From: Saksenaea vasiformis B4078
Lineage: Eukaryota; Mucoromycota; Mucoromycetes; Mucorales; Saksenaeaceae
Direction: 5' to 3'
Assembly (NCBI GenBank): GCA_000697055.1
Contig: JNDT01002239.1
Location: forward strand, 1-64,000
DNA length: 64,000 bases
In this document: in pieces, positions 1 through 64,000 of the stretch
How positions within the stretch are numbered: the stretch's first letter is position 1
Layout: every line of letters begins with the position of its first letter
Notes under the pieces: generated by a model
Seen by the model: the letters and a program-made list of their open reading frames with translations, nothing else
Database searches by the model: none
Told to the model about the DNA's origin: nothing
Made by a program: the position numbers and the translations under genes

Positions 1-1047
1 CTGCTCCGAGACGGTCGAAGAATGATCAGGGAGCGGCACGGTCAGTGCGTCCGTCACTTCGGGAACGGTTGGCACAGTGTCCGGGATATCGACGATTGGC
101 GGTGACCCAGTGGTATCTCTCAACGGGTGCATCACACTAGTCTTTCGTTTCTTGGAGGAGATTGCACCTCGAACGGAATTATTCTTCACAGGGCAATCGT
201 ATGCCAAGTGAGTAGTGTCTCCACAAGTCCAGCAGGCCCGCTGATGACGAGGACTATCGGGACATTGGCGAACATGATGTCCCGGGTTGTGACAACGGGA
301 ACAATGCAAAGTCATAGTGGCCCAGGTAGCATAGAAGAAGTCGGCTGTGTCACACCATTTCACTGAATGGGTCAGTTCGTTCCACGGCTGTTGGTCAGAT
401 TCAAGAGAACGATCTATGACAGCAAACCCGTTGCCCAAGAAAAAACCAGATTCAGAGTCGCGATAAATGCCACAGTCCAAGACACGACCAAAGGTACGGA
501 GACTGGCCTGGATACCCGGAAGAAGTTTCTTGACGTTCATTCGTGGGAGTTGAGAAAGGCGGACTTTCGTGATCTTGGCATCCGCTCCCAAGACACGACA
601 AGGAAGGATACACATGCCATCGTCAAAGGACAGACCCTTTTCAAGGGCCTCTTTTGATATACTGGGGTCTTCGAGGAAGAGTTCGATTAAAACACGGGGG
701 CCTTCGCGATGCACTTCAGCACCGCAGTTCCCAGGATATTGTTGGTTAAGACGAGTCATAACCTTCTGAAGGCGCTCAGCCCGACAGCTAACGTCAAAGA
801 AAAGGCTGGGTGCTGACGCGGGTGATCCACCAACGCGCCAAACCCGAGAGTGGACAATACGGGCCACCTGTTTTGGATCGTTTGGGTCAGAATGATACAC
901 AGATGTTGATTCCGTGTGCATGAGCGATTCGCGATGCCGCTGGACAACCTTGGAGTACGTCATCCGGGGTTGGAGAAAAGAAGTAGCGGTAGGGGATGTG
1001 CCTGCCCCAATGTCAGGCGGGTCGTGGTCAGTAGCAGAAAGAGCCAT
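1..1047 (-). CDS. LINE/retroelement ORF1 (gag-like) with two CCHC zinc knuckles, partial
   Basis: An open frame of 349 codons starts at ATG 1047 and runs off the left edge without a stop, so the C-terminus is missing. Two adjacent CCHC knuckles are visible: CSRCHNPGHHVRQC and, 10 residues later, CWTCGDTTHLAYDC. The part before the knuckles is about 240 residues, and the part after is rich in Ser, Pro and Thr. This layout matches the nucleic-acid-binding ORF1 of fungal LINE elements, which coats the element RNA; a reverse transcriptase would be expected beyond position 1. No frameshift or stop interrupts the visible part, so the copy may be young. A gag of an LTR element is the main alternative, but no LTR is visible at 1048-1217. 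Confidence 0.72.
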   Translation of the reverse strand, partial: MALSATDHDPPDIGAGTSPTATSFLQPRMTYSKVVQRHRESLMHTESTSVYHSDPNDPKQVARIVHSRVWRVGGSPASAPSLFFDVSCRAERLQKVMTRLNQQYPGNCGAEVHREGPRVLIELFLEDPSISKEALEKGLSFDDGMCILPCRVLGADAKITKVRLSQLPRMNVKKLLPGIQASLRTFGRVLDCGIYRDSESGFFLGNGFAVIDRSLESDQQPWNELTHSVKWCDTADFFYATWATMTLHCSRCHNPGHHVRQCPDSPRHQRACWTCGDTTHLAYDCPVKNNSVRGAISSKKRKTSVMHPLRDTTGSPPIVDIPDTVPTVPEVTDALTVPLPDHSSTVSEQ

Positions 1048-1217
1048 GCTTAGCCTGACAACGGCTCAGTCGAGGTTCCTTGCGAAACTGTTCCAACCAA
1101 TCCGCGTGGGAAGTACTACAGCCAATCAAATTATTTTGCTGTGATGATGACATCCTTCGAATCTCATGATGTATGCTTTCCTTTTTTTTTTGACATCCCT
1201 TTGCTCTCACCAGCAAT

Positions 1218-2625
1218 ATGGATCATAAAGACGATCATCGGGAGCAGCAGGTGAAGTGAGATTTTTCAATGAAATCCCGTTGATATGAATACTGACTATG
1301 CTAATTGAGCAGGATGAGGGGCTGCACAGCAGAGCCAAGAATGTTAAGGATCTTTCCGAGGGTCAGATTGATAAAGAGTCTTCTTCAGGTTCTCGTTCCC
1401 GTTCTGTTTCTCGTTCACCTTCTCGAAGTCGCAGTCATTCCCCTCCTCGTCGAGGTCGTAGTCCGTCGCGCTCACCGCGCCGTCGCCACCGCGGCCGGAG
1501 TTACGAGCGGCGTTCCAGTCGTCGATCAAGACGTCGTTCGCCCTCGTTCTCCAGGTCGAGAAGTAGGAGGTAAGATTTTTCTTTTTTTTCTACAAACATT
1601 TCTTCATTAGTTCCCCCTTTTTTGTCTACCAAATGCGGCAACACATTTTCTCTACTGTTTATCTTTGAAGTTGACCTGTTTGCCCATTATCATGTGGCCC
1701 TTTTTAAAGCGATGAAGAGCCGATCATGATGTTGACGGGAAGGTCAAGACAGAAAGAGAAAAAGAAAAGAAAGAAGGAAAAGAAAGAAGAATCTGGCACA
1801 AGAAGCTTTCTCAAGTCTTCAAGACAAGGCTGCTTTCCCTTTCCATTTATTTAATGCATTTTTTCGCATATCCAAGGCCCTTCAAGCTGGTAAATTTCTG
1901 ATCCCAAACTTTCTCGCAGTATTTCTCCACGCCATCGGCGTCGCTACAGTCGGTCTGCTCCGCGTCGTCGTACACGCTCTCGCTCCCTAAACAGTCGAAG
2001 AAGGTAGTTCAGATGGCATCATTTCTCAATTCGCTTATATAACTTCTGCAGAAGGGAATACCATGGCACTAGGGTAAATCGCTTCATTTCTGTCGAAATG
2101 CGTGTCTTATCTTGTTTCTACAGGAACGTCCCGAGATGTCACCCATTCTGGGAGTATTTGGTTTAAGCTTGAGAACTGTCAAAGAAGACTTGGAAGACAT
2201 ATTTCAAAAGTATGGTCCACTTGACAAGGTGACAATTGTCTGCGATCATAGGGTAAAGTTACATGATATCCTCGTACATCCACTCAGAGTCTTGTCACAG
2301 CAAAATCAATCTCGTGGATTTGGATTTGTCTATTTTAAGAATCAGGAGGATGCGACGCGTGCCCGAGATGCCACAAATGGATTGGTAAGATTGATGGATC
2401 TGCAGTCCATGGTATTCATTAATTGTGTTGTAGACGGTTGACAACCGCAAAATTCGTGTGGATTATTCTGTAACGCATCGACCTCACACGCCCACCCCTG
2501 GATATTACATGGGAGAGCCGCGTGATGACTTTCGTCGTGGTTATCGACGCCGTCGCAGTCGTACACGTTCACCTCGTAGGTCCCGACGCTCTTACCGCTC
2601 AAGAAGCCGCTCATGGTCTCGTTAA
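1218..2625 (+). CDS. Transformer-2-like SR splicing factor (RS-RRM-RS)
   Basis: Seven exons join in phase: 1218-1250, 1313-1569, 1920-2003, 2052-2073, 2124-2252, 2301-2384 and 2434-2625, giving 266 residues. The product has an N-terminal RS domain (about residues 35-125), one RRM (about 130-205) with RNP2 ILGVFGLS and RNP1 SRGFGFVYF, and a short C-terminal RS tail ending in SRSRSWSR. The RS1-RRM-RS2 order is the signature of Tra2 proteins, nuclear factors that bind GAA-rich exonic enhancers and help recruit the spliceosome. Intron 2 (1570-1919) is 350 nt long, whereas the other introns are about 50-60 nt, and it holds a GAA-rich tract. The start is the only ATG upstream that keeps phase into the RS domain. 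Confidence in the family is high; the exact orthologue is inferred. Confidence 0.9.
1749..1792 (+). promoter_or_regulatory. GAA/purine-rich tract in intron 2 of the Tra2-like gene
   Basis: Over about 44 nt this stretch is almost pure A/G, with repeated GAA and AAGAA. It lies on the sense strand inside the unusually long second intron of a gene whose product family binds GAA-rich RNA. It could act as a splicing enhancer for a regulated exon. This is inference; no exon is proven. Confidence 0.4.
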
Positions 2626-2990
2626 ATATAACATACGTAAGCATGACCATTGGAATGTCGTGAAAAGAATTTGACCACTTGGGAGTCGCAAACAAAAAAA
2701 AAATTGTTGGGTTCCTGCTGATTTCAGGAGAGACCTGTAGCAGTTAATGAATGAAGTCCATTTTTGTTGTCATCCAAGTTACACTATTGCACGAAGCCTC
2801 ATCTCGTGCTACATCATGACTGTCATCCATCATGACAATGATGTTATATTACAGGATCTCATGTGCTATGACAATTCTTTATTGAAAATCCTCATTCACT
2901 CCAAGATCAACTGGTGCGTAAGGAAATCAGATTCTGTGTAGGGAATTGAAAAACTTTACAAGTGGAAGATTGTTTGGATTAGATGTTTTG
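2626..2990. other. Spacer between Tra2-like gene and small secreted ORF
   Basis: This is the 3' flank of the Tra2-like gene. It contains an A-run at 2693-2702 and no ORF with recognisable features. Confidence 0.5.
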
Positions 2991-3152
2991 TCAAAGAATA
3001 TCTAGTCCAAGCGCATTCGTTTGTCCTCGTCGATACATTATACGAGTGTCGTGCACAAGCGGATTAGCAGCAAGGTCAGCATCAAACACTGGGAGCGCAC
3101 TCAAAGTAGTGACCATGAACAGAGTGACAAGAAGTCGGATAACGTTAGACAT
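2991..3152 (-). CDS. Small secreted peptide candidate (53 aa)
   Basis: The ORF from ATG 3152 gives 53 residues. It starts with a good signal peptide (MSNVIRLLVTLFMVTTLSAL) followed by an acidic to neutral mature part of about 33 residues without cysteines, ending in LGLDIL. The frame is open a further 22 codons upstream to an ATG at 3218, but that longer start would bury the signal peptide, so 3152 is preferred. The antisense leader just upstream is pyrimidine-rich, as in many fungal genes. No family is recognised. It could be a chance ORF: the support is only the signal peptide and leader. Confidence 0.42.
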   Translation of the reverse strand: MSNVIRLLVTLFMVTTLSALPVFDADLAANPLVHDTRIMYRRGQTNALGLDIL

Positions 3153-3958
3153 GACAAGGATAGAAATAAAGAAAATTGAGGTGAGAGAAGGAGCCGGAAA
3201 TTTTGCAGGACTTTGCATATGATATGCGTCAGCTATTGTCCCATTGACTCCGAATGAATTTCGTGACGGAAACTAGATCTTTCGGATTAATGCAAGCCGA
3301 TCTTTGCGTCAAAATTATTATAGTCTTCACCAATAGGGTCTACTTTTTCCTTTTCCTTTTCCTTTATTCTTATTCCATCTCTGTTCTCTTCGAAACAGCA
3401 CCAGTACGTACTCCAATAACTGACACATACGGTATCGTTCATAACTTTTCTCCATTGTCTGAGCTCGTAGTCTCTGCCCTGAATCGTCTCAGCTGCGGCG
3501 CAACTATGACTTGCTAACCAGTTTAACATCGTTAGTCATATTTTGCAATGACATATTGCATTGCTTCAGGCTTTGTACGGACCGTAATCATCATACTAGC
3601 CGATCCATCAAGGTCAACGACCCCTCCTCCTGGTCTCACCCGTCTTGATGGGGGTTCGTGCAGCCGTAGCGAACATGCAGCGTTACCTTTCGGGGTTAAG
3701 CAAACATTGATCCAACTATGTCAAATATGTCAGCCATAGATATTGCTGGTTATATAATTGGAAGCTGTATGACTTAACAGATACACTCAGTACCGCATAT
3801 CTGGTTCTTTCTTACCCCACGCATGACTCTTTGTGCATGCAAAAAGAATGGATTCATTATGCCCGCCATGGTCTGGTCTCAGAAATAAGCGTAGAAAAGC
3901 CCATCGACGGGAAGGAGAAAACGAAGGGCGGAGGAAGACACTTCAATGACAAAGGATC
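3153..3958. other. Spacer left of the Tc1/mariner element
   Basis: The stretch holds a (TTTTCC)n-like pyrimidine tract near 3342-3368, which may be the promoter tract of the minus-strand small ORF. No gene is recognised. Confidence 0.4.
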
Positions 3959-3960
3959 TA

Positions 3961-4003
3961 CACTCCTAGAAAGAAAGTCTGTCTACACTTGAGTAAACTC
4001 CGC
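3961..4003 (+). repeat. Left terminal inverted repeat of Tc1/mariner element
   Basis: The repeat begins CACTCCTAGAAAGAAAGTCT and matches the reverse complement of 5257-5299 at 42 of 43 positions (G at 3993 against A). Confidence 0.93.
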
Positions 4004-4130
4004 CTACCCCATATCTTATGCTTTATCTTTCTCCACCACTTTTGCTTTGTAGCATTATACACGAGACCCATATCATGGCAGAAATACGATATATCATATT
4101 ATAAATGTGTATGAAGCTTTTGGGGAAGAT

Positions 4131-5189
4131 CTAGTAGCTCGTGTAGCCACCATTCGCTTCAATAACTTCTCTGCATCTTTTCCCCATTGATGCGACTAGA
4201 TTCTGGCAAACACTCTGCGGCATCGCGTGCCATTCTTCCAACACAGCCTCCTCCAACTGCTTTGGATTTCTAATCAAGTGCCTTCTCGGTGCCAAACGGC
4301 GCTCAACTTCGTTCCAAAGATGTTCGATCGGATTCAAATCGGGGCTCTGTGCTGGCCATTTTACCATCACAGACACTCCGTTTTCTTCCTTCCATTGCCT
4401 CGCTTCCTTTCCTGTATGGCTTGAAGCGCCATCCTCTTGAAAAAGGAGATCTTGCGTGTTGTTATCGTCTAAGAATGGAAGCAGGTATCTTTCCAGGACA
4501 TTAGTGTACGCGGCCTGGTTCATTCTCCCTGGAACCACAGTGATAGGGCCAACTCCAGCAGCAGTAAAGCAGGCCCAAACCATCACTGAATCACCGCCAT
4601 AATTGGTTGTGCCTGTTATATGTTCTTTAAGAAGTGCTTCTCCACGCTTCCGCAGCACTCGTTTCCGGCCATCGTTGCCTGAAACACCGAATCGGGATTC
4701 ATCTGACCAAATGACACTTCCCCATTGTTGATCAGTCCAATTGAGGTGTGCCTTGGCCCATGCAAGTCTTTTCTCTTTGTGTTTTTCTGTTAGACTAGGT
4801 TTACGCCTTGGTCTACACGAAGAAAAACCAAGATCATGGACGGCATGACGAAATGTCGGTAGCGAGACATTTACACAAGTTGCGGAGAATTTGTAGTGAT
4901 GATCAACCAAAGGGGCAAAACGATCGTGACGGATCGAGCGTTCAATGAGACGTAATGATCGTTCTCTAAGCTTTCTCGGTCTTCCCGTTCTAGGTTTCGA
5001 CGCGGTAGTTCCAGTTTCATTGAATCTTTTTACTATTTTTTAGACCGTAGATCGATCCAGTCCCCTGGACTTAGCGATTGTGCCATACGACATTCCAGCC
5101 TCCCTCATGCCCACGATGATCGCACGCTCTTCCACTGAAATTTCAGTATTTGGTTTGCGAGTGTTGTTAGAGATATCCTGAAGAGGCAT
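4131..5189 (-). pseudogene. Tc1-type DDE transposase with one in-frame stop
   Basis: Read from ATG 5189 to the stop at 4131 the frame has 352 codons, the usual length for a Tc1 transposase. The N-terminal third has the helix-turn-helix DNA-binding region and a GRPRKL basic patch. The catalytic domain shows VIWSDESRF (first Asp), LFQEDGASSHTG (second Asp) and SPDLNPIEHLWNEVER (Glu). A TAA at 5042-5040 (codon 50) interrupts the helix-turn-helix; the rest is open, with a long ORF from 4910. The protein would cut and paste the surrounding element at TA sites. As it stands it is probably inactive unless the stop is a sequencing error. Confidence 0.9.
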
Positions 5190-5256
5190 AGCAGCTAGTT
5201 TACGAGAGAAGTGAGAAAAGTCGAGTGATATTCCTATCCTACGCGTTTTACACTTT

Positions 5257-5299
5257 GCGGAGTTTATTCAAGTGTAGACAGACTTTCTTTCTAGGAGTG
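5257..5299 (-). repeat. Right terminal inverted repeat of Tc1/mariner element
   Basis: Mirror partner of 3961-4003 with one mismatch. It is followed by the TA target duplication at 5300-5301. Confidence 0.93.
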
Positions 5300-5301
5300 T
5301 A

Positions 5302-6498
5302 TTCGAGAAGGAAAAAAAAGGAACACTCGTACTGTAGATAAAGAAACGTTGGGAAGAAAAGACTACAATAAATAAAAAATTGCTTCTCCTAAAGAAAGAG
5401 TAGAGCGAAAAACACATAAACCGAACGTGATTCTCCCCTGAAAAATGTCAGTCTGCTGGACTCTACGAGCAGACTTACGGCACCGTCCGTTAATGAACTG
5501 AGATTAGAAGCCTTTTTTTGTTCTTCTTTGGATGAAGGAAATATCCCTGTGTACCAACCGATAAGGCACTCATCCGAAAAATGGTGCAAACATCAGGACC
5601 ACTTTGAATAAGCTAAATCTTCTAGATTGTACCATTTTTGTAACCACATGGGCCTACAGGGACTAGGAAATGGATACTGCATGATCATGAACAACTTGCA
5701 GGTTGATATCCTTCGATTGCATCCGACAGATAATATTTGCACACATTCGTACCGACCGCAATACATGTTGTCAAGGTTGCAAACCTATCGCAGGACCAGT
5801 GCATGATACAATCTCGGGCTATGTTTACGTTATTAAGATGCAAGTGATTTATTGCTTTCTATTTACCATGTTCGACATATTTACTATACTACTTGAGCAA
5901 GGATAAGGGAAGAAATATGAGGATCTTGAGATCGTCGATTATATCCTATCTGTAGTCATCTACCGTTGCGAAATTAATATACAAGGAGCATTTTCCAGAT
6001 GACAGGTGCATGCAGGTTCATCACTATGTCAGTCATCGTAACCTAGAATCGAAGCCCGAACGTAAATACTCGCTGCAAATGAAAGATGCGATAACTATTT
6101 TCACTGTTGAACGCACCTCGCAAGATCATGCTAAATGGGCACGTGTCACATGCTTTGTCTGGAATAGCAGTATGGAAATGGGCTATCAGATGGCTTAGGA
6201 GCCATATCTAATGCGACGCGCATCTTTTGGTACCATAGCTTGCACAACCGCACACTCAGCGAAACTAACCTAAACCTTCTTGATTCCGAGCGGGAAATTT
6301 TGTATGGCTCCTGAGAAAAAGCGAAGAGAAAGATTCCCTCAAAAGATCCCTTCATAACCTGGGCACCAAGCCCTGCGAAATTTGATGACGTGTTTTTCAA
6401 TCCCCGACAACGATGGAAAAAAAACACTATGGCTTGTCCTCTGAGGTGTTAGTGACTACATTGAACGATTCCTCCCCGCTCTTTTTTCTTGTTAGACC
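5302..6498. other. Spacer between Tc1 element and NDUFA11-like gene
   Basis: No gene is recognised. A MITE-like element lies at 6194-6315; the rest shows only short chance ORFs. Confidence 0.5.
6194..6315 (+). mobile_element. MITE-like element, family A, copy 1
   Basis: This 122-bp unit has short inverted termini: CTTAGGAGCCATAT on the left and GTATGGCTCCTGAG on the right. Its body shares blocks such as GCATCTTTTGG, CCATAGCTTG and CCTAAACCTT with 34364-34476. It has no coding capacity. A clear target duplication is not visible, so the superfamily is not assigned. Confidence 0.62.
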
Positions 6499-7085
6499 AT
6501 GACCGCCCACAATAACGACTGTTTAGCCGAGGCTGGAAAGACGGGTGCCATTACTGGTGGTATTGGTCTGGTTGTTTCCGCCATGCAGAACACTGTACAG
6601 AAGCATGGTGAAGGTGCCAAGGGTGTCTTTACCCGAAACGGAAGCACCATCGCGTTTTTCGGTGAGCATTGACCTCGACAATCTCCTTTATATCTATAGT
6701 TAGTAGAGACGCGATCTAATTGAGCAAATTTTATTATAAAGCTGCCATGGGTGGTGTGTTTTCTCTCGGTGAATGCGCCTCAAAGAATATTCGCGGTGAA
6801 GATGATGCGATAAACGCCGGTATTGGTGGTTGTGCTGCTGGTCTTGTGGCTGGTATCAAGTGTAAGCTGAATCACATCACATATCTTAATTTCGGGTGCT
6901 GATCACCTCATATAGCTCATTCAATTGCTAAAATGTGCATTGCCTGCGCCGGTGTTGGTGGCACGATGTTCGCATATGAGTATTCTGGTGGATTGAAGGG
7001 ATCGTTGGCTGGAAAGACCAACGAAGAGAAAAAGGAATATAGAGACTCGTTCTTCAAGAACCATAAGCCCGCAGAACAAGCATAA
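6499..7085 (+). CDS. NADH dehydrogenase (complex I) NDUFA11/B14.7-like subunit
   Basis: Three exons (6499-6661, 6742-6861 and 6916-7085) join in phase to 150 residues. The sequence is rich in Gly/Ala hydrophobic stretches typical of the Tim17/Tim22/NDUFA11 fold: GAITGGIGLVVSA, AAMGGVFSLGECASK, INAGIGGCAAGLVAG and ACAGVGGTMFAYEY. It would sit in the inner mitochondrial membrane as an accessory complex I subunit. Length and the C-terminal lysine-rich tail fit NDUFA11-like proteins better than Tim17 or Tim23, though a TIM-family translocase subunit remains possible. A poly(A) signal AATAAA follows at 7095-7100. Confidence 0.72.
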
Positions 7086-8043
7086 ACTACCTTGAATAAA
7101 CATAAAGAAATGGATCCCAAGAGCCCGCGACGATTCTCCAAGATTTAAAGCTGAACAAAAAGAAGGCTGCCGAGTTATGCTCAAAAAATAATGTTCGAGG
7201 AAAGAAATTCATTTGTGGTTAGATCGCATCGTGTCTTCAATATCGCAGTAAAGCAAAAGGATGAAGACCATTTACTGCATTTTGTACGAGTTTGCGCTGC
7301 TTGACAATTAGTGCTGCTAGAAAGTACGACAGGTTTACGTTGCGTGGGGATATGTATTAGTTTTCTCAAGGATCACGTTCTAAGTTACAATAAGGTGTAT
7401 GTCGTTGATCTCGCAACCTTGTCGAGCACTACGATTAGTTACAGCAGTATGTTGCTTTGTATGTACAAATCAGTGGAATACGTTGCTCGTGTCGTCTGTC
7501 ATGTAGAGTTGCGTTTGCGAAGGATACTTTTTTTTATTTTTTATTTTTATTTTGCAATGGATAACTGTTCAAGATTCATTGCCAGAACTTTATCATAGCG
7601 AACGAACTCGTCTCTTTATGCTTCCAGGATGATTACAAGAAGAAGTTTCTATTTGCCAAGCGACGGAAATAACATTAACTTATCGTCACTAGCGAACAAT
7701 CAGCACTAGCAAAGACTAGTGAGTCTCTGAATCACAGAAACTGACGCATGGTGTCAAAAAACATCCCCTATCCCTTATCTCGCGCAACTGTGATCCGTAT
7801 CTACGTAGAGAGTGCACAGGATTGTCCTTTCGGTTGACTGCCAACATCTGAGAGATATTCAACAAAAGAGCGAAAATATCTGATATTACCCTAATGATTG
7901 TTAAAAACAATATAGAAAGTTTTATTGATGCATCTTTATTTACAAGTGGACAGGATATGCCATACATAAGTGTGTAAAAGTAGAAAGGAAACAAAGAAAG
8001 AAAAAAACATGAACGTGGGAAAACTAGCATAGGATCACCTATA
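7086..8043. other. Convergent spacer between NDUFA11-like gene and psf1
   Basis: The spacer holds the 3' flanks of both genes. No gene or repeat is recognised. Confidence 0.5.
7095..7100 (+). terminator. Poly(A) signal AATAAA of NDUFA11-like gene
   Basis: A canonical hexamer lies 10 bp after the stop codon. Confidence 0.5.
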
Positions 8044-8658
8044 TTACACAACGTGTCTAAGATATCCCGCCTTAATGAAGGTTTCAACTTCGGTTCGCCG
8101 GGCGTAGTACTGATCACCTTTTGTTAAGCTTAGGACACCATATTCGGTATTGATTTCGCCTCCATCCTTAATGACGCGTACTTCGATAAACAGATCCTTG
8201 GGAGGATCAAGACCAACGCCTCCGTTACCACCCAGATCCACTTCCAGGAAACTTTGTTTATACGTGTTAACCATGTCGCCATAATCTTTTAGAAACTTTT
8301 GTTCATGTGCACTCAATGATGCGTTGATTTCACGTTGATATTCGCTCTGTCGACCTATGTCCCACGATAACTCTTTGAGCTTTGCTATACGCTGGCGATG
8401 ATACGCAAATAGCACGCGCTTATTGCGTTTGATAGCAAGATGCTGTAACATGATCTGGGTCACTCGGCTAACCTCGCCGCGTTGCTCTCCATTCGGTTGT
8501 GCCACATTATGAAGTGCGCGTTCAGCAGTGATTTGGAGCATGCGTAGTTCGCGACAGATGCTCTGAACAAGATCCTCATTGTATGGAGAGATTAACAAAT
8601 CTTTTGTTCGTTTGGCCTCTTTAGCTAGTTTATAACTGGCTTCACCAAGTGTCGACAT
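8044..8658 (-). CDS. PSF1: DNA replication complex GINS subunit Psf1
   Basis: A single exon of 204 residues starts at ATG 8658, close to the family norm of about 200. The N-terminal helical half includes MSTLGEASYKLAKEAKR, ALHNVAQPNG and the RNKRVLFAYHRQRIAKLKEL segment characteristic of Psf1, and the C-terminal beta part ends in ETFIKAGYLRHVV. Psf1 is one of four GINS subunits that join Cdc45 and Mcm2-7 in the CMG replicative helicase and contact polymerase epsilon. No introns are present, unlike most neighbours. The T-rich tract upstream on this strand (8693-8706 region) is compatible with a leader. Confidence 0.93.
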   Translation of the reverse strand: MSTLGEASYKLAKEAKRTKDLLISPYNEDLVQSICRELRMLQITAERALHNVAQPNGEQRGEVSRVTQIMLQHLAIKRNKRVLFAYHRQRIAKLKELSWDIGRQSEYQREINASLSAHEQKFLKDYGDMVNTYKQSFLEVDLGGNGGVGLDPPKDLFIEVRVIKDGGEINTEYGVLSLTKGDQYYARRTEVETFIKAGYLRHVV

Positions 8659-9344
8659 GTCGGCAACGCAAGGTACCTGTGACGACGGTCTCCTTTTTTT
8701 TTTTTTACTTCTGTATATTCAAACAGCGAACCAAGCGTTGATGCTTAGGCCCTGCAAACTTATGATAGAAGTAGCTTTATAACGCGACAAACAAAAAGAT
8801 TCACGCAACAAAAGAAGGTCTTTTCTAAAGGGATGCATAACGTTCATTGGGCATATCATATCAACTTCCCAGGCAATAGGAGTTACTACGGACACTCTTA
8901 GGGACACACGGGTCACATCTTTTTCGGTGACGGGCCGCGCCAAATTTTAATGCGAGTTCTAATGCGAATCTGACAGTAGACAAATAACCGAATAGTGGGT
9001 ATCTGTGGACCTATCATCGCTTTTAGAGCTATCGCCAATAGAATCATCACCAACTATATCGTACTTCCACGATCCAGTAAATCCATAATTAATCGTTATT
9101 GAAGATGAAGAAGATCGGCAATCCGATAAACTGCTAGTACCAGGTCGGGAAGCCTCTTCAGCAAAAGTGGAGCGTAGGATACGGGATAACGGCCTTGCAC
9201 AACGCGCATTACAAGAGCGACTTGAAGCACGAGATGAAGTAATGGAAGTCCCTGTTGAACAATATCAAGGTTCCGTAACTGCTTTGCAGTACGGTATGTT
9301 CCAGGGGAGCAGAGATAATGAAACGAGGAAAACCGCTCCATCGC

Positions 9345-9440
9345 GGACATTCCCCACCAATCAACTATCTGGAGCATAACGATGGCGGTCATCAAGCGCT
9401 CTGGTCTATGTCTGTCCGAGAAAATGCACCCGCTGGTGGA
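9345..9440 (+). repeat. Diverged direct repeat, copy 1
   Basis: The block CCAATCAACTATCTGGAGC followed by GATGGCGGTCATCAAGCGCT resembles 9755-9860 (CCAATCAAGTATCTGAAGC, GATGACGGACATCAGGCGCT). Similarity is clear over about 60 bp and weaker around it. On the plus strand both copies can encode D-G/D-G-H-Q-A-L, so an old duplicated coding unit is possible. Confidence 0.5.
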
Positions 9441-9754
9441 CCTGATCCATTTCATATCTTCCCAAGCACCTTTTCTGTCTATGTTCCAGGCGGGCTCTAA
9501 AGATAACACCATGAAATTTCCATACACTGCTGTCAAGGAGCACCTGAAGACGGTCTGCGGTCAGGATCAGGAAAACCGGAGGCAATACAACAGATTGGCC
9601 AGAATCTCAATGCACGTCTTTAGAAGATAAAGAAATTGCATCTTGGGTAGGAATAGGAAATCGATGATAAAGACGTTGCATTACGCACAAGATGGGACGA
9701 CATATCTTTCGCGGCAGAAACGGAAGTACAGTGAAGCAAGTGAGACATTTATCA

Positions 9755-9860
9755 TTGCAGATACCGCCCAATCAAGTATCTGAAGCGTATGGATGACGGA
9801 CATCAGGCGCTTCTGGCCTATGCGGAAAAATTCCGTAATGTCAAGACAGGGAAAATGAAT
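9755..9860 (+). repeat. Diverged direct repeat, copy 2
   Basis: Second copy of the 9345-9440 repeat in the same orientation. Confidence 0.5.
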
Positions 9861-12108
9861 TGGAAGCGGTGTTAAGCACAGGCGATAGAAGACAAAGTTG
9901 ACGTGGTGATGGTGTACAAGGGCCCTGAATACTTCAGGATTATGTGCTGTCACGTCTGTATATCGCTGTCATACATGACAGTTCTTAATTAAAGAAACAG
10001 TCATCGCTCCACTGAACCCGGTTATTTAGAGGAATCCAGAAGAATAAATATTATCACCGAGCCTCACAAACTTCACTGCTGCGACGCTCTGAGATGCAAA
10101 GCGATTTGTAGGCGTACTCGTACGAGGTATCATAGCATACCATCACTGCATCTAATACTTCACATTAATGCCAATTCCGGTCAATGATTTGCCAGCCACA
10201 CCCTGTAAATTCCTCTAATTGGCTATCTCAGAGATGTTTCCTGTAGCCTTCCTTCTAGCTGGCGACTTTTTCGACGTTAAGGAAACTTGAACTATACGCT
10301 AAAACCTAAGCTTAGCGCTGGATATCAACGCATGGACTTTAAAAGGTCCCCTGGAGCTCATAATATGGCCAGTGATCATCTCCCATGAAACGAATACAGA
10401 GAGTTCCGGGACACGATGTATTGAGACTGTCGCTTCTGTTTTACGGCATGTCGAGACAAAAATATCCTTTCGTAATCCGTCGGGATCAATAATACGAAAT
10501 TCCGACAGACGTATCGCAGTTGAACAAACAGTGATCCCCTACTTGGAGTCTCATCAATGCGGTCGAACCCCCTGGCTAGTTGTGCTATCAGTAGATTTAA
10601 TGTTGCCTGTTTCTAATCTTAGCTAGATTACGAAGACATTGGACCATGGTGATAATCACCGAGAATAGGTCAAAGCATTTGACTCTTCGTCCCACCCTGT
10701 CAAGCAGCACATTGTTAACATTGTCCTTAAAATTTTCTGAAACGTTCCAAGATGTTTGGAGAATTTCAACTTACTGCGTCTTTATGTCATTTCGTATACA
10801 CCCTAGTCAATAACTTGGAACTGATAGCAAGATTCTGAGACAATTCGAATGAAATATATATAGAAGACAACTGATCCCAAGAGTACGATGATTACCTACT
10901 GTTATAAACCAATATTTTTTCCCGTTGTTACTGAATACCCACTTGTTCTAAACTTTTTTTATTTATTTTGTTTGTGGAGACAGCAGATCTGTGCTCAAAC
11001 TTGCGGTACCTGAGTCCTAAAAACTGAGCGATCAAATACACGTGCCATCTGCCATTAGTGTCACCGTAGATTCGATCATTGCTTAGTTTTCCTTACTGAC
11101 AGCATATTTCACAAGCTGTTATTGGTTGACGTAAGATGAGTTTCAAATCGTCTTAAATAGGTTGCTATCAACATCGTTGAAAAGATCTGTTTTCGGAATA
11201 ACGCCCCGGTTTTGCACTTCTTATCTTCTTTTTCTTAAATTTCGCTTACGAAGATGACCTGACCCTCTGAAAACAAGTCAAGCTAGATACTCCAGTCATA
11301 GAATGCTTGCTACTAGAGAATTAGGTGGTGACCCATTTCGGATGTGCTGGATAGATGTGATATGCTACTGGAATGAATGACGATGGGTATAGAAGCACAA
11401 AGCTTTCGATCTGCTGTTGCCGTGCCATCTCCGGGAATACGTTAAGCAAAGACCAGCAAAGTGCGTTCGTGGTTTCTGAATAAATTATAGCGGCACTTGA
11501 ACACATGTCCCTTTCTTCAGGTTTCCTTTCAGAAGGTAAACTATTAGTACATGTTTGCCTTCTAAAGCTAGTATGATTAATTACCAAATGTATGCGCAAG
11601 TGTTCCTTTTCTTTTCTTTCTTTTTTCCTAAAAAAAAAAAGAGATCTGCGTTTGTTGTCACAAGTTTCACGAGGAAAAGCAGTATCATGCCTGCTACCCG
11701 ATCGGGGATTTTATTCTTTTTTTTTCTAGAGCGTACTTCTATTCCTCGGAAGATGCAGTCTGATCTATCGCCAGTGTGCATAGCAGGGACATAAGACTGA
11801 TGCACGTACATATTTCATTCTGCTTCGAATGAGCTTCCAGGGTGGGCGTCTCCCATAAAGTTTTCTGGCTTCAGTCATCGGCTTCAGTCGGGCATTCTAC
11901 AGGTCTATTTTTCTTAGAATACACAGACATCGCCATTCATGACCCGACTGTCCCACATTGACGCGTCCTTCAATTCGGAGCATGCTAGTTCAAACATTAG
12001 GTTAAATGTTAGGTATGATCTCAGGGTGCACGGGCAGGACTGTCATTTTTTTCTATAAATGTGTTCGCAAATGCATTTGTTTGCTTTGGTACAACCCTTT
12101 AATAATAT

Positions 12109-15100
12109 ATGGCCGATACGACGTCTTTAATCGTTGCTTTGAAAGGTGCATCAGATATCGAGAAGGACGGGCGAATTATTCGCATCGGCGGTGATGCCAC
12201 CTTGAGAACGATTCTAGGCCTTGCAGCCGAGAAATTGACGTTGACATGTCCGCCGGAGAACATATCAGTGGAAAATGCTGAAGGAAAACTACTTACAAAA
12301 GTTGATCAAGTCCTAGAAGAGCGAATTTTATATGTCGCATCTCACGACTGTATTAAAGATGTTATACCCGGTCCTAAAAAGTTACCATTTGTTGGTAATC
12401 TCTACGAACTTCTGCCAGATATGTATGTAGATTTTAAAGTTACCAGCAGCTCCTAGCCATCAGAGTCTTACCGTTCTTGATATATAGTACCGCTGGAATC
12501 AGGCGTTTGTTTACTATATACGGTCCTCTCGTTGAGGTTTCTATTCTGGGCAAAATCATCTACATGACCAATGATCCAGCTATCGCAGAAGTGTACATCA
12601 AGGAATCTGAGTACTTTACAAAAAAAGTCACCAATGCTTTGGCCGAAGTCAAGGAATTTGCCGGTCAAGGGTTATTCACGACTGATACAGACGATGATGA
12701 TTGGAAATTGGCTCACAAACTGCTCGTACCAACATTCAGTCCTCGAGCCATGAAAGTATGTTTGCTTAGTGAAAACCATCTTCATTCTAATATTTGATGT
12801 AGGCTTACCAACTGGAAATGGGAGAGCTTACACAACATACAATTGGTCTGTTAGAGGAGTACAAGCCAGGAGAAAGGATTGATATCTTGCACTGGGCTAC
12901 CAGTATGACGTTTGAGACAATTGGTCGTATTGGTTTTGGCTATAGTTTTGGTATGCTCGAAGGTCGTAATGCGCCGCCGCACCCGTTTATCGACGCTATG
13001 ACCTACTGCCTTCAAGAAAGTTTAGCCCGGTTTCAATCAGCTCAATTCATGAAAAAATTGCCACTTCCATCTAACCGACGGTTCGACCGCGAGCGCAAGC
13101 TGATGCACGACACTGTTGACGAAGTGGTCCGCCAACGGAAGAAAAGTGAACATGCCAAAGATAGCGCAAAGGATCTTCTCGGATTTATGTTAAATGCCCG
13201 TGATGACAACGGGCTGGGCTTGACGGACGAAAATATCCGTGATCAGGTGGTGACATTTCTGGTCGCTGGCCATGATACCACGGCTAATACCATCGCATGG
13301 ACATTTTATGAGTTGGCGCGCCATCCTGAAGTTGAAGCAAAGGTTCTTCAGGAGATTGTCGATGTTGGAATCACGCACGATAAACTCCCCACCGCCGAAC
13401 AGACAAACAAGCTCAAGTATATGGACAGGTGCATCAAGGAAGCATTGCGTCTTTACACACCCGTGCGTGTGTTATATCGCTACTGTAAAAAGGACTGCAT
13501 CGTTCCTGGAGGGTATCGCTTAAAGGGTGGTTCCGCTGTCTCCATCAGTCTGTTTTCATTGCATCGAAACCCTAACGTTTTTCCTGACCCTGACCGATTC
13601 GACCCTGAAAGATGGACACCTGAAGAGGAGCAAAAACGTTCCAGATATTCATGGTTGCCATTTGGTACAGGTTCTCGTGCTTGCATTGGCATGGCTTTTG
13701 CTATGCAGGAAGCAAGAACAGTTCTGGCAATGATGCTACATCGGTTTAAATTTCGCTACGGTAAGCTCGTGATTTTACGCTATTGATAGTATCTAAAACC
13801 TTTTCATACTAGACGGACCACCTGTTCGCTATGATCCCAAACAGGCGACTACCAAACCTATGGATTTCTATATGACCATCCATCCTCGCGAAAATTTACC
13901 AGAGCCATCCACGGGCACTTCTGTTCAGAACGATAATGTGTCTACCGAGGCAATACCAGAGCTATTAGAGGGTGCAATGGCTGGTTCTGTTGACCTTCCA
14001 CCGGTTACCTTTTTGTATGGTACGCAGACAGGCACTGCTCACGACTATGCTTCGCAATTGGCTATCCAGGCAAAGCAGTTTGGTTTTAAGGACATCACGA
14101 TTTGCGAGATGGATCAATGGAAAGTTTTGGCATCTGGAAGGTATGAAGGCCCTCGTGGAAAGAACGAGCGACGAGAATTGGTGGTGATATGTACAGCTAC
14201 GTACAACGGCCAACCTCCTGATTCAGCGGAAAACTTTGACAAATTTTTGGAGAAGACAAATGATGAAAGAAATGAGAAGTTGTTAGATGGTCTCCTTTAT
14301 GCGGTCTTTGGACTCGGCAACAAGAACTGGAGAACCTACCAGCATTTTCCCATCAAAGTCAATACACGTTTGAATGAACTAGGTGCTGAACGTTTCTTCA
14401 TCGCTGGTCAAGGTGATGCTGATAAGGATATGGACTCTGAATTTAATAACTGGTAAGATCTGTTACATAAACCTTTAACCGCTGCGATTGCTTATTTCTG
14501 CTCAAGGTGTGCTCACTTCTGGACTCACACACTTGGTTATTATGGGCTGGCTCTCCCAAAACAAGCCTCTGTCGTTCCATCAGCTAGCAGAGGCTCTGTC
14601 TCTGAAGCCGCAAAAGTTACTTATGTTCCTCCCTCCGACGCCGATAAGTGGAAGGCGGCGTCAGACAATTGTAACGGCGAGTACAATGCAGAAGTAGTCA
14701 TCAATCACGAACTCCAGTCAGAATTATCATCACGTAGCACGCGTCATATTGAAATCGATATTTCACGTCTCACCCCTCTGGGATCTACGTTATATGAAGC
14801 CGGTGACCATCTGGAAATCATGTCTGAAAATCCTTCTCACGTAGTCGAAGCCGTTGCTCTTGGTTTTGGCCTCGTTCTCGACTCGGTGTTTGAGGTTGAT
14901 CAGGAATCGGCTAAAGGGCTATCCCCTCGATCTTTGGGTGCTTCTATTCGAGGACCTTGCACAGTCCGTAACGCCCTCCGACACTATGCCGATGTACTGT
15001 CTCCTCCTTCCCGACACATGCTAGCCTGCTTTGCGGGCAGCCTCCGCAAGGTTGCACCAGAAACCGCAGATACCTTTGATCATTTGATCATGCCTGATGA

Positions 15101-15902
15101 AAAAAATCAGGATCGATATCCCGAGTTCATTAAGCAGCATCGTACCTTATTAGATCTCCAGCGAGCCTACCCGCAAGTTAAACAGCTAGACCTTGGTCAA
15201 TTCCTTGCCGCTGTCAGTGTCATGCAACCGCGCAGGTACTCTATTGCCTCGTCACCCCTAGTCCATCCTACCAAAGTGCATCTTTCGGTGGCTGTAGTAG
15301 ATGATATCATCAATGGCCGACACTACCCCGGCCTATCTTCGTCTTACCTTTCACAAAAGCGCTCAGGACCCATTCATGCCCAGCTTAAGTCATCCAAGAA
15401 GTCTTTCAGTCTGCCATCTGATGTTACCACACCAATTATCTTAATTGCTGCGGGCACAGGTCTTTCGCCCTTCCGAGGTTTCTTACAAGAACGCGAATTC
15501 CAACGTAAGCAAGGCCAGACAGTAGGCGACTGTGTCGTCTTCTTTGGATGTCGACAAGAAAATGAAGATTACATTTATCATACCGAACTTGAATCGTTCG
15601 TCGATAATAGCGTGATATCTAGTCTCCATGTCGCTTTCTCACGCCAAGGAACAGCACGCAAGTATGTGCAGCACCAGCTGCTGGCGAATGCTGCCGAAGT
15701 TTGGTCATTACTTGTGCCGCCTCAAGACAAGAAGCCAGCATCCATATATATTTGCGGTAGTGGCTCTATGAGCCGTGATGTACGCACAGCATTCTGTACC
15801 TTGGCAAAGAGCTTTGGCGCAGTATCAACTGATGATGAAGCAGAGGAATTCCTCCGCAGTCTCATAGATGAGCAGCGCTACAACGAAGATGTATGGGGAT
15901 AA
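12109..15902 (+). CDS. Self-sufficient cytochrome P450 - P450 reductase fusion (CYP505-like)
   Basis: Five exons (12109-12422, 12488-12755, 12803-13760, 13813-14452, 14507-15902) join in phase to 1191 residues. Residues 1-85 form an extra ubiquitin/doublecortin-like module. The P450 begins at IPGPKKLPFVGN (about 86), has the oxygen-binding motif AGHDTT (about 349), KEALR for ExxR, and the heme loop FGTGSRACIG with the Cys ligand near 488. The reductase follows: an FMN domain with YGTQTGTA (about 580), FAD motif RRYSIASS (about 968) and NADPH motif AAGTGLSPFRG (about 1040). In CYP505/BM3 proteins this layout gives NADPH-driven hydroxylation of fatty acids near the chain end. No N-terminal membrane anchor is seen, so a soluble enzyme is likely. 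Substrate is inferred from the family only. Confidence 0.93.
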
Positions 15903-16374
15903 GGTTGACGTTTAGATTTTTATTATAATTATTTAATGTATTTCATTTCATTGCGTTTGATGTTCACTTGCATACATACAATATAGTTTTTCCACTTTAG
16001 ATCTCTGGCCAACCCAGGAAACGTGAGAGGGATATTTGATATCCATCCCTTTGTGCATAATTTCTTCGAAATTTGATGCACTTATCTGTCCCAATTCTGT
16101 CTGTCATCTTTCCCACTTCATTATACTACTTTTTATTTCTTTTTTCTTTGCAATTATTCCAAGAACCTTTTTCTTGGGGCCCTGCTAAACTTCCCGGCTC
16201 AAAAGACCAATAAGATTGAGGGAGTCTCGGTAGATGTGCGGTGGTGCAAGGTACGGTGCGGGTCGGGTTGAAAAGTTGTCGGAGTTTGCGCATGGTAGAC
16301 GTCATCATAGGATAATTTCGATGTTGGGTTGCGCAGTTTCAGTTCTAATCGTCTTTCTGCAGACAACAGTCAAT
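15903..16374. other. Spacer and promoter between P450 fusion and SF3B1
   Basis: The 472-bp tandem spacer holds the 3' flank of the P450 gene and the SF3B1 promoter, with a T-rich stretch at 16124-16170. No further gene is seen. Confidence 0.5.
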
Positions 16375-19300
16375 ATGTCAGATGGTAAGAACTAGTGATT
16401 GGTAACAGAGAGAGTATATGTTACTAACGATATTTGTTGTGTATTTCATTAAGATATTGAAAGAGAGATCAAGGCCGCACAGGCTCAGCGAAAAGAGATC
16501 AGAAAAATCACAGACAAAGACATTAGTGCTGCCGTATTGCAAAATGAAAATCACGCTAGTCTGACCGAAGTTTCATACGACACCGATATTTACTCTCCCA
16601 GCAAAAATAAATTTGAAGGTTATGAAACGTCGATCGCGGTAAATGACGAAGAGGAAGACGATAACGATTCGTATCAGGAAAAAAAGCGCAAACTAAATTC
16701 CTTCACCGTTTCGAAAGACATTCGCGATGAAGCATTGGAAGGTGCCGATGCTCATGATCCCTTTGCCGAAACAAAGAAAGTTCGTCGTATTGCGGAGAGA
16801 CAGGATGAATATCATCACAGACGTTTCAATCGTATGCTGTCACCCGAACGTAAAGACGCCTTTTCTACAGACACAGCCGAGAACAACGAATCCAGATCGT
16901 ATGCAGAGGTTATTAAGGAAGCAGAATTGGAGAAGGAACAACAGCGCGTTTATGCTGCTATTGCACAGAAAAAGAAAGAAGAAGCACAGAGCGGACAAGT
17001 GGCAGCCGAACCAACAAAAAAGAAAAGAAGATGGGATGTTGCTACCCCTGTTCGCAATGTAGAAGCGACACCTGTTGCTACCAGTGGAAAACGTTCTCGC
17101 TGGGATGCTACACCAGCGCGCACAGATAGCACTTCGGAATGGGACGCAACGCCAACAGCTGCTGCTACAAAGCGTTCTCGCTGGGATGCTACGCCAGTGA
17201 ACGTTGACCTCACTGCAGCTACTCCAGTCGGCGGAATGGGTATGATGACACCAACACCAAGACAGCTGGCTGTGCCCATGACACCAGAAGCAGTGAACAA
17301 CTTGCGCTGGGAACGAGAGCTCGATGCCCGAAATCGACCTCTTTCAGATGAAGAACTGGACGCAATGTTTCCTGCAACGGGCTATAAGATTCTTGAGCCC
17401 CCGCAGGGATATGTTCCTATTCGTACACCGGCTCGTAAGTTGATGGCCACTCCGACTCCCATGGGAGATTCTGGTTTTGTGATGCAAGACGACGTGCGGG
17501 CTCCGGTGATGGACTTGCCTCAGGAGATTCCTGGCGTCGGAGAACTGCCTTTCTTTAAGGATGAGGATATGCAACACTTTGGAAAACTACTTGAAGAGCG
17601 GGATGAAACGGCAATGACCGTCGAGGAATTGAAGGACAGAAAGATCATGCGTTTGCTTCTGAGGATCAAGAATGGTACGCCACCTATGCGTAAGACCGCA
17701 CTTCGACAGATCACTGACAAGGCTCGCGATTTCGGTGCTGGACCTCTGTTCAATCACATTCTACCCCTCCTCATGTCACCTACTCTCGAGGACCAGGAAC
17801 GACATTTATTGGTGAAGGTCATTGATCGTATCCTGTACAAGCTCGATGATCTTGTACGTCCTTTCGTACACAAAATCCTTGTTGTAATTGAACCGCTTCT
17901 GATTGATGAAGATTATTATGCACGTGTGGAAGGTCGTGAGATTATCAGTAACTTGTCTAAAGCTGCTGGCCTCCCAACAATGATTACAACTATGCGTCCC
18001 GATATCGACCATCCTGACGAGTACGTACGTAATACTACTGCGCGTGCATTCTCTGTTGTGGCGTCGGCTCTTGGTATCCCAGCATTATTACCCTTCTTGA
18101 AGGCCGTTTGTCGATCGAAGAAGTCGTGGCAAGCTCGCCATACTGGTATTAAGATTGTGCAGCAGATCGCTATTTTGTTGGGTTGTGCAGTGCTTCCCCA
18201 CTTGAAGAACCTGGTAGAAGCAATTGGTCACGGTCTTGACGATGAACAGCAAAAGGTCCGAACAATTACTGCGCTTGCTATTGCTGCCCTAGCCGAAGCT
18301 GCTGCGCCTTATGGTATTGAATCATTTGACTCTGTTCTCAAACCTCTTTGGACTGGTATTCGTAAACACCGTGGCAAGGGATTGGCTGCCTTTTTGAAAG
18401 CCATCGGTTATATCATTCCTCTCATGGACGACGAGTACGCCAATTACTACACGAAGGAAGTGATGATCATCTTGATCCGTGAGTTCCAGTCGCCTGACGA
18501 AGAAATGAAGAAGATTGTGCTCAAGGTTGTTAAGCAGTGTGCTGCAACCGAGGGTGTTCAGCCACAGTATATCAAGGAAGAAATCTTGCCAGAGTTCTTT
18601 AAACATTTCTGGGTTCGACGTATGGCTTTGGATCGACACAATTACAAGCAAGTGGTGGAGACGACTGTGGAACTTGCCAACAGAGTTGGTGTGTCAGAAA
18701 TCGTTGGTCGCATTGTGGAAGATTTGAAGGATGAGAGCGAACCTTACCGAAAGATGGTTATGGACACGATCGAAAACGTGGTGTCCAGCTTAGGCGCTGC
18801 TGATATCGACCCAAGACTTGAGGAACTTTTGATCGACGGTATTCTGTATGCGTTCCAGGAACAGACGATCGAAGATGTAATCATGCTTAATGGTTTTGGC
18901 ACGGTTGTCAATGCCTTGGGCATGCGTATCAAGCCTTATTTGCAGCAAATCTGTTACACCATTTTATGGCGTCTCAACAACAAGTCGGCCAAGGTTCGCC
19001 AGCAAGCGGCTGATTTGATCTCGCGTATTGCTGTTGTCATGAAGACATGCGGTGAAGAAAAACTGATGAGCCAGCTTGGTCAGATTCTCTATGAATACCT
19101 GGGTGAGGAATACCCTGAAGTGCTTGGTTCGATTTTGGGAGCTCTCAAGAGTATCGTCAACGTTATCGGTATGGCAAGCATGACACCACCGATCAAAGAT
19201 TTGCTCCCTCGTTTGACACCAATTTTGAGGAACAGACACGAGAAGGTACAAGAAAACTGTATCGATCTTGTCGGTCGTATTGCAGATCGTGGTGCCGAGT

Positions 19301-20173
19301 ATGTCTCTGCTCGTGAGTGGATGCGTGTCTGTTTCGAGCTCTTGGATCTTTTGAAAGCACACAAGAAGGGTATTCGACGAGCCTCCGTCAATACTTTTGG
19401 TTACATTGCCAAAGCCATTGGTCCTCAAGATGTGCTTGCAACACTTCTTAACAACTTGAAGGTTCAAGAACGTCAAAATCGTGTGTGTACCACAGTTGCT
19501 ATTGCCATTGTTGCCGAAACCTGTGCGCCTTTCACTGTGTTGCCTGCTCTGATGAACGAATACCGAGTTCCTGAATTGAATGTTCAAAACGGTGTTTTGA
19601 AATCAATGTCTTTCATTTTCGAATACGTAGGAGGTAAGCCAAATCAGTCTCTGATGATCTCAGTCTCTAATCACGAATGCTGTAGAAATGGGAAAGGATT
19701 ATATCAACGCCGTAACTCCTCTTTTGGAAGACGCATTAATGGATCGAGATCTTGTTCACAGACAGACGGCGTGTGCTACAATCAAACACATGGCGCTCGG
19801 TGTCGTTGGCTTAGGTTGCGAAGAACCACTGCGACATCTGCTCAATTATATTTGGCCTAACATCTTTGAGACAAGGTATGTTTTTCTTTTTACTTAATGG
19901 AAGAAAACTCATTCATTTTTTCCTAGTCCTCACGTTATCAATGCTGTTCTCGAATCAATTGAAGGCATGCGAGTCGCATTAGGTCCCTCTACGATTCTTC
20001 AATACACACTACAAGGCCTCTTCCATCCTGCGCGTAAAGTGCGTGAAGTTTACTGGAAAATCTATAACACACTATACATCGGTGCACAAGATGCATTGGT
20101 ACCTTACTATCCTAGGATTGAAGACGATGAACGCAACCAGTATAACCGTCACGAGCTTGATTATTTCCTTTAA
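16375..20173 (+). CDS. SF3B1: Splicing factor 3B subunit 1 (SF3B1/Hsh155)
   Basis: Exons 16375-16384, 16454-19633, 19686-19875 and 19927-20173 join in phase to 1208 residues. The N-terminal third is disordered and carries repeated RWD-A-TP units (threonine-proline sites that bind U2AF-homology motifs). From about residue 350 the HEAT repeats run to the C-terminal HELDYFL. Long blocks are near identical to the family, for example [18 protein letters not shown] and [18 protein letters not shown]. By length and context Lys604, in DEQQKVRTI, corresponds to the human hotspot Lys700. The protein is the core of U2 snRNP SF3b and clamps the branch-point helix. The first exon is only 10 nt; it was chosen because [17 protein letters not shown] gives the conserved N-terminus. 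Confidence 0.97.
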
Positions 20174-20637
20174 GTTTTCTTATCTTTTATCGCTGCTTTC
20201 TTAACATATGATTTCATTCTCATTAAAAAAATTTCTCTGGATGCACTCTTTGTAAACAAACGTTTGGAATTGCAATTATCAGTTCTTTGCATCTCAATTT
20301 CTGTGCAGAAAGCTATAGTTTACGCGAAGAATACAGCATTTTGTATGAAGCGCCTTGGTATAAAGAGCAGTTTATACCCACAGTAGTATCCAATAAGAAT
20401 CAGAGATTCAAGATCCGAGCTGACATATATATGATCATGCTTTATTGACTACTCAGATCTGGCTTTTCATTTGGGCAAGAAAAACCTAAAGACCGCCCAA
20501 TCCTTCTTTAAAAAGCCGAATTTAAAAATTCCAACAAGTTTGACCTATTTTGGTCTCTTGCTTTATCATCCGCTGTCTTATGGATCTTGAGTTTAATCTA
20601 ACCATTGTGTTAGAATAACATCCAGTGTTATACATGA
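20174..20637. other. Convergent spacer SF3B1 / SR-lysine-rich gene
   Basis: The 464-bp stretch holds 3' flanks only. No gene is recognised. Confidence 0.5.
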
Positions 20638-21355
20638 TTATACCTTTTTGCCTGTGATAGCACTTCTTCTATGATCCTCGTCACTGTCTTCATCATCTGA
20701 TAAACTGGCCTTCTTCGTCTTTCGCTAAGTCGATCATCAGCATAGGGTCGCAGTATTCATCAAGATCTTACACTTTTCTTCTTTTTGTTCTTGGCTTTCT
20801 TACGCTTCTTGCTGCGTTTCTTTTGATCTATGCAACAGCGTATGTTAGCACCGAGTTGGTTTGCCAAATTTATATTAGCCTACCCTCAGAATCAGATTCG
20901 CTGCTACTGTCGCCACTATCTGTATGGTTGTTGTAAGGGCTCATCGAGCGGCTTCTAGAACGTTTGCTGCTGCGATGGCGGCGATGGTATCGTGCGGGAG
21001 ATCGCGATCTCGAGCGAGCTTTATCCGTTTGTTGCGCATGTTACGCATAGTTGAGAAAAGAAATAAAATGCGTCGCCATGACCGACATGCCATAGAAGCA
21101 AAGCATGGTATAAATCACATGTACTATCAAATTAGCAGTTCAAACACACATACCACTGGACGGTGAAGACTCTTTGCCTCGAGAGTAAGATCGATCTCTG
21201 TATCTTGAACGCTCATGTGCATCTGATCGTGATCGATGTCTTGAATGGAGCGGTGACCTACTACGGCTACGAGCACGCCGATGTCGGCCGTGAGCAGAGT
21301 CTCTTGATTCTCGAACTAGTCGATCTTCTGTTATAACCCGTTCATCCAACTGCAT
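20638..21355 (-). CDS. SR/lysine-rich nuclear protein, probable splicing-related
   Basis: Four exons on the minus strand (21355-21154, 21018-20884, 20827-20772, 20724-20638) join in phase to 159 residues. The N-terminal half has scattered RS dipeptides (RARSRSRSPLHSRHRSRS, KRSRSRSMSP). A Ser/Asp/Glu-rich segment and a lysine-rich block (KKRSKKRKKAKNKKKK) follow, and the end is DDEDSDEDHRRSAITGKKV. No RRM is present. Composition points to a nuclear speckle or spliceosome-associated protein. The conserved-looking tail RSAITGKKV resembles ends of several small splicing-associated proteins, but I cannot name the family. Its position beside SF3B1 is suggestive only. Confidence 0.75.
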
Positions 21356-21823
21356 TTCGGTTTACCTGTTTTTTCTCCCATGAAGGAAAGAAAGAGAAGT
21401 GTGACGCTAAATTTTTATTTTCTTCGCGGAATTTAGGGCATAGAGCTTGCAGTTTCCTGAAGTTACCTCTCAGTTGTGACAGATCCCTCAAAGTTCATGA
21501 TGCCTTCAAGCTGCTTTAACTTTTCTCTATGCATTTGTCATTAACATCCCAGCTGCGATATTCATCAATGTTCAAAAAAAAATTGCTATGGCCTCTTAGC
21601 TGCGAGAAAAATGTAGCAGAGGAAGCATCCGACATTCCTGTATTAATGACGTATATTCAACTCTTTCTTGACGCACATTTGTATGTTATAAACGCAACAC
21701 TTATTTGGACTAACTTATTGAGCAAGCATAGAATGGTGAATTTTAGAGAGGTCAAAATAAACGGTTTGTGGGTTTGTTTTGGATCGTGATATTCGCTTAA
21801 AATTTCCCTGATCTATGCGAGTA
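21356..21823. other. Spacer between SR-lysine-rich gene and membrane protein gene
   Basis: This is the promoter side of the SR-type gene and the 3' flank of the membrane protein gene. An 86-codon plus ORF (21529-21789) has no recognisable features. Confidence 0.45.
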
Positions 21824-23180
21824 TCAGGGTCGTACACCTGAACTGATAATTCCCGCGAGTATGGAGAATCCAGCAATCCCTACTCCAGCAGCCAATACAC
21901 AAGCTTCTTTGGCTAAACTTACAGGATACCATGCAATACGACTAGCATTTGGCTCACAAGTACAGTAGTAAGCATACATGGGAAATACAACTCCATAGAA
22001 ATACTGAAAAATGATCCACCTAAACCTCAGTCGTTAATAATATTTCTATATTTATCATCCTACTTACATCACAAAATGATTTGACACGGTCACCAGTAGA
22101 TTTCCTACGCTGTGAAGTGATGCAGCAACAGCAATAACCAGCAAATTATGATGAACAGGTGGCATGTATTTTGTTTTCTTTTCATCCTCTCGATCCGAAT
22201 CTGAATCATCAGTGGTGATTGGGGTACAGATGCTGATTTTCTTGGACAATTGACGGTTATAACGATACAAACGGATTAAATCAATAGACAATGCAAAATC
22301 CGTGGAAAGACCTTGAAGTTGATATCAATGTAAAGCTTATTATTCCCAAGAATAATTACCTTGAAACTTGAAAAATAATGCATCCAAAGGCCAAGGAGCA
22401 ATAACAACGATTGCCATCGTAGCAATGATGTACGCAAAAGACACAGGTACAAACCAACGCTCGCTATGGCAAAATGTTTATCCATCTATAATACAGAATC
22501 ACTGGCACACTTACGCTACTTGCGTCTGGCGTACGATCATGTACGCCAGTAAAGCAATTTCAAACAGGTTGTGAAAAACACCGAAAGAAGCCCAGATTCT
22601 GCCAGCGTTCATTAAAGAAAATGTGAAACTTGCTGCAAATGTAGCCACGAGATATCCCATCATTAGCTTGTTAAAAGTACCAATTGTTCGCCGGTTGCTG
22701 GGAAGTGATGGCAAGTAGAGGACAAAGATATAATACAGGGCGTATGCAACAGAAGCACCCATGATCACTACCGAAAAGACAGTCGTAGCGTCAAAGACAT
22801 CCGCATCGTAAGCTGGGAAAGGCTAATTACAAAAGATTCAATACAACCATAGCTTTACCTTCGATCGGGATGATCCAAGTCGGAATATTGAATAATTTGC
22901 TTTTCCACCTCGGTGGTGCATTGGGGATTTCTGACATCCATTCGACGCCAGCGCTGGGTGCTATAAATGTTGTAGCAACAATGGTTATAATCGTCCACAC
23001 GATTCGAAATTGCATAAGTAGCTTTAAGAAAGAAAAATAGATATCTGTGCTGGTTATTTATGATGAAACAAGTAGCCAGGACTAAAATACAGGCGCCACA
23101 ATAGGAGCAATATAGAATGTATTGCTGATGGTGACCGGCTGATATTCCGGATTACATGGTGTGGTTACCAATGTAAACAT
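21824..23180 (-). CDS. Uncharacterised multi-spanning membrane protein (364 aa)
   Basis: Six exons (23180-23091, 23021-22859, 22812-22515, 22463-22360, 22311-22068, 22019-21824) join in phase to 364 residues. At least seven hydrophobic spans are visible, including FRIVWTIITIVATTFIAPS, FSVVIMGASVAYALYYIFVL, FVPVSFAYIIATMAIVVIAP and ACVLAAGVGIAGFSILAGII. A charged loop near residue 250 (TTDDSDSDREDEKKTK) is presumably cytosolic and phosphorylatable. No family motif is recognised; a fungal-specific seven- or eight-span membrane protein is the safest description. The first exon was added because it supplies an ATG and a coherent N-terminus in phase with exon 2. Confidence 0.8.
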
Positions 23181-24406
23181 GCTTTATCAAATCCTCGGCA
23201 TTGACTTTGCCAGCGTTTCCTTCTTTTCTTTCTTTTTCACGAGAATCAGAATCACATGCATAGGAAGCCGTTGTCGTTACAAAAGGAGCGCCTCTTTTCA
23301 ATTTTACACGATTACACCTCTATAATATGTAAATATATATTTTTAAACAATTTTATAGTAGCATCGGTCTTCATGGCTCGTCAAGATATGGTCCGGTTAT
23401 CATGGATCGTGGGAAACCGAAACATACAAGCAGACATATCTGTCGGACTCCAACTCGATATCTACAGCTACTTATAGAAGTGATAGAGTGACAGTAACAG
23501 AGTCTGTTCTAACCGAGATACACATCAACAATTACATGCCTACTAATATGCATATCCAGCACGTGAATCTATTCATTGCGAATTGCTTCTGCGTAGAACT
23601 GTTGAGATACAGCGGCTTTCCGAGGATGAGATCACCAATATTTAGTATCGCTGCCCCTTGTTCTCGCAAAGAAGAACCGGTTCAATGGCTAGAACAGTTG
23701 CAAATAAAACGATGGGTTAGCAAGTTGCAGATGCTTAGAGATATTGTCATCACTTGATAAGCTACCGATAGATTACGACTGTATGGTACAACGGAAAGGG
23801 GTACGTCAATGCGTCTCTTGTAGTGTTTCCCACGATTGAAAGGGATACAGAAAGTAGCCTGATCTTGCTATACCGCTGAGGAGGAACAGCGGATGTAATC
23901 GAAACCCGGCAAAGTATTTCGATATTTCGGCATGATAAACTAGGTGATAAGCATGAAACTGAGAGTCTTCACACTGGTACATTTTGTTAAAGCTAGACAC
24001 CGTAGTCAGCATCTTCTCCGCTTATAATATGAATACTTCGACCTTCTTTTTTCTGTTGTCTTCCTCTTCGTTTCCTTTTTTTTTTTTTACAATTTCTCGA
24101 ACAAAACCCATGTCACGATGGTGTGAGGCGGCGACTCCCACAACGTGGTGAAAACAGTTTTGCGTAAGTAGATCAACAGGAAATAGTTGAAAATAAGTCT
24201 CATTTTGCCACTTTCATTTTTTTACATATTTCTTCGTCTACTTTGCCTTGACTGCATTTGGCGATATCTCTTATTTCATGTCCACAACATCTATTTCCAA
24301 ATAAAGTGTATGTGTGTTTACATGCATAGAAGTGGTTCGTAATTGTTACAACATCCTTCAAATGACAATAATGTTAAATGCAAATGTTGACAAGAATCAA
24401 ATGAGC
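23181..24406. other. Spacer between membrane protein and FKBP genes
   Basis: The 1.2-kb stretch contains AT-rich segments and short ORFs (up to 89 codons at 23488-23757) with no recognisable features. Confidence 0.45.
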
Positions 24407-25919
24407 TTATTTCATCGTAACCAGTTTAACCTATAAAAAATAATAAGCTACAAGCAAGATGGAGATATGCAATTTACCTCAAAAATCAATTCGCTACCAG
24501 GTGGAATGACTGGAGGGGAGCCTTTCTTGCCATATGCCAAAGCAGCTGGGATGGTCAACTTACGCTCACCACCGAGCTTCATACCACTAACACCAAGGTC
24601 CCAGCCCTTGATCACCTCACCATGACCCAGAAGAAAAGTGAAAGGCTTCCCTTTGACGTTCTTGTCGAAGATCTTTCCATTCTTTGCCAATTTGCCGATG
24701 TAACGTACACCAATACGGTTTCCTGTCTTGGCGGAAGGACCATTTCCAACCTTGACTTCCTCGATAATGAGACCATTCTGCAGTTTGGTAACTTGTTTCT
24801 TTGTAGCATGATATTTAGTTAACATCCTAATTAGTATTTAGCGGAAATACCTTCTCTTGTTTCTTCTGCACTTCTTTCTTGGGCTGTTCCTTCTTTTCTG
24901 TCTCCTTCACTTCTTCCTTGTTGTGCGCCTCGGTTTTCTGCTTTTTAGCAGTGGCTTGCTCATCTTCCGATTCAGCTAGTCGCTTATTCTGATTTGCACC
25001 AGAAGTCTTAGCCTCCGTCTTGCTTTCTTTTACTTCCTCTTCCTCGTCTTCCTCATCCTCCTCATCCTCCTCTTCTTCCTCTTCTTCCTCTTCTTTCTCT
25101 TCTTTCTCTTCTTCCTCTTCTTCCTCTTCTTCCTCGTCTTCTTCCTCGTCCTCATCTTCTAATTCATCATCATCACTTTCGTCGTCATCCAGAGCATCCG
25201 AATCGAGTTCTCCTCTCAGATATGCATCTACAAACATCAATATCAGTATCAAAGCATCTAATTACTTCCCAAACATACTGATCTTCTCGCGGTCAAGGCC
25301 TTCAGGAGGGCTACTATCATGGTTTAAGCAGAAGTTAACATGAAGATATCTTACCTCAAGAATTCATCATCTTCGTCCATAGAAATTTCCCCATCTGACA
25401 GCTCCTCCTCAGGGTTGGACGTGTAGTTACCGGTAAGATGTACGGGGCTATCAAGGGACAAATGTTAATGCCATAATTTTTTTCTCGGTATCTACATACT
25501 TTTTGCCTTTTACCATAAAGGAAACTTCCTCTCCATCAACGAATGAAATATCCAACACTTGTTGTTCAATCTAGGATAACTAAAATTTAAATGCACCTTT
25601 CAACTGTAATGTCGTCTTTACCTTTCCAGGAATCAGAGTACACAGCACATAGTCTTTCTTGTCGACCTTAACGCAAATTGAGGTTCGCTTCTTCTCCGCT
25701 GCAGATTCGGGAAGGGCAGCCTAAAGATAAAGTAGGAGATCGCGTAAATTAACAATGAACGGACGTGCGATCCGATCTTACCATAGTGATGCGGAAAGAG
25801 CTCGACACAATTTGCGAATATGTCTTACCAGGTAGCACCTGAAGACCTATTGAATAGCATTAAATCATTCTGCTAAACTGAGATTGCCAGAAAGTACCCC
25901 AAAATCCTTGAACAACCAT
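24407..25919 (-). CDS. Nucleolar FK506-binding peptidyl-prolyl isomerase (Fpr3/Fpr4, FKBP39 type)
   Basis: Nine exons (25919-25898, 25846-25782, 25720-25622, 25570-25500, 25447-25355, 25313-25279, 25227-24851, 24798-24478, 24430-24407) join in phase to 368 residues. The N-terminal nucleoplasmin-like domain starts [19 protein letters not shown] and includes [16 protein letters not shown] long Asp/Glu run (about 150-200) and a basic linker follow. The C-terminal FKBP domain has [17 protein letters not shown] and [13 protein letters not shown]. In yeast this family binds histones in the nucleolus, chaperones nucleosomes and isomerises histone prolines. A tiny first exon (22 nt) and last exon (24 nt) are needed to complete both conserved ends. 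Confidence 0.94.
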
Positions 25920-27478
25920 AACGAATGCAAGACTAAAGATCTGTCAAGGAACGGGCACGCATGTACAGTACAGTTTTTTTGCATGTGACTTTGCAAAATC
26001 AGAGCTTTCGGACGATCACAGATATCCGGTCCGGGACTCTTAGGGACCATAGGTGTCGCTCAGAGCAGTTTACCTTACCATAGACTTTAGTTTTACCAAG
26101 ACACTCCAATTAAGGAGAATTACGGTTTACAACAGCCTATGATTGTGTAACACCTATGGTCCCTAAGAGTTCCGGGCCAGATACTTATCGTCCCGAAGAA
26201 AATCGCTTTGATATTCCATACATCAGGGAATGTAATCTGAAATATCTGTTGTCCAGGTTAACTTTCAACAATAAGTAAACTGCCATATTTCCATGGCAAA
26301 GTTAGAGACATCATCTAATATATTTCTCTGGATCCGAATCTAAGTTTCTCGCTAATGAACACGCCGTACCTGGCCAGAAAGTCGGACTAGAATCCAGCGT
26401 TTCTTTAATGCAGGTCATGCGAAGGCGGACAGTGAGCAAGCTTCCAAAGAAGCTCAAACAGTTTCCGTGCAAAGAGGTGGAAGTAATCGCAATCCACTCG
26501 AATCACGGAGATGCACTAACCTCAACGATGCAAACACTTCTCACTTAAGCCAATGTACAATCTCTAGATACTTCACGTGGCGTCCGATAAACAATTTTTA
26601 CGTATCTTCTGTAATTGGAAGATGTCGCCGTGATACATGTCACCTGGCAGACGGAGCAGCACTGAAACAGTACTTGAAAGATCTGACATGACAAGGAATA
26701 GATACCCTATCTTGGACAGTTTATCAAGTATAGGAGTGGAGGAATCGATGCCGCTCTTAAGTAGTTTGTTTAACATTGCCCGTTGAAGCTGCTGTAATAA
26801 GCAAAAGTTTCCGTGCTACGGCGTACACGTTTGGTTCCTGCTTTAAAAAACACCAGCCTTCGTATTACGCTACCTGCAGATCGACACCAGCGGTTTTCCA
26901 TGACATGGTAGACAACGAAATAGCTTGGCAGTTGATGTGATAATAGAAGTGTTTCATATAGCAGCCCGAGACATTGCGTATGGGAGCGGCCGAATGCGAT
27001 CAAGGAAGTACGGCAGAGCATTAACACATTTGTGTATCCAAAAGAAAAATGCCACTATATCATAAACGGTCGTTCAAATTGGGTAAATATAAGTTACTAA
27101 CTCTTCTTAGCGGCCTGAGCCGCATCACAACGCAATACCTGCTGCAGCTATCCACAACACGCTTCTATATGGGTAGACATGATAGTAACTGAACATCACC
27201 ATTTCAACTGCTTACTTGTCAACAGTAAACTTTCATTAGTCTAGTTAAAGACATAATTTTCTACTTTTAGTAGGAGAAGTTTGGGAGGCGACTGTTTGTT
27301 TGTTTGCATTAGGCGTTCGATGATCCAAGGTGGGAGACAAAAATAAGTCAACACGAAAGGCTGAGAACGACTGGTTTTAACTGTTTTTAAACACAGTTTC
27401 GGCTTTGTACCTTTTTTTCCTACCTACGTTGGATTTTCCTGCCGCTTTCTCATTCTGCGGTTTCTTCCAATCGGCACC
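25920..27478. other. Spacer between FKBP and kexin genes
   Basis: The stretch contains a foldback/MITE-like element (about 26025-26184). Two neighbouring minus ORFs (26573-26776 and 26770-27027) have no recognisable domain. The kexin promoter is at the right end, with T-rich sequence at 27410-27420. Confidence 0.5.
26025..26184 (+). mobile_element. Foldback/MITE-like element with about 32-bp inverted arms
   Basis: The left arm (TCCGGTCCGGGACTCTTAGG continuing to ATAGGTGT) and the right arm read in reverse (TCTGGCCCGGAACTCTTAGG continuing to ATAGGTGT) differ at about three positions. TA dinucleotides border both ends. The spacer of roughly 90 bp has no ORF. This is the structure of a non-autonomous TA-inserting element. 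Its arm core CTTAGGGACCATAG resembles the termini of family A (CTTAGGAGCCATA), so the two may be related. Confidence 0.7.
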
Positions 27479-30222
27479 ATGCGGCAGGGCATTTCCTTTC
27501 TCCTTTACTTATTGGTAGCAGCAGCCGTAATCCGTGCCACTCCTATCATTAAACGTGACCCGAACCGCGAATATTACACTTTACATTTCCCCCGAGGTCA
27601 TCTCGACGATACTTCCGCCGATGCCGCCATTACCATTGCCAAGACTCTCGGTGTGAAATATGAAGGCCCTGTAGGAGAGTTAAAAACCTACTTCGCAGTT
27701 AGTAGACCGCGCAACACTTTGGAACGACGTGGAGAAGATGATCTGCTCCTGGTTTTCGAAGAACACAAGAAACGCAATCTACTTAAACGCGATGTAACTT
27801 GGACCAAAGTCGAACGTATGGATAAACAGGCACTAAGAAAGAGAGAGAAACGTGCACCTATTCCACAAGATGGTAAACTAGTGCTAAAAGATGTTCAGAA
27901 GGTGCTGGACATCAAAGATCCTGGGTTTCCACACCAGTGGCATTTGGTAAGCCGTTCTATTTCTGTAACCATACTAATGACTGAATAGGTAAATCAAAAA
28001 TATTTTGGAAACGACAATAACTGCACTGGCGTTTGGAAACAAGGTACAGACTGGTTGTCTCTATAGTTATATTTATTACCTTTTTATGTAGGTATCACTG
28101 GTCACGGTTCGACAGTGGCTCTACTGGATGATGGTTTAGAGTATGAGAGTGATGATCTTCGGGAAAATTTTGTGAGTTTAAACGGAAGTCAGGACGCTGT
28201 CTGTTATTAATAGCATCGGATCTAGTATGCCGCTGGTTCTTATGATTTCAACGATCATGTTGATTTACCCAAGCCAAAATTGTTTGACGATAACCATGGT
28301 ACCCGCTGCGCTGGTCAAATTGCAGCTGTGCGTAATAATGTCTGTGGCGTTGGTATTGCGTACAATGCCAAAGTAGCCGGTAAGCTGATAGATTCTAGCC
28401 ATAAATTTGACAAGTAAATGGGATTTAGGTATCCGTATATTGTCGGGGGCTATCAATGATATTGACGAAGCTACGGCACTCAATTACAAATACCAAGAAA
28501 ACCAGATTTTCTCTTGTTCGTGGGGACCAACGGATAATGGCGAAACAATGGAAGCTCCAAAAGGCATACTAGCCGATGCATTTGTTAATGGTGTTAAAAA
28601 CGGACGTGGCGGCAAAGGGTCTATTTACGTTTTTGCAACCGGAAACGGAGCACAGGCTGGTGACAATTGCAATTTCGACGGCTATACGAACAGCATCTAC
28701 ACAATCACAGTTGGTGCAATTGACCACAGAAATAATCATCCTCCTTATTCGGAAAGTTGCTCAGCTCAGCTGGTGGTTACTTACTCCAGTGGCGGTGGCG
28801 AATACATTGTAACTAAACTTGTCTCTTCTACGTGTCCATTTCACTAATATGATCTCTAGTATACCACCAACGTAGGTAAGAATGATTGCACAGAGTTACA
28901 CGGAGGGACATCTGCTGCTGCTCCCAACGCGGCAGGTGTGTTTGCACTTGTGTTATCCGTGCGACCAGATCTGACCTGGCGTGATCTGCAACATCTCTGT
29001 GTCCAGACAGCGGTTCCTATCAGTCTACAGGATGATGATTGGGCAGCGCTGCCATCGGGCCGGATGTACAGCCATAAATTTGGATACGGGAAATTGGATG
29101 CCTATGCCATTGTTGAAGCTGCCAAAACGTACAAGCTTGTCAACAACCAGACACAATTGGAGATCGTAGCTTCCATGAAGAAGACAGCTATTCCGGACTC
29201 TTCCTTCACTAAGAAGAAAAAGCCGTTGCGAAGCACTGTTACCGTAACCGAGCAAATGGTCAAAGCAGCTGGTCTGCGTCGACTAGAGCATGTTACTGCT
29301 ACCGTAAACATCGAACATCAGCAACGAGGAAATATCGCCATCACGCTCCAAAGCCCTAATATGGTTGAATCTGAACTGGCCACCGCGCGGCATGCAGATA
29401 GAAGCACAGAGGGTATTCAGGATTGGAAGTTTATGTCTGTTAAGCACTGGTAAGCAGGATTCTTTCTATTTTCGATGGTACTGACTTTGTTCCAGGGAGG
29501 AGGATCCCATCGGTAACTGGACACTTCTTGTGTATGATGTCAACAACCCGAGTGCAACGGGACAGCTGCTTAACTGGACATTAACCCTCTGGGGTGAGAT
29601 GGAGACTTCTGCTGGAGAGAAGCCTGCCGAGACTTCCACAAGTCACGTCGTCTCTGTTGAACCTTCTACTGCCCACACCACCTCGACACACTTGACAACA
29701 TCAAAGATCGATGCCACGAAAACGAAGACAGAGGTCGAGACAACAACAACAGTCGCTGACACGCATATTCCAACCCGGCCAACAAAAGTGAAGCCGACAA
29801 CTCAAGCAACTACCACGAAGGATGCCAGTACTACAGCAACAACAGACATTAAGTCATCAGAAAAAAGTGACAAAGAGGAAGCAACATCTGAGGCTAAGCC
29901 GTCAGAAGCCATCCATAAAGATGAAGCGACTCCTGAAGCACAAGAATCTCAACCATCTTCATCAAAATCCACCAGTACAGCATTGTATGGATTTATAGGC
30001 ACTGGTGCCATCTTAGGTTTGGCAAGCGGTATGTATCTTTACAAACGCAGAGGATGGCGCTCTTCTGGGTCTTCGAACGATGATATACCCCAGCATCTAC
30101 GAGCGGATGGATACGAATTCAGCGAGCTGCCGCCCGAAGAGGAGGATGAGGACGATAGAAACCACGCAGATAATGATAACCAGCCATTATTGAGTGGTGA
30201 ACCAAGGCATGTCCAGAGATAA
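27479..30222 (+). CDS. KEX2: Kexin-like proprotein convertase (Kex2 family)
   Basis: Seven exons (27479-27946, 27989-28043, 28092-28171, 28226-28379, 28429-28808, 28860-29449, 29496-30222) join in phase to 817 residues, almost the yeast Kex2 length. The order is signal peptide, prodomain with KR sites, subtilisin-type catalytic domain, P/homo-B domain, Ser/Thr-rich stalk, one transmembrane span (LYGFIGTGAILGLASGMYLY) and an acidic cytosolic tail. Catalytic residues are Asp187 (LLDDGLEY), His225 (DNHGTRCAG) and Ser397 (HGGTSAAAP), with the oxyanion Asn in ATGNGAQAG. It cleaves after Lys-Arg/Arg-Arg in the late Golgi. A tail tyrosine in DGYEFSEL may serve in Golgi retrieval. AATAAA lies at 30227-30232. 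Confidence 0.96.
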
Positions 30223-30923
30223 ATTTAATAAACCTGCAACCATCTATTCTTTTTATCATCAAAAGCATCTACATCAAGGGATATAGCGCCACACTAATTA
30301 GAATTTCGATTAGCATATTTCACTTATAGTAACAATGTAGTTCCGTATGATACCAAGGAAGTAGCTGAGACTTGTGAAGCACACATTGCTGGCTCGTCAT
30401 CAATTGAATTACATGTTTACGGATAGATATCGTTTGGACAGTACTCAGATATGCTTACGTAGAAGGAAAGTTTTCATGTGGCGATCTAAAAATGAGGTTG
30501 TGCTCCTACCTAGAGAGTTTCTAAGGATACTTTGATACTTCTTAAAACGTCTTAATAAAAATAATCTACCACAATGATCTTTCTTATAAAATACTCTCAT
30601 CGTAGAATGCAGTTCATGATACGCTTTACTAGTGGGACACTACGGTGGAACAATAGGTTATGGGGCAACCTACTTTGGAACACTTTTCTCGAGGACTCTT
30701 CACCTGGGAAACATTGGTTCTTTATATTGTAGTTGATATCACACTAACCTGTTGCTCAAAACGCAACAAACTAACACTGAATTTGGCATCTGCTCCATTT
30801 CAGAAAGGTGATGCGACGTCCGCTGTGCAAATGGCTCACAGACGGTGTCTGGATAGCCCTAATTTCTCGTTCCAAAGCGTGACTCGTAAGACCTAACTCA
30901 AATAGTGACCAGATAGCAGTGCC
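30223..30923. other. Convergent spacer; possible omega-RNA side of the Fanzor element
   Basis: No protein gene is recognised. On the minus strand this is the 3' flank of the Fanzor gene, where the guide (omega) RNA of such elements normally lies. I cannot delimit a structured RNA or a terminal repeat by eye. Confidence 0.3.
30227..30232 (+). terminator. Poly(A) signal AATAAA of kexin gene
   Basis: A canonical hexamer lies 5 bp after the stop codon. Confidence 0.5.
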
Positions 30924-33900
30924 TCACTGCTGAGCTGTCCGAGACAGCGCTTCGGGACGAGACGTTAACTGGCATCCGGATTCAATGTAACGGACAAGTA
31001 TCTCACGCATGTTACGGCCGGCATTGACGTCTCTGTTCCAAAACTAATGTAGTGTTAGAGACTTAGCATATCCTACTAATCGTATTACTTGCCAAAGGTG
31101 TCATCTCTCCTTGTCTATCATATACGCACTGGGGACACAGCCGAATGGGATAGGCGATATTCCGAAAATCGGTTGGAGCTATTAAGGCGGTTAGCCAGAG
31201 ACAGTGTACCAAGACTGTACCTAGACTGTACCTAGTTGACGCCTGTCAGGGCATTCGCATGTAGCGTGCAATAGTTCATCGTTTTCGTCGAGACAGTATT
31301 GCCGCTTTCGCTTGTTTGGGCGCTTGCTTAGGTACTTTTTTCTAATGAACGATTTCTAATGTTTAGACTTTCGTTGTGTTTGGTCGCATATTATACATAC
31401 TTGTGGTTGCAAATGCGTAGGTTAGGATCACGCAGCTGGATAGTATCGTTATGACAGACGCTACAGACCCTGATGGTCTTATACTCATCTACACATATCA
31501 CCGGACATCGCCGAGCCAAGACTTTGCGAAACGTCTACATAGAATAGTAATTAAAAATTCAATATCAACATGAATCAAATACTTGCCTTGACTGGCAGAG
31601 GACCATACGTCGTATACGTGCCGGTATGTAGGTCCGCGTCACCGTAAGCGATTAGAACCCGGCGCTGCTGGCGTCTTCGTTTTCGGTGCCTCTTGTTCTC
31701 TTTGTGTACATGTTGGATAGGTGGATATTCGCATAACGATTAATGCACTCGTATGATGCATTGATGGGCTTACCAAACTTGTATTAGGATAGAAGCCTGC
31801 AGCTTGATCCGCAATAACGTCCATTGTCATTTTTCTCGCAGATTCCAGGAGCCCACGTCTTTCTCTGTGACGATAATGACGATTGTATTCCTCAGTCCTA
31901 GCAAAATCCTTTTAGAGCGGACATATACGAGCGATATATATTCAGAAAGTACCTATTTTTCTCCGCAAATTGCGTCGAAAGATAGCTCTGAAACCCTAAA
32001 AGCGAAGCCTGCGTGCTTGGGTGCTCCGCCAGACGATCATACACCTGTTGCATATTCGCAGCTAAGCGGCTCTTCCGTTCCATTTGGAGACTCCAGGTGA
32101 ATTTGGAGCAGTTCCTGGAAATTGATATGGTTATCACACCATGACGAACATCATCTTGCTATATTACTGGTAATAATCATTCGTGACCGTAAACGTATGG
32201 TGCTGCCTTGTTTGCCGATCACGTAAGTTATCCGCCGTGTCAACAGTAGTTACCAGGGATCGGATGCCTATGTGATATATAGCTATCACTGAATTTTTTC
32301 AAGAGCGGGTGACATACCTGGGTCAATCCCCACTATGCGGGTCAATCCGGGGTCTAGGTCTTGTGCTGCAGTGAAACATGTGGGCTCCTTGTTTAAGTGG
32401 TATAAACCACGTTGGACAACAGACATGTCTCTATTTCGGGGCAAGAATTGGAAGTCTCTTCTGGATGAAGGGTGGGAAGCTGAGACGCAGATATCCCATT
32501 AGTTGCTTCATAATGTGGTAACCATTAACCATACCTCGATTCGGCCTACGAGACTTGAACCTAACGGCCGCCATCACGCCGTCTGTTTCGAAACCGTAGT
32601 CAAACTCGAATTGTGGAAGCTATTCATTGTTTTCTCCTAAACAAAGAACGATGAGATCAGCATTTACATGTGATCGATTATAAGCAAACCTTGCAAACGC
32701 CAACGCCTAGGCATGATGCGATCTATACAAAAAATCTCTTCCCAAAGCTACTCGCGGTAAACTGCGCTCCGATGCGCACTGGCGAAAACACGGGGATTGT
32801 GTAAGGGAGGCTTCTGGAAGGCTAGTTAATTTTCATTTACTTTTTTTAGATCACTTACGAACAGGTGGTCCGGGAGGTCCACAGCAACACCTTGCAAAAT
32901 CCAGTATAAGTTCGGGTGGGAAACCGGCACATATCCTATAGCGTGCATGTTAGACCATAATACCTAAGTAGAGGCTTTCGCTCATTCAACCATACCTATT
33001 TGATTTTTTGCTAACGGTAGTAGCGACCAGCCTTCTCCATCATACTCGTTCGATTGTTTAAGCAGCTGGAAAGAAAATTGTAGCATGGAGGGAAGTAAAC
33101 TTTCCTTCTGCTCATCGCTTAAATCGCCTGAAATGTCCGTGTTTCTGAAGGTTTCCTTGTAGGTCCACAGAAACTCGCTATAAGACATGGAGTAGTCAGG
33201 GATACACAATCACGAAATGGTTAACAATCATATAAAACCTACGTATAGAATGCTTCGAACTCTGCAACCGCATCAGTACCAAACGCTGGCCATGCGTTAT
33301 GGTCGAAATTGTTCTGTGCCAAGACTGCGTTCGTGCAGCGAGTTGCTGGAATTACAAATATCACATTAGCTACTGTAGAGGAAATGAATAAGATATAATA
33401 CCTAGACCATTCACATTGTGGTATTGGGTTTGAGGATACCGTTCGAAAAGGCGAAGAAAGAATGCTTCAAATGTTCTTCTCATGTAGACGGGGAGATTTG
33501 TCGTGACATGTTCAAAGGTGTCTACGAAGGCGAAAAAACGTAAATATACAACTGCCTTTTTGCTTCTTTGATATTAAGCGCTCACTGGCAGTTATTTTCC
33601 CTGCAAACGAAGGAGCCAGGTCTCTTAAGACGTGCGTCAGTGTCGGGAGAGAATAGTTTTCTAATAATACATGGATATCCTTAAAAGGCGTAAGTCCTTT
33701 TATGTACCTTCTGATGTTTGTGGATCGAATCTGCACAAATTAAACACGGTCTCAAAAGTTTCTCTCAGGTCAACGCACCATCGATATGCGGACTACAAAG
33801 TATACAGAAGACAAAGAATTTCAGCCTGCTGATTGATCAATTATAGTAACATCATACAAAAGCTACTCTGACATTGGTGCCGGGATCTCGCTGCAATACC

Positions 33901-34312
33901 ATCCTGAAAGCAGCAGTGAAGAAATATTCCTTGGAAATCGGAGGGAAAAGTTCTATCTGGCCCTCGAGCCAACGGCGAATGTGTAGGTTAACGAGAAACA
34001 TTGCACACTGGCAAGCAGCGGCGTATTCTTCCGCAAGTGCACGAAAAGCAACCTACATCAATGAATTTAGCTTTTGTCCAGAGAAAAACAAGATACACAT
34101 GCCCTCAGGTGCTTATAGTCCTCTTGCAGGAAATTGGACAGCTTTAGTTTACGCACAAACGAATAATCACGACCAGGCAGGTCGGATAGAGGGCTATGCT
34201 GATATCCATATCGTCTCCGACGGCGAGGTGGTTCCTGAACTCCTCCTCCATGATAAAGGCAAAAACGACAAAGTAAGAGAATGAGGACTGAAATGTGGTG
34301 GTCGTCCCTATC
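30924..34312 (-). CDS. Fanzor: eukaryotic TnpB-like RNA-guided nuclease, 18 exons, possibly decayed
   Basis: Exons, 5' to 3': 34312-34097 (no ATG found), 34052-33867, 33730-33586, 33521-33402, 33345-33243, 33177-32996, 32935-32859, 32813-32690, 32636-32535, 32479-32318, 32267-32168, 32114-31953, 31897-31774, 31697-31587, 31534-31401, 31341-31232, 31178-31126, 31043-30924. All junctions keep phase; total about 776 codons. Motifs: RuvC-I IVGIDPGIRSLVTTVD, RuvC-II region VICVDEYKT, a zinc ribbon (CSVC, then LCPQC) and RuvC-III FWNRDVNAGRN. Basic clusters (NKRHRKRRRQQRR, KRPNKRKRQ) could be nuclear signals. Fanzors are omega-RNA-guided DNA endonucleases carried by eukaryotic mobile elements. Two TAG codons (32750-32748, 32622-32620) interrupt exons 8 and 9 unless an alternative splice path is used. 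One intron is GC-AG (donor GCAAGT at 31586). Confidence 0.85.
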
Positions 34313-34363
34313 TTATAGTTCACAATACAAAGAAATCACTGTTGTTGATCTATCACCAGATCT

Positions 34364-34476
34364 CTTAAGAACCATACCTAATCCAACCGGCATCTTTTGG
34401 AGCCATAGCTTGTGCAACAGCAAAACCCCTAAACCTTATTGATCTCCAAGCCACGAAATTTGATATGGCTCCTAAG
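34364..34476 (+). mobile_element. MITE-like element, family A, copy 2
   Basis: This 113-bp unit has termini CTTAAGAACCATAC and ATATGGCTCCTAAG and shares internal blocks with 6194-6315. It lies about 50 bp upstream of the first recognisable Fanzor exon and may have separated that gene from its start. Confidence 0.62.
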
Positions 34477-34862
34477 AAAAGGATCTATCACACCGTAGAT
34501 GTTCAATCTATCGCACCATAGATCAGACATGTTTAGGTCACGTTTTATTCAAGTCAGACATCAGCACGTCTCTTCATCTGCGGACCAACCTTCACATGAA
34601 ATTAATACCAGAGAAAATGGGTAGAACTGCTTTGAGACCGTTTATACAGATTTATTCAAAATCCCTATGTTGTCTTTTCCAGCTGTATCTAAGTATTATA
34701 TCTATACTAACTGAAGCTAGAGAGGCGCTGTTTTTCTTCTCGATAATAAATCATGATGATTTGACTGGCAGTTTCCTTTCTAGGCATAAATCCGGATTTA
34801 TGCACATTCGTTATTCATTGTCCAAGACCACCAGAAACATGAGTGATGAGAAATTTGGAGAC
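34477..34862. other. Spacer between Fanzor gene/MITE and DUF6729-like relic
   Basis: No gene is recognised. It probably contains decayed 3' sequence of the DUF6729-like gene. A duplicated phrase TCTATCACACCGTAGATG / TCTATCGCACCATAGATC lies at 34485-34525. Confidence 0.4.
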
Positions 34863-35930
34863 ATACTTTGGGACCTACGGATTACGTTTAGTCAAACAAA
34901 GTAGAGATAACTTACTATCTTACGCACTCTATGACTATGATCAGTGTTGAGAATTGTCCCTGGCATTGTACTCGTATGCGGATAATGGTCCATCGAACGC
35001 AATTCCGCGCAATTATTGTACATACTCGTTAAACACTTCGCACTTGGAAATGTGCCGTCGTAACCGTTTCTATCTCCAAACGAGGAAAACACTGGATTTG
35101 CTATCCTCATTATATTAGAAACTCCATCCAGACTCCCCGCTGTTCTTCTGTCACAATTCGTTTGGAATTGCGTGGGAAATGACGTTAGCTAAGCCATAAC
35201 AAAGAAAATGTCGTGTCGAGTAGTACAAGGTCCAAATAAAGAGATGCGTACTGCACGACATATTCATTAGAAAACCAGCTAACAAATATCAGCAAGATAT
35301 ATCGTAACAGATGATGATGCTCACCGATGGTTCGAGAAAATGGACCAGGTCCTATTCCGGAATGGAAGCAGCTACGCATCATATTCATCAACTCTCGAGA
35401 TACTGCTCCGCGGTGAGAAAGTATCGCAGGAAATTCTTCGGATAAAGGGCGCGGTAGATTTTTGATAATTTCATTGTCATGTCCCAAGTATGATCGACTG
35501 CACCATTTGCATTGATATCTATACGACATGATATAGAAATTGTCGTGCACATCGAAAACTTTCTTGCAATTGGTCTGTCTGCCCAGCCACGTACGCGAAA
35601 ACCTCCAGAGCATTGAGGGCACTTGAAATCCTTGATGAGCAGATGGACTAGCCACACAAATACGCGAGAATAGTAAAGCGGTGAAGGGTCCAATCTTGTT
35701 TGGCCACGGAGAGCAAAATACGGACTAGGTGGTGTCACCCAATAACTCTGATTCTGATAGCATTTGGGAATATTTTTAGGTGATTGTTCCATTTCCGGCT
35801 TTAGTCTATCTCGCAAGGTAGCCAGGTACTGAACGTGTAGCGATCCATCTGACGCCTCGTCATTACTGTTGTCTTCGCTTGGAGGAAGTCCCTCTGGATT
35901 TGATTGCCAATTCCATTCTAGTGACTTCAT
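34863..35930 (-). pseudogene. DUF6729-like zinc-ribbon/transposase-derived protein, frameshifted relic
   Basis: The frame from ATG 35930 ends in a zinc-ribbon-like stretch (DFKCPQCSGGFRVRGWADRP). The homology continues in another frame after one missing base near 35557-35562: FDVHDNFYIMSYRYQCKWC, then LPRPLSEEFPAILSHRGAVS and MRSCFHSGIGPGPFSRTI. Farther down the strand 35087-34900 encodes FSSFGDRNGYDGTFPSAKCL and TILNTDHSHRVRKI, which looks like the first-Asp region of an RNase H-type nuclease. The paired CxxC motifs and order resemble fungal proteins catalogued as DUF6729, many of them repetitive and transposon-associated. The gene stops making sense below 34863. Family assignment is from memory of the pattern, so moderate. 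Confidence 0.6.
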
Positions 35931-36512
35931 CAGACGAGCCGGTTGTTAATCGTTAGCATTAATGTATATTTCACGAGAGTTCAACAGCAATACGTACACA
36001 TAGTGAGACCAGATGTTGAAGCCGAAGGTGTTGGATCTTGCTGAGATGGCTGGCTTTGATTGCAATCCATTATAATTATAAAAAAATTTACAGATTAGAG
36101 TCAAAAAGGTGGACGCTATATATAAGCTGTTTCTATGAGGAACCAAAAGCATTTGCTTGTCAGTTTTGTTGCTTTATATGGTAGGGCTGCACCCCAAAAA
36201 GGACCGATTGTTACGGTCAACAAACTTTTTAATATCAGCACTTTGTTTTATCATATTTTATTCGCCAGCGCGGAAGGTCCGCACTTTGTTCTAAAGAGAT
36301 GATTGGGGTAGCGGGTACTCCGCACTTTGTTCTAGAGCTGTCATTCGCTCAAATTGGTCCAGGCATACGCTCAAATTGGTGCAAATCGCGAATGCGGGGT
36401 GCAAATACTGTGACAGTCCCGCAGGCCTTGCAAATTTTGTTTATCGCCGTGGACCTGGCATCTTCCTCTACGGTAAAAAATAACACCTGTCTCCCCACTC
36501 TCCGATTAAGCC
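35931..36512. other. Spacer and QCR7 promoter
   Basis: On the minus strand a short ORF beginning at 36070 (MDCNQSQPSQQDPTPSAS) may be a remnant first exon of the DUF6729-like relic. The right part is the QCR7 promoter with paired direct repeats. Confidence 0.45.
36276..36400 (+). promoter_or_regulatory. Paired direct repeats upstream of QCR7
   Basis: TCCGCACTTTGTTCTA occurs twice (about 36279 and 36326), and CGCTCAAATTGGT occurs twice (about 36348 and 36369). They lie 110-240 bp upstream of the QCR7 start. They may be binding sites for a regulator of respiratory genes; this is inference. Confidence 0.5.
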
Positions 36513-37049
36513 ATGGCTCTCTCGCTCAAGTCCGTTGTCCAAAGCTCCAAGTTTCTCTCTGGTATTCTTAAGCCCGTGTCGAGGGTCTATGCCAATGCTG
36601 CCGGGTACCAGCAAATCGGTAACTATCTCAATCCCCCGGTCGTTAACCGCGTTTTCGACAGCACGTACTCAACTTCCACGCTTTTCATTTCTTTGCAACT
36701 ACAGGTCTCCGCTACGACGATTTGATTGCTGAGGAGAGTGAATTGGTCAAGGAAGCTCTTCGCCGTCTCGAAATTGCTGACCCTTCTGCTGCTTACGACC
36801 GCGCCTACCGTATTCGCGTTGCTGCTCAGTGCTCCTTGACCCACAGTTTGTTGCCTAAGGATCAGTGGACTACCGCCGAGAAGGTAAACGAGAAAATAAA
36901 TGTTAAAGAGCAAAAGAACAATAAGATTGAACGCGTTGGATTTTTTACAATAGGATGTCCGATACCTTCAACCTTACATTGATGAGGTTGCAGCTGAATA
37001 TGCCGAACGTGAGGCGTTCGATAACATTAAGGTCGCTCCCCGTCACTAA
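36513..37049 (+). CDS. QCR7: Cytochrome b-c1 complex subunit 7 (Qcr7)
   Basis: Three exons (36513-36618, 36705-36883, 36954-37049) join in phase to 126 residues, the usual size. The conserved core reads GLRYDDLIAEE, then RAYRIRVAAQCSLTH, LLPKDQW and YLQPYIDEVAAEYAERE. Qcr7 (human UQCRB) is a small matrix-side subunit of mitochondrial complex III that packs against cytochrome b and is needed for assembly. The N-terminal extension with scattered Ser/Lys/Arg could act in import. The start is the ATG that gives in-phase joining across intron 1 and a leader with pyrimidine tracts. Confidence 0.95.
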
Positions 37050-38478
37050 ATTCTACTGGATTACAACTGAAGATTAAAGAGACATCAATATACACTAACA
37101 TGCTTTACTAATTGCATGACCGAGATTTGATCAATCAGTTCCGGAAACGATATTTCATATTGTTAAAAGTGTTGATTTACATTTACAGTGGCGTAACGTC
37201 GACGCTCCTTAAATCTGATCAGGTTCTCCGCATGGATCGATGTGCAACAGTCCACTTTAGCTTTTAGCCGAAGATTCTCACTATTCCAACGACTGATTTT
37301 AGAATGTATGCATCAGTGCTTCCGTTGGCGTTAACGGAAAGAAAACAAATACTTTCGTCTTTTGAGTTAATTTACAGTGAGGCTGTTAAGAGTTTTGTTG
37401 CACGTCGGACAAACAAAAGTTAAAGTGGATGGGTGTGTTATCGGCGAAAGCAAAAGTTGCCACACTAACGTCATACTTTTGAAATGATGCGTGAAGATAC
37501 ATGACATGTGTTACCTATAGAATTCTTCTATGCGAAGATAACCATTGACTGGGATATAAGGATTTTTGCATAAGCGTCTTTGGAAGTATTGGCTTAGTGA
37601 ACTGGGTCAGCCATAATAAAATGCGTAGGATCGTGAACTTAGATGTATTTAAACCCGATTTCATAGAAAGCTGGCTTGAAAGAGAAAAGCGTGGCCTGAA
37701 CTGGTTGATCAGGATGTTTTCAGTTCACAACGACCTTTTTGTCATTCATATGGCGTACAGATGAAGATGGTCCGCCGTCATGGTGGAAGTGTTGTCATTA
37801 CTTCGCTGAACCGTGCGCTTGACCCGTTTTTCTTATCTAGCTTTCGTGACCTTACAGACCCGAAAGAGCATAAATTGGTTAAGCAGCGACATCCACCATA
37901 GGTGTAGTAAAGGACAAAAAAATTCGGTACAAGACATTTTCCTGTTTCTCAGAATAGGTGCCATGTAAGAATCTGAAAGCCTTGACTACCTTTACATTTA
38001 ATCCTGGCACACCTTGTATTCGTTAGGACCTTGGCGTGATCTGATCGATAATCCGTTTTATGAAGTCTGATCCAAATTTGCAGAACCGATCTATGTATCG
38101 GGAGATGCAGCACGACTGGCGGGGTTCACTGGCCAATTTTCGCTGACCCTGACTGCCGCTGCATTGTGTAAACTAAGCCCTCTAACACAAATGCCAATAC
38201 CCTGACTTCTAATTTGTCACCCAACGCACTTCTCTCAATGTCACCGGCTCAGTTGACCTTGTGATGGAAGATTTTAATTTTTTTAAGTGATAATGCATGC
38301 AAAGGATTGTTTGCCTCTTATTCTCATTGCTCTGCGCTCATATCCCAAATTCATTGTGCTTTTACCAAATCTTGTACACTACGCTTAAAAGTTGTGTCAT
38401 GTCACATGCTGGAAAAAAGAAAAAGGCATCGATTTGATTGTCAGTGCTACACCACTCTTACACCCCCATCCAGTTGTA
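37050..38478. other. Spacer between QCR7 and F-box gene
   Basis: No gene, repeat or RNA gene is recognised in these 1.4 kb. The last 100 bp serve as leader of the F-box gene. Confidence 0.45.
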
Positions 38479-39756
38479 ATGCTATTATTCCATCTACCTA
38501 CCGAACTACTGAGTTCTATTCTACACCTTCTGCCTCGCCATTCGCTTGCTGAGTTATGCTTGACGTGCCATCTAGCATACCGTCTCTGTCTACCTACATT
38601 ATACTCCCACCTCGGTCTCAGTTTACGAGCACACGTTCGCCAACTAGAAGAGGCTGCAGATAGTCGTCCCCTGCTTCACGAGACTTTAGCTACTTGTACT
38701 CGATCGCTCACTCTCACTTCAAAACAAGGCGGGCATTGGCTGGTGTCGGATTTTCTTACACTATTTCGCCACCTACCGAATGTGCGTTCTTTGACGCTGA
38801 CTGGGTTCCATGGTCTTCCCGTGTGTCACCTGCGACGACTGGCTCCTCTATTTCCAGAACTGACGAAGTTGGATGTACGATACTGTCAATTACACGCCAC
38901 TGACGACGAGAAGGAGGACAAGGAGACTTCATACCAATTTCTGAAGTTAACGAGTTTGTCCTTTGTGTGGACAGATTTTTGTAGCACAGCGATTCGCAAA
39001 TTGCTGATATCCCTGCCGCATCTCAAGGAGGTGAATTTCGGAGCAAACCATAATCGTATTCTGTGGGCCAATGACTCTGCACTTGAATCCCTTCGTCACT
39101 GCTGCCCACACATCGATTATTTATCTGTATCATTACAAGAAGTACATGAGTCGTCACTCTGCGCTATTATTGCCCATTATGGGCCACAACTCAAACACCT
39201 CTCCATCCGCTGTGCTAGTGCAGATACGCTCAGAACAGTGGCAACGCATGCAATTCACATCAAAGAACTGGTGATTCGGTCGTCTGGTGATGTTGCGGCA
39301 CAGAGTCGTCGTCGTCGTCAACAGAGAACACAACACGAATCCGATGAAGAGAAAGAGCAAGCGGTGGAGAGCAATGTGATGGGGATCCTGCAGCAATGTC
39401 GGGGGCTTGTGCGTCTGGAAATGGTATCCTGGATGATCCAAGACGTACCGGGAATTGTATGGCATGCGATGGAGACGGTGTCACAACGAAGACGCAGGAC
39501 TGCCGCTGTAGAACAGCAGCCGTTTCGTTCACGAAAATTACAACTTGTACAAAAATTGACGACGAAAGAGGCCATAATGGCCACAACAGCAGCCTTTCGC
39601 CAGCAGCAAAACGGGACATCGCCGACTTCTAGGCCAGCCTTTGAGATAGCTCGTCGTGAGCAGCAAAATCAACGACAGATATACCAAAAAACGGTTGCAC
39701 TCGATACAGAAGAGTTACAAGAGATTCGAAAAACTTTTGTTGCTTCCACTGAATGA
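38479..39756 (+). CDS. F-box / leucine-rich repeat protein
   Basis: An intronless ORF of 425 residues starts at ATG 38479 with a classical F-box (LLFHLPTELLSSILHLLPRH, then LAELCLTCHLAYRL). Leucine-rich repeats follow (NVRSLTLTGF, LTKLDVRYCQLH, LKHLSIRCAS), with an Arg/Gln/Glu-rich insert near 300 and a charged Gln-rich tail. F-box proteins are substrate adaptors of SCF ubiquitin ligases, and the repeats would select the target. The frame is open 29 codons further upstream to 38392, but the F-box begins right at the chosen Met. The target is unknown. Local base use (GC-richer, CGACGA runs) differs little from neighbours. Confidence 0.85.
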   Translation: MLLFHLPTELLSSILHLLPRHSLAELCLTCHLAYRLCLPTLYSHLGLSLRAHVRQLEEAADSRPLLHETLATCTRSLTLTSKQGGHWLVSDFLTLFRHLPNVRSLTLTGFHGLPVCHLRRLAPLFPELTKLDVRYCQLHATDDEKEDKETSYQFLKLTSLSFVWTDFCSTAIRKLLISLPHLKEVNFGANHNRILWANDSALESLRHCCPHIDYLSVSLQEVHESSLCAIIAHYGPQLKHLSIRCASADTLRTVATHAIHIKELVIRSSGDVAAQSRRRRQQRTQHESDEEKEQAVESNVMGILQQCRGLVRLEMVSWMIQDVPGIVWHAMETVSQRRRRTAAVEQQPFRSRKLQLVQKLTTKEAIMATTAAFRQQQNGTSPTSRPAFEIARREQQNQRQIYQKTVALDTEELQEIRKTFVASTE

Positions 39757-42700
39757 ACGTTTAGTGTCCACGTTTATTTCTCTTTCCTACATTCGCTTAC
39801 TTCCCACCATTCTGCATCGGTTTCTTCCATTCATAATAGAACATTTTTGTTTCCGCTACTGTCCTCGTTCTCTCACACTAATTTCGGTAAATTGATTTTG
39901 ACAGATATTCCTTTTATTCTTGTCTGTCTAGCGCCATCATAATATTATTTTATCGAAAATCCCTTCTTTCGCTATTGCGAATAAAATTTGCATCAACCTA
40001 AGAGTCCAGGTTCGCCCTAAGTTCAACGATGCGCCATGCATAATCAAAACAAACTCAGTTCAGTCAGCGTAAACATCCATACCAGCAAGCACGTTTGACA
40101 TACACGGGGGTATGCTTAATTACCCTGTAAGGTTAATTCTGCCTAACAATAGGTTCTATAACGCGCACTATCGACTCGTGCGGTAAGGAAAATTCTTTGC
40201 AGAACACTGAAGACGATGCAACGTTTGACGAGCACTTATCATGGGACACCAATGAACAACCTAGTGAATACTGTGTTTGAAATGAGCGTTTGCGTCAGCT
40301 ATATGCCCTTCTGCGCTCAACCTGAATTGCGTTTTGCACTGGAAACTGATCCGTCTTGGTGCTGAGCAGTGGTTTATTTTGCGTTAATTCAACGAATAGT
40401 TGGCAGCTGGATGACCCCATTTTTGCATTAAAGTGCTTCAGTGATGGGTTTTTCGACATCCTTGCGGAAGGCAGTAAAAACGTCTCAAGGTAAGGAAAAT
40501 GTCCCGTTGAAACAAGAAATCGTTTTTGCATTGAGGCACTTCAGTGATGGATTCCCAGTATCCCATCGGAAAGCAGTAAAAACGTCTCATGATAGGGACA
40601 TGTTCCACCCAGAATAAGCCAATTTCCATCGTTTAGCCTGCATGACCTCCGTCCCGAACCGTCCTGGCTGTGGTGTAGCCCCTCGTTCACCACCAGGTAA
40701 GCAAGTGTTGTTGCACGCTGCCTTATCCAACTTCAACAACAGAACCTCGCCAGACGTTGCATCGCTTCAAGTCCTCTGCACGGCGTACAAACTTGTCGCT
40801 GGCCGCCGTCGCCAGGATCCCCTCCATGCTGGCACCACCGGACCTAGGTGCGGGCTTGGCCCAGGCTTCTGGCCTGCTCACCTTCGGGGTACATAAACTG
40901 ACATCAAAGTATCTTCCATTTACTAACCGTGAGTGATGTTTTTATGCTGCTCCCATAAATTATGCGTCCATCTGGGGACCAAGTTGATGCAAGTGCAGTA
41001 TCATTTTGTCGTCAATTCGTGAACTAATGGCTGCACATTCAATTCTTTTCTTAGCGCAAACTCGGTTCTTCATGGACGCATAGTTTATTTAGAGTAGTAA
41101 AAAGTTTTCAATAACAGTAAAATGAAGGATATTGTTTCTTTTTTCCTTTGTGGTGAGACAGGGGCTACACATATAACACACCCAGCTGAGACAATGTGGG
41201 ATAATCATGCAGACTAAACGATAGATAAGAAACTTACCTTTGTTTGGGAAGGAAATCCAAGCGCTTACCCCGGGTTGTTTCTTGATGGACCATAACCACA
41301 GAATAGGAAGTATTCATGCAGTGATGATTTTAGGGGGGGAGAGCCACTCTCTTAAACATTTCAACATGAGGATGATAGAGTTTCAGAATCTCACCGCTTG
41401 CACAATCAACAGCCACTGAAGGCAGTTTACTTATGCGCAGGGTTACACGTCAAGTGGATGCCTAAAAAAAATGCGCGCTTTAGAATAAATTCATATTCGG
41501 TTAATACAACTTACCCTGTTCTTCAGTACGAAGCGGTTCTCAAGCAGCACAAATATCGATGAAAAATGCACTATCTTGCGTCGTACATATATTAGGTTAC
41601 GCAAACGCATGCGCATTCCAATATCTTTTATTGAGCTTCCATTTCGATACGATAACCATTCAGGACCGCTACATATAAAAACGATTTGCATTTGACAACT
41701 AATCTATGCCCATTACTCAGATGTGCAACATATCTACTTGTACCGCGCTTTGTTTTGATTGGATCATTCAACTTTGTCACCCGTCAGAGAGACTGTTCTT
41801 CCGTTTCGGCTTATCGATTAGCTGTTGGTCTTCCTACCAAACGAAGAACCAACTGTGAGAAGTACGGTTTTGCACCTTATGGGATGTGAAAACATTCAAG
41901 GCGTACAGAATCATGGCTGACTCCTTCAAACGGATGCATCCTGTTAGTCTCCTGTTAGCTCACGGTAGAATTTGCTGATGTAATGTGTTCCTTAGCTTTG
42001 TCGAGTAGCAAACTGGGAAGTTGCAAGCAGCAACTGCATGATTGGATAATGTCGCAACACGCATCAATGTTTGCCAAACGTCTGTGGAGTGGGACTCAAT
42101 CCCCTGGTATAATCTCTTCCTAAGAAGCATGATAATTAAGAAAGAGACACTGTTCCACCGTGCTGCTGGTATATGATTTCTATTCGTGATACACAAGCGG
42201 ATGTAACGAACGCCTTGACTCAGCCGTCTTACCTTGCATCCAGATCAGATGTTTGGTGCCCCTCACCTGAGCCAGTTACTATGCTTAAGAGATAGATGTT
42301 AAAACTCTGTGAAAGTAAAAATACTAGTAATTGTAAGGACAAACGTCTTCACTGCAGCAAGAGAGTTTATAAACGCGACGATATCCCTGATGCATGCGGC
42401 GTCTACCCTACCATTACAGGATCAATTTTCCGTTTGAATAGTATAGCAGGTCTTCATGTGTCTTGATAGCAATGGCACATTACATGGGTTATGGGTTTAA
42501 CCTAGACACTGGATATGCTTCCGCTTGAACAGTTTGAAGTATTACATGATACTAAATACGTTGACGACTGTTCTTGTTTCTTTGGTCGTAACTATATATG
42601 CCCTCTCCTGCACACATGGATCACCTTTACCACAGGTTTCCGCGCCGTGCACTCCCATATCCAAGAAAAGATCTTCTCTTCGGTCAACGGAAATATATCT

Positions 42701-43039
42701 CCGAGAAATGAACAATCTCCCAGAAAATCATATTGTATCAACGAATAGATATATCCGTTGTCAACTATCCTGAACCAGTATCTACCACTTGATCGGACCT
42801 ACTACACCCTCCGATGCCGCCACTATCAAATATTCCAGGCAGTGATGTTCATTACTTCGACCATTGGCCATCCTCTGGTATCCAACCCTTCAGCATAGCC
42901 TTCCCAATATACGCATCTCCAGTTTGACAACAACTCCACTTCATATCAACAAATTACATCACAAGACGCACAAAGTAGTTTCTTATTTTTTTTGATTTGT
43001 TCTATGGAAGATCACGTTCTACATATGTCAACAACGGAT
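39757..43039. other. Long spacer with dispersed repeat copy
   Basis: The 3.3-kb stretch contains copy 1 of the dispersed repeat family R (about 40310-41010). Elsewhere I see only short ORFs and no recognisable gene. Confidence 0.45.
40310..41010 (+). repeat. Dispersed repeat family R, copy 1
   Basis: The left part is a tandem duplication of a 103-bp unit (40420-40522 and 40523-40625) sharing CTTCAGTGATGG and GGCAGTAAAAACGTCTCA-like phrases. The right part contains ATGACCTCCGTCCCGAACCG and CTTCAAGTCCTCTGCACG, found again at 56050-56600 and in reverse at 47000-47530. Nature unknown; short frames such as MTSVPNRPGCGVAPRSPPGK are shared between copies. Confidence 0.75.
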
Positions 43040-44044
43040 TTAAGCTTCCCAGGAAGAGGTGGCGGGAGCAGCAGTGTCCTCAGCCCAGTCAGTGGTGGTG
43101 CGGGTGGCGGACCAGTCAGCAGCGGCAGCAATGCCAGCGACACCTTCGGCATCACCCTCAACAGCCCACTCAGCAGCGGCACCTTCAGCGGCGGCGGCGA
43201 AACCGGCCTCATCCTCGAAACCAGCAGCGGCCTGCTCCTTCTCAGCCTCCTCGGGGTCGCGGTAGAAGAACATGTCAACCATGACTTCCCAGGGGGTCTG
43301 GTAGTCCAAGGTACCACGGAGACGGAGGACAGCACGGGCCAAAAGCCAGTAGATCAAACCAAGAGCGTGCTTACCCTTGTTGTTGGTGGGGATAACAACA
43401 TCAACATACTGGAGAAGGGCGTCGGTGTCGGCAAGCGAGATGACAGGGATGTTGACGTACGAAGCTTCCTTGATAGCCTGGAAGTCGGTAAGAGGATCGG
43501 TACAGATGATCAAACGGGGCTCACGGAAAGAGCGGGTGTTGTAGTTAGTGAAGGTACCGGGGGTGAAACGGCCAACAATAGCTTCAGCACCAATGTACTT
43601 GGCAAACTTCAAGGCAGCACGGTGACCATAGGGACGAGCAGCGACAACGACGATGTCCTGGGGCTGTAGACACAATGAAGAATGAGACATTTGGCTCTAA
43701 TCGTGTACCGAATCACCACTTACGTTCTCGATGGCAGCAATGACACGGGCAGCAAAGATAAGCTTCTCCCAGGTCTTGCCAAGGTTGATCAAGTTGATAC
43801 CTGAATGTCTCCATTAAAACCTTGTCCAAACCCGGTCCTCGTCCAACTTACCATCGTCACGGCGCTTGTAGACATAGGGAGTCATACGGGCAGTAACGTT
43901 CTTGGCGCCAAGGTGGCACTGGGCGCTCAACAAGAGCTGAACATCTTCCTCGGTGGGGCTAAGAACTAGAGTGTGGCGTCAGTACAATTACGCTACAAGG
44001 AAAAAAGTTCAAAATATTTACTTACCAGTAGGAACGCGGGACAT
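43040..44044 (-). CDS. RPS0: Small ribosomal subunit protein uS2 (RPSA/Rps0)
   Basis: Four exons (44044-44026, 43965-43852, 43800-43724, 43663-43040) join in phase to 277 residues. Conserved stretches include [59 protein letters not shown] and the C-terminal acidic [17 protein letters not shown]. uS2 sits at the head-body junction of the 40S subunit and is needed for late 40S maturation. The last exon is GC-rich with strong codon bias, as expected for a highly expressed gene. Long open frames on the opposite strand here are shadows of that bias. Confidence 0.97.
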
Positions 44045-45372
44045 CGTGATTCGGCGTCTACAAGATATCGATGCCAAAATCAATGACCAGAACATACATA
44101 ATCATCCATCTTGTCGATGGATAGCAATGGATGCATACATACCGGTGGTGTAGGGAAAGAGGAAGTGCACACCCATTCGCCTTCTTTTTTTTAAACGTGT
44201 CTGTCAATCGGAGAGACGAAGGAGAAGTCCGTCCGGTCCGGAAATGTGACGGTTTTGTAAAAGATCGACCGGATGTTTATCGGAGAAACAAACAACCCCG
44301 GGATCGCAGTCCAACTGAAAAAGATTCGCGCTGTCAATTCTGCAGCTGTCAAAACGTGCGTGGTGTCACAACGACAAGTGACCCTTTACACGCTATTGCA
44401 CGAACAAGTACAGAAGCTCTAGCATGTTACACTTGAGTTTCATGTCCATCACTTGAGTAAATATTGTCGCACTCATCTGATTTTTCTTAATAGAGTCGTT
44501 GCAACTTGTATCGCTTTAGTTCCCCTGCAGTTGTTCCAAGCCATGACTGCTGTTGTGCCATCAGGGAAAACAATTCGTCATCAACCAACTGGGTCAGATG
44601 CAGGACTCAATTGCCAGGAAAAGATAAACATAACTCGGGATAAATAGTTTGATACCAAGGTATCATACGATCTAATAACTGTAAACGATTGCATATGCTG
44701 CTCGAATAACTGCGCATTGTATCGTATTACCGCCGCAGGTCCTATTCTTTTCCGGTGAAATCTTTGCTTGTCATTCTTCGGTTTGTTGATTCCCAAGCCT
44801 TTGCTAACTAAGTGGGACTACCCCGATGCAGCGAGAAAGGAAGGACGAAAATATAAGATGAGAAGTCTGGATAGAGTAAAAGCCACCTAGCGTTGGTGCA
44901 ACGGTGTACAATCGCTGTAAATTCTATGGCTCATCTATTTACCTACATATCGGTTTTGCATGATCAGATAACAGCTACCGTTGCATCCTTTCTTAGTGCT
45001 TCGAAATGCACCAATCGATATGATCGTATATCTACCTTTGACGCACTCGTATTAGTTCTTTCCATTAGATATCGAAGCCTCCTGCAAGGGCTGTGAGATA
45101 ATAGCTTATAGCGTCAAGGACTAATACGCATATGTTATTGATCCCATGCAGTACGGTGTGCATCATTTTAGTCATTTCACATCTCGTATATACAATATCA
45201 CAGCAATGAATACTTCTAGGGTCAAGGGATAGGTCAAGAGATCCGTTGCCATCCCAGTTGCAACTAATGTAAGGACTCCCAACTCAGTATTGACATCTAA
45301 GTATGCTCCTTTTGATTCTGATTAAGTTTTTTATTCGGTTAAGAAGCCAGCACTCTCAAAGAAAAAAAGTAT
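44045..45372. other. Spacer between uS2 and eL27 genes
   Basis: This is the uS2 promoter side and the eL27 3' flank. No gene, tRNA or repeat is recognised. Confidence 0.45.
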
Positions 45373-46095
45373 TTAGAATCTGAGCTTGCTGAAGAACCAC
45401 TTGTTCTTGCCAGTCTGGTAGCGCTCTTCGAACAACTTCTTGATAACCTAATATTTCGGTCAGCATATACCATACCTCTTTAGCCATAAACATATACGTA
45501 CTTTCTTGGATTCCTCACGCTGGGAAGGTTCCTTGAAAGTGTCAGCAGAGACAGTACCCTTGATCTGTTCCATCTCCAAAGCGTAACTAAAGTCCAATGT
45601 CAGTCCTACAGTTCCAGTAACCACTATCTCATTGCATTACCGAGTGGGCATCATGTGGTTGTAGTTGACGATCTTGACGAAGGGCTTGACCTTGGAGCGC
45701 TTGGCAACCTTCTTCTTACCCATGGCCTTGGTGACCTTCAAGGGGTAACGCTCGATACCGGCAACGACAGCGTAGCCATAAGGTCTGTCCTTAGTACCCT
45801 CATCGTGGTCTGCAAAATGAATAATTGTGGATTAATTCATGTCCTAAACACCTTTTCCCAAAAACGATGAATGTGCCACATTTCATTCTAATTTGCCTCT
45901 CCCCCCGAAGTCCATATAAAATGAGAAATGATGCGTACTACGGACAACAACTGCCTTCTTGCCGGCATAGCGGCCTTGCAAAATGACGACAACCTAGTGA
46001 AGGTAAAAAAAAATTGAGTTCGATATAAATCAACCATCCATCCATTTCTGAGCGTACTGTATACGTACTTTTCCGGCCTTGATGAATTTGACCAT
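45373..46095 (-). CDS. RPL27: Large ribosomal subunit protein eL27
   Basis: Five exons (46095-46069, 45993-45942, 45809-45641, 45586-45502, 45447-45373) join in phase to 135 residues, the family size. The KOW-containing N-terminus reads [20 protein letters not shown], the middle [20 protein letters not shown], and the end [12 protein letters not shown] is typical. eL27 is a surface protein of the 60S subunit. The intron right after codon 9 and another within the KOW motif resemble the intron-rich layout of other ribosomal protein genes in basal fungi. Confidence 0.96.
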
Positions 46096-46210
46096 GATGA
46101 CTGAACGTTCGTTAGGAAAGAAGGTCGTATAACCTTCACTGTCAGCACCTTCAAAACGATTCTCCGCGCGGGTCGGTTCCGTGCACGTTTAGGGACAAGC
46201 TGCCGAAAAA

Positions 46211-46654
46211 ATGACGTCAACAAAATCAGCCAATCACTGTCTACAACCTAGCAGAAATCAAGGTGCCCAATGCACAGGTTTACAGCAGAGCAAATACTGT
46301 TTATTGAATTATCTTTTACGCTGTCTCGCCGCCCACCGCCGCCTCCAAGTTCCAATCGTGATCCTAGATCCAATATCCTTCGTCCTGAACAAGTTGCCAA
46401 CTGCTCACCCCAAGCAGCGACGCCAAATCACATATTGGCGGAACATCTGGCCAAAGCTGTGCGACATTCTGTTACAAATCGATGCTCTCTGTCACACACC
46501 AGAGCAACTTCAGGTCGCCCCTCTGCTCCCTCGAACCGCTCGCAATGATTTACTGCTATGGCTGGAGTCCTCACCTACCACCTCCCGATGCGCCACAGCT
46601 ACAACCGCAACTCTTTTGACACCCCTTTTCCCACGATCTCCCTCCCCAGCTTAA
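46211..46654 (+). CDS. Hypothetical protein (147 aa), divergent to eL27
   Basis: The ORF starts 115 bp from the eL27 start codon on the opposite strand. It has no stop for 147 codons and contains a helical, tryptophan-containing middle (QITYWRNIWPKLCDILLQID) and a Ser/Pro/Thr-rich tail. No family is recognised. All three plus frames are fairly open here because the region is C-rich, so a spurious ORF is quite possible. The following 200 bp are very pyrimidine-rich. Confidence 0.33.
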   Translation: MTSTKSANHCLQPSRNQGAQCTGLQQSKYCLLNYLLRCLAAHRRLQVPIVILDPISFVLNKLPTAHPKQRRQITYWRNIWPKLCDILLQIDALCHTPEQLQVAPLLPRTARNDLLLWLESSPTTSRCATATTATLLTPLFPRSPSPA

Positions 46655-46999
46655 CTTTCTGTTCTTTCCTACTTGTTCTATCTTCTCTCTTTTTCTTATA
46701 GTACGGATGCTTGCTTTCAATCCTTCCCCCATCTCTTTTCTCCCATTTCGTCATCCCCTTAGATCTGATACTTTTTACCTTTCTTTTTTCCCTTCGCTCA
46801 CAAGGGTTTTTTTCTCTCCCATTTTCTCCGAGACCGAGCCAGAGTGGACATGTTAAATAACGAAGCACTCACGATTATTCAATAAAAATACAAATTTTCA
46901 ACTATCTTTTACGCTACACTGAATGAATCTTATGCCTCTGAAGAGACAAGTTTGCGCTAAAGAAGAATCGAATATGCGGCCATTAGTACATCAATGTTC

Positions 47000-47530
47000 C
47001 GTCTGAGGTTAATCAACTTGCATGAACTTGGTCTCTCCAGTGGACGCAAAATTTATTCGGGCAGCATAAAAAATAATTCATGGTTAGTAAATGGATAATA
47101 CTTTGGATGCCATTTCACTTACCCCCGAAGGGTACTCCCGTCCATCGACGGGGACCAAGCCCCGCACCTGATTCGGTGGGGCGGCGAGAGGTTGGGGTGA
47201 CCCGATGGCATTGGAGCGGCCATTTTTGAACGGCGTGCAAAGGACTTGAAGCGATACATCGTCTGGCAATCTGTTGCGGGAGATGAGCGATACTGAGTGT
47301 GTGTGTGTGACAACGTTTACGTACTTTGAGTGTGGGCATAAAGCACCAATACGGCCAAGACGGTTCGGGACAGTGGTCATGCAGCCTAAACGGCATACAA
47401 AAAAAATGAGTGATCCTGGATATGTAATAAAAACTTGACATCCTACCGGGGATGATTGTACCAACAGAGCCAAAGAAGAAGAAGAAAAAAAGGAAAAAGA
47501 AGTGCTCCCTTTAAATATGCATCACTTTCC
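47000..47530 (-). repeat. Dispersed repeat family R, copy 2 (reverse)
   Basis: On the minus strand it reads a pyrimidine tract, TTTGGCTCTGTT, ATCCCCG then GTAGGATGTCAA, TGCCGTTTAG then GCTGCATGACC, and GTCCCGAACCGTC. Copy 3 (56250-56450) has the same order, with GTAAGG and TTTAG in the same places, so a spliced transcript is plausible. It lacks the 103-bp units. Confidence 0.72.
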
Positions 47531-47765
47531 GTTATCTGAGACATTCTTTTTGTGTGAGATGAAACGATGATACCCTATCACGGACACGCCTTTTGTGTGA
47601 GATAAAGAACACCGTACCTTCCACACACCCTTTGCATGAAATAAAAAGATCTGATCACTGATACGCCTATCTTTAACACGTCATTGCACGAGATAGTGAA
47701 ACCCTGTCTCTGACGCATGTTTTGCGTTAGATAATGGAAAGCTATCAATGACACAAACGTAACGT
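47525..47765 (+). repeat. Degenerate short tandem repeats
   Basis: About five or six loose copies of a roughly 40-60-bp unit containing (T)GACACGC-TTTTG(C/T)GTGAGATAA recur, for example TTTTGTGTGAGATAAAG, TTTGCATGAAATAAAAAG and TTTTGCGTTAGATAATGG. Unit length varies. Confidence 0.55.
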
Positions 47766-48529
47766 GGAAGAGTATGATACGAAAATCATAGCATCGGATA
47801 AACGTAAAAATACGTGCTCCAAGACGCAGAGTTTATCTGGAAGTAACGTCAAATATCTTCGAATAGACGCAAATGGGTATTCAAAATCCAGTAGTTATCA
47901 CCGTCAGTAAGTGATGAAAGTCCTTCATTTTTTTGAGCTTCATCCGAGCGCCTGAGAGTTGGAATCATTCGGGAACCACCGTATCATTCATTCTGTTTAC
48001 AGTTATGGCAGCGGCGACCAATTCGGCTTGTCAGATACTCGCCAGCACGTATGACGGGTGCTTTCTGTTTAATAATACTACAAAGATTCTAGCACGCTTT
48101 GATCCCAGAGGACGCACTTCATTTGTGTATTTGAAAGTCTATTGATATTCGTGAGGTGATTGTGTGGCTGCTCGTCTTTGTCTCTCTGTAACCCCATCAA
48201 AAGAAAAATGAAATAAGAACGTTTTTTAGAAGGTGTATTTATTACTTTTCATTCTATGCGAAAAGTAGTACTCGTCCATATATCCATGAGAAGTACTGTC
48301 TCAGAGTTCACACACGTCCTCATTCTCCTTTACTCCGAACAAAAAAGCTGCAGATGCTCCACATATGCAACGTAGCCCGACCTGGGTAGCTAAATTGACA
48401 TCCTCGATGTTCAGAGGCTAAAGTGCCTGGAGCAAGCTAGTCTATGCAGAGTACTGATTGAGCATATACGTGGTACCGTACAAAAGTATCATCATATTCT
48501 TTAATCTTATGTCAAGATCATGAAACAAT

Positions 48530-50508
48530 TTATTGACTATGCTTGCATCGAGTATCTACTGAGTTTCTACCTAGGAAATCTCTAAGAATTGCTTTTGAAC
48601 AACTTAATTGTTGCGCACATTCGTCCAAATCCACACTCTGATAAGTAAATAGTGTTAATTAAAAATGATTCTCCATCCATCTATGGGACTGACCTCATAT
48701 CGAAGAAGGGATTCCCATAAACTCGTGTCATGTTTGATATCCGTGACCAGCTTCTCGTTTCCTTCGATATTACTATCTGCCACAGCGGAACTACTTATTT
48801 GCTGCTTTGAGGCATGAACTTGTTGCCATATGTTTTGCAGGGCGGAAATCATTTCGTCTTTGCTGGATGGTTTGAACCCATACTTACGTAATGCATTCTA
48901 TTTACAATGGCTTTAGTATCTTCCTAAATTGTTTCTTCGAACTCACTTTCAGTTCCGAAACAGTTAGGCATTCATAATCAGACATTCTCGAATCTGCTAT
49001 TGATGTGGAATCTGGCAAAGCGGACTCCGCACCTTCAATATCGCGTTCTTGAGGTACCTGTTTTCCAATAGTGTTATCTTGTAGAAACGAAGGATCATAA
49101 TCGTCATCTAATAGCCACTCATCAGTGATTTCCAGTGGTTCTTCTTCTGGACTAGACTGTGATAAAGTTGGTAAGAAATCTACAAGCTCATCATCCAGTA
49201 GATCGTCCACTTCCGATGTAGTATCGGTAAGATCAATAACAGAAAACTGATATGAGTCAGCATCAAAAACTTCCTCCAAATTGTTTAAATGATGTTCAGA
49301 AGGCGGTATGCTCTCCCTATTCTCTTCCGCAATAACCTCCTTTTGCAAAAAATGGTTACTATTTATTCCGTTTTTTTTTGTGTCTTACCTTTGTTGACGG
49401 TTTTGTAGAAGATTCCGGAAAATCAGTCTCGTGCAGTGAATGCAGAATAGCAAAAACTTTTACAAATCGCTCATCCTTTTGCAACAGTTTCGCAACCGTG
49501 CAACTAACGTCTCGCTCACTTTCATGCTCTTGGAAGACGTTCAAAAAATCCTGCTTATGAATCTGTTCAATTAAAAAAAAGTCAGTCTATGCTATGCAAG
49601 GGTTTGATTCTTCTTACCTGACTCTCGTAGAAAAAGTCACTACAGAAACTCAGATCCTGCTGGTTCCACTGCTGATTACCAATTTTATAAAGTGCTTGTT
49701 GAATCTGATCCTTGTCACATGGTGTGTCTAGGAGTAATTCCTTTATGTATCCCAATGAATCGGCACGCTGTTCCAGCGTGCCACTGGATGGGGATGAGTT
49801 GGGTTGTGTAGGTTCTGTCAAAATGGAATCGCTGCCATACTCTTGTACTGTATTATCTCCGCTTTCCTGTTTCTCTGGGAGAGGACTATCAGCTAATTCA
49901 TCCAGAGATAAATTATTAATGGATGGGGTCTCGGCCAAATCATTTGATTGAAGCTGACCAGGCGTTGTTGGCCATGTGTCCCATTTTATCCGTTGAAATT
50001 CATGTAACAGCTGCCGCATGTCCAAGTTTTGGCGTTTAGCACAATCTTGAAGATGTACTGCCTTGTCGCAAAGTGTGTCATTGCCAAATGCATCGTAGCA
50101 ACAAATACATAGTTCAAGCTGAGAAAGTAATGACACACAAGCCTTGTCATTATGAGCAAGTTCATCCAAACAAGAAGTATAGTGCGACCTTTGCTGTTTT
50201 AGGCTCCATCTCGTCAAATCTTGTCCACAGAATACGCACTTCTCGAAAGCAAGGAAGCAATCTTCCGATGAGTCCTCCATACAGCTTTCAACATGCTTCT
50301 GCCGAAAATAACTGGACTGAATGTCACTCAAGTTTTCATGACAAATAGGGCAGGAATAGTCGCGCAGTTTTTCAATGATGGGCTTGGAATGTGACAAAGT
50401 AGCGGAAGAAGAAGGAAAATAAAGAGCTTGTTTCTTGTTTGGATGCAATGGTATCAAGGCAGGGGATCGATCAAGGCGCTTTCCTTTGCGGTCTGTCGTG
50501 AAATTCAT
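48530..50508 (-). CDS. SLX4: Structure-specific endonuclease scaffold SLX4
   Basis: Five exons (50508-49618, 49562-49389, 49339-48947, 48897-48694, 48637-48530) join in phase to 589 residues. The N-terminus has two Cys/His zinc-finger-like modules (SCPICHENLSDIQSSYF...HVESC and KCVFCGQDL...HYTSC), like the UBZ fingers of SLX4. A long acidic disordered middle follows. Near residue 500 is the conserved C-terminal signature ALRKYGFKPSSKDEMISALQ, and the last exon holds the helical SLX1-binding part (LSCSKAILRDFLG). SLX4 activates SLX1 and other nucleases at branched DNA during repair of replication forks and Holliday junctions. The final exon diverges from the usual ending, so the C-terminus is less certain. 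Confidence 0.86.
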
Positions 50509-51823
50509 GTTGAGCTAATTATTACGTTGAGGTAGAAAAAAAAGAAGCAAGTTTTGGCGTGGTAAAGAATTTTGAAATGCTGTGAAATTGTGACCATGAA
50601 ATTGATCAGATGAACGTGATTCACAAGTGAAACATCAAGGCGGCTGCTTCTCGGAACGAGAAGATAGATTGGGGGCCAGCAAAGTTGACCAATAGGAAGT
50701 CATACGCAAGCAATGAATGGGTTTATCCTTATGAATGTGCGAGATACGGAAGATACTGCTTGCACCGATTCTATCATCGTTCCACTGCGTTACCCGGCAT
50801 GAGCCTTTTGTTACTTTTCAGTGTGAGATTTTTTGGCATTTTCGAGAACTTTTTGTGTCACATGCAGGAAAATTTTAAGAGATCATCTATGAATATGCAT
50901 GTTGAGCGCTTAACTATGATAAAGGTTCAAATTGAGCTGCTAAGTAAACCTTACTAGTAGTAACGGAGTTAGCGTATACGAATCCTTCAAAAATGATAAT
51001 AATTCATGTCAAGACGTTGGACGCTAAGCTAAGTAGCGGATGGATAGAAACACATACTAGCGCAATGGGTAATGCCATGTACTGGCAAGATGAATCGGGA
51101 GTTACAATCCTGACAAATATAACAACGGCTGACTGATATAGAGAAGGAACGAACGTTGCTCTATGGTCAGTTAGTGAAAGACGTATATAACAAGATACGG
51201 ACGTACTAGCTGGCATCATCAATGGCTGAGCCGGATCATACTTGGAGAAGCGCCGCAGTAATCTCATCTCTGGTTAAGTCAGCCTCTAAATTCTGAGTAC
51301 TTAATGGGTATCAGTGGAAAGGCCTGTTTGTGATTAGCGGCACAAAGAAAGCTGATAATCGGTGATTATCCCACAGCGAGTAATAGAAAGCCACGGGCCT
51401 GATCTGTACCGAGAGATTCTCAAAGCGCATTGCCACGAGGCTCAGTGGCAATAAAGATGTTTTACACAAAAAAATTCTTAATAAAAGGATTTACTAGTTT
51501 TTGAGATATGTTTGGGTCATCTAAGCATTATTTTTACGTCGATGCCAAATCAATCTTGCGACGAGTATCCGTTTGCGCAGGGAAGTAGGTAGTTTTACAT
51601 CAATCAAATCAAGGATTGTGCTCCATAAACAGTACGTCGGACCATGAACTCACTCAGAAACCCAGATACCCAGAGACGTAAAATTGGTCCGCTTTTGACA
51701 CCCATACGACCCCCTTCTTTTCGTGAAGTTTTCGCTGTCAAAATAGTTCATGAATAAAAACCCACCGCAAGCAGAAGAAAAGAGCAACGCTCCCCTATCA
51801 GTAAATAGCAAAGTAAAGTTGGA
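50509..51823. other. Spacer between SLX4 and RNB gene
   Basis: This is a divergent intergenic region of 1.3 kb containing both promoters. ORFs of about 90 codons (50685-50957 plus, 51004-51267 minus) have no recognisable features. Confidence 0.45.
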
Positions 51824-54800
51824 ATGAGTATGCAGGATCTCACGCTTTAATCATTGTGTGTCATTTACCACTTATGGTGCAATAGTCCTCAGACTGCCTT
51901 CCAGAGAAAATAAAGGACAGCACACATGTCAACAGAGCTAAGAATGCATGCAAAAATGCTGAAAAAGATACACTGCCTAAGGCAGCTTCTGAGAATAAGT
52001 TGAAACATCCGCAGAAGCATGACAATTCTGAAGAATCGAATGATTCTCACTCTGCAAAAGCAACGCACGCCAAGAAACGTCAATGGAAGAAGAGATCAGC
52101 TCCAAAATCAACAACATCTGCTCAAGACAAAGAAAATGCTGATAAAAACGAAACTGACCGAGGAACGGTGGTTGCAAAACAGAAACGCGGCAAAAATCCT
52201 AAAGGACATGCTGCTGCGCCTGAAAATGTTGCGGAAATGTCCAAGGAAACCGAAGTATCCGATATAAAGAAACATATTATGACGGAAGATACTGCCAATG
52301 TAAAGAAAAAAAGTAAAAAAAGCAATAAGAAACCGAAGCCCGCGAAGACATCATCTACAGAGGCTGCTGATGGTGCTCCCATGACCACCGAGGCTTCAAC
52401 GGACAACAAGCAGAAGAAAAAAGATCTGCAGCAAACCAAAGAAGCTAATGCTGAAACGAAGTCAGAACACCCTGCGAAAGAAAAGAAGAAACGAAACCGG
52501 AAAAAGCAAACTAAACCAACGTTGGAAAGTGACACACCTGCTGGAGAAATACAGACGAATAAGCAAAGTCTAAGTAATCCGCTACCATGTGCGACATTTG
52601 GTAGACCACGGCACAGAGTCCCGGATAAAAACACGCCTGTGGAAGTGCGAACATACCAGGAAGCCTCAGTCTCGACTGAGCGTGGGCGGTCGCGTCATGT
52701 AAAAGAAACGACCATACACACAGACTTGGCTAGCGTTTTTACAGAAGCAACATCGCCAACTGCAATTCATTTTGCACCAGACAAGGATCATTCGCACGCG
52801 GCTAGAGGTCGTACGGCTAGAAAAGGTCGTATCGAGTTTGTACCGTCCATGAAGAGTACCGATGTCATTGGAGAACGAAGTCATACTGGTAGGAGTAACA
52901 CTCTTTACTTTCTTCATATAATATACTGATACGTTTCGCGCAGATCAACATGAAAGGGATAACCGGGCAACTGTGACATCAAAACCGGCTCCGGTTTACA
53001 TGCATCCAGATGACTTCCTTGCTGGAAAACGTTGGCCACGCTATTCTGCATTTATCGATCCATTGGAAGCCGAGCGCCAGATTTCTGAAGGCAAACTTTA
53101 CCGCGGTATTCTGCGCATAAACAAGAAAATGCGTCACGATGCATTCGTGACAACGGAAGAACTAGAGAGCGATATCTATATATGGGGGCTACGCAACCGT
53201 AATCGTGCTATGGAGGGCGACGTTGTAGCTGTACGACTTTTGGACGTTGATAAGGTGATGGAGTCGAAAAAAGTCAAAGAAGAGCATTTGAGAGAGCGGC
53301 AGGAGAATAACCACACATCTGGCACGAAGAACGACCATAATGCTAAACCCAAAGTTATACCAAAGTATTGCGGCGAGGTTGTTTGCATTATGTATCGCGC
53401 AGACGGTCAACAATTGACAGGGTAGGTACGGTTTGTGTTATTCTACTTAGCTAAAGGATTGTGGTTAGTACGATTTCTTTGAAAAGACCTGATAATGCCA
53501 TGGCAAAGAAGGAAGCAGCAGAAGGCGAAGGTGAAGGTGACGATGACGTATCTGAGGATAAAAGTGGGAAGAGGAAAAAACCAGCAAAAACGAAAGAGAA
53601 GGAGATCAGTACGGTGTGGTTCAAACCTACCGATAAGCGTGCTCCTCTTGTGGCCATCCCTTTGCATTTTGCACCGGTGGATATCATGGAGAACGAGCAA
53701 AAGTATAAAGAGTCGATCAGCATAGTAAGTTACTTTGAAGTGGACGAATTTGGTTATCTATAACACAGTCGTCCAGGTGACCATAACGCGGTGGCCGATC
53801 CATTCCCCGCACCCTTTAGGCAAATTTCTCCGGTGCATTGGGCCTGCTGGCGAATTTGCTTCTGAAGCAAAAGCAATTCTCACCGACAATAGAGTCGATG
53901 AACGCGCATTCAATGGTAAAATCCTGGAGACACTGCCAACGAAAAATTGGAAAGTACCGCCTGGAGAATACAAGAGACGGAGAGATCTTCGCAAGACTCA
54001 TATCTTCACGATCGATCCCGCGACAGCAAAAGGTAACGTAAATCAACAATAGTAACATTATAGCCAATCATAGCATATAGATCTCGACGACGCTGTCCAT
54101 ATTAGTGCTTTGGATAATGGCCAGTATGAAGTTGGTGTACATATTGCAGACGTATCCTATTTTGTTAGGGAGAAAACGTTGCTGGACACCGAGGCATATA
54201 ATCGTGGAACTAGCACCTATCTTGTTGACAGAGTTATCCCAATGCTACCACCTGTACTTTGCGATGCAGTCTGTAGTTTGAATCCTCAAAACAACAGGTA
54301 ATGTAATTCAAAAAATGACGCTGCCTTATTCATAGAAATTTTCTTTCAGATTGGCCTTCTCGGTCATATGGAAAATGGACAGTGAGGGCAATGTGTTGGA
54401 CACGTGGTTTGGACGGTCTGTCATAAGGTAACCGACATATTCATACTCTTCGTGTTTATAATGCATAATCTTAGATCGTGTGCCAAACTTTCATACGACG
54501 ATGCACAAAGTGTGATCGAAGGTCGAGGCTTACCTTCTACGGTCGATGTAGCAAGTGATTTAGTTGTTACGCTTGAAACGAGCATCATGAATCTGTATAA
54601 GCTCTCGCAGAAGATGCGTAAGCGTCGCTTCGACAATGGCGCTCTCTCGATTAGCTCAATTAGATTGTCTGTCAAGTTGGATTCGAACGGTGACCCAGTA
54701 GACGTCTTCATATATGAGCTAAAGGAGGCAAATCGCCTTATCGAAGAGTTTATGCTCCTTGCCAACATGAGCGTAGCTAAAAAGATCTGTCAGCATTTCC

Positions 54801-55888
54801 CGGAAGAAGCGCTTTTGCGACGCCACGAACCTCCGATTCCGCGACGATTGGTATGTGTTAAGCTTCAAAATATACTGTTACTTAACTGTGATATTTGCTG
54901 TAGGATGACTTCCTAAACCATGCGGAAGAGCTTGGCTATGCGTTTGACGGGTCCAGTGCTGGTGGCCTTCAATCATCGTTTGACGCGATCCAGTCTGAGG
55001 ATGTGAAGTCGGTACTGCAAAATTTAGCTGTCAAGCCGATGCGTCGCGCAAAGTACTTTTGCACTGGGACTCTTGATATTTCTAAATATCTGCATTTCGC
55101 GCTCAACGTTCCACTATACACGCACTTTACTTCTCCCATACGTCGCTACGCCGACGTGATCGTCCATCGTCAGCTACAAGCAGCCCTTCTAGGACGAGGT
55201 AAGAATGTGTGAATCTCAAAATGATTGTCTGACAGAAATTACAGCGACCAGTGGATATCAAACGAGAAAAGTCGAACACATTGCTCTTCATTGTAACCAA
55301 AAGAAGGACGGAGCCAAGAATGCCCAAGAACAGAATATTATGTTGTATTTGGCTCACTATCTCGCGAAGAAAGAACAAGAGGGACCTATTATCCGAAGCG
55401 CTATATGTATACAGGTGCATAAAGATGCGTTCGATATATTGGTGCCTGAATATGGTTTGGAGAAACGAATACATGTGGACAGCATGCCACTTAAACGACA
55501 CGAATACGATGAAGACGACAAGACTCTTACAGTTTATTGGAGAAAGGATCAAAATGCGAAGGAAACCCAATCTGTGGAACAACTACCTACTGACGAGAAT
55601 GACAATGATCAAGATGACGAAAGTGGTGATGAGAATATCGTGGTGGATCTGGATGTTGAGGATAATTATATCGACGATGAAGATATCGAGAAACCATATC
55701 CTTCCAAGACACTTCTGAAGATACCTGATAACGTACTAATTCATGAACAAGATCTCGACAAGTCCACTTGTGCACAACGGTTAATGGCGTTCAGCAGACT
55801 CGCTGTAAGCATCAGCGTGAAGCTGCAGCAAACTCCACCCGTCATATACTTGGCTCCTGTGAACCCATTCACAACTGATGCTGTTTAG
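51824..55888 (+). CDS. RNase II/RNB-domain protein, DIS3L2/SSD1 type
   Basis: Ten exons (51824-51827, 51893-52888, 52944-53421, 53469-53724, 53777-54032, 54081-54297, 54350-54427, 54475-54850, 54904-55198, 55236-55888) join in phase to 1202 residues. Residues 1-330 are Lys-rich and disordered. Cold-shock domains follow ([16 protein letters not shown]), then the RNB domain with IDPATAKDLDDAVH, keeping Asp658, 664, 666 and 667, and an S1-like C-terminus. No PIN domain is seen, so this is not Dis3/Rrp44. DIS3L2 degrades uridylated RNA 3' to 5' in the cytoplasm; its yeast relative Ssd1 is an inactive mRNA-binding protein. Retained catalytic aspartates suggest an active nuclease. The first coding exon of 4 nt is the least certain part. 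Confidence 0.9.
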
Positions 55889-56905
55889 TTTCCGGATATA
55901 CAGATGTATCGCCACTTTTTTTGTCCCATGAGTGAATAGTGGATTTAGAATAAATCTTTGCGTCAACTCGATGTCCTTTTACGTTCAAGTTGAATAAATT
56001 TAGCGCTGGAAAGTGATGCGTTGATCCTAGGAATAGTTCGCGTCTGAGTAACTTCGTCTTTGCACTGAGCTGCTTCAGTGGTGGTTTTTCGATGTCCCGT
56101 CGGAAAGCAGTGTAAAAGTATCTCAGGATAAGGATATGTCTCATTGAAACAAGAAATCGTTTTTGCATTGAGGTACTTCAGTGATGGATTCCCAGCATCC
56201 CATCGGAAAGCAGTAAAGATGTTTCAAGATAAGAACAGGTTCCACCCAAAATAATCCGTACTTAAACGAATGTACGAATTTCCCTTTTTTTTTTCTTTGG
56301 CTCTGTTCTCTTTAACATCCCCGGTAAGGATGTCAATTTATATACATACACAATTATTCATGTTTTTTTTCTGCCGTTTAGGTTACATGACCTCTGTCCC
56401 GAACCGTCCTGGCTGTGCTGTAGCTTCCAGTTCACCACCAGGCAAGCAAGTATTATCGTACGCTGCGTTATCCAACTTCCGCAACAGAACGTAGCCAGAA
56501 ATTGAATCGTTTCAAGTCCTCTGCACGGCGTATCTCTCACCACTGGCCGTCGTCGACAGGAACCCCCACACCAGTTCCCTAATGACCACTATTCAATTTC
56601 TGACATAGTACAAATTTCGCTTCATGGGATGCAAAATGTATTTAGAATAAACTATCTCAATAAACGGTAATATGTACAAATAAGTCGATTAGTCAAACGC
56701 TAAATGATAAGCATCGACTAGCTTATGAGAGCGAAAAATACGCTCTAATTCTTTAGTATCCCATACATTCTCTTCCGCCGGAAATGGGGAGATATCTAGC
56801 TGGGTAGGGTAGTCTGCTGCAAGGATCCCGTAGCGTAGATATATGAAAAGTCGACTAACGAGTACGCAAATTAGACGATAAACCTTTAATTACCTCACTA
56901 GGCTC
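55889..56905. other. Convergent spacer RNB gene / CENP-O with repeat copy R3
   Basis: Mostly occupied by the dispersed repeat R copy 3. No gene is recognised. Confidence 0.5.
55960..56600 (+). repeat. Dispersed repeat family R, copy 3
   Basis: The copy contains two 103-bp units (from about 56057 and 56160) sharing CTTCAGTGATGGATTCCCAG with copy 1. A pyrimidine leader, TTTGGCTCTGTT, and GTAAGGATGTCAA follow, then TGCCGTTTAG, ATGACCTCTGTCCCGAACCG and TTTCAAGTCCTCTGCACGGC. It combines the segments seen separately in copies 1 and 2, so it may be the most complete copy. It starts about 70 bp after the RNB gene stop. Confidence 0.78.
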
Positions 56906-57815
56906 TTACTTATCATATATGATCTTGACTTCATTCTTCTCGGCTGTGTGCGCGGTAACGGAGCTAATGGACGAATCCACGAGAGCTCTCTCTTTAAGCT
57001 CTTCAATTTGTTCTCGTCTTGATACGTAAGCTTGTAATAAATCTTGTAAAATCCGCAAAAATGTCTGATGAAAATCGTACAATGGGTATCTGTCACGTTC
57101 ATTATCTTATTACCTCTTGATCATCACTTAGAAATTTCTTTTCCAATGTATCTAACGGAATAAAATGCGGTATGGTGTGTTTTTCGATGGATAATCTTCT
57201 TGTCATATCTCTAAGGAAAAGGAGATAGTATGGTTCTCGATAAGACCCTGTAAATCCAACGAATATCAGAAAATCTACACGTAATCTGGCAAAAACAAAG
57301 GAACACTTGCGCCTGTAAAATGTTTCTAACCGAATGCCTGTATATCGATTTTGAAATTCAAAAGTCGTTCGCCCACTCAATCTATAATAGCCGATCATTT
57401 CTTTGACGCATCTTGCTTCTGTAGCCGCCATCATTTGGTCGAATATCTAGGATGAAACTTGTGAATCCTCCCGGAATTCACGATTAATCTTTACTTTTTG
57501 CTGCACTAATTTCAGATCAGCAGCCTTGCACCGGCTTGGATCTTTGATTTCCTCCGAAAACTTAGCAGAGATAACATGGCTAATCTTTTCTTCGATTAAT
57601 TCACGCTTGAGTTTTTGCCGTTCGTCCCTAGCACGACCCACTATACGAATAAGTAGAGTTCTATGTACGTGATGGTATTACATCGTTGACGAAGATTGTT
57701 AATCTCTGCCTTAAGCTGATCGCGACGCGTAGGAAGGCTACAGCAAACAAAGTTTGATGAGACACATCCGTACTGCTAACATGCTGGCATACAATGTATC
57801 CTCTGCAATGTCCAT
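56906..57815 (-). CDS. Kinetochore protein CENP-O (Mcm21)
   Basis: Five exons (57815-57793, 57737-57682, 57640-57495, 57446-57114, 57064-56906) join in phase to 238 residues. The N-terminal half is coiled coil (RRDQLKAEINNLRQRL, RQKLKRELIEEKISHV). The RWD-type C-terminal half shows IGYYRLSGRTTFEF, YTGIRLETFYRR, REPYYLLFL and HTIPHFIPLDTLEKKFL, the CENP-O signature. It belongs to the COMA/CCAN inner kinetochore, pairing with CENP-P. Introns 3 (48 nt) and 4 (49 nt) are very short; reading through either gives a stop. About 12 extra residues between LETFYRR and YREPYY might hide a 33-nt mini-intron, but the frame is open, so they are kept. Confidence 0.83.
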
Positions 57816-57909
57816 GTTCGAAAGAAAGATAACGGCTCCAATAGGTGACTTCGCTTTTTAACACATAAGCTGTGCACGCGACGCGTTCGGCAGTGTAGCT
57901 CTCCAGAAC

Positions 57910-59473
57910 ATGAGTGAATTAAACGAAGCATTTTTTGAACAAGCAAAATTTAAGAAAGAATTAGAGAAGTAAGATCGCAGCTACTAGCGCTGGCACTGGT
58001 ATCTAACTGTTAATGTAGGATCATTCGGCATGGCGATCCAAAGTAGGCAACAACCTTGCCGTGTTCATAATCTCTCTTCATTTGAACTAAGAACCGCGTT
58101 TTTGCAATAGCGTGCTTACAACAGCTTATATTCGGAGAGAACTCGAGAAAATATTTGTATGTTCTTTGATCGGTTGGATCAATATTTATGCCATAATTGA
58201 TAGGAGCTTGAAACCATGGCTTTGGACGTTAAGCCTTGGAAGAAGCACGTTAATAACATGGTCGACACGATTTTTGTGCGTTGGAAGTAGACACCATTGT
58301 CATTACTAACGCGTCTATGACTAGGTAAGGGTCAGCGAAGAACGTGAACAAGAGCAGCAGAAAGAGGAAGAGCGGAAGACGGAAAAAGAGAAGAAGGAGC
58401 AAGAGAAGAAAAAGAAAGAAGAGAGGAAGGAAAAAGAGAAGAAGAAAGAAGAAGAAAGGAAAGAGAAAGAAAAGAAGGAGAAAGAAAAGAAGGAGAAAGA
58501 AAAGAAGGAGAAAGAGAAGAAAGAAAAAGAGAAAAAGCAAAAAGAGAAAAAGCAGAAAGAGAAGATGGAGGAGAAGAAGCAGGAGAAACAGAGACTGAAT
58601 GTGGACGACACAGAACAACATACAGATGCAGACGATCCAGAACTGCAGAAGCAATCGGAAACAGCTGAAAAAGTCACTAAGAAACCGCGAAAGAAAGTAC
58701 AACAACACACTAAATCAACCATGCATGACGTCGAAGAAAGCGGTGATAAGTCAATCATAGAGAAAGAAATGGGATCACGGGGAAGCATGTCCAAGAAGAA
58801 AGATGATAGCACGGCGAAAAAGGTACGAAGTTTGAATCAGTACTGTGGATAACAGATTAAAATAGAGTTCGCCGGGTGAAGAAACAGTTAAGCGGCTCAA
58901 ATCTTATATTAATAAGTGTGGAGTTCGCAAAGTATGGTAAGCATCAGCAGCCGAACGCCTGGCAGAAGTTGACATCGATGTTGTTAGGGCCAAAGAGCTC
59001 AAGGATTGCAAGACGCTAAGTTCACAAATAGAACTATTAAAATCGATGTTGGAAGAACTGGGAGTTCATGGTAAACAGACAGTGCTTTATCTTTGTATCT
59101 GACACAACAAATAGGGCGACCGACAATCGAAAAATGTCAAAAAGTCAAAACTGAGCGTGAATTGAAAGCAGAGATCGAGAGTCTCGATACAAGCAATATC
59201 TTGGACGATGAACCAACTAGTCGCGGCACGCGATCCAGAGGATCCAAACGAAAGCGCAGGATTATCGAAGATGAAGATGACAACGATGAAGAAAAGGAAG
59301 TAAGGTCCAAGAAAGCGAATCGTATGGAGGATGAAGAGGGGACAGGAGTATGTAAACTGCAGCATGAGCAAATGAATGTAGGATGTTCACAATTTTTGAA
59401 GGACGAAGGTGAATCACCAGGAGCAAGTCTGGACGTATCATTCCTTGGAGACCAAAGTTCTGATAGTGAATAA
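57910..59473 (+). CDS. HIRIP3-like histone chaperone (CHZ motif)
   Basis: Eight exons (57910-57968, 58019-58042, 58111-58156, 58204-58275, 58325-58822, 58866-58936, 58988-59070, 59115-59473) join in phase to 403 residues. The N-terminus (about 20-65) is a DEK-C-like helical domain (LTTAYIRRELEKIF). A Lys/Glu repeat region made of EKEKK units follows (about 75-150), then the C-terminal helical block RLKSYINKCGVRKVWAKEL, LLKSMLEELGVHGRPTIEKC, ELKAEIESLDTSNIL, matching HIRIP3 and its Chz motif, and an acidic tail. HIRIP3 is a nuclear H2A-H2B chaperone linked to HIRA. It diverges from CENP-O with 94 bp between start codons, so the two chromatin genes probably share a promoter. Confidence 0.85.
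58440..58560 (+). repeat. Coding microsatellite encoding Lys/Glu repeats
   Basis: A 15-bp unit GAGAAAGAAAAGAAG repeats almost perfectly three to four times (58461-58519) within a longer purine-only stretch of the HIRIP3-like gene. In-frame unit changes would alter the linker length. Confidence 0.7.
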
Positions 59474-60511
59474 CTCTTTTGAGATGATGTTGTTGCGCAC
59501 TGAGGCTCGATACTACATCCTGTCAACCTTAAATTTCGCAAAATAGAATACGCATATGATAATTTACAAGGATTCTTCCTACCGGAATTTCTTCTCGCCT
59601 TTGTTTATTTGGTACCAATGAACTCTACTCACCTTCGATCATTCAGTTAAATATATCTAATTGAATAAGAGCATTCTTGGAGTCTGGAGCCTTTCTATAA
59701 GATAGAGGACAGAAAATTTCATATGTTGTTATTGGTTGCTCATTGAGACGCTAGGCATAGCAAACTAAAGGTGACTATATATGCTATAAACGGTACAACT
59801 ATACAGTGAAGCAAGGATCAAGTCGAGATAGATATTTGCTACGATAAAGATGTGATACACACGTCAAAAATACATATACTGAATGTTCGCTGTGTGTTGA
59901 GCAGCTATCAGGATGGCGATAGCAGACAAAAGCCAGTGGAACCCGTCATGGACTAAAAGAGACAATTCATCTGCACGCGCAATGTTTCACGTTCTTTCTT
60001 ATGTGAGAAGCCGTGGGTTCTACGCTAGGCTGACTGAATGTATGAGGGAGTAGGCACAGCTTGTAAAAAAACAATTATCTTGTCAAGTGAACATCAATCC
60101 TTGCTCAACATTATTCTTTAGCTAGAAGACCCAACAATATGAGCAAAGTCCTCACGATGCCTTTAGGTAGCACCTTATCCATTTCGCTTAACGCTAAAAA
60201 CAAAAGCATTTTTTTTTCAGGAGGTAGAGTTCTCAGTAGGTCCTTAACGATTGCTGTTACTGCGCATGATAATCACTGATCCACGCGAACTTTCATTATT
60301 CTGATTTACAGAACAGTCCCACCTTTCCCATCTGTTCATAAATTGTCGCCCTTTATTTATAATTGCTAGCTATATTACCCGTTTACTTTATCACGATGTT
60401 CTCGGGTCCCATGATAATGGATCAGACATCACAAGGCGACACGTATGGTTTATCATGTAATATCTGTATAGAGTTGCGTAAATCGTATCCACAATGTTTC
60501 TTTTTTCACAG
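59474..60511. other. Convergent spacer HIRIP3-like / CYSTM genes
   Basis: This is a 1-kb AT-rich spacer. No gene or repeat is recognised. Confidence 0.45.
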
Positions 60512-60908
60512 TTAACAGCACATAGTCAGCATTTCGCAGCATTCTTCCGCTGCGCAGCAGCATAGCAAACCAGCACAGCTTAATTAGAAACAGAAACATT
60601 TAGCCGTTTTCCCTTTCATTCAATATGCATGTCTTACCAGGCAAGACATCCGTTTGCGAGCGCCCCGCGGTCCTGTTGTTGTGGCTGTTGATTTACGTAC
60701 ATACCCGGCGGTGGAGCATAATATCCTATCCGAAGATTGTATTCGCTCATTATTGACGTTACTGATCATTGTGTTCTTTACCTTGCTGGGGTGGTGGATA
60801 TTGTTGAGCTTGTCCTTGACCGTAATACGCATTCTGCGGCGGGGGAGGGTTTGCATATCCTCCTTGTGCATAGGATTGATTTTGATATTCGTAACCTTTG
60901 TTTGACAT
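60512..60908 (-). CDS. CYSTM-type small cysteine-rich tail protein (93 aa)
   Basis: Three exons (60908-60782, 60725-60638, 60578-60512) join in phase to 93 residues. The N-terminal two thirds are Gly/Tyr/Gln/Pro-rich (YEYQNQSYAQGGY, QQYPPPQQGYYAPPPG). The C-terminal module has clustered cysteines in a hydrophobic segment (CLACCAGLLCCC, AAEECCEM, MCC), the hallmark of CYSTM proteins. These are small membrane-associated, probably palmitoylated proteins linked to stress tolerance in fungi and plants. The last exon was identified because it supplies the cysteine module in phase; earlier ORF ends lack it. Confidence 0.83.
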
Positions 60909-61853
60909 AGTACAAGGGAAAGGGAGATGATCGGGAGAAAAGCTTGGCTTCGGTGATTTTGCAATCTCACTGTTGGGAATGACGTTGTATTTGACCTTTT
61001 ATGGCAACGAATGACCATAATACCAGCTGATAACAACGATTAATTAGTATGACAACTATGTTGACGCATATATCGGCAGAAGTAGTATTCGTTTTATATT
61101 GATATGTCAGTTCGTACTGGACGAATGCTCACGTTAAACACTGTGTAAACGTTTTATTTGATTAATTCATCTATCTCGTGGACAATGTTAGAACTTCTTG
61201 CCTTTTATTTATAGGTGTTGTTTCAATTGTCTATTCCGAAACCTTGGTCATGGGCTCCCCCCTCCATTCAATTCTAGAAGCTAAATCTTTCTTATATTTA
61301 CAACAATTCACAACTATCAAATAGCATATTGTCATTATATATATGTCTATTCTTCAGTGTTGCAATTGAAAAATTAAGGCAAAGACTGTTAGTCAGACCT
61401 GAGAGATATAGAACATTATTACAGTGGCAATGGCTTTTCAAAAGCCATCTTTCTATAGAACATCTTGTTGTCTACAATTGCATAAATAAATTAACAGTAA
61501 CAAAACTCATAGTAGAAACAAAAGATTAGTTATATATCTTGTCTCGCGTTTGAACGCTGAAAATTAATGATTCCTTTCGGAAGTTGAAGTTGAGTCCGGG
61601 CCGGACTTATCCTTCTCTTGGTGGGTGGTCGTATCTCGTTCATCTTCGAAGAAAGCCAGTTCCTCCTCCTTCTCTTATCCAGGCCGATTTAAGGTAACTT
61701 CATCCTTCATTAGAATGAGTGCAATGCTATGGATGGGATTTGATGGGACAAAATGGATTCTATCCGAAGTTTTGTTTTTGCACATTTCCCGATGGAGGAC
61801 AGGAATTGGAACATAAAACGCTGATCGATTCATTCTTTCTAGGGTAAAACAAC
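60909..61853. other. Spacer between CYSTM and eL15 genes, with AT-rich island
   Basis: About 61280-61550 is AT-rich and contains a 66-codon ORF (61329-61529) of foreign-looking composition. The right end is the eL15 leader, probably with a 5' UTR intron ending at CATTCTTTCTAG just before the start. Confidence 0.45.
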
Positions 61854-62468
61854 ATGGGTGCCTACAAATACCTGCAAGAGCTTCAAAAGAAGAAGCAGTC
61901 TGATGTCCTTCGTTTCTTGCTCCGTGTGAGATGCTGGGAATACAGACAGCTGAATGTCATTCACCGTGCTTCCCGCCCTTCGCGCCCCGACAAGGCTCGC
62001 CGTATGGGCTACAAGGCTAAGCAGGGCTATGTCATTTACCGTATCCGTGTTCGTCGCGGTGGCCGCAAGAGACCCGTCCACAAGGGTGCCACCTACGGTA
62101 AGCCCGTCAATGAGGGTGTGAACCAACTCAAGTACCAGCGTTCGCTCCGCTCCACCGCTGAGGAGCGTGTTGGTCGCAAGTGCGCCAACCTCCGTGTCCT
62201 CAACTCCTACTGGATCAACCAGGACGCCACCTACAAGTACTTCGAGGTTATCCTTGTCGACCCCTCGCACAAGGCCATTCGCCGCGATCCCCGCATCAAC
62301 TGGATTTGCAATGCTGTTCACAAGCGTCGCGAAGCCCGTGGTCTTACTGCCATCGGCAAGAAGTCTCGTGGCAAGGGCAAGGGTCACCGCTACACCAAGA
62401 CCAAGGGCTCCGGCCGTCACGCCAGCTGGAAGAGACGCAACACTCTTTCTCTTCGCCGCTATCGTTAA
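61854..62468 (+). CDS. RPL15: Large ribosomal subunit protein eL15
   Basis: A single exon of 204 residues covers the whole family length, from [17 protein letters not shown] to [11 protein letters not shown]. Landmarks are [32 protein letters not shown] and [13 protein letters not shown]. eL15 is a core protein of the 60S subunit contacting 5.8S and 28S rRNA. Codon use is strongly biased (C-ending), as expected for high expression. A poly(A) signal lies at 62515-62520. Long open frames on the other strand are shadows. Confidence 0.98.
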
Positions 62469-63037
62469 AAAACTGGCCATTGCATTGGTCGGTAACCCAT
62501 ATTTGGTCGTGTGCAATAAACATTTTGAGTTGTTAAAAAAAAAAGGAGAAGGAAAAGACTGGATTCTGCATTGAAATTATGGGCACTGTTTCTGGTTAAA
62601 ATGGACATACTAAGAAGAAGAGATATGAAGGATATGCATGCATAATGCTACAGATCGTTGAGTGGCACGTTTGGTCCAGTGCTGCGACAATATAGACATA
62701 TTTAGTTCAGCTATGGGGAATGTTTGCTCTTAAAGTGTACTGCAATTGTTAAATCTTGTCAGCGATGTGCCTAAAAAAATCCGCGCTTCTGAAAGCAATG
62801 CCCGAACATGTCGGGAAATGTGGCTTGGCCATACTCGGAGTGAGGAACTGTCCGGTTAACCCTTAGGGCAACAGCCAAGCTTGGGATCCTTCTTTTTCCT
62901 CCTCATCGAGTATTTGGTACGTACCATAATAGGATGAAAAAACGAGTACATGCGAGAGGGAGAGATAGAAGAGGATGGATGAGTTATCTTGCGGTTGGAT
63001 GGAAAGTATGGAAAGCTGATTTACGTTGTATCTAGCC
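62469..63037. other. Spacer and uL16 promoter/leader
   Basis: No gene is recognised. TTGTATCTAG directly before CCATGG at 63036 looks like a 3' splice site, so the uL16 gene probably has a 5' UTR intron. Confidence 0.45.
62515..62520 (+). terminator. Poly(A) signal AATAAA of eL15 gene
   Basis: A canonical hexamer lies 46 bp after the stop codon. Confidence 0.5.
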
Positions 63038-63688
63038 ATGGGTCGCCGTCCCGCTCGTTGCTACCGTTACTGCAAGAACAAGCCCTACCCCAAGAGCAGA
63101 TACTGCCGTGGTGTCCCCGATGCCAAGATCAGAATCTATGACTTGGGTCGCAAGAAGGCTCACGTCGACGATTTCCCTCTTTGCGTCCACTTGGTCTCCA
63201 ACGAGTACGAACAGCTTTCCGCTGAAGCTCTTGAAGCTGGCCGTATCTGTGCTAACAAGTACATCGCCAAGACCTCTGGCAAGGATTCCTTCCATTTGCG
63301 TGTCCGTGTCCATCCCTTCCACGTCACCCGTATCAACAAAATGTTGTCTTGTGCTGGTGCCGATAGATTGCAGACCGGTATGCGTGGCGCTTTCGGCAAG
63401 CCCAATGGTCTCGTCGCCCGTGTGAACATCGGCCAGATCATCTTCTCCGTTCGTACTAAGGACTCCAACAAGGCTGTTGTCATTGAGGCCTTGAGACGCT
63501 GCAAGTACAAGTTTCCCGGTCAGCAGAAGATTATTATCTCCAACAAGTGGGGTTTCACTCCCTTGACCCGTGAGGAATACGTTGAAGCCCGCTCCGCCGG
63601 TAAGCTTAGACCCGATGGCTGCTACGTCAAGTTCGTCCCTGAGAAGGGCTCTTTGGACAACTACTTCCGTATGGCTTCCAGAGCTTAA
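63038..63688 (+). CDS. RPL10: Large ribosomal subunit protein uL16 (Rpl10)
   Basis: A single coding exon of 216 residues begins [19 protein letters not shown]. Landmarks are [39 protein letters not shown] and [13 protein letters not shown]. uL16 is loaded last onto the 60S subunit, next to the peptidyl-transferase centre, and is checked during final 60S maturation. The frame is open four codons upstream, but only the ATG at 63038 gives the conserved N-terminus. AATAAA lies at 63730-63735, after a T-run. Confidence 0.98.
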
Positions 63689-64000
63689 TTTTTTTTTTTT
63701 TTTTGTGCGGCATGAATTAATTTGTCCGAAATAAACTCTTGCCATTTCGTTCTTGCAAAACAGATTGCATAGTTAATTCTTTTTATCATTGGTGAAGGTC
63801 AGCACCTGAGTGTTTTATGTAACAAGTATCTTCAGTTTTTCTATAGAAAAACAACTTGTATCTGATGCTGGAGGTCTTTCTCTGCAATGAGCGTCGGAAC
63901 GGCACGGGCCTTTCGTTTTCATTCGCTGCCGTGTGAGCCACTACTGACAAGATATGTTGCGGCTCGCGTTGACGTCGCGATTACAGACCGTTTTACATTT
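63689..64000. other. 3' flank of uL16 gene to window end
   Basis: It contains a T-run (63690-63704) and the poly(A) signal. Nothing else is recognised. Confidence 0.45.
63730..63735 (+). terminator. Poly(A) signal AATAAA of uL16 gene
   Basis: A canonical hexamer lies 42 bp after the stop codon. Confidence 0.5.

Follow-up and report, generated by a model that had tools for sequence, protein, structure and literature searches.

In Saksenaea vasiformis, the Fanzor gene in the window (the whole stretch of 64,000 nucleotides analysed here) probably belongs to a cut-and-paste DNA transposon that is non-autonomous, that died recently in this copy, and in which Fanzor1 is the only selected gene, a DUF6729 remnant lies at the 5′ end, and the Fanzor would serve to retain the element. 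The gene, predicted on the minus strand, is best read as a Fanzor1 gene of 19 exons running from 34251 to 30924.

Gene model and Fanzor1 identity

The window stretch was searched against its own genome (38,675,218 bases in 666 contigs), which gave 55 matches, several of them longer than 5 kb at 87–95%. Of twenty genome stretches taken, twelve (L037–L048) entered an alignment with the window; a second alignment joined L050, more distantly related at 71% DNA identity, to the window and four copies. Exons were modelled by an exon-chain search that scored silent against replacement changes among the copies, followed by hand curation. Some raw chains skip or split exons, and the 19-exon model (Table 1) is the curated reading of them. 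Three homologous proteins were aligned to the window with splicing allowed, and 29 of the model's 36 internal borders came back in one or more of these alignments (hand count). This splice-aware alignment admits only GT donors, hence the GC donors, found in three introns of the gene in the window, were not recoverable by it; it prefers 31699 as the start of exon 15 and 31126 as the end of exon 18, borders that are ambiguous in the model. Codon-usage gene finding on the window yielded no stable model, and spliced alignment to the intronless paralogue L057 worked for the C-terminal half only. The motifs by which a sequence-only reading of the window had recognised the gene (IVGIDPG, VICVDEYKT, CSVC, CPQC and FWNRDVNAGRN) do lie on different minus-strand exons, between about 34.25 and 30.92 kb. 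Its 18 exons and 17 introns became 19 and 18 in the comparative model, and the gene edge that it placed at 34312 was replaced by a start at the ATG at 34251.

Judged by its predicted product, the gene is a Fanzor1. The spliced protein of L040 has 778 aa, with DPG at residues 452–454, the glutamate E646, and RD at 743–744. GIDPG was found in the window and its copies; the exceptions at RuvC-I are R. microsporus P0005, which has N for D, and L057, which has DPR. An alternative position of the RuvC-II glutamate serves as a Fanzor signature in the available portion of PMC10711439. Here this residue stands six residues before the first CxxC (EYKTSRVCSVC in L040), and E646 is invariant across a six-sequence alignment. 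The Fanzor1 motif as given in the accessible text of PMC3627910, D-X(125,275)-[TS][TS]XX-C4 zinc finger-X(5,50)-RD, is present in the family (D452, T649-S650, C4 and RD743-744 in L040); in the window copy the strict motif fails, the second [TS] being I. The two CxxC pairs stand much farther apart than in typical Fanzor1 members, and the stretch between them is enlarged in P0003 and P0005 too.

When residues 395–778 of L040 were used as a protein query, seven matches were obtained at E ≤0.001, the top three of which are all from Mucorales: Cunninghamella echinulata (6.0e-42), Helicostylum pulchrum (7.1e-32) and Rhizopus microsporus (2.7e-31). PF07282 is precomputed for two of the matched proteins. 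A profile of the six family sequences was run against PDB and returned SpuFz1 (E 4.9e-10) and GtFz1 (E 0.0028). Single-sequence PDB searches gave no significant Fanzor match; PpFz1 was not significantly matched, with E 0.89 in a single-sequence PDB search and no appearance at the 0.1 cut-off with the profile. The Mucorales matches, the SpuFz1 and GtFz1 profile match and the DPG with the alternative glutamate thus bear out the Fanzor identity proposed earlier, as Fanzor1. SpuFz1, PpFz1 and GtFz1 resemble the window family in the RuvC D-E-D arrangement and Fanzor1 architecture, as described in the available parts of PMC10432273 and PMC11423790, but share low sequence similarity with it.

The Pfam TNB model scored below its cut-off of 26.3 bits for the Fanzor family here (21 and 19 bits) and for the homologous proteins P0003–P0005 (24.7, 25.5 and 19.8 bits), and, by comparison with these three, passed it in L057 only (32.5 bits). 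None of the 7,997 candidates scored against the hand-joined window protein as query reached E 0.001. A genome-wide six-frame TNB search gave 137 matches, among which the window Fanzor locus is absent, indicating that six-frame domain scans overlook genes carrying some 18 introns.

A six-frame search of the genome with the L040 protein gave 233 matches. For a test of intron age, 54 rows of diverged loci (47–74% identity, 26 contigs) were used among the matches listed, rows of the element's own copies having been dropped; four of the 54 are L050, which had been used in model building. Match ends fell within 3 residues of an exon border in 52 of 76 cases, compared with a mean of 10.5 for shifted borders (p 0.0016). 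Since the matches of these relatives end at exon borders, the relatives break where the introns sit, and the introns of the Fanzor are old, with positions common to diverged relatives. The long residence in a eukaryotic genome suggested by the sequence-only reading is supported by these shared borders, and the intron density likewise fits it. The genome also contains a distant paralogue, L057, which is an intronless open frame of 772 aa. Introns were reportedly described in a 2023 Science Advances paper on Fanzors.

Table 1. Positions in the window of the transposon copy, its ends and its two genes.
Feature	Position	Strand	Remarks
DNA transposon copy	30833..36367	-	5,535 bp; minus-strand order: truncated DUF6729 gene, then Fanzor1 gene
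Target duplication, 5′ side	36379..36386	-	8 bp; by eye
Target duplication, 3′ side	30825..30832	-	8 bp; same bases as 36379-36386; by eye
3′ terminus	30833..30858	-	GGCT..AGCC with internal hairpin CAGAC-ACC-GTCTG
DUF6729 gene remnant	34916..35945	-	PF20499 and stretch ending DHSHRV; frame broken; TDN region and 3′-5′ exonuclease absent
Fanzor exon 1	34103..34251	-	start ATG 34251; frameshift in window copy; GC donor
Fanzor exon 2	33858..34052	-	comparative model and spliced protein alignment
Fanzor exon 3	33708..33792	-	comparative model and spliced protein alignment
Fanzor exon 4	33586..33660	-	comparative model and spliced protein alignment
Fanzor exon 5	33402..33521	-	comparative model and spliced protein alignment
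Fanzor exon 6	33243..33345	-	comparative model and spliced protein alignment
Fanzor exon 7	32996..33177	-	comparative model and spliced protein alignment
Fanzor exon 8	32859..32935	-	comparative model and spliced protein alignment
Fanzor exon 9	32699..32813	-	in-frame stop in window copy; other copies begin at position of 32810
Fanzor exon 10	32535..32636	-	in-frame stop in window copy
Fanzor exon 11	32318..32479	-	RuvC-I IVGIDPG at its end
Fanzor exon 12	32168..32267	-	comparative model and spliced protein alignment
Fanzor exon 13	31953..32114	-	comparative model and spliced protein alignment
Fanzor exon 14	31774..31897	-	comparative model and spliced protein alignment
Fanzor exon 15	31587..31691	-	basic cluster, VLIAYGDAD; alternative start 31699; 36-nt in-frame deletion; GC donor
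Fanzor exon 16	31401..31534	-	alternative RuvC-II Glu in DEYKT and first CxxC
Fanzor exon 17	31232..31341	-	zinc-ribbon insertion
Fanzor exon 18	31093..31178	-	second CxxC; alternative end 31126; GC donor at 31092
Fanzor exon 19	30924..31043	-	RuvC-III FWNRDVNAGRN and stop

The transposon and the state of its copies

The transposon that carries the Fanzor is a eukaryotic DNA element distinct from IS607. Alignments to other places in the genome end sharply, at window position 30833 on one side and near 36367 on the other. Other copies start with GGCTGGCAG and end with CTGTGAGCC, and the terminal inverted repeats are imperfect, with 14 of the 21 first bases of the two ends pairing (by eye). The outermost bases of the window element, 36368-36378, differ from the GGCTGGCAG of the other copies; as its 5′ end lacks GGCTGGCA, its target duplication lies ten bases further out. 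Among the eight copies with both ends read, a perfect 8-bp target duplication was found in four (L039 by script; L038, L040 and the window by eye) and an imperfect one in L041 (7/8 bases) and L055 (6/8), with none in L037 and L046. A 19-base pattern of the 3′ terminus occurs at 20 places in the genome at ≤2 mismatches (12 exact) and a 26-base pattern of the 5′ terminus at 19 places at ≤3 mismatches (12 exact); the backward control of each gave 0. No transposase was matched in Pfam. The sequence-only reading had implied a single resident gene, and the locus proved to be one copy of a repeated mobile element. Two other element types were considered, a MuDR-type Fanzor element (9-bp duplication and MuDR-like ends) and a Helitron (no target duplication, RepHel), and the 8-bp duplications fit neither. 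A hairpin can form at the 3′ terminus, and L050 has one paired change in its outer stem (by eye), which is a hint only of structure at this end; the last 108–120 nt of the element folded no better than shuffles in four of four sequences, which lends no support to a folded guide RNA at this end.

The window copy cannot make a full Fanzor protein. Its exon 1 is frameshifted, exons 9 and 10 are each interrupted by one in-frame stop, and exon 15 has the 36-nt in-frame deletion; the earlier statement that "all 17 junctions keep reading phase" does not hold for this copy, nor does the intact gene that this implied. Seven of the 13 aligned copies, the window included, span the full Fanzor; two of the seven are open (L039 and L040) and five are broken. 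L050 is likewise broken, and L046 and L051 have lost most of the Fanzor to one internal deletion common to both. L039 and L040 were flagged at exon 9 (acceptor) and exon 17 (length and donor) because window coordinates were used. In both, exon 9 begins three bases later than the window coordinate, and exon 17 ends past the position of an 11-nt repeat that is present in the window copy alone. The stops raised the question of RIP-like decay, but the private changes of seven copies showed no clear CpA bias. The sequence-only reading had noticed neither that the gene is transposon cargo nor that the window copy is dead.

Selection on the two genes of the element

The codons of the Fanzor are under purifying selection. 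Between L040 and L050, codon positions 1/2/3 show 129/88/334 differences of ~760 each (0.17/0.116/0.439), and 361 of 1,002 positions differ in the introns (0.36). The comparison of L040 with the window gave 33/17/90 of ~762 each, with 92 of 1,016 in the introns. Indels between L040 and L039 number seven in the introns and none in the exons. The dN/dS ratio (NG86) ranged from 0.078 to 0.211 in all ten pairs computed.

The partner gene was recognised by a PF20499 match in the 5′ half of the element, at C527:35314-35583 (41.5 bits, cut-off 27); the genome has 26 matches to this family, 22 of them over the cut-off. In the window its frame breaks inside the domain, unrelated bases stand in place of about 19 residues, and an L052-based query matched nothing past its residue 281. 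Longer genes, L058 and L059, combine DUF6729 with a DHS...TDN stretch and a PF01612 3′-5′ exonuclease. Armillaria fumosa P0001 has the same PF20499 and PF01612 domain pair, whereas the window element holds the DUF6729 part only, truncated. L052 is identical to the element over 90 bp at the 5′ end, and in L052 and L053 the DUF6729 gene continues past the point where the window element departs. The window remnant derives from such a longer gene of DUF6729 and 3′-5′ exonuclease, present elsewhere in the genome. Over the first 533 nt L052 is closer to the window (94%) than L039 is, indicating that the elements exchange parts.

In the same copies in which the Fanzor is under purifying selection, the codon-position pattern of the DUF6729 remnant shows nearly neutral drift. 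Differences in nine pairs are near-equal by codon position, position 3 being slightly highest in eight of them; L039 and the window differ by 14/15/17 (182 each) and L040 and the window by 15/14/21 (166 each). The position-3 share of the Fanzor compared with that of the remnant gave Fisher p values of 0.0075, 0.0011 and 0.0082 in three pairs that are non-independent. L052 and the window differ by 12/3/15 over the first 533 nt of DUF6729, a constrained pattern, which together with the slight position-3 excess indicates that the loss of constraint is recent.

Proposed retention by the Fanzor, alternatives and known systems

We infer that the element was moved in trans, either by the DUF6729-exonuclease protein of the longer genomic elements, a putative transposase or mover, or by another DDE-type enzyme. 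Moving as DNA, the element would take its introns along. On the model of TnpB and published Fanzors, the Fanzor would make a guide RNA that comes from the 3′ end of the element and reads into flanking DNA, and would cut the target site restored after excision; repair of the cut from a sister copy would then return the element. As the encoding copy benefits from this return, such repair would explain selection on the Fanzor alone. In the available text of PMC10711439, Fanzor1 guide RNAs are partly formed by terminal repeats and duplications, and that of the SfAV Fanzor1 includes the terminal repeat and target duplication; by analogy, these guide RNAs fit the mechanism proposed here. More tentatively, and with rather more doubt than confidence, the elements may represent an unnamed DNA-transposon group with 8-bp duplications and a DUF6729 and 3′-5′ exonuclease mover, whose non-autonomous members have only the Fanzor under selection and are retained in cis through a terminal-hairpin guide scaffold. 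If true, the cis-retention reading would give eukaryotic, evolutionary support to a retention role so far argued for bacterial TnpB.

That no gene exists here, only a chance chain of short open frames, could be suspected from the codon-usage gene finder, which had no clear model, and from the empty first hand-joined homology search, but is refuted by the Mucorales protein matches, the SpuFz1 profile match, the spliced-alignment borders, the codon-position pattern and the low dN/dS, and retains practically no probability. Many introns and purifying selection would also suit a domesticated host Fanzor gene rather than a transposon. For the window locus this is refuted and highly improbable, as multiple copies share the same ends and target duplications and the window copy is broken.

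Two further explanations accept the transposon and give the Fanzor's constraint another cause. The element may have last moved within an autonomous DUF6729 element when both genes were useful, the constraint on the Fanzor being apparent because the copies are young. The constrained first 533 nt of DUF6729 between L052 and the window, and the five of seven full-span Fanzor copies now broken, agree with such a hitch-hiking trace; yet the history separating L040 from the window is equal for both genes, and the Fanzor shows 33/17/90 where the remnant shows 15/14/21, so that we consider this explanation unlikely. The Fanzor itself might instead mobilise the element or help transposition in trans, for example by cutting target sites, rather than keep copies in place. 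Its standing as the only selected gene in the copies is compatible with that, but a DDE-type enzyme is what the terminal inverted repeats and the 8-bp duplications suggest, TnpB and Fanzor are not DDE transposases according to the authors of PMC3627910 in the text available, and a purely trans-acting gene would spread broken copies equally with open ones; a mobilising Fanzor is thus decidedly unlikely. Retention of the encoding copy by its Fanzor remains the preferred reading.

Multi-exon, transposon-borne Fanzor1 genes are already known. In the accessible parts of PMC3627910 (Bao and Jurka 2013), Mucor circinelloides, Rhizopus oryzae and Phycomyces blakesleeanus hold Fanzor1 in repeated DNA transposons, often without a transposase of their own; many of these elements are chimeras that share the 5′ part and differ in the 3′ part, and multi-exon genes were predicted in them. 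The window element is like them in being repeated, in having no Pfam-matched transposase and in its multi-exon gene. It differs in its 8-bp duplications from ROr-4, PBl-3 and MCi-4 (9-bp duplications and MuDR-like ends) and from MCi-2 (11–12-bp duplications and a Crypton piece), and also from MCi-5 (6-bp duplications and a Harbinger transposase). Among the Mucor, Rhizopus and Phycomyces elements compared from that text, none joins 8-bp duplications to a DUF6729 gene. By the same source, the IS4-type Fanzor1 element ESvi-1B of Ectocarpus shares the 8-bp target duplication and inverted repeats; unlike the window element, it encodes an IS4 transposase, is single-copy, is of viral origin and has no DUF6729. 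The SfAV Fanzor1 element, as presented in the available text of PMC10711439, is likewise a non-autonomous transposon encoding just Fanzor1; the window element differs in having a DUF6729 remnant. Searches of the open literature found no paper on DUF6729, none on Fanzor together with Mucoromycota, and no test of selection on a Fanzor, the single related match concerning piggyBac. What looks new is the DUF6729 carrier, along with the difference in selection between the two genes.

With drift in one gene and constraint in the other side by side in the same copies, the element family serves as its own internal control, and it ties Fanzor1 to a DUF6729-type carrier. The damaged window copy and its decayed partner gene lend themselves to the question of what Fanzors contribute to the elements carrying them. 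If the contrast holds with more copies, natural selection sees the Fanzor and not the transposase, and the retention model would become testable in a eukaryote.

Element copies and a shared 5' terminus

Two copies of the 5.5-kb element elsewhere in the genome, L046 and L051, carried an identical internal deletion of the Fanzor gene, corresponding to window positions 34042 to 31541. Because this deletion was common to both, transposition or duplication of the Fanzor-deleted form is likely. The 5' terminus of the element was also found at C431:58045, approximately 3.5 kb upstream of Fanzor matches (C431:61517-63370) that belong to a 55-73% identical family, suggesting that one 5' end may be common to several Fanzor families. 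At L052, a locus on contig C133 with a longer DUF6729 gene, a Tc1/mariner-like frame adjoining that gene was recognised by eye.

Introns and RuvC-I variants

In the window Fanzor copy, three of the 18 introns started with GC instead of GT (34102, 31586 and 31092). A distant paralogue in the same genome, L057 (C419:64200-67200), was a 772-aa Fanzor-like frame without introns, and its RuvC-I motif read DPR, not DPG. The homologous Rhizopus microsporus protein P0005 had GQNPG at RuvC-I, with Asn in place of the catalytic Asp.

Neighbouring features and Fanzor-type matches in the genome

The end of the putative kexin-like protease gene lay about 600 bp from the 3' end of the element.

Other features of the window and of its contig, C527
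Feature	Position	Strand	Remarks
Putative kexin-like protease gene	window 28860-30222	+	recognised by eye
Repeat with ORFs	window 40256-41121		at least 22 other genomic places, about 73-88% identity
Another TNB (PF07282) match	C527:63953-64087	minus	7e-6; window part 63953-64000, right edge
Further TNB match	C527:83765		
DUF6729 match	C527:91768		

A profile search of the 38.7-Mb host assembly, in which 150 of the 388 candidates were scored, returned at least 137 TNB matches, a count that indicates a large Fanzor expansion in this genome.
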